Source: Bryopsis sp. KO-2023 (taxonomy: Eukaryota; Chlorophyta; Ulvophyceae; Bryopsidales; Bryopsidaceae). From it: DNA of 64,000 nucleotides. Location: positions 78,729 to 142,728 of the forward strand of contig BSYQ01000018.1 in assembly GCA_030272585.1 (NCBI GenBank), written 5' to 3'. The notes below the pieces were generated by a model. The model ran no database searches. It was not told the DNA's origin and saw only the letters and a program-made list of their open reading frames with translations. Numbering within the stretch: position 1 is the stretch's first letter; each line of letters starts with the position of its first letter. This document shows, piece after piece, positions 1 through 64,000 of this stretch. The position numbers and the translations under genes were made by a program.

Positions 1-3000
1 TTTTGCAAGGGGGAGCAGAAAAAATGAAAAAACTGAACATCCACGTATCCATATGTTTTTTTTCAAAATGCAAATATGTATGGAAGCTTCCAAAAAAAAA
101 CTATTGGGGAACCAAGAAAAAAATACAGCGAAAAGAATGGAGGTGGGGTTCTCTCTCTTTTTTTTTGTTTTGTTTACTCCACAACTTTTTCTTTTTTCTC
201 GTTCATGGGTTGATTATTTGTGGTGCCTAATTTAGAACAATATATATTCGTTTCGAAAAAAAGTCGATAGGTTGCTGCTTGACGTATCTAAAAATAGATC
301 CTCTTCTATGTCAATAATGGGGTACCTCATCCACTGTCATGAAAAAAAGATTTGTTTCTTTTTCTTACTCCTCTTTTTTTTTGGGGGGGGGGGTTGGTCG
401 ACAAATACGGTGCAATGTTTGAACATCTTTGGGGGTGGAACTTTCTCTTTTTTTTTTCCTTTTCGAAAGGTATTTGTTTTCCACACCACTGAATCGAAAA
501 AAAAAAAAAAGCTTTGGAATTTGGAAGAGGATGCTTTTCAGATGGGATAGTTCGGTTTGTGTTTGTTTTTTTCTTTTTTCTTTTTTTTTTGTTGATATTC
601 GAGTTTTCTTCACAAGAACGCAACGGAACTGGAAGGTGGAGGAAAAGGAAAGATTGAAAAAAGAAAAAAAAAGATTCTTATGAAGAAATTTCTTCTGGGG
701 TAGAAGAAAAGGAGTTTTTGTGGGTGTTGTTTTCTTTTTTCTTTTCTTTTTTCTTTTTTTTTTCATTTTTCCTTCTTTTTCACTTAGAAATCCCGGGTAT
801 TGAATATATGATATTGATGTGTTGGGTTTTCCCAGGCCATTCAAAAAAAAAGAAGGGACAGCAGAAAGGTTTTAAAATATATATATATATACATTAATAT
901 ATATTTATACATATACTTTGCATGAAACAATCAAAAAAATACTATTTAAATCCCTCGCGGTGACAACTAGATGAAATCTAAGGGTTTTTTTTCCTTTAAT
1001 TTTTTGAAAAAAGGGTGGGTTATTGTCTCTCTTTTTTTTTTTCAAAACGAGGGGAGGGGATGAAAGAAAGTATTTGAAGGCTGAAAGCGAGGGGGCGTTT
1101 TCTTTGGAGAGGGGGGGTGCAACTGCCAAAAGAAAAAAACGGACCATATGAGAAAGAAAACCAAGAGAGAAACACTCTGTAGAATTTTGAGAAAAAAAAT
1201 TGGGGCCTCGTGGTTGGATTACCTGTTTTTTTTTTCTCTTTTTTTTTTCCCTCGAATATATTCCGATGTCTAGTAGAAGAGGCAATTTTTGCTGCTGCTT
1301 TTTGTTCAGGAAAGATTGATGTTTTTTTTCAAAAGATATGTTGGACTGACAGGGAGAAATCATTTTGTTTTCTTTGGGGGGTTTGAGGGGGAGGGGGGGT
1401 ATTTTTCTCTTCTTTCGGCTTTTTTTGTATTGGTTTCAATGTTGTTTGTGAGGGCGGGGAAGATATGGGGGTTGCATTTTCTGTCTGGGGGGGGGGAAAC
1501 AGTGTGTGTTTAACCACTTTGGGGAGTTTTTTTTTTTTGAAAGGGCTCTTGGGGGGGGGAAATATATTAATGTTTTATATATATGAGGATATATAATACA
1601 TAACTATGTGAACTACGATGTGAAGAAGAACTTCTTGAATTGGGGTGGGGAGGGAAAAAAAAAAAAGAACAAAACATGAAATCTCTCTATATATATATAT
1701 ATGTGTATGTTGGGGTGGGGTATGTTGAAATAGGAAAGAGAAAAAAAATGAATGGGAGGGAAGAGGGGAAAAAAGGGAAAAAAAAAGAACAGGAGGAAAG
1801 GGGGGAGCAAAAAAAAGAAAGGGAAAAAAACAAACAGGAGGGAAAGCGGGCGGAAAAAAAGGGAAAAAAAAAAAAAAAAGGAATGAAGAGAACTTTGGGA
1901 TGAGGATCAGCTGCAATGAATGATTGGAAGAAGAAGAAAAGAAAAAAAAAGTGTATGTATACGAATCTTGAAAGCATTTCGTTGTGTTTGTTTTTCCCTT
2001 CTTTTTTTTTTTTAATGGGAATGGGTTTTCCCCCCTTTTTTTTTCTTTTTTTTTTCCATTCTTCATTCAGGAATTTGGGATGAGCTGATTTTGATAGGAT
2101 GGTTTCTTTTTTTATTGTTTTGTTTTTTAGTTGCCCTTTTTTTTATCGTTTTTTTTTTTTTTTTAGTTTCAAAATATTGTTTTTCTGTGACGGACGATTC
2201 TATATATTCCTCCGTTTGGTTCCTCCTCTGTGAAACAAAATAAATTAAAAAAAAGAAGTGGATCATCCAATTTTTTTTATCTTTCGATATTTGATTCTCA
2301 AGTCCGACAATTTAAAAAAAAAAAAAGAGAATCTGTCGAAACATGGAGGGGAGGGTTCGAAAAAAAAATACACGATGTCGTATTTCAAAAAAGAAAAAAA
2401 AAATTGAAATAATTGGAAACATGTTGTCAGAACAGAAATTTGACACACAGAGAGAGAAAAAAATTGAAAAAAAAAGGGGGGTTAAGGAGTGGAACTTGTC
2501 TATTTTGATCGTTTTTTTTTTTTTTTGAGGAAATTGAACCAAGGCTACATATGTATGTGTAAGGGAGGGGCCGAAGAAGATAATCGGGAAAAGAGCCTGT
2601 ATATATAAGTGTGTTTCTTTTGGAACTCCTGTTTCCATTTGAAAAAGAATGTGCGAAATCTGTAGGGCAGGTTACCTTTTTTTTTCGCTTTTTTTCGTAA
2701 TCTCTTACGTTAAATCGTTTTCACGAACAAAATGGAGGAAGTTTTTTTTTTTTTAATTTCTCAAGACACGATGGGGGAATCAGGGGTTGCCTCGAAAAGA
2801 GCAAAAGATTTTTTTTTCAATCCAAAAAAAAAAAGAGTTTTCTCTCGAGATTTTTCTTTTTTTTTTTGTGTTTCTAGTGTTTGGGACGGATTTTCTTTTT
2901 CGCAAAGAAAATGTTCTCAAGAAAAAAACGACAAAAGAATTTCTTTGTTCTGAGAAGGGGGTTGTACGAGGGACCGTTTTTTTTTTTTTGTGATTTTTTT

Positions 3001-5552
3001 TACGAACAGAAAGAGAATTTCAAAAAATCGTGCCGAGTGTGTTCACAGTTTTGACTGCACAATGTCAAATTCCTTTTCTGAAAAAAAGCAGTAGTTCAAA
3101 TCCCCCCCCCCTTTTTTCCCCAAACCGCTTGAATATTTTTGATATCATTTTTCCAGCTAATTTTAAGAGCCAAATATGAATCCCCGCGAGGAAATCAAGA
3201 AAAAACAAATGGATATCAAAATGACACGCTAAAAAAAAAAAAAAAACATTTTGCACGAATTACTTAGCTTTTTCTTTTAGACTTCAGTGTACCAAATTAT
3301 CTCTAGGTCTTTTTTTTTGGTAACTTTTTTTTCTGCGTAGTTCATCGAATCGATTGCACTATTTTTTTTTGCCTGTTTTTTTCATCTCAACATAGGCCTG
3401 ACTGATCATAGGTCAAGAGTGGAGACCTCCATAGGGTTTCTTTTTTCGTTTTTTGTTTCCACGACATAGAATTGTTGGGGGGGCCTCCGTAGTTTTTTTT
3501 TTTTTTTTCATGACTGAAACAATGGTGCTGGGGTTTTGTTTAAAAAAATATAAAAATAAAAATAGGAAATAGGCCCTCGAAAGTTTTTTTTCCCCCCAAG
3601 AAGAGGTTGTAGAATCAATGGTCAGCCATCTGATGATGGTTCCCATCAAAAATTCAGAAAAAAATTCTTTCAAGAAAATTCACATGACTTGAAGGTATTT
3701 TGACGGGTAGAGACAAGAAAGAAAAAAGAACTCGTCGAAACGACCCTCACCCCAGAAAAACATGCAAAAAAAAGAAAGAAAAAAAAAGAAAAATAGTGGA
3801 AATTTCGGAGGGAAGAAGTGGAATCTTAGGTATTCTAAGACGTTTCTTTACACTTTTTTTTTTATAAGAGGGGAGCGGCAGGGTAGGGTCCATTAATGCT
3901 GGGCAAAAAAAAAGGAAAAGGAAAAAAAAATATATATATATATATCTTTCAGCGGAAAAAGTGAAGTTTGAAAAATAGTTTTCAGAGGGAGGGAAAGGAA
4001 GGGGGGGGGGGGTTGCCCTATTTTTTAGATTGGTTTTAAACCCGATTTCGAATCCTGGCAGTTTACAGAAGGGAGGGTGCTTTCCCTGAACATAAATTAG
4101 TATTAATACATTGCAGCCAATGATTAGAGGAAAAGGACCCTTGAATTTATGGCACTATTTTTCCCTGAATTAAAGTTATTTACTTTTCAGTTAGGCAGTG
4201 ATTAAACTGTTGGAATTACTTCAATAGCACTTGTTCATATGGGGAACCCATAAGAGACGTTCCGAAAAAAAAACAAAGAAAAAAAAACTTATGTGTACAT
4301 AAGAAAAAAAAAAAGTATTCAAAACGTATGCAAAACAAGAAGAGGAAAAAACAACCTATTCAAAACATATGTACATGCAAGGTGGTGATTTGCACTAGAT
4401 CAAGACAAAAGGAGTGGAAAAAAAAAGAAATCACCGAAAAATACAAAAAAGTACAAAAAAAAGTAAACTGCCAATAAATTGCAGAGATTGAAATTTAGAG
4501 ATCGTAGTTATCTTGGTTTGTTATGTTGCTTTAGTAGATGCACTATTTTTAGAACACTTCGAAAAAGTTGGGTGGGTGGACCACCATCAAAAGTCTCCAG
4601 CCGTGTCGAGAATTGGTGGGAAAATGGGGCGGGGTTTTCCAATAGGAAAAAAAAAAGAAAATGTTTGATTTTTGTGTTGTGCTAAATTTGGGAGGTCAGC
4701 AGCGTATTATTATTATTGTTGTTGTTTTCCAGTAGTAGTGAGGGATTCGAAGCGGGTAGTGGTAGGTTTTCAGAGTGTTTTCAATCCAGTCAGTCTCTGG
4801 CTGTTTTTTTTCTTTTTGAAATAAGAGAGATTGGGATTTGTTCCTTTCTTCTGTGTAATATTTTTCTGTTTTTTTTTCCAATTGTTGTTGGCCCCGTTCA
4901 AATTTGACTGTTGAAAAAGCATCAAGATCTTTTTCATCAAAACAAAAGAGAGTGTGTCATGCTCATTTATTCATTCATATTAGGAAAATTGTGTTTCTTT
5001 GTTAAAAATAAAAACACCTTTTCTTTACCTGGGCTGCTCCATATCGAATCTTGGAGCACTGGGTAGGACACACTTGGTGGAGCAGGGAAAAAAAAGAAAA
5101 AGATATTTATGAAAGCAAATATTTGATCCATGAGCAGAGTGACAAAATGAGTTTTTCATCGCATGCTTATCATCAATGCATTGCACCCCTTCATCTCCAA
5201 TCCCAAGTCAATTTGCTGAAGCCCTCATGAACTCTGATTTCCATCCTCATTTGCCAAACTCTGACAAACATAAATTACATTGTGGAGGAGAAAAACAAAC
5301 TCTTACACTCCATTCGCTTTTTTTAAAGGCACAAACAAGGAGTGACATTTTGGAAAAAATGGGGGGAAGGCATCCACACTTTATAATGCAAAGGAATGAA
5401 AATCCAAGGCTAAGAATGGTGAAAAATCGGAAATCGAGGCTTCCATTGGCGGAAGTCGCACTGTACATTTCAACATCAGAAAGAAAAAAAAAAAATCTAC
5501 TCCAGCCAAAGAAAAAACCCCACCATGGGAACAGACTCCAAAGTTGAACACT
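1..5552. other. homopolymer-rich region without recognisable genes
   Basis: About 5.5 kb of AT-rich DNA packed with A and T runs of 8-18 nt and, on the plus strand, several G runs (for example near 381, 1380, 1490, 4000). Open frames here are low-complexity Lys/Phe/Ser strings created by the homopolymers. One open frame starting with ATG at 5176 (123 codons) lies next to the YR element but has no recognisable domain, signal peptide or splice context. I see no gene, RNA gene or mobile element that can be supported. Confidence 0.6.
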
Positions 5553-5949
5553 CCATTAAATCACTTAGTTTGCTTCTTTTCCTTTCCCGAAACCCAATAA
5601 TAATTTGAATGCCTTACACTTGCTTTGATCGTTCGTTCAAACATATCACAAAATCTGTCCCAATAATACTCTAATAATACTTAATACCTAACAAGAGAAA
5701 CAAACTAAGGGGATCCAAATCTGGGTGGGTGGGAGAAAACGAGATGAAACTACAGCTCCCAACTGTGAATAAATACTAACTGCTGCTCAAAAGCACACTG
5801 CCAGCCTATCACATCTTGGAACTAGTCTTTTCCCACCCTGGAGCCGAGACTCACTCGTTATTTAATCTCCTCTACTTAATGTAACGTCCCATTAAATCAC
5901 TTAGTTTGCTTCTTTTCCTTTCCCGAAACCCAATAATAATTTGAATGCC
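5553..5949 (-). repeat. 3' terminal repeats of YR element (B1-A2-B2)
   Basis: Contains B1 (5889-5949) and B2 (5553-5613), 61-bp direct copies at a spacing of 336 bp, and A2 (5734-5891), a direct copy of 37513-37670. B1 and A2 overlap by three bases. Between A2 and B2 lie 120 bp with no counterpart elsewhere in the window. In this group such repeats are thought to allow a circular intermediate to be resolved by the recombinase. Confidence 0.8.
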
Positions 5950-5964
5950 ATATGTCCCACTAAC

Positions 5965-7130
5965 TCAAACCAGCCAAGAGAAAATAGCCGAATCCAATGG
6001 ATGAAAAATTTGAGAAAGCTTCAAATACTTATGAATTGATTTTGAACCCACAGCCCAACCTCCCCAATCTCGAATGCGATCCAGAGGAACCTTTGCCGAA
6101 AACATGGCAGTACATCCTCCCCTACGAAACGTATGTGTGCCCAAAAAATCCCCTGATTGTAAAACCCCAGCGGAACGCAATGCTGGTAACAAACGCAACA
6201 GCGCTAAGCGCATACTGCTCGGAGAAGGCACACTTTCGGAAGGCAACTGCCAAAAATAATTGCTCCTTTGCATCGATACCTCTTGAAAAGCCTCACAGCA
6301 TAATCGATTAAATTCCTGTAAGAGACTGGGAAGCTGGGGTAATCCTTTCGAAAAAAATTTTCGCTGGCGTCGAAGCTCTTGACGGTTCTTGCCTTTGGCG
6401 CGATACTCCACAAACGACACACTGACTTCCTCCACCGACCATGATAAATCGCCAACCTGGATGTTGGCGTAGGTATCTGCTCGCGAAAAAAATATGAACG
6501 CGATAACAGCCGCCAGTCCGTCACGCATTGCGCGTAAATCCCAACCCCCCACTGATTCATGGAGCCAACCCACCGCTTGAGAAGGAAACGGTGTATGCTC
6601 CGGCGTTGGTGGGTCAGACTTCGCGCTCTGCAGTTCCCAACTGGATATAACCCTTGACGTCAACTCATCCTTGGCAGCATAATGTGTCTCCCCAAACCAC
6701 GCGTGAGCGGTAGTAATCGCAGCCAGATATTGCGGTGCTGAAACTGCCGATATTTCTGAAGTCCTGCGCAGGTGGAGAAGGTACTGATACACTAACTCCC
6801 TTGAAGCCGGAATGGGGCTCTGTTGCCGCTCCACTGCAAATTTCCAAAATTTTCCGAATTTGGACCAAATTGTCTTGCGACCCATAATAGCATTGCTGGA
6901 CCACAACTGCTCGAGCAGCTCCATTCGCTCCTCTGCTGAGAACTCTTTAAAACGCGTCGCAACCGCGCTTCCAACACTCAAAAGGGTGTCCCACTGTAAA
7001 TTTGCAGGTGGCTTACCCAACTCTGCATGCAATTTAGCAATTAGTGCTTTATCAAAAAACACTCCATCGGCCACCTTGGTATAAACGGCTGCGTCCCTTT
7101 CAGAAACGTCGACGAATCCATCGGGAGGAG
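5965..7130 (-). CDS. tyrosine recombinase of YR retrotransposon
   Basis: Integrates the element's circular DNA by site-specific recombination. The last ~390 codons of a frame that is open from 8058 form a phage-integrase-type recombinase. A helical core-binding part comes first, then the catalytic part with an Arg box (FFSRADTY), the H-x-x-R box (HTFRRGG, about 6118-6138), a Trp-containing segment (DWGGWA) and the nucleophilic Tyr in IHKYLKL (about 6019-6034). So the R-H-R-Y set looks complete. The domain has no upstream ATG in frame before 6924, which would cut into the core-binding part. Expression may therefore depend on frameshifting from the overlapping RT frame, which ends at 7041. The open frame between 7130 and 8058 shadows the RNase H region. 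The frame is intact. Confidence 0.85.
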
Positions 7131-9074
7131 AACGCGCTTCGTTGCCATCATGCACAGATCCCTGTACCAATGTTTCGCTTCCCAACGCGGAACCACCAGT
7201 AATGCCTCGATCGGTTTCACCTCCTTGATCAGTTGGACTAATTGAGGGACCAGGCCGAAGGGAGGGAAGCAATAATTTTTCTCCAAACTCCAAGCTTGAT
7301 GGGTTTGCCTCAGCGCGTCGATATTCTCCGCTTGAGGGTCGGCCGAAATTGCATTGAATCGGGGTAACTGTGAATTGTGCAGAGCCGCGAATCTGTCCAC
7401 AGTTGGACGAAATCGGCACTCCTGGCACAGCCATCGAAAAATTGCCGGATTGAGAGCGATATCCCCCGCCTCGACCATCCTTGATAACTGATCGGCTCTG
7501 TAATTCTCCAAAGTTCCCCACCACTTCATCTTCCACTCGATATGCTTGGCTTCGCACACCTCCAAAATCTGCCCCAGAACCGCTCTCAGCCTCGGAATAT
7601 TGGTATACACGCCTCGAAGTATGTGGTAACAAACTTGGGAGTCCGTCACAATCTCCAAGCGTTGGTCCTTTACCACTTCCTTGAAGGCCAGTAGTCCCAA
7701 CAAAATCGCCTTGAGTTCCTTGAAGTTGATGGAACGTGGACGATCTTCGAGAGTCCACAATCCCTTGGCGATCAGATAGTTTGGTTCCTTGGAAGGGCGT
7801 GTCTTGGAAAGGGTGCTGGGCGACCCCAAAGCCACCCCCCAGCCCACCTCTGACGCGTCCGACTCCATGCGTATCGATGGAACCCACTCCATGGCCCGAC
7901 CGTGCCAATGTTGCGGGATTTGCTGCCACCAAACAATTTGTTTGATGGCTTTCAAAGGGATTCGCACCCAACTGGTCCATTTCCTTTTTCCTTTCAAACT
8001 GAGAAAAAGTTCCCCTAGGAAAAAGCGCGCCGTGGGAATCGCGGCTAGAACTGAGCAAGCTTTCCCGACAAAACTCGCCACTAAGCGCGCTGGCGCCGAA
8101 CCCTTGTTGTCGCGAATCACCTTGAGAAGTTTCCCCGCTTTCTCGAATAACTGGGTTTCAACGTGCGAAGGCACCAAAATTAACCCCCTGTCCAAATCCA
8201 ATTGCAGACCGAGGTGCATCACCTGACGCTGCGGCGCAAAACAACTCTTCTCTTCGCGTATGGTGATCCCCAAAGCTTCCACCACGTCCCTCACCTGAGA
8301 ACCCCATTCCTTCGAAGCATTCGGATGTCCTCCTAGGATGTCGTCCAGATAAAACAGAAGACTTCCCGAACTCCCCTGGTGCCAATACCTTGCTAACGCT
8401 GGGGTTGAAGGGCAAGGCACACTGTGGGGATTTCTCAGAAAGCGAGCAATCGGCTTGGTAAACCGACTGAAAATCCTTGGACTGGATGTCCATCCGAACG
8501 GGAGGGAGGGAACTTTGTAAACCTTGTCCTCCACTCGAATGCAAAAATGACGACGGTCCTCCTTGTGAATCGAAACGTGGTGGAACGCCTCGGCGATATC
8601 GAAGGCTATTAAACCCGAACTGTCCCGGATCCAGGGAACCGCTTCCTTGAGTCGTTCGTATCTCATCGACCGCTTGACCGTATGTTCGTTCACATGGCGG
8701 AGATCGATCACGAGACGAAACGAAGTAATCCTCCCCTCGCGGTACTTCGGAATCAAAAACCCGCGAGAAATGAAGCGGGCGCAACGCGCTGGCCTCAAGC
8801 CGCCCGTCTCTAGGTACTTCGGTAATAGCTCCTTCCATGCTACGCGCTCCTCCTGAGTTTTCAATATCGTGGAACCCAAATCGAAGGGCTCCAACGGCTT
8901 TTTCCATTCGATCCTCACCCCCTGCGCTATCCACTTTAGCACATTTTTGTCTGCTCCGATCTCCTTCCACTGAGCCAGCTGACGGCGGACTCGAACATAA
9001 TGAGGAGGCTTCTGAATACCAAATTTCGTCCTCAGCCGTGCTTCCTCGCGCTGTGCCCAAGCCCACTGCGCCAT
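7041..9074 (-). CDS. reverse transcriptase-RNase H of YR retrotransposon
   Basis: ATG at 9074, 677 aa, intact. The reverse transcriptase copies element RNA; its active-site box reads YLDDILGG and is preceded by the palm Asp region (SGLIAFDIAEAFHH) and LPFGWTSSPRIF. The RNase H domain follows, with acidic residues in MESDASEVGWG, INFKELKAIL, IVTDSQV and NYRADQLSR. Downstream of RNase H lies a segment with VDRFAA and CFPPFGLVPQL, which recalls the region after RNase H in DIRS-superfamily elements; I do not see a clear methyltransferase signature. The frame starts 12 nt after the gag-like stop and its 3' end overlaps the recombinase frame. Family level is secure; the exact clade would need a tree. 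Confidence 0.9.
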   Translation of the reverse strand: MAQWAWAQREEARLRTKFGIQKPPHYVRVRRQLAQWKEIGADKNVLKWIAQGVRIEWKKPLEPFDLGSTILKTQEERVAWKELLPKYLETGGLRPARCARFISRGFLIPKYREGRITSFRLVIDLRHVNEHTVKRSMRYERLKEAVPWIRDSSGLIAFDIAEAFHHVSIHKEDRRHFCIRVEDKVYKVPSLPFGWTSSPRIFSRFTKPIARFLRNPHSVPCPSTPALARYWHQGSSGSLLFYLDDILGGHPNASKEWGSQVRDVVEALGITIREEKSCFAPQRQVMHLGLQLDLDRGLILVPSHVETQLFEKAGKLLKVIRDNKGSAPARLVASFVGKACSVLAAIPTARFFLGELFLSLKGKRKWTSWVRIPLKAIKQIVWWQQIPQHWHGRAMEWVPSIRMESDASEVGWGVALGSPSTLSKTRPSKEPNYLIAKGLWTLEDRPRSINFKELKAILLGLLAFKEVVKDQRLEIVTDSQVCYHILRGVYTNIPRLRAVLGQILEVCEAKHIEWKMKWWGTLENYRADQLSRMVEAGDIALNPAIFRWLCQECRFRPTVDRFAALHNSQLPRFNAISADPQAENIDALRQTHQAWSLEKNYCFPPFGLVPQLVQLIKEVKPIEALLVVPRWEAKHWYRDLCMMATKRVLLPMDSSTFLKGTQPFIPRWPMECFLIKH

Positions 9075-9085
9075 CCGACACTGCG

Positions 9086-9333
9086 TTAGGCTTCGTCGGT
9101 TGCAGGGGGTGGTTTTGCTGGATCACGTCCCTTCTTTCCGCCACGGGACTTTCTTCGTCCTCCCTGCTTCTGTCCGTCTTGGGCTGCCTTTCGGATACTC
9201 TCTTTTTCGGTCCTGGAGCGCAACCCTTCATAAAACGTACGAACCACAGGAGGCAACAATTCCTGGGTAGAACCCCACAAATGAATAGCGGTTTGCAAAC
9301 CGCTTGCAGCAGGTTGACCGTTCTGGTCGAATT
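9086..9333 (-). pseudogene. gag-like ORF of YR element, 3' part
   Basis: Second half of the gag-like frame, broken by the gypsy element inserted after 9333. The frame is open across the TSD and ends at 9086, 12 nt before the RT start. The C-terminal part is very basic (GGRRKSRGGKKGRD), suitable for binding nucleic acid. No CCHC knuckle is present, which is common in YR retroelement gag-like proteins. The other half is at 36989-37423. Confidence 0.75.
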
Positions 9334-9683
9334 TGTAGTGAATCGCCTGATTCAGAGCCTGCTGGGCCCTGAATCAGGAGATCTGACTGTAGGTTGGCGA
9401 GCTGGCAGCTCAGCAGGTGTCCCTGCTGAACTGGCAGCTCAGAACATTCTGTGATCTGACCTGATACAGTGATGGGTTCACTGTGTCAGCTCAGTAGTTG
9501 TCTGATCAGGGGATCAGGTCTTGTCAGAGGTGCTGCAGCAGGGTATTTGGGCAGCGCCTCTAGGGTATTGATACACTTGGTTTTAACCTAGCTTTTAACC
9601 TTGTTTGGAGTGCTTTGCACCTTGGTCTCCCTTTGTTTCACCTTCAGCTTGGCTGGCAGACTTGCAGAGTCGCAGCCGTTGCA
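9334..9683 (+). repeat. 5' LTR of gypsy element G1
   Basis: 350 bp, TG...CA ends, same sequence by eye as 36639-36988. Followed directly by the PBS. It should hold promoter and polyadenylation signals; none was identified with confidence. Confidence 0.92.
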
Positions 9684-10121
9684 TTGGTTTCGGAGCATTC
9701 TTGTGGCAAGATCACAAGTGATCTTGGGAGAAGCAGAGAGTTCTGGTGAAGCAGCAGGCGCAGAGTTTTTAGGCGCAAGGTTTTTACAGAATCGATCAGG
9801 GCGCAGGGTAGCGCAGAGTGCAGGCATAGTTGGCGCAGTTTTCGCACAGTTTTGTGTAGGCGCAGTGCTGCACAGAGGTCGTTTTGTACGCAAGGTTTTA
9901 GTAGAGTTTGCAGGCGTTGCCTAGCACAGAACGTTGTCAGGCGCAGGTTTTGCGCAGCAGTAAGGGGCACAGTTCAGTGCGGGCACAGACGCAGATTTGC
10001 GCAGCCTTGAGTGGTAGAGTTTTGCAGGCGCAGGTTTTGCGCAGCAGCAAGGGGGCACAGACGCAGATTTGCGCGGCCTGAAGTGTTAGAGTTTGCGTAG
10101 CGAAACTAGGGTTGGCAGTTG
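9684..10121 (+). other. primer-binding site and leader of G1
   Basis: 9684-9696 reads TTGGTTTCGGAGC, complementary to a tRNA 3' end GCTCCGAAACCA, and lies directly after the LTR. The rest is a non-coding leader with GCGCAG-rich repeats, including two imperfect ~80-bp tandem copies between about 9935 and 10095. The same 13-nt site occurs inverted next to the LTRs of the two minus-strand elements at 31716 and 23153. Confidence 0.8.
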
Positions 10122-10442
10122 ATGAGCAGTGTGGGCTCAGGTTTTACAGTTGTTAGTTCCGACGAAGAGGAAGTGTCGTCTGACGGGTTTCCTAGTGAGA
10201 ACCAGCCAGATCAGACTCGGACTTTACCTGCCTTTGTTTTCAGAGCAGGACCTATCAGGGAAAACAGGGTGCAGGAACCACTGAGTCAGGTGGAGGAGAG
10301 TTCAGTTTTGGCTCCCTCGCACGATCATTATTGGGTGTTTCGGCAGGGTACTTGGATATACTCTGTTACTTGTAGGAATCCGAACTGTCTTCTGTTGTTA
10401 GAGTGGCTTGAGAAGGAAAGGATCAGAACTAGCAACCTGTAA
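10122..10442 (+). CDS. accessory ORF A of G1 (HxH...Cx4C protein)
   Basis: ATG at 10122, 106 aa, between the leader and gag, where most Ty3/gypsy elements have no gene. The N-terminus is acidic and Ser-rich (VVSSDEEEVSSDG). The C-terminal half holds H-x-H, then Arg, Gly and Ile, then C-x4-C (TCRNPNC). The same pattern with identical spacing occurs in the next ORF, so the two look like diverged duplicates. Four potential metal ligands suggest a small zinc-binding fold, which is inference. I do not recognise the family. The stop is 28 nt before the ATG of the next ORF, which is in another frame. Confidence 0.6.
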   Translation: MSSVGSGFTVVSSDEEEVSSDGFPSENQPDQTRTLPAFVFRAGPIRENRVQEPLSQVEESSVLAPSHDHYWVFRQGTWIYSVTCRNPNCLLLLEWLEKERIRTSNL

Positions 10443-10470
10443 AAAGAGATCTTCTGACTCTGGTTGTTGT

Positions 10471-10953
10471 ATGAGTTTTGGTAGACCTGTAGCAGTAAGG
10501 AGTAGTGAAAGTGAGGCAGAAACAGACGAGGAAACTGTGATTCAGGGTGAGGCAGAGTTTCAGGGAAACCTGCCACCTGATCTGTTTACTTTCGTAGGGG
10601 ACTGGGTTCCAGCTCCTTACAGGTTACCCAGACCGGTGCAGGTTCTGGGTCCAGTGAGACACCCGTTGGCAGTGGTGCCACCACCTCCTCTCAGAGCGCC
10701 TCCTCACGGCCACAGAAAGGCAGAACGCAGTGGTAACGTTATCAGATACTACGACTGTTCTGATCCTCAGTGTCCTATCTACAGATTGCAGAGGGCAACG
10801 CAGGAGAGGCGTGAGCAGAACGAGCAGAGGCGTGAGCAGAACGAGCTGAGACGCAGAAGGAATGTCAGGCGGGGAGGAGCAGATGGGGGTACCAGCCCCA
10901 GATCCTTTCGATCTGCAGGCAATGAGGCAGATGATAACAGATCTGCAGAATGA
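10471..10953 (+). CDS. accessory ORF B of G1 (HxH...Cx4C protein)
   Basis: ATG at 10471, 160 aa. Acidic Ser/Glu-rich start (VRSSESEAETDEETV), Pro-rich middle, then H-x-H...R-x-G-x2-I...C-x4-C (DCSDPQC) with the same 18-residue H-to-C spacing as ORF A. It ends in a charged helix with repeated ERREQNE and an Arg-rich tail. It overlaps the start of gag by 92 nt in a different frame, so it may be translated from the same RNA by reinitiation or leaky scanning. No known domain is recognised; a nucleic-acid or partner-binding role is only a guess. Confidence 0.6.
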   Translation: MSFGRPVAVRSSESEAETDEETVIQGEAEFQGNLPPDLFTFVGDWVPAPYRLPRPVQVLGPVRHPLAVVPPPPLRAPPHGHRKAERSGNVIRYYDCSDPQCPIYRLQRATQERREQNEQRREQNELRRRRNVRRGGADGGTSPRSFRSAGNEADDNRSAE

Positions 10954-12055
10954 AGTCCTTCACCTGAGGAATGTTGCTGCAAATGTCAACCATCAGATGA
11001 ATGATGTTGTGCAGCAGGCTGTGGCAGAAAGGTTGCCTCAGCCACAGGCTCCAGCAGCACTGGGCAAGGCCAGAGCAAAGACACCAGATGCTTGGTATGG
11101 TGACCCTGGTGATATCCCACTGAATGAGTGGCAGGTGCAGTTACAGACATATTTTGATGTGACAGGCACAAGGGATGTAGAGCAGCAGGTTCTAGTGGCT
11201 GCAGGATCACTCAGGGGAGCTGCAGGAACTTGGTGGAGAGGCAGATATGAGGCTGCTCTTGCAGGCCACCAAGAACTGCCTCAGACACTTGTTGTTTTGG
11301 TTGAACAGCTGAGACAGGAGTTTGGCAAGGTGAACGAGAACCGTGACTTCAGGAGAGAGTGGTCTCGGTTGCGTCAGGGGCGACTTTCGGTTGCTGAGTA
11401 TGTACACAAGTTTCGCAGGCTCACACTGCAGATTCATGACAGCAATCCTGGGGAAAAGCTCTTCAGGTTCATGGAGGGACTGCATGAGCGTCTGCGGACG
11501 AAGGTTGAGATGGAAGATCCCAACACCCTCGAAAGAGCGATTGCGCTGGCGGCTACTTGGGAAGGTCCTCTTGATAACTACCACAGAGATCGCAGTCCCA
11601 GCAGCAGACGTGCAAGGTCGCGCAGGGACAGATCGAAGAGTCGTGGCAGGTCGTTCAGCAGAGGCAGATCCCAGAGCAGAGGTCGCAGTAGCAGTCGAGG
11701 AAGGTATAACACCGAACGCGACAGGTACCACCCGCAGCGTCAGGCACCACACTTAGGTGATCGCATGGAGGTTGATGGCCTCCAGCGTAACCGCGTGGGG
11801 TTTGATGTCAGGGAAGGTCGCAGCGGCAGTAGAGGTCGCAGTGGCAGTCGCGGTGGTGATCGCAGTTACAGTCGCAGTAAAAGCAGAGGACGCAGTGGCA
11901 GTCCTCGCAGACACCAGAGGCAGAGACGAGCAGGAACTGGAGAGGGTTCCTCAGACAGGAGGAGCAGAATGGATATGGGCAGATCAGCAGCACATGTTGA
12001 TTGTTACAGGTGTGGCAAGAAAGGCCACTTCGCCGCTGACTGCTCGGAAAACTAA
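10862..12055 (+). CDS. gag: Gag of gypsy element G1
   Basis: Structural protein forming the virus-like particle and binding element RNA. ATG at 10862, 397 aa. A Ty3/gypsy gag core (about 75-225; segments such as GAAGTWWRGRYE and LSVAEYVHKFRRL) is followed by a long Arg/Ser-rich stretch (about 240-370, many RS/SR dipeptides). A single CCHC knuckle comes at 381-394 (CYRCGKKGHFAADC). The Arg/Ser stretch is unusual for gag and resembles splicing-factor RS domains; it could bind RNA or be phosphorylated. The start overlaps accessory ORF B. It ends with its own stop, about 100 nt before the Pol start, in a different frame. Confidence 0.92.
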   Translation: MSGGEEQMGVPAPDPFDLQAMRQMITDLQNEVLHLRNVAANVNHQMNDVVQQAVAERLPQPQAPAALGKARAKTPDAWYGDPGDIPLNEWQVQLQTYFDVTGTRDVEQQVLVAAGSLRGAAGTWWRGRYEAALAGHQELPQTLVVLVEQLRQEFGKVNENRDFRREWSRLRQGRLSVAEYVHKFRRLTLQIHDSNPGEKLFRFMEGLHERLRTKVEMEDPNTLERAIALAATWEGPLDNYHRDRSPSSRRARSRRDRSKSRGRSFSRGRSQSRGRSSSRGRYNTERDRYHPQRQAPHLGDRMEVDGLQRNRVGFDVREGRSGSRGRSGSRGGDRSYSRSKSRGRSGSPRRHQRQRRAGTGEGSSDRRSRMDMGRSAAHVDCYRCGKKGHFAADCSEN

Positions 12056-12159
12056 AGAGGTCAAGGGCTGGAGAGTTCCTTGGCCGGAATGAAAAGGTGA
12101 AGGAGGACAGAAGAGGAGTGTGGGAGGGCCGGCGTAGCCACCCACACAAGGAGGCTACC

Positions 12160-14211
12160 ATGGGGAGGGTAGCATCTGTTTCAGGGAAGCAGAACCCGGC
12201 GGGTGGTGTGCCTTGTGAAGCCACACCGAAAGGGAAGGTCGGTCGTTTGGAAAACGTTGAACTGGCGGGTACTCTGTTGGAGGCAGAGTCTCCTGCAAGT
12301 AGGTCAGTGGATGAATTGGCGGGTACTCTGCTGGAGGCAGAGTCTCCTGCAAGTAGGTCAGTGGATGAATTGGCGGGTACTCTGCTGGAGGCAGAGTCTC
12401 CTGCAAGTAGGTCAGTGGATGAATTGGCGGGTACTCTGTTGGAGGCAGAGTCTCCTGCAAGTAGGTCAGTGGATGAATTGGCGGGTACTCTGCTGGGGGC
12501 AGAGTCTCCTGCGAGTAGGTCAGTGGATGAATTAGTGGGTGCTGCTGCAGGGGCAGTAGCATCTGCAGAAATTTTGAAGGAGGTTTCCGGGAATGAGGAG
12601 GCTGGTCGGTCGAGTGGAACCACCACCTCTCAGGTCCCTGAGGCAGGAGGTGCAGGGCCAGGCGGGGCCACACCTGACCTGCATGAGTTTTCTGTGCATG
12701 TGAGTGCTGACAGTGATCTGAGGGCAGACACTGCAGACTCGTTTTCAGTGAGAGAGGAATCTGGGCTGGGCAGACCTAATGAAGTTTGCTTTCAAGGACA
12801 TAGCTTAGATGAACCCCCACTTTTGAAGTTGAGAGGAGTCCATGGGGGGACTCAGGGAATGTTGAAGACCACAGGATTTGTGGCAGGTTGTTTTTCTCGA
12901 ATATTGATAGATAGTGGGGCAACTGACAATTTTGTTTCAAAAGATTGGTTGCTTGAAAATGGCATTCAGACAGAAGCTGCTGAGGTACTGACTGAGGTGC
13001 AGTTAGCAGATGGTAAAACCTCAGAAAAGGTAGAAAAAGAACTGCAGGCCAGTGTCAAAATGGGCAAGTTTGTGTCAGAGGAAAAGATGTATGCCATAAC
13101 ACTAGGGAGGTACGACCTGGTGTTAGGAATGTCTTGGTTAAGCAAACACAACCCTGTCATAGATTGGCAAAAGAAGTTGTTGGTTTTGCAGACACCTCAG
13201 GGAGCAGTCAATCTTAGAATGCAGACTGGTAGAGTAGAAGATTGCAGTACAGCAGAATTGGATCTGATGTCTGCAACAGAGTTCGCACAGGTTGCTCGCA
13301 AGGGCAGACCTATATATTTACTTCATTTGAGAGAAGTGGATGTTGAGCATGCAATAAATGGGTTAGAAAGTACTGAAGCAGTAAAAGGAAGTTTTGCAGA
13401 TACAGTCTCAGAGGAAGAAAGAGAAGCTTTGCAGTTGGAAAAAGAAATCAGAAAAGAGTTTCAGGATTTGTTCAAAGAAGAACTGCCTCAGGAGTTACCT
13501 CCTGACAGAGGTGTTAACCACAAGATAGAACTTGTGGAAGGGGCAGAACCGGTAAAGAAGGGACTTTACAGGGCTAGTTTTGCAGAAAGAGAAGAACTGA
13601 AAAAGCAGTTGGCAGAGTTGCTGAAACAGGGTTTTATCAGACCTAGCAAGTCACCCTGGGGATCACCAGTTTTATTCGTTCCAAAGAAAAATGGGAAGTT
13701 GAGAATGTGTGTCGATTTCAGGGCACTGAATAAACTGACAGTGAAAAACAGGTATCCTATTCCAAGGATTGAGGAGTTGCTAGATCAGATTCAAGGAGCT
13801 CGTTGTTTCAGTAAAATAGATCTCTGCTCAGGTTATCATCAAGTGCGGTTGGACCCTGCAGATTCAGAAAAGACGGCCTTCCGCACTAGATATGGGCTTT
13901 TTGAATATGTGGTTCTTCCTTTTGGGCTGACAAATGCCCCTGCCACCTTTATGAACACCATGAACCATGTTCTTCATGATTTCTTGGATATTTTCTGCAT
14001 AGTTTATCTGGATGACATTTTGGTTTACAGCAGGAATTGGGCTGAACACAAGGTTCACTTGCAGAAAGTACTGCAGAGACTGAGGGAACAGAAACTGTAT
14101 GCTTCAGCTACTAAATGTGACATCTGCAAGATGCAGGTGGAGTTTTTGGGACATGAAGTGAGTGCTGCAGGTATACAGGTGTTGCAGAACAAAGTGCAGG
14201 TCATCAGGGAC
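12160..14211 (+). CDS. pol: Pol of G1, N-terminal part: protease and reverse transcriptase
   Basis: First part of Pol. The ATG at 12160 is in a strong context (accATGG); the frame is open a little upstream. Order: five 18-aa repeats, acidic spacer, aspartic protease (LIDSGATDNFVS, residue ~250), then reverse transcriptase with the SPWGSPVLFV region, YPIPRIEEL, PFGLTNAPATF and active site YLDDILVYS (about 14005). The frame runs uninterrupted into the TSD of the MITE at 14204-14211 and then stops within the MITE. RNase H, integrase and chromodomain continue at 32605. Separate gag and pol frames without overlap imply reinitiation or frameshift, not readthrough. Confidence 0.92.
12259..12528 (+). 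repeat. five 54-bp tandem repeats inside Pol N-terminus
   Basis: Five in-frame copies of a 54-bp unit encoding 18 aa (core ELAGTLLEAESPASRS). Copies differ by a few bases (one GLU to GLY codon change in the last). They lie between the start of Pol and the protease, in a part that varies freely in gypsy elements. Confidence 0.92.
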
Positions 14212-14380
14212 CAGAGATAGGACTTGGGCCAAAATTCTGGTCCGGCTACGGTCCGGTCCGGTTACGGTCGAGTTACGGTTCCGTATTACGGCCGTAACTC
14301 CGTACCGTAACCGGAGTAATATGTTGTTTTTACGGTACGGAACAGGTACGGTATAGCTACGGTAGCCCCTAAATCATCGT

Positions 14381-14418
14381 GAAGTAGTGTGGTTCAGTGC
14401 TAAAGCGTTAGGCTGTAG
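14381..14418 (+). other. tRNA-like A-box half inside the MITE
   Basis: Contains TGTGGTTCAGTGC (about 14388-14400), matching a pol III A box, in a stretch like a tRNA D arm. It is cut at 14418 by the LTR element; the B-box half lies at 32338-32370. Together they span roughly one tRNA length (about 70 nt). Stems pair imperfectly, so a functional tRNA is unlikely; a tRNA-derived SINE piece is more likely. Confidence 0.5.
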
Positions 14419-14999
14419 TGAAACGAGGCTACTTTTTTTCAAGGTCCCCTCGCCCTCCTAGAGGAGGACGAGTGCCTTCCTCAAGCGTCTCGTTAGATAG
14501 AACTTCCTTACAAGAATAAAGTTATAAAGAAGATACAACGACCTTTTCCTTCCACACTCTTATACCCTAGCGCCACAGCGCATCAAACCCTTGTTCCTGT
14601 CGACGTGTCACTATTCACTAGGAATTCACACATCTCCTTGCCACCTCAACTGTGAACGTGCCCCTATTCCACGAGAACTCACACGTCCAATTGACAACTC
14701 GACTTTGATGGCTGCCACATCATCATCCATCAAACTCCATCGAGCTTGGTTGTAGTCGTGACTCCAAGGGTGTCGCACTACTGCACCTCTGCACCTCTGC
14801 ACCTCTGCACCTCTACACCGCTGCACCGCTGCACCTCTGCACTGCTGCACGCTGCATCCACCGCTGCACGCTGCACCGCTGCACGCTGCACTCCTACACG
14901 CCGCACTCTCGCACGCTGCTCCTACACGTTGCACTCTTGCAACCTTCCCTTTTTCAGCTGCAGGAAGCATGGCAACTACTCTTGTAGTTCCAGCTCGAG
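14419..14999 (-). repeat. 3' LTR of the LARD, main part
   Basis: Identical by eye to 31729-32309. Contains a minisatellite of 9-bp GCACCTCT-like and 12-bp variants (about 14780-14935). The final 23 bp of the LTR lie at 23772-23794 beyond gypsy element G2. Confidence 0.9.
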
Positions 15000-15607
15000 T
15001 GTAACCACAAATGGCGTCGCCTTGACCGCTGGGGTCACCCCTGCAGCCGTACTTAACGGTTGTGGTGGCGTTTCTGCCGAACTGGAACGGCAGAAGTGGG
15101 GACAGCCCCTCTTGAACTTGATCACACGGCCTTTGCAAGGCACTTTACTCAGGTCTCTTCTCAAAAGCTTTCTTACAACAATCAAAAAGGTCCACACTCG
15201 AACAAAACACAAGAACCTAACCCAGAAGATCCGCACCAAGAAGAAGTACAATACCCTAAGATCAGCCGTTTAAATAGGCTGCAGCCTGACTCACCCTTGT
15301 CCCATTGATCGCCTAGGATCCCACCTACTGATTAAGACAACCCAACCCATCAAGCCTAACTGATCTTCCTAACCACCCTAAGTCCACTCCCTCAGTACCA
15401 ATCCCTAGGACTGTCCAACCTAGTCAACTCTGTAGCTGAACTGCTACCTCTAAACTGTGGCGGAACTGCCATGGCAGAACTGTCCCGGGGTGACTGCTAG
15501 CCCTACGTAATCCGTCCGGGACTGCCTCAAGCAGCATTCCCTCCCCTGATATCACTCTAGCCCTGGAGGTGACAAAATTGGTCGAGGCGACGTGGTTTGG
15601 GGTTACA
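15000..15607 (-). repeat. 3' LTR of G2
   Basis: 608 bp with short inverted ends TGTAACC...GGTTACA. The purine-rich tract on the minus strand (GGGAGGAGGGGAG) lies about 10 nt from the LTR edge rather than touching it. Confidence 0.85.
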
Positions 15608-17079
15608 GCTGTAACCACTCCCCTCCTCCCTTGACTTTTGTCCCCAAAAGTTAAACTCAACCTCCCCCACTGAACTTCTTCTGTCCCTGGTCTTTAGTTG
15701 TTAGCTAGTTGTTCCTAGAACTTTTCCAAAAAGTATCAACAAGAAAATCTTTCTCTTAACTGCCTGACTGGCTACTATGTCTGTAGACGTAGTGCTCAGA
15801 AACACAAAACAAGTGCCCATTGTTACTGCAGATCCATTTTATTTTTAATTTCCACAGCAAAACTGTTCAAGGACATCAAAATGTAAACTAACAATGTTGT
15901 TCCTCAAACAGGTCCCCCCTTTTTATTTTTTTTTTAAATCACAGCCATCAGCTGTTCTTTAAACCCAGAAGGACTGTTCAAAGAGCACTGGAATGTCAAC
16001 CAGTGGTGCTGTACTTCAATCAGTTCCCCCCCCTTTTTTTTTCCTCATAGCTAACAGCTGTTCTTTCACCCCTATAGGTCAAAGTGACCAGTTTGTCCTT
16101 GTTTGTCCCTTGTTTACCCCCCCTTTTCTTTCCCAGTTCTCTATTGAGCTCAAAAAAATATCAAAAGAAAAATCCTTTTCTTTATCGACTGACTGACTGA
16201 ATACTATTCCTGCAGAAATAATACTCACTAAACGAGATAGAACAAAAACAGAATAAAAACCCACCCACTGCTGCTGCAGAAATACAGCAATACCAAACAA
16301 AACAAACAATAAAATACAAAACACAACAAACCACAAAATACCATATTGTATTTCGCAATCCATCCGTACCACCAGTCAATTGGTCTCCGAATGGTATGGT
16401 CGTCCTTTCCTTAGTTGAACGCCCGGCTTCTGTAGAAGTTCTGCCACTTCATTTCTTTCCCCTTTTTCCGCTGTTTTGTTTTCTCCCAAGCTCTCAACGG
16501 TATATGCTGCCGTAGTGGATGAAGTCCCTTAGGCGCTTTCTCTCTCTCATGCTGCCGTAGCGGATATAGTTCCTTAGGCGCTTTTTAACTCTCTCTGCAG
16601 TTATGGCACGTCTGCCACACTTGCTCTTCCTCTTTTGATATACAACTCTTGCTGCAGTGCAGCTGCTGCACTCCTCTGGCTCGATCCTCTCCCGCCGATG
16701 TGCGCATTCTGTCTGTGGATATCTCGAACCACAGACTATCGTTGTTCCTCATTTGGCACCTGTCGCCATTCTCTTTCTCTGCTCAAGTACTTGAGTGGGT
16801 GAGCATCTCCTGCTACCCTTCAATATCGTCGACTTCTTCTGTGCACTTTTGCCTCAGCTTGTCTCCCAGCAGGCAAATCCTTTCTTTCCAAATATTTCAT
16901 TTGATCCTTATCCATCCATTGATCCACTTTTTCCCCCTTGATCTTTTGCAACAACAATGGTAGGCAAGAAATATGCAAAAACCTCACAAAATTCAAGTGT
17001 CCCCTACCACTGTTGAGTACTTCCATTGGGACAACAATGGTTGCACCTTGTCAGCTCTGATCTGGGGTTCCATAGTAAA
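15608..17079 (-). other. G2 3' region with integrase missing
   Basis: 1.5 kb between the Pol stop and the 3' LTR. No integrase core is readable. One short stretch on the minus strand (about 16600-16625, TCHNCRES) could be a remnant of an integrase zinc finger, but this is weak. Two diverged direct repeats (about 15710-15810 and 16135-16250) and a ~50-bp pair (about 16500-16590) are present, so the region may have been rebuilt by duplication and deletion. Confidence 0.6.
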
Positions 17080-19206
17080 TCATGGACGAAGCGCTGTGGA
17101 ACCACTGACTATTGGATGGTCCAGCGGAACTGGAAGCCTTGTCAGTGCATCCGCATTTGCGTTACTCTTCCCAGCGCGGAACTCAATCGTGAAATCAAAC
17201 TCTTGTAGGCGGAGTGCCCACCTCATCAGTTTCCCCGTCAGTTTGGTACCCGTCATCAACCATTGTAAGGCTCTTTGATCAGTCTGCAGCACAAATTCCG
17301 TTCCGTAGATGTATGGCCGAAATAAGGTGCAAGCCCACACCACTGCTAGGCACTCCCCTTCCACTGCAGAATAATTCCTCTCAGCAGGATTGAGTCTTTT
17401 GCTGGCATAAGCCACCACATGCTCCCTCCCTTGCTCATCCTTTTGACAGAGTACTGCCCCCACAGCCTGGCTGCTCCAGTCTGTTTGCAGAATGTATGGT
17501 AGGTGTGGCTGTGGTGGAGCCAGGACTGGTTGATCGGTAATGCTTTTCTTCAGCCTCTCAAATGCTTGTTGGTGGCGTTCCCTCCATTCAAATGGCACAT
17601 CCTTCTTCAACAACTCCGTCAGAGGTGCAGCGATCCTTGCATAGTCGCGCACAAATCTCCTGTAGTAAGAAGTAAGGCCTAGGAAGGACCGCAGAGTAGA
17701 CACATCCACCGGGGGCTCCTGCATCTCCACTGTGGCAATTTTCCCCGGATTCATTTTTATCTCTCCTTTCCCCACGATGTGGCCCAAGTACAGCAGCTCC
17801 TCAAACCCGAAGTCCGATTTCCTTGGGCTGATCCTCAGGTTGGCCTCCTTCAACCGCTGCAGCACCTCTGCCAGGATCTCCTGATGCTTTTCCCAGGTCT
17901 CCGCATAGATGATGATATCATCCAGGTATACGATCACCCCCTTCCACAGCATGGGTCCCAGCACCTCATTCATCATCCTTTGGAAAGTTGCTGGGGCGTT
18001 ACTGAGCCCGAAGGGCATTACCACGAACTCATACAGCCCCTCCTGGGTGATGAAGGCCGTTTTCTCCGCGGAGGCGGTGCTCATTCTGACCTGCCAATAC
18101 CCCGATCGCAGATCGAGTGCCGTGAAATACTTCGCCTCCGAGAACTGATTGATTGCATCCTCAATCCTTGGGAGGGGAAAGCTATCCCGGGTAGTGATCT
18201 TGTTAAGCTTGCGGTAATCCACGCAGAACCGCACGGATCCATCCGGCTTTGGCACTAGGACGATCGGTGAGGCCCATGGGGACTTCGACTTCCGCACCAC
18301 TCCGTCCAGGAGCATCCTCGCCACCTCCGATTTTACCACCCGGTTCTCCGCGTAACTGAACCTGTAGGGGTTCTGCCTGATGGGGGGATGATCTCCGGTG
18401 GAAATCTCGTGGTATAAGAGGTTGGTTTGCCCGACTTGATCCGAGGACCAAGCACAGGCATCCGGGTATTGCTGCAGAAGATCCAGCAGCTCTTTTTTTT
18501 GGTGGGGGGTAAGATGGGGACTAATTTTCAGTTCTTCCAGTTTTTCTCTAAGTGACACCTTTTCCTCTTTTCTTTCCTTTTCTGTGGCAAACGTTTTATT
18601 TTCTACATCAGAAGTCCCAAGGGGAACCACCCCTGCCCAAATCTGGTTTTCCTGCAGCTGAACTGCTGTCTGTCCCATTTCTTTCAACCCAAACTTTTCT
18701 TTTCTTTTTCCTTTTTCTTTCTTTTCTCTTCCCAATTCTTTTTCAGCTGCTTCCCCTTCCCTTGAATTTTCCCTTCTTTTCTTTTCTTCTTCCCCTTTTA
18801 TCTCTTGTCTCACCAGAATTTCTGCTTCCACTGTTTTACTATGGTTCAAACACTGCATGGCCCATGAGTCTGGCCACAGACTTCTGGCCCTTTCTACCTC
18901 TTGTGTTTGGCGTTGCATTCTCTCTTCCTGCTCCTTGATCCTCCTGCCTGCTCGACGCCACTGTTCTCGCCTACCCGCACGTTTGCCCCTCCTCCTTCTC
19001 CTCTTTCCCCTTTTATTTCTCCCCTCAGGACCGACCCACTCTCGCCACCCCTTCAGGTGTCGCCGAAGGAGGACGTCGGTGGCCGGCCCACTTAAAAATC
19101 CGAGGAGTCGTAGCTCACCACCCTTGGTGGCGCACTCCCTCCTTTCTCTCCGGTTGCGGCCGCTGCTGGAGGCACTCCTGTTGCAGCCCCTCCTGTTGGC
19201 CTCCAT
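17080..19206 (-). CDS. pol: reverse transcriptase-RNase H polyprotein of G2
   Basis: ATG at 19206, 708 aa, overlapping the Gag-protease frame by 115 nt. The first ~240 residues are a very basic and acidic charged region. RT follows with SPWASPIVLVPKPDG, SFPLPRIEDA, PFGLSNAPATF and active site VYLDDIIIY (about 17925), then the thumb/connection segment LRSFLGLTSYYRRF. RNase H has LQTDWSSQAVGAVL, EGECLAVVWA, LQTDQRALQWL and NANADALTRL. The frame stops 15 codons after RNase H with no integrase zinc finger, DDE core or chromodomain. It is intact as an RT-RNase H protein. The truncated Pol is either a defect of this copy or a trait of a non-autonomous lineage. Confidence 0.92.
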   Translation of the reverse strand: MEANRRGCNRSASSSGRNRRERRECATKGGELRLLGFLSGPATDVLLRRHLKGWREWVGPEGRNKRGKRRRRRGKRAGRREQWRRAGRRIKEQEERMQRQTQEVERARSLWPDSWAMQCLNHSKTVEAEILVRQEIKGEEEKKRRENSREGEAAEKELGREKKEKGKRKEKFGLKEMGQTAVQLQENQIWAGVVPLGTSDVENKTFATEKERKEEKVSLREKLEELKISPHLTPHQKKELLDLLQQYPDACAWSSDQVGQTNLLYHEISTGDHPPIRQNPYRFSYAENRVVKSEVARMLLDGVVRKSKSPWASPIVLVPKPDGSVRFCVDYRKLNKITTRDSFPLPRIEDAINQFSEAKYFTALDLRSGYWQVRMSTASAEKTAFITQEGLYEFVVMPFGLSNAPATFQRMMNEVLGPMLWKGVIVYLDDIIIYAETWEKHQEILAEVLQRLKEANLRISPRKSDFGFEELLYLGHIVGKGEIKMNPGKIATVEMQEPPVDVSTLRSFLGLTSYYRRFVRDYARIAAPLTELLKKDVPFEWRERHQQAFERLKKSITDQPVLAPPQPHLPYILQTDWSSQAVGAVLCQKDEQGREHVVAYASKRLNPAERNYSAVEGECLAVVWACTLFRPYIYGTEFVLQTDQRALQWLMTGTKLTGKLMRWALRLQEFDFTIEFRAGKSNANADALTRLPVPLDHPIVSGSTALRP

Positions 19207-22200
19207 GATTGTGCAGTTTCCCGGAAGTGTTCCAATAGCTTTTTGAGCTCCTCCTTTTCCTCTTGCTTCAGTGCCTCCCGCCTCCGCATGTATTCCTCTG
19301 TTACACCATTCCTTCTCCCCTGTTTTCCTTCCCTTTGCAGTGTTTCCTCCAAACTCCCTTCGTTCTCTTTTTGTATTTTCAAATGGTGCCCTCTTCTTGC
19401 ATCCAGTAACTCCATCTCTTGCTGGTGGAGGTGTGAGGCTGCTGCCTCACTCATCCCGTTCTCCCGACGCCTGGTGTAGCACTCTTGCAGCACCCTTGCT
19501 TGGTAGTATGTAAGCCGGAGGGTCGGTGGATGTCGACTGGCGGCGTTGGGCTGGTTCAGACCATCATGAGTCGTCCTTGAGTTCGGCTGCAAAAGTTCCC
19601 CGGTAGAAGAGGGTGGTTGGGCTGGTGCAGGACTGGGTTCTTCGATGTGGCGGAGGGTCTGGTAGATAGAAACGACTGCAGCAGTTGCAGGCGTTACAGA
19701 GTGGATGAACTCGATCGGCACGCCACCCATGCGTTGTCCCGCCATGTACGGAGTGAGCTTTTTGCGCCCGTAGTCGATTTCCGCCCCCGCTTCCCCTAGC
19801 CACGGAGTCCCAATGATCAAGGAGAAGTGGCTGTTCTCCACCACATGGCACGGTACCATTTGTTTGCTCTGCCCAAGGGCGATAGGTAGGGCAGGGATGT
19901 ATCCTACTGCCTGCCGAGTCTCTCCATTGCAGTCCCGGTACCTTCCCTTTGGTGCCTCCATCAGATGTGTTAACCCCGTTTGTGCTAGGAGTTTTGCTGA
20001 TATAACGCATGCACTCGCTCCGGTGTCAATGATTGCTCCTGGCACTTTGGTTTCCATCACTTTGGCTGTGGCTGTAGTGACTGCATATGAGCTTGTCTTG
20101 TCCACTTCCGCCATGGTGGTAACTGCTGGGACTTTCGCCATGGGCACCCTTAATGCCTTCAGCCAAGCATCAATCAGCTCCGGATGATGTTGACAGAGTT
20201 TGGCCACGGATACTTCCGCCGTCAATCCCTCCACAAACTTCTTGGCCTCCGCCTTAGTAAACATGCGCTTCTCCTTTGGCTCCACTGTTGATTTCTTGAC
20301 CATCTTCTTTTTCTTTGCCATGGTATTTCTCGGCGATGGTACTTGCATCGGTCTATGCATCAATGGCAACATCACAACTGATTTGGATCCTTGTGGCACA
20401 TCTTCTGGTTTTGGCACACCTTCTGGTTTCGGCACATCTTCCGGTTCAAGCACTTGCTTTGGAATCTCTTTTGGCTCTTTCTTGGTTTCAGGGTCTGGCT
20501 CCTCTTTCGGTTCCTCCATTTCAACATCCTCTGTAGCATTCGGTTGAGGATCTGCGGGTATGGGACTGGTATCCATAGGAGTCCCTCCATTGCTTCCTTG
20601 GGCACTGTCCATTGCTCCATTGTCGACATCCATAGCAGAGTACAAGATTGATGCCATGACTTCCTCTGGTTCCTCCATGGCTGCTGTCACTGGGTCGGTC
20701 TGCTCGAAATCCATAATCAACTGATCTTCCAGTTCTGCTTGGAAACTCTGCATTCGGTTGGGACAATTTCTTCTGTAATGTCCAAGGTCTAAGCAATGCC
20801 AACACGTGACTTCGCTCATGTTTATCCGTCCACTCCTTCTCCTCCATTCACTTCCTCTGTGGTTTCCCCGGCCTCTTTCCCCATTGGTAGGTATTCGATC
20901 CACTCCAGCGTCTCCAGTAATGCCATGGCTCACCCCTGCCAGCTCGGGTTCTTCCGATTGTCGCATATCTACTACCCTTTCTGTCAAGGCAGAGATCATC
21001 CTCCTGAGTTCGCTATACTGCCGCCCAGATATTCTCACTTGCTGCTCCACTCCTCGAAGTCTTGAATCCGTCACAATTTTGTGATCACGCATTTCCTTCC
21101 TTAGGCTGTCAATTTGCCCATTTACTCTCCGATCCATAACGCCCACTTCTGCCAAAACAGGCTCCAATGCTGCATGCTCCTGCAGTTCTCCCATCAGTTC
21201 GGTTGCTGGGACCGTCACTTCCTTCTGGGTGGAACTGGGGTCCACTTGTCTCTTCTCAACTTGTCTGGCTCTGGCACTGACTCCCTCCAAAGTATCCTCC
21301 ATGGGTGCATGAAGTATGGGTGTCAACTCCCCCTGAGCTCCGTCCTTGTTCAATCGAAGTAAGGACCCATCTGCCACGGCTGGATTGCCTGGTACTCTGT
21401 CCGCTTCCACTTGCTCCTGGGATGGCGCAGATGCACACTCGTCGCCTGTTTCATCACATTTCCGGCTTTGTTCCAAGGTATGGGCCACTAGTGTTGCTGG
21501 GGCAATTCCAAACCAGGCCAGCATGTCCGTTTGCAACTTCTGCCACGTCCTCAATGGGTTTGGCACTCCTTCCACAAGGGCTGGATGTCTGGATATCCAA
21601 TTGTCAACCCATGACCGAGCCTCCCTGGTTGTATAGCGGACCAGTCTCTCTATCCTCTCGTCTTCGTGTGGCTGCACTGCTGGGGGTACATTCCAGCCAG
21701 AGCCTTCAGCGAGGATCCCATAGGAACGTAACCAGGTGGCCACATCTTCTGCCTCTGCACCCGTAAATGCGGGTAAATGACTGTCAGTCAACCGATTAGG
21801 AAGTCCTTCTGCTGGATGTATCATGGCGCCGCCACTGCCTGGAGTCGGTGGACAAACTGGTGGTGGAACAGGAGGTCTTGGTGGAACGGGTGGAACAACT
21901 GGACCAGGTGGCACAATTGGAGGAATCTGGGGGAGACTGGCAGCAAAGGCAAATGGGTTCAGTGGTGGATGTACTGGGGGCACAGGCTCTTCCTCGAAAC
22001 TAGAGGATGTCTCCCTCTTGTCTCTTTCCCCTTCAGGTTTGTCTTCGTCGGAACTGGAACTCGAGGGCTCGTTGGTAGCGCCTCCATTTCCTCCGTTCCC
22101 TGCAGCAACACTGCTCTCTTCTTCCTCTTCTTGTTTGACTTCTTCCTTAACCACAACTTCTGGCTCAACAAAGGCTTCCTCCTCTTCTTTGGTCACTCGT

Positions 22201-22670
22201 CTTGCTTCGTCTTCTTCTTTTACTTCTTCCGCAAGCACTTCTTCCTCCTCTTGGACAACCTCGGCTTCTCCTTGGTCAGTAACGCCAACGAGGTTTCCTT
22301 CTTGTACCTCCCTTCCAGTGGGGTCAACACTTGCTTGCTCTTCTTCTTCTTTAACGACAGCAACCACTTCGTCGTCTACCTCTGCCCTCGTAACCTCGTC
22401 TCCAGCAGCTCTGTCTTCTTGTCTTGCTTCACGTTCTTCAGGAACACTCTCGACCATCACAATCTCTTTCTCGTCAACCTCATTCACTTCCTCGTTGTCC
22501 CAGCCGCCAAGAAAGTCTTCCTTCAACACCCCTTCGTCGTCAACAAGACCAGCCTCAGAAAAAGCACCAACACTTCCTTGTGCCTCAGAAACCTCAACGT
22601 TCACTCCTTCTGCACCACCAAGGCCTTCTTCCTCGTTTGGTTCTTCTTCCTCGTTCACTTTTTCCGTCAA
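19092..22670 (-). CDS. gag: Gag-protease of G2
   Basis: Open frame of 1192 codons; no ATG before 22457, and the 71 upstream codons are as acidic as what follows, so the true start is uncertain. Order: long Glu/Val-rich region, Pro-rich stretch (PPVPPRPPVPPPVCPP), gag core, CCHC knuckle CWHCLDLGHYRRNC (about 20780), a Pro/Glu/Lys repeat region (PKPEDVP-like), then the aspartic protease (AIIDTGASACVIS, about 20020) and a basic C-terminus. Fusing protease to Gag rather than to RT is unusual for Ty3/gypsy but known in some lineages. The last 115 nt overlap Pol. Confidence 0.9.
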   Translation of the reverse strand: MTEKVNEEEEPNEEEGLGGAEGVNVEVSEAQGSVGAFSEAGLVDDEGVLKEDFLGGWDNEEVNEVDEKEIVMVESVPEEREARQEDRAAGDEVTRAEVDDEVVAVVKEEEEQASVDPTGREVQEGNLVGVTDQGEAEVVQEEEEVLAEEVKEEDEARRVTKEEEEAFVEPEVVVKEEVKQEEEEESSVAAGNGGNGGATNEPSSSSSDEDKPEGERDKRETSSSFEEEPVPPVHPPLNPFAFAASLPQIPPIVPPGPVVPPVPPRPPVPPPVCPPTPGSGGAMIHPAEGLPNRLTDSHLPAFTGAEAEDVATWLRSYGILAEGSGWNVPPAVQPHEDERIERLVRYTTREARSWVDNWISRHPALVEGVPNPLRTWQKLQTDMLAWFGIAPATLVAHTLEQSRKCDETGDECASAPSQEQVEADRVPGNPAVADGSLLRLNKDGAQGELTPILHAPMEDTLEGVSARARQVEKRQVDPSSTQKEVTVPATELMGELQEHAALEPVLAEVGVMDRRVNGQIDSLRKEMRDHKIVTDSRLRGVEQQVRISGRQYSELRRMISALTERVVDMRQSEEPELAGVSHGITGDAGVDRIPTNGERGRGNHRGSEWRRRSGRINMSEVTCWHCLDLGHYRRNCPNRMQSFQAELEDQLIMDFEQTDPVTAAMEEPEEVMASILYSAMDVDNGAMDSAQGSNGGTPMDTSPIPADPQPNATEDVEMEEPKEEPDPETKKEPKEIPKQVLEPEDVPKPEGVPKPEDVPQGSKSVVMLPLMHRPMQVPSPRNTMAKKKKMVKKSTVEPKEKRMFTKAEAKKFVEGLTAEVSVAKLCQHHPELIDAWLKALRVPMAKVPAVTTMAEVDKTSSYAVTTATAKVMETKVPGAIIDTGASACVISAKLLAQTGLTHLMEAPKGRYRDCNGETRQAVGYIPALPIALGQSKQMVPCHVVENSHFSLIIGTPWLGEAGAEIDYGRKKLTPYMAGQRMGGVPIEFIHSVTPATAAVVSIYQTLRHIEEPSPAPAQPPSSTGELLQPNSRTTHDGLNQPNAASRHPPTLRLTYYQARVLQECYTRRRENGMSEAAASHLHQQEMELLDARRGHHLKIQKENEGSLEETLQREGKQGRRNGVTEEYMRRREALKQEEKEELKKLLEHFRETAQSWRPTGGAATGVPPAAAATGEKGGSAPPRVVSYDSSDF

Positions 22671-23165
22671 GATCTTCTTTTTCCTTCAGCGCCGCCACAG
22701 ATCTGAGTGGCAAGTCTCCCTTCTGGTCGTGATCCTTCTCTTTTACCCTCTGTTCTCCTCCAAACCTCGGATAAGTACTGCCCTTGCTTCTTTTTCCACC
22801 TTATGCAGTTCGTCACTCTTTCTTGTATTTGTTCTCGACCTTGCTGCAGCCCAAACAAGACAAAAGCGACCCAACAGCAGTTCTGACCTAACCTTAGGTT
22901 AAGATCCCACAAGATCCCGAAACCCACAAAGCTTTTTCGCCTTCTCTTCACCCTTGTGAGCGACCCCAGCTCGACCTTGTACCCTTTTGAAACGTATCCA
23001 CCCCTGTGGGTCCTTCTCTTCACTCTTGCAAGAGCTTACTCCGCTTCTTTTCTCACTCTCAGGTCTTGCTCGTCCAGACTGCCCACTTATAACGACTGCC
23101 AGAGCCGTAGTGCACGTCTGCTGCAGCACAGCTAAAAAGTGTGCGCGCCTGGGCTCCGAAACCAA
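22671..23165 (-). other. leader and primer-binding site of G2
   Basis: The minus-strand PBS TTGGTTTCGGAGC is the complement of 23153-23165. The remaining 0.5 kb is a leader before Gag without a clear ORF. Confidence 0.75.
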
Positions 23166-23765
23166 CAAATGGCGTCGCCTTGACCGCTGGGGTCACCCCT
23201 GCAGCCGTACTTAACGGTTGTGGTGGCGTTTCTGCCGAACTGGAACGGCAGAAGTGGGGACAGCCCCTCTTGAACTTGATCACACGGCCTTTGCAAGGCA
23301 CTTTACTCAGGTCTCTTCTCAAAAGCTTTCTTACAACAATCAAAAAGGTCCACACTCGAACAAAACACAAGAACCTAACCCAGAAGATCCGCACCAAGAA
23401 GAAGTACAATACCCTAAGATCAGCCGTTTAAATAGGCTGCAGCCTGACTCACCCTTGTCCCATTGATCGCCTAGGATCCCACCTACTGATTAAGACAACC
23501 CAACCCATCAAGCCTAACTGATCTTCCTAACCACCCTAAGTCCACTCCCTCAGTACCAATCCCTAGGACTGTCCAACCTAGTCAACTCTGTAGCTGAACT
23601 GCTACCTCTAAACTGTGGCGGAACTGCCATGGCAGAACTGTCCCGGGGTGACTGCTAGCCCTACGTAATCCGTCCGGGACTGCCTCAAGCAGCATTCCCT
23701 CCCCTGATATCACTCTAGCCCTGGAGGTGACAAAATTGGTCGAGGCGACGTGGTTTGGGGTTACA
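23166..23765 (-). repeat. 5' LTR of G2, short deletion at the PBS side
   Basis: Matches 15008-15607 at an offset of 8158. The inner edge lacks the terminal GGTTACA present in the other LTR and runs straight into the PBS (complement of 23153-23165). TGGTT occurs on both sides of the missing bases, which suggests a slip or deletion between short repeats. Confidence 0.82.
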
Positions 23766-23771
23766 CTCGAG

Positions 23772-23794
23772 TGCTGCGATAACCAACCGTTACA
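23772..23794 (-). repeat. remaining 23 bp of the LARD 3' LTR
   Basis: Matches 32310-32332 (TGCTGCG...CCGTTACA). It is directly preceded by the second TSD copy of G2 (CTCGAG, 23766-23771) and followed by the LARD polypurine tract. Confidence 0.88.
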
Positions 23795-24338
23795 TTCCTC
23801 CCCACCAGGTTGGCAGTAAGTTCCAACACTGCCGTGGAGAGCATGTCTCAAATAAAACCCGTTGCATAAAGTATCACAATCCATAAGGCATCTCACAATC
23901 CAAATCAGAATATCTTTCAGTGTCCAAACACGAAAAGAGTACGAGACTGGCATAATATTTTCTTTCGCTTTGTCCATAAAATCGAGAAAATCATCTCTCT
24001 ATTTCAAACTGAAACTGAAAATGAAAAACATCTGGCTGAAAAGAAAATCCTTTAACATTCAGAAAATCATCTTGTATCACTCCAGAAATATACTTCTGTC
24101 CATCAAGTATTCCACCAATGTTTTCCTTTGCTCATATATATCTTTTCTCAAACCAGGTGAAAGGACAACTAATCATGCTCTTTCTTTGAACCATTCATTC
24201 ACCTCCAAGTCACTGAATAATCTTTTGAAAAATCAGCATTCTTTTTTTTTTTTTTTTTTTCAAATCTCTCTTCCGCACACTGAAATATCCTTTCTCTGCT
24301 CTTGAGTTTCCAGAGCTCCTCTTCTTGCAATATTTGGA

Positions 24339-24340
<2 letters not shown>

Positions 24341-24410
<70 letters not shown>
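24341..24410. repeat. (GCT/AGC)n trinucleotide microsatellite
   Basis: About 23 uninterrupted GCT units inside the LARD, followed by TTGCTGC. On the minus strand it reads as a CAG run in an open frame (poly-Gln), but the frame has no gene context. Confidence 0.95.
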
Positions 24411-24414
<4 letters not shown>

Positions 24415-27040
24415 TGCATCTAACGCAACCTCGTTTATCATCACTTGAGACTCCCATGGATTGCTGCTGCTGCACCATGTTGCAGCCTGATTTGTCTCCA
24501 CTAGAGACTCTCCAGTTTGTCACATTCCAGCTTCACTTAATTCCTTGGCTTCTGATCTCTTGATTCGACAGCGCATAAGCTTTTATGGAGTCCCGCTGTT
24601 TGCTTTCCCGAACTGCAAGTTTCTTCACCTCGATTGCACTCCAGAATTTCTGCACTTCCAAAATCCAGAATTTTTGCACTTCCAAAATCCAGAATTTTTG
24701 CACTTCAATACTCCAGAATTTCTGCACTTCCATCGCACTCCAGAATTTCTGCGATGTACTCTCCTTAATCCACGCTTATTACAACATGTTCCACTGCTGT
24801 CGAATTTTGACAACCTCTTGATACTTCAAGAACATCAGAAGCAATGTTCAGAGAACCATATTGTTCTCCACAATATGTTCTAACCTCCAACAAAGTTCGA
24901 GATATCCGAAACATTCATTTGAATCAGTTTCATGTCAACGAACTGATTCGATTCTCAGCACTTCAATAGAAACATCCAGTTGGTTCCATTGCCCTCAAGG
25001 GCTACCAGAAAATTAACCAACTCTGTCCACTATTCTTCCCTCTCTGGAATTATGTGCTCCCACCAACGAGGCACCTGAAAATAAAATAAAATATCCAGAG
25101 GGTTGCTCTCATGTTTTCTTTTTTTTTTTTTTTTTTTTTTTACTTGTGCTCCCTTCATTGGGGCACCAAATGAATGCCTGAAAATTTCCATAGCATTTTT
25201 TCCCTTCAGAAATTTTGCTGCCTTCTGTGGGTATCCACAAAATATTCACTCTCACTCTGTTCCTTCCCTTTTCTTTCATTCCATACTCTCTCGTTCCCCA
25301 TTCATCAAGCCCCACTGTTCCAAGTGGAACTCAAAATCATATGTTCTTTTTTTCCAGTCATCAAGCCTCACTGTCCCAAGTGAGACTCAACATCAGATGC
25401 TCAAAACAACATCAGCCCCGAGACTGATGTCCCAAAAATAAACCATACACTTGCTGCACTAAACTCGTGTTGAAAAACCCGCTGAAAGCCCCCTCCCCAC
25501 CAGCTTTAGGCAGTCCCTTGCCTAACAATAGGATTCAAAACTGAGTGAGGGGCAATCAATGTTGCCACGAGTGATCACAACGATATAAACAATCATCAAT
25601 ATCGAAGGGAATGTTCAGAAACAAACCACACTCACGGCATTGCACCGCCGTCTTGTGCAACGGAGATAAGGAAGCAATATACTCAGGGAGATTGAGTAGA
25701 AGCTTTTTGTGATTCTTCAGTGAGGAATCTTCACTTCAGTGGCAGTGGATCTCGCCATTCCTCTGAACCTCCAGGCACATGCAAGCCTTGCATGTTCGTC
25801 TTCCAAGGTAATCCAATTCCGTTCTCCGTATCGATTGTAGCACAATCGTTGCATTCACAGTGTTGTATTCTTGAACATCTTCACTGAGCTTGGGAAAATC
25901 TGACATCACCAATGGTGATCCACCATTCACTTTGCTGCTAATGGCCTGCAGCCAGTCAAAGCGATAAACAAGGTGTACGTGCGCTCCTTCAGTCTTGAGC
26001 TCACGGGATGTAAGACAAATCCCATATATTTTATAAATATAGTTCACACCACCATATTGCCTACAAGAGGAGCTCCAGATAGCTCTTCTCTCTTTGCAAT
26101 CTTCCTACTCTGAAGTCATGGGGGAAATTCTCTCAACCCCTACGTGAAACACCGGTACGGCTGTAACACTACGGGAGCTACCCGTTTAAGACGCTAAAGT
26201 GTGTGTGGATAATATCCAAGCGCCGTTGACGTCTGATGGGTGTTTCTCCGAAAGGCGGCGGCAAACGCTCGACCGCTTTTTGGAGGTATCCTAAAATTCT
26301 TGAAATCTGGAGGGGCCCTCCGTCGAGTCGGCTCTCCTCAAACCTTCTACAGGTGGCTCAAGGTTCTAGTCGTGCACTGACCTTAGGTGGCCCATATGGC
26401 TCTTCCTAAGCTTCGCAATTGGTTCAGAATTGGGAGGGAACCCATCCCCACTTCCCTTTTCTTGGTGACAAATGGCCTATGGCTCTTTCTGCCCCCTCAA
26501 TTGCGTTACAAGTGGCCCAAGGCTCGCTTGTTCTTAGTGCGTTCTTGCTTGTCTCAACTCCTCGAAACTCGGTACAGGCGGCCTAGCCTGAGCACTTTCT
26601 CATTCATTAGGGGGATCTCTCGCTCAACCCCTTTTTTTTCTCCGCGGCTGCACCACAAGTTCTGAGAGTGGCCCTAAGGCACTTCTCTCCTTGTTATCAC
26701 ATGAGGAACTCTGTCCTCAATTCCTTTCTTCAACCCCGCCACTAGTCTTGAGAGAGGCTCAAAGCACTTCTCTCTTAGTGGTCTGAGTTTCATCATATGT
26801 ATTTTACTGTAATTGCTCTCGCGTCGCTCCATGTCCGCGATAGTATCATCTCTCTCGGCATGCAGTTGCATTCTTGCCACAAATAAAAGTGGGTGTTCTC
26901 TTGTAGAACTCCATAGCCAATGCTTTTGGCTGCAACTCTTGATGCTCCTTTGTTGTGGGCTGTGGCATCAGCCCCTCTTTTCCAACTCCTTGTTGTCAGT
27001 TGCTGCATCAACACCTCAGTCAAATCCTTGCTATAGGTTG

Positions 27041-27190
27041 CTGCATCAGCACCTTGTCCAAATCCTTGCTTTGGTTGCTGCATCAGCACCTTGTCCAAAT
27101 CCTTGCCTTGGTTGCTGCATCAGCACCTTGTCCAAATCCTTGCCTTGGTTGCTGCATCAGCACCTTGTCCAAATCCTTGCTGCAGCTTGC
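27041..27190. repeat. 37-bp tandem repeat in the LARD
   Basis: About four near-identical copies of a 37-bp unit containing CACCTTGTCCAAATCCTTGC. More diverged copies precede it from about 26950. Confidence 0.85.
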
Positions 27191-30100
27191 TGCAGCTCTT
27201 GTTTCCACATTCAAAATGTTTGCTTCACATAGTAGTAGGTGCAAATCCTGGCTGCGGCACACACACCGGACCAGTCCAGGCTGCACATCAGCCAAAGATG
27301 CCATGTGCTGATCTCTTAGCAACTCAAAACTGAGCTTTGAACTGAGTATGTCTTGGGATACCTCCCACATAAAGCTCACTCCATCCATCTTCATCGGTTG
27401 TTGCTTTCACTCTCTTGCACTCGCAATTTTCCTGAAATTTCCAGATTGCAGCCATGATCCACACCAAGACAACATCAGCTTGCCAAGCCTGATTTGTCAC
27501 CGGGCTGGACCATCCATAGTATGCCCTCTTCTTTCCACACATCTGTGTTGGGGCCTTAAGTCTCGGCAAGGGTGAAAAGACAACTTCAGCAACCTGAGCT
27601 TGCATCATAATGCACCAGCTCGCATCTTCTTCTTTTGTCCTTCTGACTCAGAAGTTCTGAGGTGGACACCATAAACCTTTGGCTGCTTCACCATCAGAAA
27701 TCTTTGATGCCACTGGTTCCTCTCACCACCGTGAATACAATCATCTCTTTGTGTCATTGGCAGAAACGGCATCGATATATTCTTGGGCTGCGATCCAGTT
27801 GGCCTCTTGCTCAAGCTGTTGGTCCTCATACATCATCTCATATCAACATGAGCCGGCAGTTCACAAGTCCCTTGAACTGTCGATTTTTCTGACAATTTTC
27901 CTTTGTCAACTGGGGTATTCTTGGCCTTGCTGTAGCCACTCCTTTCACCTCCAGTTTGTTTGCCACCAGAGGTGTTGCCTTTAGTATAAGCAACCCTCTA
28001 CCACTGGTGCAAATACAAATTCGAATCAACTGATTCGCAAGCTTGATATCCTCTTTTATCTCCAGAGGTCTCACAACATTCTGTCATGAACAACAGCTGG
28101 ATCGCAATCGTTTCTCCAATCTTCTTTCTCCACATGATAGACTCTTCTTTTCTATCCCATCCAGATGTGGGGATATGTGCCCTTCATTTTCTTGAAGAGA
28201 CCTTCCTTTCTTAGGTCAGCCTCAGCCCTCCTTGGCTAGTGCACAAACTTCGTCCTCCTTAATATCATCCACCAAATCATGGTCCTTGACTGAATTTCAA
28301 TGCACAACCCATATATTTTCCAGAGCTGTCATTCAACACAAGTTTTCAGAAATCCTTGACCATTTTCCACCACATCGGACTCCAATATTTCAGTTCCACT
28401 ATCAACAATATCAAGCCAGAAAATTCCACAGAGAGATTTCTGCTTGAAACACCTTTCATATGACCCGAAACCTTCAAAAGAAAATCATTTTCCTCCTGAA
28501 ATTTCCATCACTAATCAGATCATTCCTTTTTTTCTCATATGAAATAAATGCATGAAAGAGATTAATCCCCTGATCACTTCTTTTCTTCTCAGTTCATCAA
28601 CCATTCAGAAATTCATATTTGCTATCCAAATTTTTCAGCAAGTGGTGAAAAGGTGTCTCTTTCTTCCCATTTCTGTGGGTATAATCAAATGCAAAAAGAG
28701 AAACAAATACTCTGCCTTGATTTCTACAAATCTGTCCATTTTCTGCATCGAATTTCGAAAAGACCAATGCATTCATTCAATCTGATGACAATACCACCAA
28801 ACTCATCTCAAACTCTTGAAGAAGAGGTTCAGCATCAGCAAGTCATGTCCTCTGACTCCTACTGCTGGATAAACATGAGTCACTTTGCATCCAATGGGTG
28901 CTCTCTTGCTGCAACTCTTGTATTGCAGCAATATCCCAGGGAAGATCATTCTTTGCTTTGTAGCACACTCAGAAATATTACTCAACAGCTCCTGTGGCAT
29001 TTGTTGCATGTCCCCTTGAGTAATAATGATCTTCTTCCACTTGATGTGCATCCTCTTGTGCAAGTGTAGATGGTATTGACTCAGCATTTCGATGTGATCT
29101 TCTCCACATCAGTAACTCTGATATTTGCCTTGGCATTCGTTGCAATATTTGCCATATCATACACTCCAATGTATGTTGCAGTCAATGTGATACACATTGG
29201 CTGTATTGTTTCATGTGTTCATGTAAACAACACGTCATGGCTGCGGCATGTTCAACTCAGTTCGAACTGCGAAATCTGCTGGCAGTAGATGCTGCAGTCA
29301 ATATGAATTCGTTGTGGTATCCCCAGATGCACCCGAGGTAACATCCATTCTTGATCGCACTCTTGATCCCAGTGGGTATCACACACACAGTGCTTCAACA
29401 GCATCCTCGTTCCAGAGGTTATCTCGTGCGTGTTGGTGCACTACCTCAACCACCGTCTCATCATTGACTTTCTTATCATTCGCACTTGTTCCGTTCACTG
29501 TGTTGTCGTCGATGCCAACTTCGATGTATGTCTGCAACATTAACAATCGAATTGATTGCAACATTCGTTGGGGCTCTCTTGTCTTTGCTGCCCTCATTTG
29601 TGCCAGTTGCGGCAATGCCTCCAACTGTAACACCTTGACGACTGCATTCCTTGCAGTCACGCTTCTCACCCTCTCTGAGAATCGTCTCATCAAAACTCTC
29701 ACGCTGCTGTTGCTTGGCTTATCAGCCCGGCATCACTTGCAGGTGATGCGGCGTGTTTTGCTTGGCGCCTGGTCACACTTCTCTCCTCAGAGGTCGAAAT
29801 CCAAACTTGCATAGTCTTCTGCAGTTTGCCTTTGTGCTTGTGTCACTCCCAACTGACGCAGTCTGATGCAGTTCGCTTTTGCACTTGGGTCACTTTCCAT
29901 CAATGGTGCGCGTGAGATTCGTTTCTCCACGCACAAGCTGCTCAAGTCTTTGCCAAAAGCGCTCACTTAGCATCAACACAGTCGACTGCACATTCCACCT
30001 TCGAGTGGTGTGGCTCAGTTCAGTGATCTTCGAAACATAGCACAATAGAAGACTTGTCGCTGCCTCTGAGTAGCTGTCTAGTTCAATCGAACTATTTCGA

Positions 30101-31715
30101 CAATCCTTTTGCTCCATCGCCATGCAATCAACCGTCAGGCTATCAGTAGCAACTGCGGCGTCGCGCTGCAACTGTTCGATCAACATTCGATCGAATTTTC
30201 TGTGTCGATTCGTCCTGCATTTTGCGCACTTCCTGCAAAATGCTGTTTCAATGCGCTGCAACTTTTATCACTCGTGATAATGTTGCGCCTGTGTTCTCAG
30301 GGCGTTGCACTCTTGTCAGTGTCCAAACGCCTTCTGTAACTCCGTCTTTTCGCGTCCGAGGCGAGGCTTACGCCTGCCACTTTCTTCCGTCGTTGCGCTT
30401 CCATCGCAACATCTGCATCTGCTGTAATTGCAATGAAATTGCAATGTGCTGCATGTAACATTCGCTGCATCCCCTTCATTGGGATTCCGTTTGTGTCTCC
30501 ACAATCGCTTTGTTTTCATGCAGAATCGTCTGCACTCTCAACACCAACGATATCGAACTCACCTCCCAAGGAGGTTTGCCCTGTTGTGTACAGTCTCCTC
30601 GACTTGTACAATAGAACGACCAGCCAGTTAGGTGGCTTAAGAGGGTTCGACTCCCTCTCTGGATCTCAAGCAAAGCCTCATTGACCTGGCGCTCGATAGC
30701 GACCAGCCAATAGGTGCTTCCAGAGGGTCTAACGACCTCTTTGAACCTTAAGCGAAGCCTGAACAGCTGCTTTTCCGCTTTGCCTTTTCGGGATCCTCAA
30801 AAGAGGAAAACCTCAGATCTTAGGTTACCCCTGTAGGGTGTGAGATCTTTCGCTTGTCAGCCTTGCGCTGATCCCAGCGACTGGGTGGACGCTCTCCAGC
30901 GACCCACGCGACTTGGGCGAGCTTGTCTCTTGCAGTCGATTGCTGTCAGAAAGGGGGAGTCGGCACTGACGACTCGTCATGGTACGACCTCAGCCCAAAA
31001 ACTTCGCAGGCTCCAGTTGTTGCTGCTGACTCTCTTGCTGGGTCACACTGCGCAGTTGTTCCCACGATCTGCGACTCTCTTGCTGGGTCACACTGCGCAG
31101 TCGTTTCTCACGACCTGCGACTCTCTTGGAAGGTCACACTGTTGGGCTTCCACGAACTTGCTCTGCCATGCTCATTCGTCACTTCCACGTAGTGCAGGCT
31201 TGGTCAAGTCTGTTCGTCGTTCAAGAAACTCGAACCCCGGTAGTCAGAGACAGGTTCGGCGACGATACTTCTGTTTCTGGTTCGACGACGACACTTCTGG
31301 TCCTGGTTCGACGATGAGAATGCTGGCCCTGGTTTGACGACGACACTTCTGGCCCTGGGCCGTCTTCTTTGTCGTCCTCGCTGGCGATCACCTTTTAAAG
31401 GCTTCTTCGAAGCTTGCTTTCGCGGGTCGTCTTCCTTGTCGACCTCGCTGGCGATCACCTTTTCAAGGCTTTTTCAAAGCACACTTTCGCTGCTACCACC
31501 ATCACCACTGTAGATCGCTTTCCCAATCCCGTCCAAAGGGTCACTTGTGGTGGGTGGCCTCTTTCCTTTGCGACGCTCGTGTTCTTCAGCGTCTTAGTCG
31601 TCCATACTCGAGTACCTCCCAAAGGTGCTCGCGTTCTTCTCTTGTGGTCGCGCCTTCAGCGACACCTCCACTTCTCAAACAGGGTCGCACAATAAGTGAC
31701 ACTTATTGCGCCTTC

Positions 31716-31728
31716 GCTCCGAAACCAA
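31716..31728 (-). other. primer-binding site of the LARD
   Basis: Minus-strand TTGGTTTCGGAGC directly after the LARD 5' LTR, identical to the PBS of G1 and G2. It is predicted to pair with a tRNA ending GCTCCGAAACCA; the tRNA is not identified. Confidence 0.85.
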
Positions 31729-32332
31729 TGAAACGAGGCTACTTTTTTTCAAGGTCCCCTCGCCCTCCTAGAGGAGGACGAGTGCCTTCCTCAAGCGTCT
31801 CGTTAGATAGAACTTCCTTACAAGAATAAAGTTATAAAGAAGATACAACGACCTTTTCCTTCCACACTCTTATACCCTAGCGCCACAGCGCATCAAACCC
31901 TTGTTCCTGTCGACGTGTCACTATTCACTAGGAATTCACACATCTCCTTGCCACCTCAACTGTGAACGTGCCCCTATTCCACGAGAACTCACACGTCCAA
32001 TTGACAACTCGACTTTGATGGCTGCCACATCATCATCCATCAAACTCCATCGAGCTTGGTTGTAGTCGTGACTCCAAGGGTGTCGCACTACTGCACCTCT
32101 GCACCTCTGCACCTCTGCACCTCTACACCGCTGCACCGCTGCACCTCTGCACTGCTGCACGCTGCATCCACCGCTGCACGCTGCACCGCTGCACGCTGCA
32201 CTCCTACACGCCGCACTCTCGCACGCTGCTCCTACACGTTGCACTCTTGCAACCTTCCCTTTTTCAGCTGCAGGAAGCATGGCAACTACTCTTGTAGTTC
32301 CAGCTCGAGTGCTGCGATAACCAACCGTTACA
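31729..32332 (-). repeat. 5' LTR of the LARD
   Basis: 604 bp, TG...CA in both orientations, intact. It is followed on the minus strand by the PBS at 31716-31728 and on the plus side by TSD TGTAG. Confidence 0.9.
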
Positions 32333-32337
32333 TGTAG

Positions 32338-32370
32338 TCTGTAAGGTCGTGGGTTCGAATCCCCCTGGGT
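32338..32370 (+). other. tRNA-like B-box half inside the MITE
   Basis: GGTTCGAATCC at 32352-32362 is a match to the pol III B box/T arm. It continues the tRNA-like sequence cut at 14418. Orientation agrees with the A-box half. Confidence 0.55.
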
Positions 32371-32604
32371 TCCTTTGGGTTCTCGGGACCCTGCGGGGGT
32401 TACTATTTACGGTTTACGGTTGGTACGGTGGTTACGGTCGGTACGGTCCGGTACCGGAGCAGTACGGAGTGGTACGGTGGTCCGGTTCCGAGCACGAAAA
32501 CCACTCCGGTCCGGACCGTAACTACCGTAACCGTAAGTGACCGGAGTGGGGTTACGGTACGGTTTACGGTACCGTAACCGGAAAGTCCTATCTCTGTCAG
32601 GGAC

Positions 32605-34695
32605 TGGCCTCCCTTAACGTCAGTGAAGGACCTCAGATCCTTCCTTGGCCTGGCAAATTACTACAGAAGGTTCATCAAGGACTTCTCTGCCAGGGCTAAG
32701 CCATTGACTGCCTTGCTGAAGAAGGAAGCAAGCTGGCAATGGACCGAAAGGGAAGCTGCGTCAATGCAGGATATTAAGGAGGCATTGATGTCTGCACCAG
32801 TGTTGTTGGTGCCTGACCCAGGATTGAAGTTTGAAGTCACCACTGATGCTTCAGACTATGCTATTGGAGCAGTCCTTACACAGGACCATGGACAGGGTCA
32901 GCAACCTGTGGCCTATGAAAGCAGGAAACTGCAACCTGCAGAACTGAATTATGCTACCCATGAGAAGGAGCTCTTGGCCATTGTACATGCACTCAAGGTG
33001 TGGAGGCACTATCTGGATGCTCAGGAGTTTGTGGTGCACACTGATCATGCACCGCTGAAGTATCTACAGACTCAGCCTCAGTTGTCCAAGAGGCAGGCAA
33101 GGTGGATGGAGACCTTGCAATCCTTCAAGTTTGAGATCAAGTACAGACCTGGAAGAGACAATGTGGTGGCAGATGCACTGAGCAGGGCCACACATCAGAC
33201 TGCAAGGGAGCAGCCTGAGGTCAATGCACAAGCAAGATTGGACCTGACCCAAGGATTTCAGGAGGAGGTCAAGGAGGCCTATCAAAAGGATCCTTTGTGC
33301 AAGCAATTGATTGAGGCACACTACAGACCAGCTCATGTGAAATGGGATGGTCAGAGGCTTTGGAGAAGGGTTTGCAATGCCTGGAAATGGTGGATACCTG
33401 ATGCAGACGGGCTCAGGGAGAAGTTGCTCCATGACTGCCATGAATCAGCATTGGCAGGACATCTGGGCAGACGAAAAACGCTGGTCAGAGTGCAGGCGCA
33501 TTACTTCTGGCCACGCATTTCAGGCACAGTACAGAAGTATGTCAAGAATTGCATCCCCTGTCAGAGAAATAAGGCTTCTAATCAGAGGCCTTTGGGTAAG
33601 CTGCAGCCTCTGCCTATTCCTGATGGCAGGTGGTCCAGTGTTTCAATGGATTTTGTAGGCCCTTTGCCTAAAACCAAGAAGGGGTCAGATTATTTGCTTG
33701 TGGTAGTGGACAGATTCAGTAAGATGTTGCGATTGATTCCAACCAAACAAACGGTAACTGCAGCAGGTGTTGCAGATTTGTTCTTTCAGAATGTAGTTCG
33801 TTTCTTTGGGTTGCCTCAGGAGATTGTTTCGGATCGGGACAGTCGGTTCACTAGTAATTTTTGGAGAGCTCTGTGGAAGAGAGCAAATACTAGATTGGCA
33901 ATGTCTAGTAGTTACCACCCTGAGACAGACGGGCAGACAGAAAGGGCTAACAGAACGGTGCAGGAGATTCTGCGAAGTTATGTTGAGCCTGCAGGTGCAG
34001 ATTGGGAAGAGCATTTGGCTGCTGCAGAGTTTGCTTACAACTCCAGCATCAATGCCACTACAGGATTCTCTCCCTTTTTCCTTATGTACGGGCAGAATCC
34101 CCGAACTCCTGCAAGTGCTGTAGCAACTACAGCCTGCCCTGCGGTGGATGATTGGTGGACTACTTGGCAACAAGCTCTGCTTGCTGGCAGAGACAACATT
34201 GCTCAAGCTCAGGATCGACATCGCCAGGTGGCGGATCAAACCAGGCGGGGAGGGGGCTTTGAGCCAGGCGAAAAAGTTTTTCTGGCAACCAAGGACTTAC
34301 CCCTACCTGATGTACTGAGCAGGAAACTAACTGCAAAGTTCTGTGGGCCATTTGAGGTGGTAGAAAGGATGTCAGAGGTGACAGTCAGGTTGAGGCTGCC
34401 AGGGCATTGGCGAATCCATGATGTGTTTCATGTGTCCAAGCTGAAGCCTGCCTTTATTGATCAGGAGGGCAGTTTTCCAGCCAGGAGGACACACACACTG
34501 CAGCCTGAACCAGAGCTGGTTGAGGGGCAAGAGGAATACCTGGTGGACAGGATTCTTGCAGAAAGGACTGTCAGAGGCAGGAAGCAGTACCTTGTCAGGT
34601 GGCAGGGCTATGACCAGTCAGAGGATACATGGGAGCCTGCCAGAAACTTGCGAAACGCACCGGACAAGTTACGTGAGTTTGAGATAAGGAGCTGA
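32605..34695 (+). CDS. pol: Pol of G1, C-terminal part: RNase H, integrase, chromodomain
   Basis: Continues the Pol frame cut at 14211; the frame is open from the second TSD copy to the stop at 34693-34695. RNase H: VTTDASDYAIGAVL, THEKELLAIVHAL, HTDHAPLKYL and VVADALSR. Integrase: HHCC zinc finger (H-x-GH... C-x2-C in CIPCQ), catalytic core with Asp in SMDFVGPLP, Asp in SDRDSRFTSNF and Glu in HPETDGQTERAN, and a GPF motif (FCGPFEVV). It ends in a chromodomain (EYLVDRIL, YLVRWQGY, DTWEPARN). Chromodomains guide integration to modified histones in related elements. No frameshift or stop was seen, so the only lesion in Pol is the transposon insertion. Confidence 0.93.
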   Translation, partial: WPPLTSVKDLRSFLGLANYYRRFIKDFSARAKPLTALLKKEASWQWTEREAASMQDIKEALMSAPVLLVPDPGLKFEVTTDASDYAIGAVLTQDHGQGQQPVAYESRKLQPAELNYATHEKELLAIVHALKVWRHYLDAQEFVVHTDHAPLKYLQTQPQLSKRQARWMETLQSFKFEIKYRPGRDNVVADALSRATHQTAREQPEVNAQARLDLTQGFQEEVKEAYQKDPLCKQLIEAHYRPAHVKWDGQRLWRRVCNAWKWWIPDADGLREKLLHDCHESALAGHLGRRKTLVRVQAHYFWPRISGTVQKYVKNCIPCQRNKASNQRPLGKLQPLPIPDGRWSSVSMDFVGPLPKTKKGSDYLLVVVDRFSKMLRLIPTKQTVTAAGVADLFFQNVVRFFGLPQEIVSDRDSRFTSNFWRALWKRANTRLAMSSSYHPETDGQTERANRTVQEILRSYVEPAGADWEEHLAAAEFAYNSSINATTGFSPFFLMYGQNPRTPASAVATTACPAVDDWWTTWQQALLAGRDNIAQAQDRHRQVADQTRRGGGFEPGEKVFLATKDLPLPDVLSRKLTAKFCGPFEVVERMSEVTVRLRLPGHWRIHDVFHVSKLKPAFIDQEGSFPARRTHTLQPEPELVEGQEEYLVDRILAERTVRGRKQYLVRWQGYDQSEDTWEPARNLRNAPDKLREFEIRS

Positions 34696-34869
34696 AAGGA
34701 CCCGACCAAGCAGAGGTGACAGGTTGATATCTCTGACAGACTGAAGCAACCCCTGACAGAAACAGCGAAAAGAGTGCAGTATACTGGAACAAGAAGCTGT
34801 CTAGCAAGTTACGTGCGCAGAGCAGGAAAGGAGAAAGAGGAGCTTATCGTTCGAAAGGAAGGAGTCAAT

Positions 34870-35736
34870 ATGGATCAGCAACCAGCAAACCAGACCGCCC
34901 TTATCGTCTCAACCCCCGCCAGCAGCAGTGAGCCAGCAGAGGCTGCCCCTGTGGTTATCCCTGCGGCAGCGGTGGAGAAAGCCGACGTGATCAAGGGGGC
35001 AGATGAGGTTGTGGCGTTTGAGGAGGCTGTGCAGGTTCTGCGGAAGAGGGCAGTCGACGTTGCGGAGTTGGAAAGGCTGAGGAGCAAGTGTCAAAAGGTG
35101 GAGCAGGAGAAGTGGAAGCTGCAAGGGTCTCTGAGTGCTGCCGAAAGTGAGCTGAAAGCGTGGCGAGAGTGGGCGAAGAAAATGCCGGTAACGCGGTTGG
35201 ATTCCGAAGAGGAGTTGTCCTTCGGCTTCCTGGACACAGGGCTCCCTGAACCAGAAAAACCTGCAGCAGACCAAAAGAGTGAGATGGAGACGGCGCTGAA
35301 AGAAACGGGACGTGGCTGTTCGCTTTGCTTCAAGACGGCGAGGTCTCTTGGGGCACCAGTGCGGGAGCTCCCATGTCGGAAGCACAGGATATGCTGCAGA
35401 GACCTCTGTGTCCAGAGACTCTGGTACGCGCCAGACGTAACGGTGGAAAAGACGAACCCAGACGGGAGCTTGGACGTGGTCGGACAACTCAGCGAAACGC
35501 GAAAGGGGGTTTCGGTGGATGCAGCGAAAGAGTGTGGGCTGTGCCAGCTTCGGGTGCACACGGCCATGGCGCCGAGGGTGCTGACGTCCTTGCGAATCGC
35601 GCTCGTCAGTCCACCCCTGCCGACGCAACCAGCCTCCCCGGGACGAACCAATCGTGATTGCGTGCCGCTGCGAGAGGTCCGCTGGAGTGTGCCTGCGCTT
35701 GCGCCAAAGAGGGGCTTGAAACGTCCGGCGACCTGA
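34870..35736 (+). CDS. accessory ORF C of G1: coiled coil with RING-like Cys/His cluster
   Basis: ATG at 34870, 288 aa, in the position where retroviruses keep env, but with no signal peptide or membrane segment. An Ala/Pro/Val-rich start leads to a predicted coiled coil (VLRKRAVDVAELERLRSKCQ onwards, about 60-130). Then comes a Cys/His cluster: C-x2-C (CSLC), a 15-residue spacer, C-x2-H-x2-CC-x3-C, and a later C-x2-C (CGLC). This resembles a RING or other cross-brace zinc finger, though the middle spacing is not canonical. A RING-like domain could suggest ubiquitin-ligase activity, but that is inference. No closer family is recognised. Confidence 0.6.
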   Translation: MDQQPANQTALIVSTPASSSEPAEAAPVVIPAAAVEKADVIKGADEVVAFEEAVQVLRKRAVDVAELERLRSKCQKVEQEKWKLQGSLSAAESELKAWREWAKKMPVTRLDSEEELSFGFLDTGLPEPEKPAADQKSEMETALKETGRGCSLCFKTARSLGAPVRELPCRKHRICCRDLCVQRLWYAPDVTVEKTNPDGSLDVVGQLSETRKGVSVDAAKECGLCQLRVHTAMAPRVLTSLRIALVSPPLPTQPASPGRTNRDCVPLREVRWSVPALAPKRGLKRPAT

Positions 35737-36638
35737 GGCAGGAATCGACAGGAGGTGTGACCATGGGAGTTGTGGCAGGATTGAATGTGGTTTGCTCAGT
35801 GGGTGCAGTGAAAGAGTTGGAATTTTTCAAGGGGCTGTCCAGTTTCTGGTGATCAGTGTGTTGGAAGTGGAATTTTTCAGGCAGGGTTAAACCCTTAGGG
35901 CTGTCCAGTTTCTGGTGATCAGTGTGTTGGAGGTGGACAAAGATCTCTTTGCAGTTTCTGGTCAGGTTGAGATGAAAACTCTGAAGTTTGCAACCTGTTT
36001 TGGTTATGAGAATGGTTCACCTGTTGATACATTACAAGTCCAGTCAAATGGGTTTTTATCTTTGTGAGGTTGGTATTTGTTGCCACTTGAGTATGGCTGG
36101 TTAAAAGGACAGATACAGTAACCTGCATGGAGTTTTTATTTCAGTTTTGAATATGGAAATTGGTTTGACAAATCAGTGGCAGAATTACAACACTTGAGGG
36201 GCTGGAAAAATGAGAGATTTGGGTTCTATTTCAGACTGCAGATGGAGTGCAGTGTTTGCTTGAAAGAAGGGCTCTGATTTCTATATTACAGGTCCATGGA
36301 TAGTTTGTTGAGCTGAAACATTTCTGTGGGAAATTTGGTCCCTTTGAAAGTTATGGTTGTGTCAGGGTGCATAAGGGATAGCAATTTCCAGTGGTAGGAC
36401 TTAGTATGGTTACATTTATTTTGGACTTGATTATCAGTGACTGAAATCTAAAAGATGTTTTATTTTAATTCGATACATTGGGTTTGGTCTGAGTTGCAGA
36501 TATGAGATATACTTCTTTTCATTGGCAGAAGTTGGACTAAGAAGTTATTCACTGATATGGGTTTTGTTAGCTTGCAGTCTCTTGGGTTTTTCCTTTCTAA
36601 GTTGCAGTAGGGGCTACTGCAGTTCAGGTGGGGAGGAA
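35737..36638 (+). other. non-coding 3' region and polypurine tract of G1
   Basis: 0.9 kb without a supported gene. A ~50-bp direct repeat (TTTCTGGTGATCAGTGTGTTGG) occurs near 35843 and 35910. The polypurine tract GGTGGGGAGGAA ends at 36638, just before the LTR. Confidence 0.7.
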
Positions 36639-36988
36639 TGTAGTGAATCGCCTGATTCAGAGCCTGCTGGGCCCTGAATCAGGAGATCTGACTGTAGGTT
36701 GGCGAGCTGGCAGCTCAGCAGGTGTCCCTGCTGAACTGGCAGCTCAGAACATTCTGTGATCTGACCTGATACAGTGATGGGTTCACTGTGTCAGCTCAGT
36801 AGTTGTCTGATCAGGGGATCAGGTCTTGTCAGAGGTGCTGCAGCAGGGTATTTGGGCAGCGCCTCTAGGGTATTGATACACTTGGTTTTAACCTAGCTTT
36901 TAACCTTGTTTGGAGTGCTTTGCACCTTGGTCTCCCTTTGTTTCACCTTCAGCTTGGCTGGCAGACTTGCAGAGTCGCAGCCGTTGCA
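36639..36988 (+). repeat. 3' LTR of gypsy element G1
   Basis: 350 bp copy of the 5' LTR, preceded by the polypurine tract GGTGGGGAGGAA and followed by TSD GAATT. Confidence 0.92.
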
Positions 36989-37423
36989 GAATTCCCCTCG
37001 AGTTTTTAGTACCAAAAATTGGGAGGCCGCCAAATCAGTTGTACGCGACAATGCCACGAACCAGCCTACCAAGGCGCCACGCAACTCGTCCGCCACTTCG
37101 TGATGGGCGAGAAAGGCCGCAATAAACCCAGTGAGATCGAATAAGTAACTCACAACAGGGGCCCAATTTGATGCCTCGTGGGCAAACGACGACCTATCTC
37201 CCAATTGCGTTAACAACCGACCGCCCCTTGCTGTAGACCCAATATCGAACCAATGCCCAAATTGCACAGCTCCTGCAGGGCGATCCACTGGATTAGTGCG
37301 CAAGTGAGGCACACCGTTGGGCTCCACAGCGAACGACGTAACGTGCTCAGGCAACGAAAAGCCGTAAGAGCTCGCAGTCTCCAAAAAAGCCGGCCTCCAA
37401 TTCTGGGGAACGTTGTGCTGCAT
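36989..37423 (-). pseudogene. gag-like ORF of YR element, 5' part
   Basis: First half of the gag-like frame. First ATG at 37423 (MQHNVPQNW); the frame is open upstream to 37489 without ATG. It runs to the gypsy insertion point with no stop, and its reading frame agrees with the half at 9086-9333 when the insertion and one TSD copy are set aside. It is rich in aromatic and hydrophobic residues and has no recognised domain. The interruption is the only break seen. Confidence 0.75.
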
Positions 37424-37512
37424 ACGACAGAACACCGCAATAACGGGAGTCGTAGAAACGAGACACTCAAGTCTCGAGAGTTTAAACACGCAAGTGTATA
37501 CGTTTTCAAAAA

Positions 37513-37670
37513 AGAAAACGAGATGAAACTACAGCTCCCAACTGTGAATAAATACTAACTGCTGCTCAAAAGCACACTGCCAGCCTATCACATCTTGGAA
37601 CTAGTCTTTTCCCACCCTGGAGCCGAGACTCACTCGTTATTTAATCTCCTCTACTTAATGTAACGTCCCA
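37513..37670 (-). repeat. 5' terminal repeat of YR element (A1)
   Basis: 158 bp, identical by eye to 5734-5891 and in the same orientation. It begins the YR element in its minus-strand orientation, immediately before the gag-like frame. The flank beyond 37670 is unrelated to the left flank. Confidence 0.8.
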
Positions 37671-39569
37671 ATATTCTCTTGACCGACGTGGATTTATTGA
37701 CTTTGCCTTTTTTTTATAGAAAAAGACAAAACAAAAACTATTTATGATTTGGCTGCCAGCCTCAACCACCCTTTTTTTAATTTACGTGATCTGTTTTTCT
37801 TGTTTCTTTCTCCCATCTTTTGAAGCCAGTTTGAATCTCTGTGGTTGACCCCTTGTTTATGAAACTGTTACGAGGGGATCGGGCTGCGTTGGCAGGCCCG
37901 ACCCATGTGAACTTCACCCCATTAACAAAACTAACGAAAAGAAGAGAGAAGGAAAACGAAATTAATTAACGGGGTTCCGCGGTCTGATGACCTGAACACG
38001 ATGAAGGATGTGCTGTTAAAATTAAAAAAAAAAGGCCAAAAAAGGCCAAAAAAAAGAAACAAAAAGAAACAAAAAGAAAAAAAGGTCAAAAAATAAATAA
38101 AAAGAAGCCCGAAGCAAAGTTTTTCGCCTGTCACATCAATAAACTGGGAAAAAGCCAAAAACTGGGGAAACACTGCACCAAACGAAAAAAGCCCGCGACA
38201 AAAAGTTTCTAAATCGCCCGGCGTTTCTTGTCGACTTGATCGCTCTCAAAACAAAAAAGAAATGAAGCAGATTTTTCAAAAAAACGAAATCTACAGTAAA
38301 CGCCTCTACCGCCGCGCACAGGCGTTTGTTTTCAACGCGACCAACTCCAAAAGGCGCGTTTTGGGGTGGCCCATCCATCTTGCACAATATCGGCGAATCC
38401 AACAACGACGAAACGGAAAAAAGCTCCGGAAAAACCAAAAACTGACTCCGCATCGACTAATTATTTAGTTAATTATTTAGTCACATCAGCGTGCCAAAAC
38501 CGAACCAGAAATCTGTGTGGGGTGAAGTTAAATATGTGTGGGGGGGTGATTTATGTTGCTACCTTTTCTCAGAACCTCAGTTCGGTGCAAGTTCGTGGAC
38601 GATGGCAGGCAGAAAATCCAGCACAGAAAAGTTGGCAATCATACAGTATCCCCTCAGGCAATATGTAATTATTGTTATCGTTATGACAATCATACAGTAG
38701 TGTTTCAATGGGGCTGTACAACCCGATTACATAATTCGTGATGCTGACATGTCAACATTACAAAACATTAAACTAAAGTTTAGAAAAATTAAACTTCATA
38801 ATGCATTTAAAATGGTGACACAGGATTTTCAAGACTCGACAATTCTCGGGAGAGTGAGTGCGTTCGGTCATCTCATTAATAATAACATTTTAAAATTTTC
38901 ATGCATTCTTTTACTCCGATAACGAAACGTTTTTATCTTTAGCCAGTGCAACTAAAGATAGCCCCCTGAAAAAACTGACAATCATGTCCAACCCACACAG
39001 ACGAGTCGTTTCATATCCAACCAAGACGAAGGAAAAAAACAACCATATCAGGCAAGAGGAGTTCAAAAATATCTCCTTCAAAATTGAAACAAGCCAAGAA
39101 GGAAAAAAAACACCACCACTTTCAAAAACCAAGCTTTCAAATGATTGGCAACTCAAAACCAAGATCATTTCAGCCAGAAAGCCTGAAAACTGACATGTAT
39201 ACATACCCCCAATGTTGATTGAATCAGTCTATACATGCCAGAACAGTTCTTCCCCCAAATCTCCCAAAACAGACTGCCTAAAAAAAACGGTTCTACCTTT
39301 TCCAAGGTTTTAATATTATTTGTGTCAGTGGCAGTGAGCCAGAACATGATCTATTCAGGGGTAACATGCAAAACAATAAGGTTTATTATTGCAATTTTTT
39401 TGTTGTTTTTCTCTTTTTGATAAGCTTGGCAAACAAAAATGATGTGACGTGTATGTGACGTCATGCCAAGCGAAAGTGCCTAAAGAAGTACCAACATAGC
39501 AGGGTTCACGGGACCGACAGACGATAATTTTCTGTCTACGATAAGAGGCATTTTCTCTTTGAGTGATCT
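37671..39569. other. intergenic region, nothing recognised
   Basis: Right flank of the YR element. A-rich stretch at 38020-38110 with repeats of AAACAAAAAG and AAAAAGGCC. ORFs are short and low in complexity. I see no gene here. Confidence 0.55.
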
Positions 39570-40311
39570 TCACTTGCCGCCGCCGCCGCCACCACCTCCT
39601 CCACCACCACCACCACCGCCGCCTCCGCCGCCACCACCACCTCCTCCGCCGCCACGTCCTCCGCCGCCACGTCCTCCCCGTCCTCCCTTTCCGCCATCAC
39701 CACCGTCCCCACCCCGTCCCCCCTTTCCATCATCACCATCTCCACCATCTCGCCCGTCTCGCCCACGTCTGCCTCCCCCACCCCCTCCTCCACCACCCCG
39801 GCCGCCATCTCCACCCCTTCCACCGAACCTTCCACCACCGTCTCCACCATCTCCACCTTTTCGACGACTGCCAGGCTCGCCATCTTCACCGTCGACTTTG
39901 AACCTGCGACGACGGCCGCCATCTCCACCGGTTCCATCGCAGCAATCCAATCCGAACAGGTACTCGAGAAAAGTACAATCTGCGATCACCCTCCACCACC
40001 CCTACTTAGTATCCACATCCTCAAAACAGCAAGCGAACGTGGAAGAAAACACTGTCAATTCGATCACCTCGGCAATTGGACAGTCCTTGCAAAGCTCGCC
40101 TCGACACGGTTGCAGGTGCTGCCATAATACCTGCAACAGAAAAAACGTAAACCCAATTCGATTTCGCAATTCCTTCATTGAAAAAAGGTAGCACAAGCGT
40201 GAAATGAAGTGAGCCGGTCCTACCACCATCATTTGCCGGACCGTGACGACCGGCGTCGACCGCCGCCGCCAGAGCAAGAAGGACGAAAGCGAAGACCCTC
40301 AGTGCCATCAT
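39570..40311 (-). CDS. secreted glycine-rich protein, three exons
   Basis: Exons 40224-40311, 40068-40130 and 39570-39979 give 186 aa; all joints are phase 1 with GT-AG introns of 93 and 88 nt. The last intron has a branch-site-like ATACTAAG. Exon 1 (two ATGs in tandem) encodes a signal peptide: MMALRVFAFVLLALAAAVDA, cleavage probably after that Ala. The short middle exon is basic. Exon 3 starts with a Cys-containing stretch (DCTFLEYLFGLDCC) and is then almost only Gly, Arg, Asp and Lys, ending in a long poly-Gly run. Such proteins occur in arthropod cuticle, silk and mucus-like matrices and as glycine-rich antimicrobial peptides; the class here is open. A donor three bases upstream in exon 1 (exon end 40227) keeps the same phase. 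Confidence 0.75.
39584..39665. repeat. GGC/GCC-rich microsatellite coding poly-Gly
   Basis: Imperfect CCG/CCA triplet tract on the plus strand, encoding the poly-Gly end of the secreted protein on the minus strand. Likely length-variable. Confidence 0.75.
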
Positions 40312-43237
40312 ATTGAAAAGAAAACCCGCGGAGCCTGCTTGGCAAACTTAAACGGAAGGATCGGAACGGAGGGTTTATGAGGTGTAGCTGGTCGAGTGCT
40401 GGAACAGTGTCCCTGTCTGGACGCGACGTCCTACAACTATCTGTCAAACTGATGGCATAGTTGGTCGCATGTGGCGTGGCGCTCCAACACGCAAGTTCAG
40501 TGTACTTGTCTCTTGTCGGCTTTCAGTGATGGGAAAAAAGAAGCCGTACTTCTCATAGTTGTGATGGTGCGACGGCTTGCCTCTATGACGTTGTGTGCTG
40601 CCCAACGTTTTTACGACAGGCCCTTGTCGACAAGGGCCTGTGAAAGGTGTTTTCTCTTTTCAATCTGCCTGTTTTTGGGGTGATTACGTAATCATGAATC
40701 GATCAATCTATGTTTGGGGAAAGCCGAGAGGTTAGCACTGTTTGTTTGCGGTTTGCTAGATTTGCTGAAAAAGACGTCCGCGAAAAGGGGTATGCTGGGT
40801 TGATCCAATGTGGGTTGTTTTTTGCCTGGAGGGATTCCGAGTGCTTACTATAATAAAATAAACAAATAAACAAAAACAAATGAACAAATAAACAGAAACC
40901 AAAGTTGGGAGTACCAGCAACACCACTGGCCAAATTCGAAGAAAATAACTTAAAAAAAAGGGCAAAAAATCGTGTGGATGGACGGGCTATCTAAGGTTTT
41001 TTTCAACGTGGAAAGCACAAATTTACCATTTTCATGGCTTCCATTACCAGAGCAACACAGCTGGGGAAAAATCTGCTGCAGCATATGCTGCTGGCGGATT
41101 CAGCTGAACAACATCAACTCTTAAAACATGTGAATTTTTTGCTTGCACAGAATATCAACGAACCCTCAATCATCATCATCCCTTTTTCTTCCAAAAAAAA
41201 CGAAATATCTTCCCAAAAGCTGTTATTCCAATTCCGACTTGTACGAGCAATTTTTTTTTCTCTCTTTGCTTTTACATTGACTTTTCTTTTTTTTTTTTGG
41301 CTCGAATAAAATATATCATCAACAAATACCTGTAAAACTCCTTTTTTTTGTTCGTTGGTACGAAAATTCCATCCCCCCGTCCCCCCTCCCCAATCGATCA
41401 ATCGATCAATCAGCTGGATTGCTATTGTTGCTGTTTCATTTTTTCTTCCCCCCCCCCCCTAAACAAATTGCTAAAATTCCAAGTCTAGTTAATTTGCTTA
41501 ATTTATTCTTTTTTTACTCACCCATTTTCCATGCAAATGAAATATATATTTAGTGCGAACCCAATATGCTGCCCGGAATCACTGTTTCTTTTTTCTATTT
41601 TTTTTCCTTTTTTCATTTTTTTTTCCCTCGTATTTTCCCCATGAAGCTACATGTAACAGAGCATCTTCTCAGTTAATGATTTATTCGACTGGCTAATTTA
41701 TCTACACCCATGCGCAATTTATTCTCATAAGGGAAAAAAAAATACATGCAAAAAAAGAATCATGTGATAATAAAGGGAAAAAAAGAAAAGAAAAAAAGAA
41801 ACCAATAAAATGCTTTCACCACAAGACTCGGAAGCCTTTTTTTTTTTTTTTTGCCTGAGCGAAAACAAAACTCGAAAGGGAAATGACCACCCCTCCCTTC
41901 TTTTTTTTCCCTTCACAAATTCCCTTCAGTTTTTTTTCTTATCCACCACATACAGAATTTTTTGCTCATGATTCATTGAGCCAAAAAAAAAAAAAAAAAA
42001 CCACAGAAAATAGCGTCTTATCTTTTATGCACCCCTTTTTTTGTAATTTTTTTTTTTTGGTTTATGCTGTGATGTGAAGATCATAGAAGCTCAAAAGGCA
42101 AAATAAAAAATAAAAAAAAATAGACTCACAGACAACCTTGGCAAGCGATAGCATCATTAAAAAAAAAACTCATTTGGGTTATGCACTTTTTCTTTCCTTT
42201 TTTCAACGTGCAAATGAGCGAAGCATTTTTTTATTCTGTTTCAAAAAAACCTACAGCTATAGAGATAATTTATTCACTCGGGGAGGAGGGGGGGATTAAA
42301 CACCCCCACCCCCACCCCATAAAAAAACGAAGCAAAAAAAAACGAAACAAATCAGCGAAAAGAAAGCGATGGTGACTGCTTCCTCTCCACAAAATCAACC
42401 CAAAGAAAGAAAAAACCACGAATGAAAATCTAAGCTTTTCATATCACCATGAAATTCTTTTCCAAAAAAAAAAAAATTAGCTCCCCCCCTAGATTGCTTG
42501 TTCAAATCCCACCCCCCGCATCTTTTCTTTTCCCAAAATAGACACACTTAAAACTAAAGAAGAAGAAGAAGAAAAAAAAAAAAAGCAACAACATCGAAAA
42601 CGTGAGCTCATCGATCGCTCCCTTCGAAACCCTTTCCACACTCAAAAAGATAGAAAAGAAAAAAAAAAGTTTCGCCCCCAAGCCATATATTTACTCATTC
42701 CATGAGTGAGGGGCGTTTCCCCACGATGCTTTGGGGGGAAGGATTTTCTTCTTTTTTTTCCCTTTTTTTCCCTTTTTTTTATTTAGCCGGGAAAATTGAC
42801 CGGGGGGAGGGTTCCCGATTGGGCGGTGTCTGTTAGCAGCCCATCCACTTTGAACGGGGTGCCGAAAACCACGAAGTTCGAATTGGAAGAGGCGGTGGTT
42901 GGCAGAGCACTTCTCCCCAACACTACGAAACAAGCAAAAAACACAAACCATGCTTCGAATTTTGTATGAATTTTATGAATTTCTGAAGTGTCCGGCCCAG
43001 GTTCGAATCCCAACAGGAACAACAAAAGTTAACCACCAAAAGCATCGCAACAGGACATTCTACACTTTTGGATCAAACTGGTGGGGATTTTTCCCCCAAA
43101 AAAAAATTACCACAAGAACCATAGCATGTTTCTTCAGCACACGACAAAATAAGCTGCATTAGGATGGATTCGATATATTCATATGCCTGCAGGAGTGTAT
43201 GTGTGTGTTTCATCTTTTTTTTTTTTTTTTTTTTCCG
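40312..43237. other. intergenic region, mostly homopolymer tracts
   Basis: Upstream of the Gly-rich gene and downstream of the seven-exon gene. Rich in A, T and C runs, with (ATCG)n-like ATCGATCAATCGATCAATC at about 41392. One small ORF on the plus strand (ATG 41034, 91 aa, helical start MASITRATQLGKNLLQHMLL and a hydrophobic C-terminus) could be a real exon or membrane peptide, but nothing else supports it. Nothing further is recognised. Confidence 0.5.
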
Positions 43238-46200
43238 TTACATTCTTGCATTGCAATCGGCAAACATACCAGGTGATCCTAGTTGAGTGGAAACCAAGCT
43301 GGTTGCACTTCCTTCGCCCAATCCAACTCCTTCAGCATTCAATGCTATAGTCTGAGTTGCTTGACCAGCTTCTCCGTTTGCCAGGGCGCCTGTCCTAGAT
43401 GATGTACTGGGAGAAAAAACACACAAAAAAATGAAAAATTGGTTTCAAAATCTATAAACAACTCAACAGAAAAAAAGAAGCAACCCTCGAGCAAGAAAAA
43501 AAGGTTTACTGAAAATTGAAAAAAAAAGTCCCAAGCTAGTCGACCAAAATGTGGAAAAAAAGACATGCCCCAAACTACACGCAGACAGTCTTGCTGACTG
43601 TTTCACATGGCAAAAATCGATATATATATGTCGAAAAAAAATTAAAAAAAATGGAACATTTTTTTTAATCTGCAGTGCTCCCAACTTTGCATGCCAATTT
43701 TGTTTTTTTTCCAACAGGAAAATCCAGAAACTGAAACATAGGCAAACCAGTTTTCCACAGCAGATAGTGAGCAGGTACCTGATTTGGCCTTGATTGGTGG
43801 AGGCACCGGCACGGGTGGATCCGAACGCTGCTGACACCGAGTTTCCACCCGATTGAACCGAAAAATCGCCGTCAGTTTTAACCTTTGCTCCTGAAACATA
43901 AGAAAGAAGTAGGAAACCCACATAAAAAACTTTAATCAGCTATAGAATACAAGCTGAAAAAGAGGATGCAACATGCTCTTTTCTCTTTTTTTTTTTTTTG
44001 GGGGGGGGGGGGAGGGTGAAAGATTTGCCATCGTACTGGCATACAAGAGATATCGGCTGATTTTTATACATGTCTTTGGTAGTTCTGTATCGTTTCAAGA
44101 ATATCGACTCGATTGATTCTTGTTCGTTTATATGTTTTTGCCCTGGTTGGAGGGAATGATATGGATATGGATATGTACATGTGTATATATGTGTGTATTA
44201 TGCCGTCTGCAAGCATGACCGATTGACCAAAAAAAAAATGTTGCAAATCGGATGAAGATCCGGAAATTGCCTTGGAAAGGCTAGGAGCACGTTTTATGGA
44301 CAAAAAACGAAACAAACAAACAAAAAGGGAAGAAAAGAAAAGAAAAGAAAAGAAAAGAAAAGAAAAGAAAAAACAGAGCAGTTGATGAAAGTCACATTTA
44401 TGTACCTGAACCCCCTTGGTTGGTCGTCGACAAGCCAGCGGAAAACCGGGTCGTCACGGTGGTGGGGGGGGCGGGGGGACTGGCCGGTGGCGGCCCCTTT
44501 TTTGGGGCAGCTGGCGGTGGTGGCCCATGGGGGGGGGCAACCGGAGGACATCTAAAAATAGAACCAGCCAAAAAAAATCAAAGCATGTGCCGACAGTAAG
44601 AGAACCGAAAAACAAAACTAAAATTAGGATCATCAGGATTTACCGTTCGGAGAGCAAATTACTGTTGGGGTTTTTACAAAAGAAAAGTAAAATTTTTCAC
44701 AAGTTTTCTAAAAAAAGGAAAGAATCTGTGTGTTACTTTTTTTGGGGGGAATCCATGCACACCCAGGACTCGCTTACATGGACTTCACATTTTCCCTGAA
44801 AGCTGGAAGGCTGTCATCCTTGATGTCAAAAAATATGTGTGTTTGGGCGCCCTTCACATCGGCCCTGATGACGACTGCCATTGGGGAAATCGTACCAGTC
44901 GAGGAAATGGGCTGGGAGTTCAATTGAACCAGGCCTGCAAGGACAGGGACCAACCAGCAACAGTTTTTATTCCAGCTCGAAGGAAATTTTTGTTTCACGC
45001 TCGTTTGAAAAGAAAGAAGGAAAAAAAAAACAGAGCAAAGCAAAGGAAAGAAAATAGATTTTACGAGAATTCGATGGCTGCTGCCGATGTTTTTCTTTCT
45101 TTTTTTATTCTGGATAGAACAAACATGACTACAACTTAATTCAAAGCGAAGATGCCACCCGAAGTTTCTTTCTTTTTCTTGAATCAATTTTTTATTTTCC
45201 TTGCCAAGCAACATAACAGAAAGGCGACATCGACAGGCTCTCGAGAAAACTGTATATTCAGTTGTGATAAACTCAGTTGAAAAAAAAAAAAAAAAAACAC
45301 ATCTGGCATCCTTCGTAATGGTTCATGTCGCCATTGAATCGATGATTTTTAAAATTCCCACCCAAAAAGTTCTGGACTGACACGCTGCACCCAGCCGGCA
45401 GGGGCGGAGAGCTCGACCCTGCTGGAATTTTCATTGAACCCTTCGTAACAGATTCCAGCAGCGAAATCGCTGCGTCAGCCACAGACCCCGTTGCCCTGCC
45501 CAAAACAGAAACCAAATTGAAATTGCTGACCTTTGCACACACACACCAACACACACACATAGTGGTTTCTATAACAATGCCCCCCCCCCCCCCAAACTTC
45601 TTTATATAAAACAATGATCTCACCCCCCAAAAGTTTTGTTACGGGTTGTATGGACGGCTGGTGATATTTCAAAAATAAAAATAGAATGAAATAAATTCAT
45701 TTACAATAAAAATGTAAAAAAAACGAAACCAATGGACAGCGGGGGTTTTAATCGGACTAGTGTTTTTCTGTGAAACCTTCAACTTCTGTCACCTTGTCCC
45801 CCCCCCTCTGGACATATCCAAGGATTTTTGCAAATCCAAAGCCCAGAGGTTTCCTATTCAAATCTTCAAAACAGAAGGAACAAAAAGAAAGAAAAAACAA
45901 ACAAAGTTTACCTCAAGATATCCAAGGCTTCATTTTTTGCTAAAAATTTGCCCCTTGCTCTTATCGACGGAGTAACTGTGATGACAGAAATGCTAAAACC
46001 TGTGCCAAAAAAATAAAACATCGTAGCTCAGCTTTTTTTCTGAAAAAAGAGAGTTGATCAGCCACACATGTTTCGATGTCTGCCATCGAATTCACAGTTA
46101 AATCCACCACAAGCAACCCCCCCCAAGGTTTTCTCAGGGTTTGAGTTCTGGAATTCTATTTTCAGAAAGGGTGAATCGATGGAAGAGGTTACTCAAAAAA

Positions 46201-46536
46201 TGTGCGTCCAAATCATGCATCTCTGATCAGGCCTTCCCCAATCGCCCCTGTCGACTTTTCATGAGCGAAACATATCACTAAGGCAGAAATCGTACTCGGA
46301 CCGGTGGGGCGCGCGCGCTGCTGACACGATCGCCCACCCGCGAGTTGGGTGGTCGTGACGATTTCAGGGATGCAGGCGAAAAAGCCAAACAGAAAGGATA
46401 ATATGCGCCGTGTTCGCGAAACGAAACGAAACGAACAGGAAGTGTGGACGGATTCCTCACCGCTGGCGAAAGAGGCAGCGGTCGCAGCCATCACAAAGAA
46501 TACACAGAGCTGCTCAGAACGTGTGCAAACCCCCAT
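43238..46536 (-). CDS. secreted low-complexity protein, seven exons, unrecognised
   Basis: Exons 46461-46536, 45912-45999, 45362-45495, 44778-44934, 44406-44551, 43779-43890 and 43238-43406 form one 882-nt frame (293 aa). Phases match at all six joints (1,2,1,2,1,2) and every intron is GT-AG (226-515 nt), which chance would rarely give. Exon 1 carries a signal peptide (MGVCTRSEQLCVFFVMAATA, then ASFAS). The N-terminal half looks folded, with few Cys (SVSVQNFLG, VVIRADVKGAQTHIFFDIKD). Exon 5 is a Pro-rich hinge (PPPPAAPKKGPPPASPPAPP). Exons 6-7 are rich in Gly, Ser, Ala, Gln and Thr, like silk, cement or cuticle matrix proteins. I do not recognise the family. The exon 3 donor (GG|GTGGGA) is the weakest and was chosen by phase. 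Confidence 0.75.
44328..44372. repeat. (AAAAG)n microsatellite in an intron
   Basis: About eight AAAAG units in intron 5 of the secreted-protein gene. Confidence 0.9.
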
Positions 46537-47464
46537 CTTTGGGTCGCTCGTGGGTTTCTTTTTCCTTTCACTCCCCGCGTATCGATGGATTGCTTGCAGC
46601 GACCAGTGGACGTGCAGTCTCGGTCCAGGGAGAACTTTTCTTGCAGCGAGGCGCGATGGAAAGCTGCTCCAGAACCACCAACCGGGGCTAGACGTGAGCG
46701 GTACAAGCTTCCTCACTTTCTTCTTGCAGCGGGGGTTGTATTGATGGAGCGCCACAGGGTCACTTCGCTTTGAACAAGTGGCTGTTCTCACGTGTGTCAT
46801 CCAAATTTCACCTACGTCCGACATTTAGTCAACCGTACTGTGTGAGCGAGGTCCGCTCTTGCGTAATCCGAATCAACCACTGGCGGCGCCGCCGTTTGTG
46901 TGAACAAACAACTTTTTTCCCTCCCAGAGGTTTGCAAGCATCGCCTGCTCCTGCGTTGTTTCGTTTATCTAGAACGCGAACTAGAGCTGCATGCGGAAAC
47001 AAGAAAAAAAAATCTACCAGCAAAGCAACGCCGAAAATGCACGCTTTTTGACGTGAGAACATACACGTATCGTTCGCGAACGGCTGTTGCAATGTGTTCT
47101 CATGTTCGGGCTCTTATGTCTTGACATTTTCTCGCTGGCATTTATTTGTGATTCTGGTAATTGTACACAAACACACATAAGATTGCATGTGGAGAAGATC
47201 AGGCCTCTGTTGTGCTTTTTTGTGGGTTGATTTGGTTGGGAAACATGAGTTGAGACCTACATGCACCACAGGGCGCGACGCGTCCAGTACACTGCCGAAA
47301 TGGGTTCAGAGCGCGGGCGTACATGCAAACATTACCGCTCTGATGGTTATGTGATGGTTGTGTACGCTGTGTTCCCTTTTTAAACTCGTTTTCCCGCAGA
47401 GACCTCACTCCTTACAGGTCAAAGCTTGATTGCAATTGCAAGGATACAACCAACAAGGAGAAAA
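46537..47464. other. intergenic space between divergent genes
   Basis: The minus-strand secreted-protein gene and the plus-strand coiled-coil gene start on opposite sides, so this 0.9 kb should hold both promoters. No clear TATA box was found. Open frames here are shadows without features. Confidence 0.5.
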
Positions 47465-48132
47465 ATGGCGCATCAGAGTACGTACCAGGACGAGAACCTG
47501 CGGCTTCAGGGCGTGCTGGCGCAGAAGGAGACGGAGCGACGAAACGCTCTGAAAGGGTTGCTGAAGGCAAGGTCTAGGGTTCGGGAACTTGAGCAGAGCC
47601 AGAGAACCACCTTGGAGCGGTGTGCTGCCTTGGAGAAGGCTCTTGAGGATACTGCGCGGCAGTGTCAAGATGCCGTGAAAGAGGCAAAAAGACACCGATA
47701 CCACGCCGGCAAAGCCATGGAAAGGGTAAAATTCTTCGCTGTGGAAAAAACGACTGACGCGAAGGCGAAAAAGCCGAAACGTGTGTTGAGCAAGATGCTA
47801 CGGTGGGCGAAAGAATTGCTGTGCTGCGGCGGCATCTACGACCCTTACGACGAGGAGTGGTTGCGTGAAAGGTATGCACTTCTTGCAAACGACCAGTCGA
47901 CACAGCCCCCTGGCTCGTTCGAAAACTGGAAGAGTGTAAGCATCACGTTTCTGTGGAGATGCGTGATCATTTCTCGTTGTTTTGTAGTTACGTGGAGGCA
48001 TCTCGTTCCATTGAATCGACGCAAGAGACCACTATTTCCATTTCCATCTCAAACGACGAAGGAGAGGGAACTGAGGTACCTCCACAAGACAGTTTGCCTG
48101 CAATCGAGGAGGGGGAGGAGATTGAGAGTTAG
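47465..48132 (+). CDS. coiled-coil protein, two exons, unrecognised
   Basis: Exons 47465-47871 and 47988-48132 give 183 aa; intron 116 nt with donor GAAAG|GTATGC and acceptor TTTTGTAG, phase 2. The ATG at 47465 has a good context (AAAATGG); an upstream GTG-started extension is not needed. Residues ~5-85 form a charged heptad-like helix (KETERRNALKGLLKARSRVR), followed by a Lys-rich stretch and LLCCGGIYDPYDEEWL. Exon 2 gives an acidic tail ending EEGEEIES. No signal peptide, so probably intracellular. Unspliced reading continues in another frame with less protein-like sequence, which favours splicing. Function unknown. Confidence 0.65.
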
Positions 48133-49700
48133 AGTGATTGATTGATTGTTTTATGGAAATATGGGTTAGGTTGGGAAGGTTGGGGCCGAGGGTGGGGGAA
48201 AGAGGCAGTGATGATTGTTTTAGAACTTGTAACATGGGGTAGGTTGGGGAATTTGAGACTCTGAAATTGTCAGCAACCAATAACTACGCAAAAAAAAGGT
48301 CATCACCCCCCATAATGCCAGCAAAACACAAGCGCAACTCACAAAACAAAGAAAATGGTCCCTTCCGACTACCAAATGAAAGTGAGCATGCAACTACATC
48401 AGAGAGGAGAATGTCATTCTCCCGCTGCTGCAAAGCGCTAATAAAGTCGCACGGTCCATAATGATTTCGCAAATTTCGCACTAGAGAAAATTCTTCCGCG
48501 AAGTTTGACCACGAAGATCCCATTTTTAGATACCAGTCAAGGCATCTCAGCGGTATGAGTGGCAGTTGTAGGGCTTCCACGTCGACGACTGGTCTTCCAA
48601 GCACTGGTATTTCCCTCTCACTCATGCACAAAAACAACAGCCCTTATCGATGAATTGTATTCAGGGCAATTTCCCTGCCTGCACCAATCAGAGTCCCTCC
48701 AAGATATCCTGTAAAATCGACATTGCACTTCAATTTGTGGTTTCATTAGCTGAAGCACTGGTTTAGTGCACAACTGTTTGGCTTCAGCTCGCCACAAGGT
48801 GATCGTCGTTTGTAATGAAAGTGACGCCTGCGGGCGAGTAGGTCTCCAATAGAAGGAAAAAATAGTCTCATCGCATGGTGAACTGAACCCCCTCCTGGTG
48901 GTACGGAGCAATGGTGGACGGGTTGCACGACGGCTACCCCCATTTGTATTCATATCACCATAATTTGTACCTACGAGATGCCAGTAAAACACAGAACAAG
49001 GCGATCCCGCTTCATTTGCTATCAGTGAGTGATGCTGGGAGTGGGTGTAGAGGTGAGTGGCTGAGTTCGAAATCAGTTTCAGGTGATAAAAAAGAATATT
49101 CCTTTTTCAGGCACATTGTCCTACACATTATCAATGCTTCCAGACAGGAGTGACTTGCTTGCCTCCTGGATTTCTGAAGCCGAAGGATACGTAAGTTTGT
49201 TCCTGCAGGTTGTGATGTCGATTGCTGGGTGACATGCGCTCAGAACAGGAACAGGATGCGCCCACATACACCGAATTGAAAAAAGCCCGTCTGCTTGCTC
49301 GTTTGGTTCAGAACACTGTTCGGTGAGCACTCTCCTCCACGATGTAAGTTGATACTTGTTTGTTTGGTGATCAAACGCAAAATCGACCAGCATCTTGGTT
49401 GCCCAGTTGTGTGGTGGCTTTCTTTGTACTTTTGACCATGGTGGGATGTTGGAATTGGGTCAAGTCCACAATATTGTCGTCTACATCTTAAAGATCGGTT
49501 TGTTTCCGAGGGCTGTGAGCCATTTTTGACATACATTGGGATCGATTGATTTCATAATTCTATTGTCGACAAATCAGCAAAACCACTACAAAACAAAAAC
49601 AAAACCTGAACATGCTTCCCGAACTGGAAAACAAAAACAAAAAACAAAAAAACGTTTATCTTTTTCTTCTTGAGCTTTTCCTTCCCCTCATTGTCAGGAT
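48133..49700. other. intergenic region with two unexplained minus-strand ORFs
   Basis: Minus-strand frames 48284-48625 (ATG at 48625, 113 aa, starts MSEREIPVLGRPVVD) and 48618-48992 (no clear ATG) overlap by a few bases in different frames and read as fairly protein-like. No domain, splice pattern or repeat supports them. They could be exons, a decayed gene or chance. The rest of the stretch shows nothing. Confidence 0.35.
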
Positions 49701-50651
49701 TCAGAAAAACGTCTGGGGGAAACCCATCAATTCCTGATGGTTTTCATCGTCTATAAAATGCTGTTGAGCTATTTCTCCCGCACAAAAATTTTCTTTCGGC
49801 GCATTAGATGTTTTCGTCCGGTCTGAGTAGAGTATTAATTTCTTCATCCCTTCTGGAAGCATTGCCCTACCACACAAGCTCCGGGGATTTCTCCCGGCCT
49901 TGGGGAACAGCACGTCAGCTTACCACAGCACTCCCTTGAAGAATTGCACCCCACTCCCTGAAGACGGGAAAAAATCATCAAAATTATATGCATATCCAGA
50001 TATAGAAATCACCACAAGTGTTCAAGAAACAGTGATATCAAGGGGTTTCTCTCACCAGATTGGCGCATGACCCACCTGCAATCAGAAATTACGTCATCAC
50101 CATGTCAGACATCGCAACACAGGCCTCACTGAAGCAACCCTAAAATTGAACAAACTGGGCAGCTATCCACAAACATCAGAAGAAAGAGGGAAAAGGAAAA
50201 GATGGGAGGGGAGTTACACTCACATGCTGCCAAGCACGACGTGAGGGTCTCAAAGTTGTTTTCATTTCCCCCGCACCCTCCATAGTCGAACCTTTCGCAC
50301 TTCCCAGACTGAGAATTAAAAAACCAGTTGGGAATGATGGCATAGCAAGGGCCCGGATCTGCTGGCAGCGTGCAGATATCTGTTCGTACAGACAAGGAAT
50401 TAAAAAATTTAAGTTGGTGAAGCACGTTTCTGTTGCAAAATAGAAACGAAACAAAAAAAAATCCAGAAAAAACTTTAAAAGTGGTCGCGCAAGAGAGACA
50501 ATTTTCAGGGATTCCAGAACAGACAAACGACGCTAGGACAGGGAAAATCAATGTGTGTGGAAGGCAGGTGCCATTGCAACTCACCTTCTTCGCTCTGGGC
50601 CGGCACAACAGCGAACAACAGCACAAAGCAGGCCGCGACTTTGAGAAGCAT
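49701..50651 (-). CDS. secreted Kunitz-domain protease inhibitor, four exons
   Basis: Exons 50585-50651, 50224-50379, 50056-50075 and 49701-49898 give 146 aa; GT-AG introns of 205, 148 and 157 nt, phases 1, 1, 0. Exon 1 is a signal peptide (MLLKVAACFVLLFAVVPAQS). Exon 2 encodes one Kunitz domain with the six-Cys spacing of the family, GPCY at the reactive loop, FFNSQSGKC, YGGCGGNENNF and the final C...C; its last Cys is completed by exon 3. Kunitz domains block serine proteases in a substrate-like way. The P1 residue after the second Cys is Tyr, not Lys/Arg, so chymotrypsin- or elastase-like targets are more likely than trypsin. The C-terminal 70 residues are basic and unrecognised. If the exon 3 donor is not used, the protein stops at 50038 (86 aa). 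Confidence 0.85.
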
Positions 50652-51817
50652 TTTGAACGGTCTTGTGGTAAAAGTCGACGAGATTTTTGGCTCAGTACTC
50701 GCACCACTGAACAATCGCACAAGACCAGCAGAATAATAACACAAACACCGTTCCAATTTTATCCCTTTGTTCACTACCAACTACGTACATTTTCCCAGCG
50801 GAACTCTCGACCATTCTCTGAACTCCCGCCACAGATCACCCGCGATACACGTTCAAGTGCTTTTAGCCATCCGTCCGCGCGCTCGTCGACACACACCCAC
50901 CTCACCCGTGTTTATGTCTTGCATCAATAGTTCCACAACGTGTTCACAGTTGTTCCTTCCCTCTTTTCGCTCCCAAACTCGCGAAATATGAAAACCAAAA
51001 AAGGTGATAGTAAAATTCTTCACAAAACAGCAAGAAGTTCACGCTCTGAAGTGATGAATAGCAGCGGGCGAGGTTGAAGGTAGTGGAATCTAGGTGGGAA
51101 GTTTCAGATGAACGAATGGTCAGGATTGAGCGGCTGGGAATTGGGGGTCGGTTCAGTTGGGTTGGCTTCCACGTATTTCGGCCAAGCTGACGTTGTGCTA
51201 TTCATAATATTTTCAAACCCTTCCACAGGCCACCCTCAGTTTTATTGCTGGAACTTCACTCCTGATGGAGCGGGGAGGAACTTGGCAGATGAGTGAACTT
51301 GGCAAACGAACACCGCGATTTAAATTATGTGTTGGAAAACTGGGAATGGATGGATTCATTGCGAGATGGAACGATGGGTGAAGGGAGAGACGCAACAATT
51401 GAATTGTCGTTCGTTCCAACTCCTGTCGCGAAGCTGCCGCGAAAGGCTGTACAGCACAACCGAATTACTTAAAAACCCCATTGAACAAATGATCTGGTCA
51501 GAGTTATGAGTGCCCAGAACGCTCTTTTTTTTGTTGGGCAAAAGGGAAGGACACCAGAACAAGAGGTGCTTACTGTTACTTTCCTTTAAGCAAGTTGCTG
51601 ATTCGAAGGCATCCTAGGAGGGTCATATCTTTGAGTTGTATGTTGGTGGATTTGGGCCTATTGGCCTCCAGGTTTTTGTTTTTTTTCCCTTCTTCATCAG
51701 TTCCAAACACTGATGCGATGTTCATTGATCAATCGATCACCAATGGAACCCGTCGTCACCCAGATGAAGAATGGAAGGCGCCAGAGGTTTTCTCCACGCC
51801 ACCTACACAAGCCCCTT

Positions 51818-51893
<76 letters not shown>

Positions 51894-52312
51894 GTGTTTG
51901 ATTCATTATTGATCCGTCAGAACGGGTGCATTTCTTTTTATTGTTGGGGCTGGCCGAATCAACAGAGCCTCATCAACCCATAAAATCAACATTACTTCCC
52001 AAACGTTTCAAGTAATTTTTGTTGAAAGCCCATCCATGATTGCAAGACATGTTTTGTGGATTGACCCGCTGTCACAAATTCTGAAAGGAAACACGGTGCG
52101 ACCTATGGAATTGTGTGTGGCTGCCTTTTCAGTGTTTGCCTTTTTTTTGAAATTCCACTGGAGTACCAGTGCAGTCACTTTGTGAAACAGAGTTTGCAAA
52201 AGACCCAAATATGTGGGTGCCTGATTATTGGTTTCGATCTGTGGGTGTTTGTCTGTATATTGTTCGCAGATCAACATTTTTTTTTTGACACGTGCACATA
52301 TTACTGAGTTAT
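50652..52312. other. intergenic region upstream of the Kunitz gene
   Basis: Holds the Kunitz promoter and a long CT microsatellite. Open frames are short, and none has a domain or splice support. Confidence 0.5.
51826..51888. repeat. (TC)n dinucleotide microsatellite
   Basis: About 31 uninterrupted TC units. Long CT/GA tracts of this kind are common in crustacean and other invertebrate genomes. Confidence 0.95.
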
Positions 52313-52645
52313 TCAGTAATGCAAAACTTGCGGATAGGAATGCACCCTACATTTTGTTTTCGTTTCCGTTGTGTATTTCTTGATACAGCCACATTCAGTA
52401 AAGATTGTGTTGTTCCTTTTCTCTAAAAAAACACTGGTATCCAGAATACTTGTGGTATCCACAACTGCATGCAGTTTTGGATTGTCATTTGTAATATCTA
52501 AGTCTGAAATTAAAATCAAAATTAACGGCACACACACATCAAACGGAAATGCTGCGTTCCTTGCAAGAAACTGTTTTTTCAGAAGTTGTTGTCTGAGTGT
52601 GACATAGAGGTTGTTAGAGCCGAGATAGAAGGGTTGTCGAATCAA
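52313..52645 (-). CDS. probable exon of duplicated gene, copy 1 (exon D)
   Basis: Open frame of 110 codons with protein-like content (QPFYLGSNNLYVTLRQQ, FPFDVCVPLILILIS, NPKLHAVVDTTSILDTSVFL) followed by a Cys-containing end (FTECGCIKK). The start codon in frame is not ATG, so this is an exon or part of one. Possible acceptor TTTTAATTTCAG lies inside it. The first ~80 codons (plus-strand bases from 52407 up) are repeated exactly at 62994-63232; the remaining sequence is unique. Function not recognised. Confidence 0.45.
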   Translation of the reverse strand: MIRQPFYLGSNNLYVTLRQQLLKKQFLARNAAFPFDVCVPLILILISDLDITNDNPKLHAVVDTTSILDTSVFLEKRNNTIFTECGCIKKYTTETKTKCRVHSYPQVLHY

Positions 52646-53383
52646 GGAACGCTTTTCTGAACATTATCTGATTATTACAGGATCTGAAGCTGGCCGGTCC
52701 GAATCATCCAGAATGAGCATGCAAGAATATCAAAAGGACAACAAAGTGAAAAACACTTACTTTCCTTTTTTTTCCAAAATAAATTGAACATCGCATCATG
52801 CATGGTGGGTTGAATGGCTGACTCCTACAAGCCGGGTTTCTGGGGACTCGGCTGTCCAACCAGGTTATGAGACTCCACATACTCACAGAAAACAATTTCA
52901 AACAGCAAAAGTATTACATTTGTCACTGGGGAGCTGCTCAACTAAGACTCCTCCAACAATTTAAGGATGATCCAAACGACAGATCCTCATGGGACAAAAG
53001 ACTTGGCTAAACCCTCCGTTTCAAATTTATTTTTGATCATCACAGGTTCAACTCAAAATCCAGGAACCAGGCAACTTACCCTGGAGCAATATATACACGC
53101 AACAATGGAAAACTTCCACACAAATCTGAAAATATATAGCCTGATGCCTGGTCAAACGAATAGTCTTCTCTCTCAGATTAACCCACTTTCTTTGTACTCA
53201 ATAATAGTCCACACGATCCTGTTGAGCCACACCACCACCAGCAACCGTCGCCTCCTCCTCCGCAATCAAGTACTGCAGAACAGTCAACTTCATTCAGAAT
53301 CTCCCAGTAATCACAGGCCCATCTAATCCAATTCATACCAAATCACCAAAGCCTACAAACCAAGCTTATCAAGTACATACACT

Positions 53384-53458
53384 TTATAACCCATATCCAC
53401 CCCCCCATGCCGCCGCCACCACCGCCGCCAACCACTCAGCTCCTGAAGTCCCTTCCTC
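53384..53458 (-). CDS. terminal exon next to the array
   Basis: 75 nt from an acceptor (TGTGTTTCAG) to a TAA stop at 53384-53386; the frame is EEGTSGAEWLAAVVAAAWGG and a short end. It starts in phase 0 and matches the phase-0 end of the exon at 62000-62197, so direct splicing across the whole array gives an open frame. Its first ~24 nt align with the core of the array unit, but lack the GTTC that follows the acceptor in the units. It ends in a GGC-rich tract. Confidence 0.5.
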   Translation of the reverse strand, partial: EEGTSGAEWLAAVVAAAWGGGYGL

Positions 53459-56400
53459 CTGAAACACAACACACAAAAACAAGTCAACAAACAACAGCCC
53501 ACCCAACCCCACTTACTTGTTCTCCTTCCTTCAGAGCTCCAGGGGTCCCTTCCTCGAACCTGAAAAACAGCACACAAAAACAAGTCAACAAACAACAGCC
53601 CACCCAACCCCACTTACTTGTTTTTCTTCCTTCAGAGCTCCAGGGGTCCCTTCCTCGAACCTGAAAAACAGCACACAAAAACAAGTCACCAAACAACAGC
53701 CCACCCAACCCCACTTACTTGTTTTTCTTCCTTCAGAGCTCCAGGGGTCCCTTCCTCGAACCTGAAAAACAGCACACAAAAACAAGTCAACAAACAACAG
53801 CCCACCCAACCCCACTTACTTGTTTTCCTTCCTTCAGAGCTCCAGGGGTCCCTTCCTCGAACCTGAAAAACAGCACACAAAAACAAGTCACCAAACAACA
53901 GCCCACCCAACCCCACTTACTTGTTTTTCTTCCTTCAGAGCTCCAGGGGTCCCTTCCTCGAACCTGAAAAACAGCACACAAAAACAAGTCAACAAACAAC
54001 AGCCCACCCAACCCCACTTACTTGTTTTTCTTCCTTCAGAGCTCCAGGGGTCCCTTCCTCGAACCTGAAACACAACACACAAAAACAAGTCAACAAACAA
54101 CAGCCCACCCAACCCCACTTACTTGTTTTCCTTCCTTCAGAGCTCCAGGGGTCCCTTCCTCGAACCTGAAAAACAGCACACAAAAACAAGTCACCAAACA
54201 ACAGCCCACCCAACCCCACTTACTTGTTTTTCTTCCTTCAGAGCTCCAGGGGTCCCTTCCTCGAACCTGAAAAACAGCACACAAAAACAAGTCAACAAAC
54301 AACAGCTCACCCAACCCCACTTACTTGTTCTCCTTCCTTCAGAGCTCCAGGGGTCCCTTCCTCGAACCTGAAACACAACACACAAAAACAAGTCAACAAA
54401 CAACAGCCCACCCAACCCCACTTACTTGTTTTCCTTCCTTCAGAGCTCCAGGGGTCCCTTCCTCGAACCTGAAAAACAGCACACAAAAACAAGTCACCAA
54501 ACAACAGCCCACCCAACCCCACTTACTTGTTTTTCTTCCTTCAGAGCTCCAGGGGTCCCTTCCTCGAACCTGAAAAACAGCACACAAAAACAAGTCAACA
54601 AACAACAGCCCACCCAACCCCACTTACTTGTTTTTCTTCCTTCAGAGCTCCAGGGGTCCCTTCCTCGAACCTGAAACACAACACACAAAAACAAGTCAAC
54701 AAACAACAGCCCACCCAACCCCACTTACTTGTTTTTCTTCCTTCAGAGCTCCAGGGGTCCCTTCCTCGAACCTGAAAAACAGCACACAAAAACAAGTCAA
54801 CAAACAACAGCTCACCCAACCCCACTTACTTGTTCTCCTTCCTTCAGAGCTCCAGGGGTCCCTTCCTCGAACCTGAAACACAACACACAAAAACAAGTCA
54901 ACAAACAACAGCCCACCCAACCCCACTTACTTGTTTTCCTTCCTTCAGAGCTCCAGGGGTCCCTTCCTCGAACCTGAAAAACAGCACACAAAAACAAGTC
55001 ACCAAACAACAGCCCACCCAACCCCACTTACTTGTTTTTCTTCCTTCAGAGCTCCAGGGGTCCCTTCCTCGAACCTGAAAAACAGCACACAAAAACAAGT
55101 CAACAAACAACAGCCCACCCAACCCCACTTACTTGTTTTTCTTCCTTCAGAGCTCCAGGGGTCCCTTCCTCGAACCTGAAACACAACACACAAAAACAAG
55201 TCAACAAACAACAGCCCACCCAACCCCACTTACTTGTTTTTCTTCCTTCAGAGCTCCAGGGGTCCCTTCCTCGAACCTGAAACACAACACACAAAAACAA
55301 GTCAACAAACAACAGCCCACCCAACCCCACTTACTTGTTTTTCTTCCTTCAGAGCTCCAGGGGTCCCTTCCTCGAACCTGAAAAACAGCACACAAAAACA
55401 AGTCAACAAACAACAGCCCACCCAACCCCACTTACTTGTTTTTCTTCCTTCAGAGCTCCAGGGGTCCCTTCCTCGAACCTGAAAAACAGCACACAAAAAC
55501 AAGTCACCAAACAACAGCCCACCCAACCCCACTTACTTGTTTTTCTTCCTTCAGAGCTCCAGGGGTCCCTTCCTCGAACCTGAAAAACAGCACACAAAAA
55601 CAAGTCAACAAACAACAGCCCACCCAACCCCACTTACTTGTTTTTCTTCCTTCAGAGCTCCAGGGGTCCCTTCCTCGAACCTGAAACACAACACACAAAA
55701 ACAAGTCAACAAACAACAGCCCACCCAACCCCACTTACTTGTTTTTCTTCCTTCAGAGCTCCAGGGGTCCCTTCCTCGAACCTGAAACACAACACACAAA
55801 AACAAGTCAACAAACAACAGCCCACCCAACCCCACTTACTTGTTTTTCTTCCTTCAGAGCTCCAGGGGTCCCTTCCTCGAACCTGAAACACAACACACAA
55901 AAACAAGTCAACAAACAACAGCCCACCCAACCCCACTTACTTGTTCTCCTTCCTTCAGAGCTCCAGGGGTCCCTTCCTCGAACCTGAAAAACAGCACACA
56001 AAAACAAGTCAACAAACAACAGCCCACCCAACCCCACTTACTTGTTTTTCTTCCTTCAGAGCTCCAGGGGTCCCTTCCTCGAACCTGAAAAACAGCACAC
56101 AAAAACAAGTCAACAAACAACAGCCCACCCAACCCCACTTACTTGTTCTCCTTCCTTCAGAGCTCCAGGGGTCCCTTCCTCGAACCTGAAAAACAGCACA
56201 CAAAAACAAGTCAACAAACAACAGCCCACCCAACCCCACTTACTTGTTCTCCTTCCTTCAGAGCTCCAGGGGTCCCTTCCTCGAACCTGAAAAACAGCAC
56301 ACAAAAACAAGTCAACAAACAACAGCCCACCCAACCCCACTTACTTGTTTTTCTTCCTTCAGAGCTCCAGGGGTCCCTTCCTCGAACCTGAAACACAACA

Positions 56401-59400
56401 CACAAAAACAAGTCAACAAACAACAGCCCACCCAACCCCACTTACTTGTTTTCCTTCCTTCAGAGCTCCAGGGGTCCCTTCCTCGAACCTGAAACACAAC
56501 ACACAAAAACAAGTCAACAAACAACAGCCCACCCAACCCCACTTACTTGTTCTCCTTCCTTCAGAGCTCCAGGGGTCCCTTCCTCGAACCTGAAAAACAG
56601 CACACAAAAACAAGTCAACAAACAACAGCCCACCCAACCCCACTTACTTGTTTTTCTTCCTTCAGAGCTCCAGGGGTCCCTTCCTCGAACCTGAAAAACA
56701 GCACACAAAAACAAGTCAACAAACAACAGCCCACCCAACCCCACTTACTTGTTTTTCTTCCTTCAGAGCTCCAGGGGTCCCTTCCTCGAACCTGGAACAC
56801 AACACAAAAAAACAAGTCAACAAACAACAGCCCACCCAACCCCACTTACTTGTTTTTCTTCCTTCAGAGCTCCAGGGGTCCCTTCCTCGAACCTGAAACA
56901 CAACACAAAAAAACAAGTCAACAAACAACAGCCCACCCAACCCCACTTACTTGTTTTTCTTCCTTCAGAGCTCCAGGGGTCCCTTCCTCGAACCTGAAAC
57001 ACAAAAACACAAAAACAAGTCAACAAACAACAGCCCACCCAACCCCACTTACTTGTTTTTCTTCCTTCAGAGCTCCAGGGGTCCCTTCCTCGAACCTGAA
57101 ACACAAAAACACAAAAACAAGTCAACAAACAACAGCCCACCCAACCCCACTTACTTGTTTTCCTTCCTTCAGAGCTCCAGGGGTCCCTTCCTCGAACCTG
57201 AAAAACAGCACACAAAAACAAGTCAACAAACAACAGCCCACCCAACCCCACTTACTTGTTCTCCTTCCTTCAGAGCTCCAGGGGTCCCTTCCTCGAACCT
57301 GAAAAACAGCACACAAAAACAAGTCAACAAACAACAGCCCACCCAACCCCACTTACTTGTTTTTCTTCCTTCAGAGCTCCAGGGGTCCCTTCCTCGAACC
57401 TGAAACACAACACAAAAAAACAAGTCAACAAACAACAGCCCACCCAACCCCACTTACTTGTTTTCCTTCCTTCAGAGCTCCAGGGGTCCCTTCCTCGAAC
57501 CTGAAAAACAGCACACAAAAACAAGTCAACAAACAACAGCCCACCCAACCCCACTTACTTGTTTTTCTTCCTTCAGAGCTCCAGGGGTCCCTTCCTCGAA
57601 CCTGAAAAACAGCACACAAAAACAAGTCAACAAACAACAGCCCACCCAACCCCACTTACTTGTTCTCCTTCCTTCAGAGCTCCAGGGGTCCCTTCCTCGA
57701 ACCTGAAAAACAGCACACAAAAACAAGTCAACAAACAACAGCCCACCCAACCCCACTTACTTGTTTTTCTTCCTTCAGAGCTCCAGGGGTCCCTTCCTCG
57801 AACCTGAAACACAACACAAAAAAACAAGTCAACAAACAACAGCCCACCCAACCCCACTTACTTGTTTTCCTTCCTTCAGAGCTCCAGGGGTCCCTTCCTC
57901 GAACCTGAAAAACAGCACACAAAAACAAGTCAACAAACAACAGCCCACCCAACCCCACTTACTTGTTTTTCTTCCTTCAGAGCTCCAGGGGTCCCTTCCT
58001 CGAACCTGAAAAACAGCACACAAAAACAAGTCAACAAACAACAGCCCACCCAACCCCACTTACTTGTTTTTCTTCCTTCAGAGCTCCAGGGGTCCCTTCC
58101 TCGAACCTGAAAAACAGCACACAAAAACAAGTCAACAAACAACAGCCCACCCAACCCCACTTACTTGTTTTTCTTCCTTCAGAGCTCCAGGGGTCCCTTC
58201 CTCGAACCTGAAAAACAGCACACAAAAACAATTCAACAAACAACAGCCCACCCAACCCCACTTACTTGTTTTTCTTCCTTCAGAGCTCCAGGGGTCCCTT
58301 CCTCGAACCTGAAACACAAAAACACAAAAACAAGTCAACAAACAACAGCCCACCCAACCCCACTTACTTGTTTTTCTTCCTTCAGAGCTCCAGGGGTCCC
58401 TTCCTCGAACCTGAAAAACAGCACACAAAAACAAGTCAACAAACAACAGCCCACCCAACCCCACTTACTTGTTTTTCTTCCTTCAGAGCTCCAGGGGTCC
58501 CTTCCTCGAACCCGAAAAACAGCACTTAAAAACAATTCAACAAACAACAGCCCACCCAACCCCACTTACTTGTTTTTCTTCCTTCAGAGCTCCAGGGGTC
58601 CCTTCCTCGAACCCGAAAAACAGCACACAAAAACAAGTCAACAAACAACAGCCCACCCAACCCCACTTACTTGTTTTTCTTCCTTCAGAGCTCCAGGGGT
58701 CCCTTCCTCGAACCTGAAACACAACACAAAAAAACAAGTCAACAAACAACAGCCCACCCAACCCCACTTACTTGTTTTCCTTCCTTCAGAGCTCCAGGGG
58801 TCCCTTCCTCGAACCTGAAAAACAGCACACAAAAACAAGTCAACAAACAACAGCCCACCCAACCCCACTTACTTGTTCTCCTTCCTTCAGAGCTCCAGGG
58901 GTCCCTTCCTCGAACCTGAAACACAACACACAAAAACAAGTCAACAAACAACAGCCCACCCAACCCCACTTACTTGTTCTCCTTCCTTCAGAGCTCCAGG
59001 GGTCCCTTCCTCGAACCTGAAACACAACACACAAAAACAAGTCAACAAACAACAGCCCACCCAACCCCACTTACTTGTTCTCCTTCCTTCAGAGCTCCAG
59101 GGGTCCCTTCCTCGAACCTGAAACACAACACACAAAAACAAGTCAACAAACAACAGCCCACCCAACCCCACTTACTTGTTCTCCTTCCTTCAGAGCTCCA
59201 GGGGTCCCTTCCTCGAACCTGAAACACAACACACAAAAACAAGTCAACAAACAACAGCCCACCCAACCCCACTTACTTGTTCTCCTTCCTTCAGAGCTCC
59301 AGGGGTCCCTTCCTCGAACCTGAAACACAACACACAAAAACAAGTCAACAAACAACAGCCCACCCAACCCCACTTACTTGTTTTCCTTCCTTCAGAGCTC

Positions 59401-61999
59401 CAGGGGTCCCTTCCTCGAACCTGAAACACAAAAACACAAAAACAAGTCAACAAACAACAGCCCACCCAACCCCACTTACTTGTTTTCCTTCCTTCAGAGC
59501 TCCAGGGGTCCCTTCCTCGAACCTGAAACACAACACACAAAAACAAGTCAACAAACAACAGCCCACCCAACCCCACTTACTTGTTCTCCTTCCTTCAGAG
59601 CTCCAGGGGTCCCTTTCTCGAACCTGAAACACAACACACAAAAACAAGTCAACAAACAACAGCCCACCCAACCCCACTTACTTGTTCTCCTTCTTTCAGA
59701 GCTCCAGGGGTCCCTTCCTCGAACCTGAAACACAACACACAAAAACAAGTCAACAAACAACAGCCCACCCAACCCCACTTACTTGTTTTCCTCCCTTCAG
59801 AGCTCCAGGGGTCCCTTCCTCGAACCTGAAACACAACACACAAAAACAAGTCAACAAACAACAGCCCACCCAACCCCACTTACTTGTTCTCCTTCCTTCA
59901 GAGCTCCAGGGGTCCCTTCCTCGAACCTGAAAAACAGCACACAAAAACAAGTCAACAAACAACAGCCCACCCAACCCCACTTACTTGTTTTTCTTCCTTC
60001 AGAGCTCCAGGGGTCCCTTCCTCGAACCTGAAACACAACACAAAAAAACAAGTCAACAAACAACAGCCCACCCAACCCCACTTACTTGTTTTTCTTCCTT
60101 CAGAGCTCCAGGGGTCCCTTCCTCGAACCTGAAACACAAAAACACAAAAACAAGTCAACAAACAACAGCCCACCCAACCCCACTTACTTGTTTTTCTTCC
60201 TTCAGAGCTCCAGGGGTCCCTTCCTCGAACCTGAAACACAACACACAAAAACAAGTCAACAAACAACAGCCCACCCAACCCCACTTACTTGTTCTCCTTC
60301 CTTCAGAGCTCCAGGGGTCCCTTCCTCGAACCTGAAACACAACACACAAAAACAAGTCAACAAACAACAGCCCACCCAACCCCACTTACTTGTTTTTCTT
60401 CCTTCAGAGCTCCAGGGGTCCCTTCCTCGAACCTGAAACACAAAAACACAAAAACAAGTCAACAAACAACAGCCCACCCAACCCCACTTACTTGTTTTTC
60501 TTCCTTCAGAGCTCCAGGGGTCCCTTCCTCGAACCTGAAACACAACACACAAAAACAAGTCAACAAACAACAGCCCACCCAACCCCACTTACTTGTTTTT
60601 CTTCCTTCAGAGCTCCAGGGGTCCCTTCCTCGAACCTGAAACACAACACACAAAAACAAGTCAACAAACAACAGCCCACCCAACCCCACTTACTTGTTCT
60701 CCTTCCTTCAGAGCTCCAGGGGTCCCTTCCTCGAACCTGAAACACAACACACAAAAACAAGTCAACAAACAACAGCCCACCCAACCCCACTTACTTGTTT
60801 TTCTTCCTTCAGAGCTCCAGGGGTCCCTTCCTCGAACCTGAAACACAACACACAAAAACAAGTCAACAAACAACAGCCCACCCAACCCCACTTACTTGTT
60901 CTCCTTCTTTCAGAGCTCCAGGGGTCCCTTCCTCGAACCTGAAACACAAAAACACAAAAACAAGTCAACAAACAACAGCCCACCCAACCCCACTTACTTG
61001 TTTTCCTTCTTTCAGAGCTCCAGGGGTCCCTTCCTCGAACCTGAAACACAACACACAAAAACAAGTCAACAAACAACAGCCCACCCAACCCCACTTACTT
61101 GTTCTCCTTCCTTCAGAGCTCCAGGGGTCCCTTCCTCGAACCTGAAACACAACACACAAAAACAAGTCAACAAACAACAGCCCACCCAACCCCACTTACT
61201 TGTTCTCCTTCCTTCAGAGCTCCAGGGGTCCCTTCCTCGAACCTGAAACACAACACACAAAAACAAGTCAACAAACAACAGCCCACCCAACCCCACTTAC
61301 TTGTTCTCCTTCCTTCAGAGCTCCAGGGGTCCCTTCCTCGAACCTGAAACACAACACACAAAAACAATTCAACAAACAACAGCCCACCCAACCCCACTTA
61401 CTTGTTCTCCTTCTTTCAGAGCTCCAGGGGTCCCTTCCTCGAACCTGAAACACAACACACAAAAACAAGTCAACAAACAACAGCCCACCCAACCCCACTT
61501 ACTTGTTCTCCTTCTTTCAGAGCTCCAGGGGTCCCTTCCTCGAACCTGAAACACAAAAACACAAAAACAAGTCAACAAACAACAGCCCACCCAACCCCAC
61601 TTACTTGTTTTCCTTCCTTCAGAGCTCCAGGGGTCCCTTCCTCGAACCTGAAACACAACACACAAAAACAAGTCAACAAACAACAGCCCACCCAACCCCA
61701 CTTACTTGTTCTCCTTCTTTCAGAGCTCCAGGGGTCCCTTCCTCGAACCTGAAACACAACACACAAAAACAAGTCAACAAACAACAGCCCACCCAACCCC
61801 ACTTACTTGTTTTTCTTCCTTCAGAGCTCCAGGGGTCCCTTCCTCGAACCTGAAACACAAAAACACAAAAACAAGTCAACAAACAACAGCCCACCCAACC
61901 CCACTTACTTGTTTTTCTTCCTTCAGAGCTCCAGGGGTCCCTTCCTCGAACCTGAAACACAACACACAAAAACAAGTCAACAAACAACAGCCCACCCAC
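53459..61999 (-). repeat. array of 84 exon-intron units of 101/102 bp
   Basis: 84 copies of a 101-bp unit (nine spacings are 102 bp). Read on the minus strand each unit has a pyrimidine-rich tract and acceptor (CTGTTTTTCAG or a TGTTTCAG variant), a 43-nt exon-like core (starting GTTCGAGGAAGGG, containing GACCCCTGGAGCTC), a donor CAA|GTAAGT, G-runs (GGGGTTGGGTGGG) and TTGAC as a possible branch site. The implied intron is 58-59 nt. Core frame: FEEGTPGALKEEKQ with variants EGEQ, EGKQ. Since 43 is not a multiple of three, chained units reach a TGA in the second copy. The plus strand has a good acceptor but no good donor. Exon B and the terminal exon flank the array. Confidence 0.9.
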
Positions 62000-62197
62000 T
62001 TGTTTTCTTTCCTCCAGAGGTCCATCCTTCGTACATGCAGAAACGAAATGCGGAGCGACGATCGGAGTTTTCACGAGGACCTTTCTTTTTGTGTGCTCCT
62101 CAAACTCGAGCCTTGTGGTAACCGGTCGACGGCTGACGCGGTCGTTGACGTAAACGAATTCCCTTGCCGTGAAACGGTGGGACAGACGGTTGTGTTT
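62000..62197 (-). CDS. exon B, just upstream of the array
   Basis: 198 nt, 66 codons, phase 0 at both ends: acceptor TGACTCATCCAG, donor CAA|GTGGGT. The product is charged and strand-rich (REFVYVNDRVSRRPVTTRLE, KVLVKTPIVAPHF). Its last 12 codons (TKDGPLEERKQ) align with the end of the array unit (GTPGALKEEKQ), and the following intron start GTGGGTGGGCTG matches the unit's intron. The stop upstream of the acceptor shows that the frame must come from splicing. No family recognised. Confidence 0.55.
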
Positions 62198-62611
62198 CTG
62201 GATGAGTCAGTGCCAGAAAAGGGATGACGGAAAAAAGAGTGACCATGTGGGATGTGGCAGCAAGATACCAGCGTGAATTTTAAACGGAGGCGGAAAGATT
62301 AACGGTGCTAAAAAGTCGGGGACAAGGTTATTAGTCGAAACCCCCCTTTCCCCAAATTTTCTCGGAAATCAGAGAGTCAGACAGAGAGGAACAAAAGAGT
62401 GTGAGAAAGAGTGAGATTACTGTTTCAGTCGTTGTGATGTGTCAGACAAAGTTACTGTAAACAGCCTTTCTTTTTCTTCTTTTTGATCCAGAATTGACCC
62501 AAACAAAACAACAGGATCGAAATAATAATAAATCTTTACAATTACATGAAAATATTATTGCGAAGATTAGGGAGAAAAAAAACACCTTCCATTTTTTTTC
62601 TTTGCAGAAAC

Positions 62612-62859
62612 CTTCGTTGTGGTGTTCACGAAAACTTTTGGAGGGAAATTTGACGTGCAAGGGTTTAAAATCCCACAGATCATTCTGGCACAACAAGACA
62701 CACCCATATCACTCTTTTGCACAATGGCCAGGCTGCATGGGGTGTTCCCAATTTCCCTAAAAAGATGTCCAGCTTCCCACAGTGTCATCCCAATCAACAT
62801 AGCCGAAGGAACGACTGCAGCTCCTCGGTTTTGGCAATTTGAACAAAACAGATGGAAAT
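62612..62859 (-). CDS. exon A of the array gene
   Basis: 248 nt open from acceptor TCTGAATAG (start phase 1) to a donor at AAG|GTTTCT (end phase 0, agreeing with exon B). The 82 codons include eight Cys (FCSNCQNRG, SCCARMICG, LNPCTSN) and hydrophobic stretches (AVVPSAMLIGMTLW), suggesting a disulfide-rich extracellular or membrane-near part. The donor is weak, and two other phase-0 donors exist within 15 nt upstream. Confidence 0.45.
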
Positions 62860-62900
62860 CTATTCAGACAAGACAAAACTGTATGAACCTGAACTCTCAC

Positions 62901-62975
62901 AGGCCTGCTCAATCCATTCATCCCGAGAACGAATTCTCCTGAGCTGGCCACATAATTTTTGTCCACCAGCACGCG
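62901..62975 (-). CDS. possible small exon C of the array gene
   Basis: 75 nt between acceptor TTTTAACAG and donor CCT|GTGAGAG, phases 1 and 1, compatible with exon A. The intron to exon A would be only 41 nt, which is short. Encodes a basic stretch ending RDEWIEQA. Upstream, ACAA|GTATTC within the duplicated exon D would also give phase 1. Tentative. Confidence 0.3.
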
Positions 62976-62993
62976 CTGTTAAAATGGAAAAAA

Positions 62994-63232
62994 GTGTTGT
63001 TCCTTTTCTCTAAAAAAACACTGGTATCCAGAATACTTGTGGTATCCACAACTGCATGCAGTTTTGGATTGTCATTTGTAATATCTAAGTCTGAAATTAA
63101 AATCAAAATTAACGGCACACACACATCAAACGGAAATGCTGCGTTCCTTGCAAGAAACTGTTTTTTCAGAAGTTGTTGTCTGAGTGTGACATAGAGGTTG
63201 TTAGAGCCGAGATAGAAGGGTTGTCGAATCAA
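62994..63232 (-). CDS. probable exon D, copy 2, truncated at the duplication joint
   Basis: Same coding sequence as 52407-52645 up to the duplication breakpoint at 62994, after which the frame runs into unrelated sequence and the Cys-containing end of copy 1 is lost. Splicing at an internal donor (CACAA|GTATTC) would rescue a frame into exon C. Confidence 0.4.
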
Positions 63233-64000
63233 GGAACGCTTTTCTGAACATTATCTGATTATTACAGGATCTGAAGCTGGCCGGTCCGAATCATCCAGAA
63301 TGAGCATGCAAGAATATCAAAAGGACAACAAAGTGAAAAACACTTACTTTCCTTTTTTTTCCAAAATAAATTGAACATCGCATCATGCATGGTGGGTTGA
63401 ATGGCTGACTCCTACAAGCCGGGTTTCTGGGGACTCGGCTGTCCAACCAGGTTATGAGACTCCACATACTCACAGAAAACAATTTCAAACAGCAAAAGTA
63501 TTACATTTGTCACTGGGGAGCTGCTCAACTAAGACTCCTCCAACAATTTAAGGATGATCCAAACGACAGATCCTCATGGGACAAAAGACTTGGCTAAACC
63601 CTCCGTTTCAAATTTATTTTTGATCATCACAGGTTCAACTCAAAATCCAGGAACCAGGCAACTTACCCTGGAGCAATATATACACGCAACAATGGAAAAC
63701 TTCCACACAAATCTGAAAATATATAGCCTGATGCCTGGTCAAACGAATAGTCTTCTCTCTCAGATTAACCCACTTTCTTTGTACTCAATAATAGTCCACA
63801 CGATCCTGTTGAGCCACACCACCACCAGCAACCGTCGCCTCCTCCTCCGCAATCAAGTACTGCAGAACAGTCAACTTCATTCAGAATCTCCCAGTAATCA
63901 CAGGCCCATCTAATCCAATTCATACCAAATCACCAAAGCCTACAAACCAAGCTTATCAAGTACATACACTTTATAACCCATATCCACCCCCCCATGCCGC
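62994..64000. repeat. second copy of the tandem duplication, partial
   Basis: Exact-looking copy of 52407-53413. It ends at the window edge within the copy of the terminal exon (63971 onwards), so a second array may start just outside the window. Confidence 0.9.

Follow-up and report, generated by a model that had tools for sequence, protein, structure and literature searches.

The window, a stretch of 64,000 nt (C18:78729-142728) of the 91-Mb, 28-contig genome of Bryopsis, a giant unicellular green alga, has as its right edge the end of the contig (142728, window position 64000) and contains a tandem array of 84 modules, each with a 43-nt core that has the form of an exon. The array is a real and unusual structure. 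It is probably, at about 0.6 by our own estimate, a young exon-intron duplication in runaway expansion, whose modules are predicted to be splice-competent and, in the window, non-coding. A nematode origin, suggested by a Kunitz ORF and TTTTCAG acceptors, was discarded on account of one HSP70 from this genome, which is 100% identical, over 98% of the query, to BSKO_02152 of Bryopsis sp. KO-2023; by that protein, the source is this strain or one almost identical to it. The assembly given for the strain in PMC12509668 is GCA_030272585.1.

Anatomy and splice signals of the array in the window

The array occupies 53458..61998 on the minus strand. TRF reported the same interval with a period of 101, 84.5 copies, 97% matches and a score of 15776. 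The 84 cores, 43 nt each, are located between 53517 and 61951. The unit length is 101 or 102 nt, with a donor-to-donor spacing of 101 nt (74 times) or 102 nt (9 times) on the minus strand. The donor CAA/GTAAGT and the 43-nt core are present in 84 of 84 units, and every core begins with GTT. The acceptor hexamer is TTTCAG in 81 units, TTCCAG in one and TTTCGG in two, that is, the AG acceptor is kept in 82 of 84. The two cores whose AG is lost (CGG), at 58570-58612 and 58469-58511, delimit the stretch 58469..58612 on the minus strand. These counts agree exactly with the earlier note, which stated that all but two of the 84 units keep an acceptor, a 43-nt core and CAA/GTAAGT. The distance of 58-59 nt that it gave between cores is the measured length of the array introns, 58 or 59 nt.

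On the minus strand, the upstream exon ends at 62000 with the donor CAA/GTGGGT, which is weaker than the donors of the array. The first intron (61952..61999; 48 nt from its coordinates) is homologous to the intron of the unit, with a deletion near the donor. The last array intron (53459..53516, minus strand) is 58 nt long and ends with TTTCAG.

The donor of the unit fits the general consensus at 8 of 9 positions, and the short G-rich stretch, the U-rich tract and CAG/G are consensus features as well. TTGAC, ~26 nt before the AG, is a possible branch site. A donor-acceptor arrangement of this sort is absent from the plus strand of the unit. Among 20,000 dinucleotide shuffles of the 101-nt unit, 110 satisfied the splice criteria on the strand of the array and 41 on the other strand; these criteria (donor at least 8/9, an acceptor and an intron of 45-80 nt) were chosen after the unit had been seen. 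Judged by their sequence, the modules in the window can be spliced. The predicted junction between two spliced cores reads ...AACAA/GTTCGAGG.... In one host gene, four introns were confirmed, with lengths of 145-550 nt, and 58 nt may therefore be short for the host spliceosome.

The window array is a homogenized head-to-tail array with local duplication, as is satellite DNA. Its 83 units fall into 22 unit types, and the recurrence of a type exceeds that in shuffles (z 2.7-3.2 for lags 1, 3 and 5), as expected from local duplication. A search for higher-order repeats in the window array found weak short-lag similarity only. Satellite DNA in the strict sense is free of gene-like flanks and internal gene signals, but the same 5' exon is found upstream of 14 of the 15 arrays read in this genome, which are all those whose upstream side was read. 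As in tandem exon duplication, an entire exon, acceptor and donor included, lies within the unit, which is derived from the neighboring exon and intron of the same gene. The view that this is not a plain satellite but an exon-intron module is supported by the homology of the unit to the tail and the intron of the upstream exon. It is also backed by the two ends of the window array, both of which grade into exon sequence, and by the related arrays, up to ~14% diverged, that keep the signals.

Flanking exons, origin of the module and its family in the genome

The putative 5' exon is located at 62000..62213 on the minus strand (214 nt), with its 5' end placed where the similarity between copies rises. 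The core of the array has its homologue in the last ~35 nt of this exon. The putative exon after the array (53381..53458, minus strand, 78 nt) starts core-like (GAGGAAGGGAC). The remainder of this exon is similar to exon 3 of a glycine-rich gene family located on C13, and its donor has decayed to GTATGT. An exon-4-like glycine-rich segment would start at 53272 (minus strand), with CTGCAG as acceptor, and AATAAA at 53026..53031 (minus strand) is a candidate poly(A) signal. The downstream exons of the window type resemble exons 3 and 4 of the C13 family in short blocks (~69-95% identical). By our reading, with putative exon limits, the coding content of the two C13 copies that were fetched is a signal peptide, a second exon of 21 nt, two glycine-rich exons and a CWWC tail. 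The glycine-rich reading frame is broken in the window.

The 3' part of this gene-like unit (52407..53413, minus strand, 1007 nt) is identical to 62994..64000 on the same strand. This second copy is cut by the contig end and marks the next tandem gene-like unit. Such exact recurrence indicates that the whole set of 5' exon, array and 3' exons is itself tandemly repeated in the window.

What is new here is the relationship of the module to its neighbor: by sequence comparison, it is the tail of the upstream exon, together with the intron of that exon, that was duplicated in tandem to give the unit. The exon tail GTACGAAGGATGGACCTCTGGAGGAAAGAAAACAA and the intron match the module, as a diverged copy, through the donor up to CAG. 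At C12:145k, the core-like start of the exon after the array still has GTTC. Both the homology of the exon tail and intron and the core-like downstream exon are what a tandem duplication from the exon tail to the intron end would yield. The smallest form is seen at C12:1747k, where there is one internal module. At L014, L036 and L038, the last exon is continuous with a core that has a degenerate donor.

The order of events may be proposed as follows. The starting point would be a gene-like unit of a 5' exon, one short intron and a 3' exon. Duplication in tandem of the segment that begins within the tail of the 5' exon and stops at the intron end would create an additional internal exon already equipped with an acceptor and a donor, and this step could be repeated. 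Unequal exchange and gene conversion would then have led to arrays of very different length in the tandem and dispersed copies on C12, C17 and C18. As each module is splice-competent by its sequence, a transcript of the minus strand would probably undergo splicing, with a variable set of cores included, to give a predicted non-coding RNA. There is most likely no selection on module number.

The search of the genome with the unit gave 444 matches, and that with two diverged units gave 221; in both searches, all the matches listed (150) are on C12, C17 or C18. The 3' part has 36 matches. More distant matches to the 5' and 3' parts lie on C5, C6, C13 and other contigs. When dispersed copies with common ends were considered, as for a mobile element with an internal minisatellite, the dispersal seen was that of the 23 matches of the 5' part over five contigs (C12 16, C18 2, C6 2, C5 2 and C17 1). 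The arrays read, on C12, C17 and C18, number fifteen; they range from 1 module to 97 or more, and some are 10-14% diverged. The numbers of modules are 84 (window), 73, 50, 44, 41, 26, 23, 22, 15, 10, 9, 8, 5 and 1, of which several are minima as the arrays are cut by the fetched stretch or the contig start; in five arrays, where the donor of the 5' exon fits the search pattern, this donor was subtracted. The first 10 kb of C18 contain at least 97 modules. The array there may comprise ~190, judged from the spacing, as the 3' flank is first met at C18:19512. The first bases of contigs C12, C17 and C18 fall inside arrays, and the flank copies on C12 stand 7,157 nt apart as a macro-repeat.

The constancy of the flanks is lower downstream, where there are at least two types. 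The window type is observed after C12:3k, C12:10k and C12:145k, and a second type after L014, one L036 array and, more distantly, L038. The other L036 array is followed by unrelated sequence.

In all 15 arrays, the 499 full units follow one another without a gap in the spacing. The pattern used to detect them was donor-like and allowed limited change. Loss of a donor would appear as double spacing, and none was seen. The diverged arrays show splice-compatible changes: GTGAGT, GCGAGT (four units, C12:800k) and TAG (four units, C12:1668k). The GC donors total four, one of which is the donor of the 5' exon at C12:800k. The core length in the family is 42, 43 or 44 nt in 15, 396 and 60 of the 471 units parsed (481 units in total). 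The arrays differ in their typical unit, which indicates that several expanded separately.

Selection, coding potential and alternative explanations

Selection on the splice sites was analyzed in 498 units from 14 arrays, with the single-unit array C12:1747k left out. The donor is GT in 494 and GC in four, and the acceptor AG is lost in three. Fixed differences between arrays number two in the 15 donor/acceptor columns and 20 in the 86 others (MK-type p 0.72). With the tract added, the MK-type p is 0.59, and with the branch region 0.13; the corresponding values by columns are 0.73, 0.60 and 0.21. Fixed changes at splice columns are, in this set, not significantly rarer than elsewhere (p 0.13-0.73). 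This final run has two more diverged arrays and looser gaps. It supersedes a run on fewer arrays, also without C12:1747k (MK-type p 0.037-0.44; by columns 0.047-0.46). The first run (MK-type p to 0.001; by columns 7e-5) was dropped because C12:1747k was misaligned. The caution in the earlier note, that conservation among young, near-identical units does not prove use, was right. For the other possibility raised there, a microexon array giving a wide range of transcript lengths, the indirect signs are neutral or unfavorable: they comprise the splice columns, the TGA in the window cores, the core lengths of 42 and 44 nt in other arrays, and the negative searches for one form of the spliced core-core junction in the genome and for a protein matching a spliced reading of a related array.

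The 5' exon of the window is 94-98% identical to those of L014, L036, L037, L038 and L059 and 95-96% identical to those of L012 and L013a. The next 100 nt upstream are 58-88% identical in those five relatives and 58-90% when L012 and L013a are added. At 100-200 nt upstream, L012 and L013a are 98-99% identical, above their exon value. In L034 the step is reversed (87% in the exon versus 91% upstream), and in L060, where the exon end was set too far, there is hardly a step (89% versus 86%). The higher identity of the exon in the five relatives could reflect selection on the exon, and hence a working RNA. The pattern in L012, L013a and L034 fits patchy gene conversion. Taken over all copies, both selection on the exon and patchy gene conversion would fit. 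The indels between copies of the exon are mostly 1, 2 or 4 nt, which is not coding-like. A BRCT-like reading of its peptide was dropped, as Pfam gave nothing above the cut-off. Two classes of RNA gene array were rejected. For spliced-leader RNA genes, which have a donor and no acceptor, the contrary observations are the acceptor in 82 of 84 units and the lack of an Rfam match at the gathering score in the window. SL1 searches gave no match either, but SL1 is from nematodes and has little weight for an alga, and in one search the controls were also without a match. For a snoRNA host gene, the introns are 58 nt, and no Rfam family matched at the gathering score in the window or in four fetched loci.

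The spliced product of the window array is predicted to be a non-coding RNA. CTCTGA, and hence a TGA, is present in 84 of 84 window cores. When 80 of 83 window cores were joined in order (three were skipped by the parser), the longest open frame was at most 42 codons in any frame, as follows from a TGA in every core. The array at C12:800k is different: 67 of its 73 cores are without a stop in every frame, and its spliced reading accordingly remains open over as many as 1044 codons. The core variant CTCAGAAGG is one without a stop in any frame. The repeated exons could on this ground encode a long, charged, disordered protein, which we consider very improbable. As only 6 of the 73 cores contain a stop, one open frame is unsurprising (roughly one in four by our estimate), and coding in this array is not above what chance allows. 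Core lengths of 42, 43 and 44 nt scramble the frame across the repeated exons, and in a search at E 0.01, confined to 2820 candidates of about 75-240 aa, a 137-aa spliced reading of this array had no protein match. An inflation of the copy number by the assembly is just as improbable. Tandem repeats are hard to assemble, contigs start inside arrays, and the true copy number may differ. The window array nevertheless has non-array sequence on both sides and 22 unit types, and separate loci differ in length and variants.

Two further explanations, each unlikely, concern what the array does. It may be a working non-coding gene, in which many small exons are spliced in variable numbers and the function resides in the repeated exon, as in Firre. 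All 15 arrays keep the donors and nearly all the acceptors, with mostly splice-compatible changes; most copies of the 5' exon are well conserved, and their indels are mostly not in multiples of three; several arrays expanded separately. Against this, fixed differences are not significantly rarer in the splice columns, 62000-62205 folds no better than shuffles (z 0.52), which also disposed of a structured RNA in the 5' exon, and no Rfam family was found in the window at the gathering score. The core-core junction, tried in one form, is absent from the genome within three mismatches, and no recent retrocopy of a spliced RNA is therefore seen. The array may instead be a satellite with fossil splice sites, in a region that is silent or never spliced there. 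The units are young and homogenized, with splice-site conservation not above the background; the donor of the downstream exon has decayed, the glycine-rich frame is broken, and three contigs begin inside arrays. However, the shared 5' exon and the orientation and signals, kept even at about 10-14% divergence, speak against a mere fossil. A further proposal is doubtful: a family of non-coding genes built around an elastic array of near-identical 43-nt exons, from a single one to possibly well above a hundred, variably spliced, with the exon number changing by unequal exchange and the integrity of the splice sites kept rather than the exon sequence.

Runaway expansion of a young exon-intron duplication is the interpretation that we prefer. 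If transcribed, the arrays would offer a natural titration series of 1, 5, 8, 23, 50, 73 and 84+ near-identical small exons in one genome. They would test what number of consecutive 43-nt exons and 58-nt introns a spliceosome can process, and whether inclusion is random. Even if silent, they illustrate how an exon tail and its intron can become a splice-competent satellite by tandem duplication, and how arrays of this kind pass from one gene copy to another.

Comparison with known systems

In the literature searched, on repeated or micro exons, repeat arrays, the Bryopsis genome, Firre and intron gain, no array like that of Bryopsis was found, which is no proof that it is unpublished. The schistosome micro-exon genes have short exons of 3-81 bp (PMC10526429). 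They differ in encoding secreted proteins, in their long introns, and in not being composed of one repeated module. In the potato RdRp gene, a tandem genomic duplication across an intron-exon boundary supplies splice signals (PMC4974935). That was one event, whereas in Bryopsis an existing intron would have been multiplied many times, which the same text sets apart from intron creation.

The cytoplasmic tail of chicken BG1 is encoded by 13 to 21 tandem exons, which are very short (examples are 21 or 24 nt), and the exon number in BG genes changed probably by unequal crossing-over of a four-exon repeat (PMC5043582). The BG exons are translated and have codon-multiple sizes; the Bryopsis cores are 42-44 nt with stops, and their copy number is several-fold higher. 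The exons of DAZ are coding. On primate Y chromosomes, DAZ shows tandemly duplicated exons inside multicopy genes, with an exon number that varies between individuals, which is the likeness to Bryopsis; its copies, 2-4 in the macaques assayed (PMC4772468), are far fewer than the Bryopsis modules.

There is also a likeness to Firre/FIRRE, where a local repeat overlaps exons of a non-coding RNA, 7 of 13 in human and 11 of 23 in mouse (PMC4820808). In Bryopsis, the exons overlapped by the repeat are predicted, and it is the window array that is non-coding, while that at C12:800k is largely open. Transcription and a role in nuclear retention are shown for Firre, whereas any transcript of the Bryopsis array is putative. 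The Bryopsis units are near-identical and are arranged head to tail every 101 nt, with 84 copies here and at least 97 at another locus.

Diverged array on contig C12 and glycine-rich genes on contig C13

A diverged array of 73 modules lies at C12:795.5-803.0 kb (fetched stretches L036 and L059). Its cores, the candidate small exons, are of mixed lengths (42, 43 and 44 nt), and GC donors are observed in four cases. When the cores are joined in silico, all three frames are almost without stops.

On C13, inspection by eye indicated two minus-strand copies of a glycine-rich secreted-protein-like gene, in L049 (C13:1232501-1238500) and L051 (C13:2672501-2677500). By the same inspection, they have a signal-peptide-like N-terminal start (MAKI..ALFAML), one exon of 21 nt and the tail CWWC(R/G)K. 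Further pieces related to this family are present elsewhere on C13.

COX1 and HSP70 copies

COX1 is split into pieces across 12.6 kb (G000:C27:134464-147043), with ORFs between them that by eye resemble homing endonucleases and maturases. This COX1 reads as a mitochondrial gene rich in introns. Numerous copies and fragments of HSP70 are found on a single contig (G000:C2:5.6-8.6 Mb), and some of them contain stops.

Nested retroelements and a Kunitz domain in the window

At 5734-37670, retroelements, typed by eye, are nested, with direct-repeat pairs enclosed one within another: 5734-5891/37513-37670, 9334-9683/36639-36988 (GAATT flanks on both sides) and 14419-15001/31729-32311, each 100% identical, and 15003-15607/23160-23765 (99.8%). 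Reverse-transcriptase-like ORFs are located between the pairs. A retroelement ORF keeps its frame through 5.5 copies of a 54-bp repeat at 12258-12556 (ELAGTLLEAESPASRSVD).

This green alga genome also carries a Kunitz/BPTI domain (50126-50758, minus strand; Pfam PF00014, E = 1.4e-20). It has seven database matches, whose named sources include one snake and one Myxococcales MAG.
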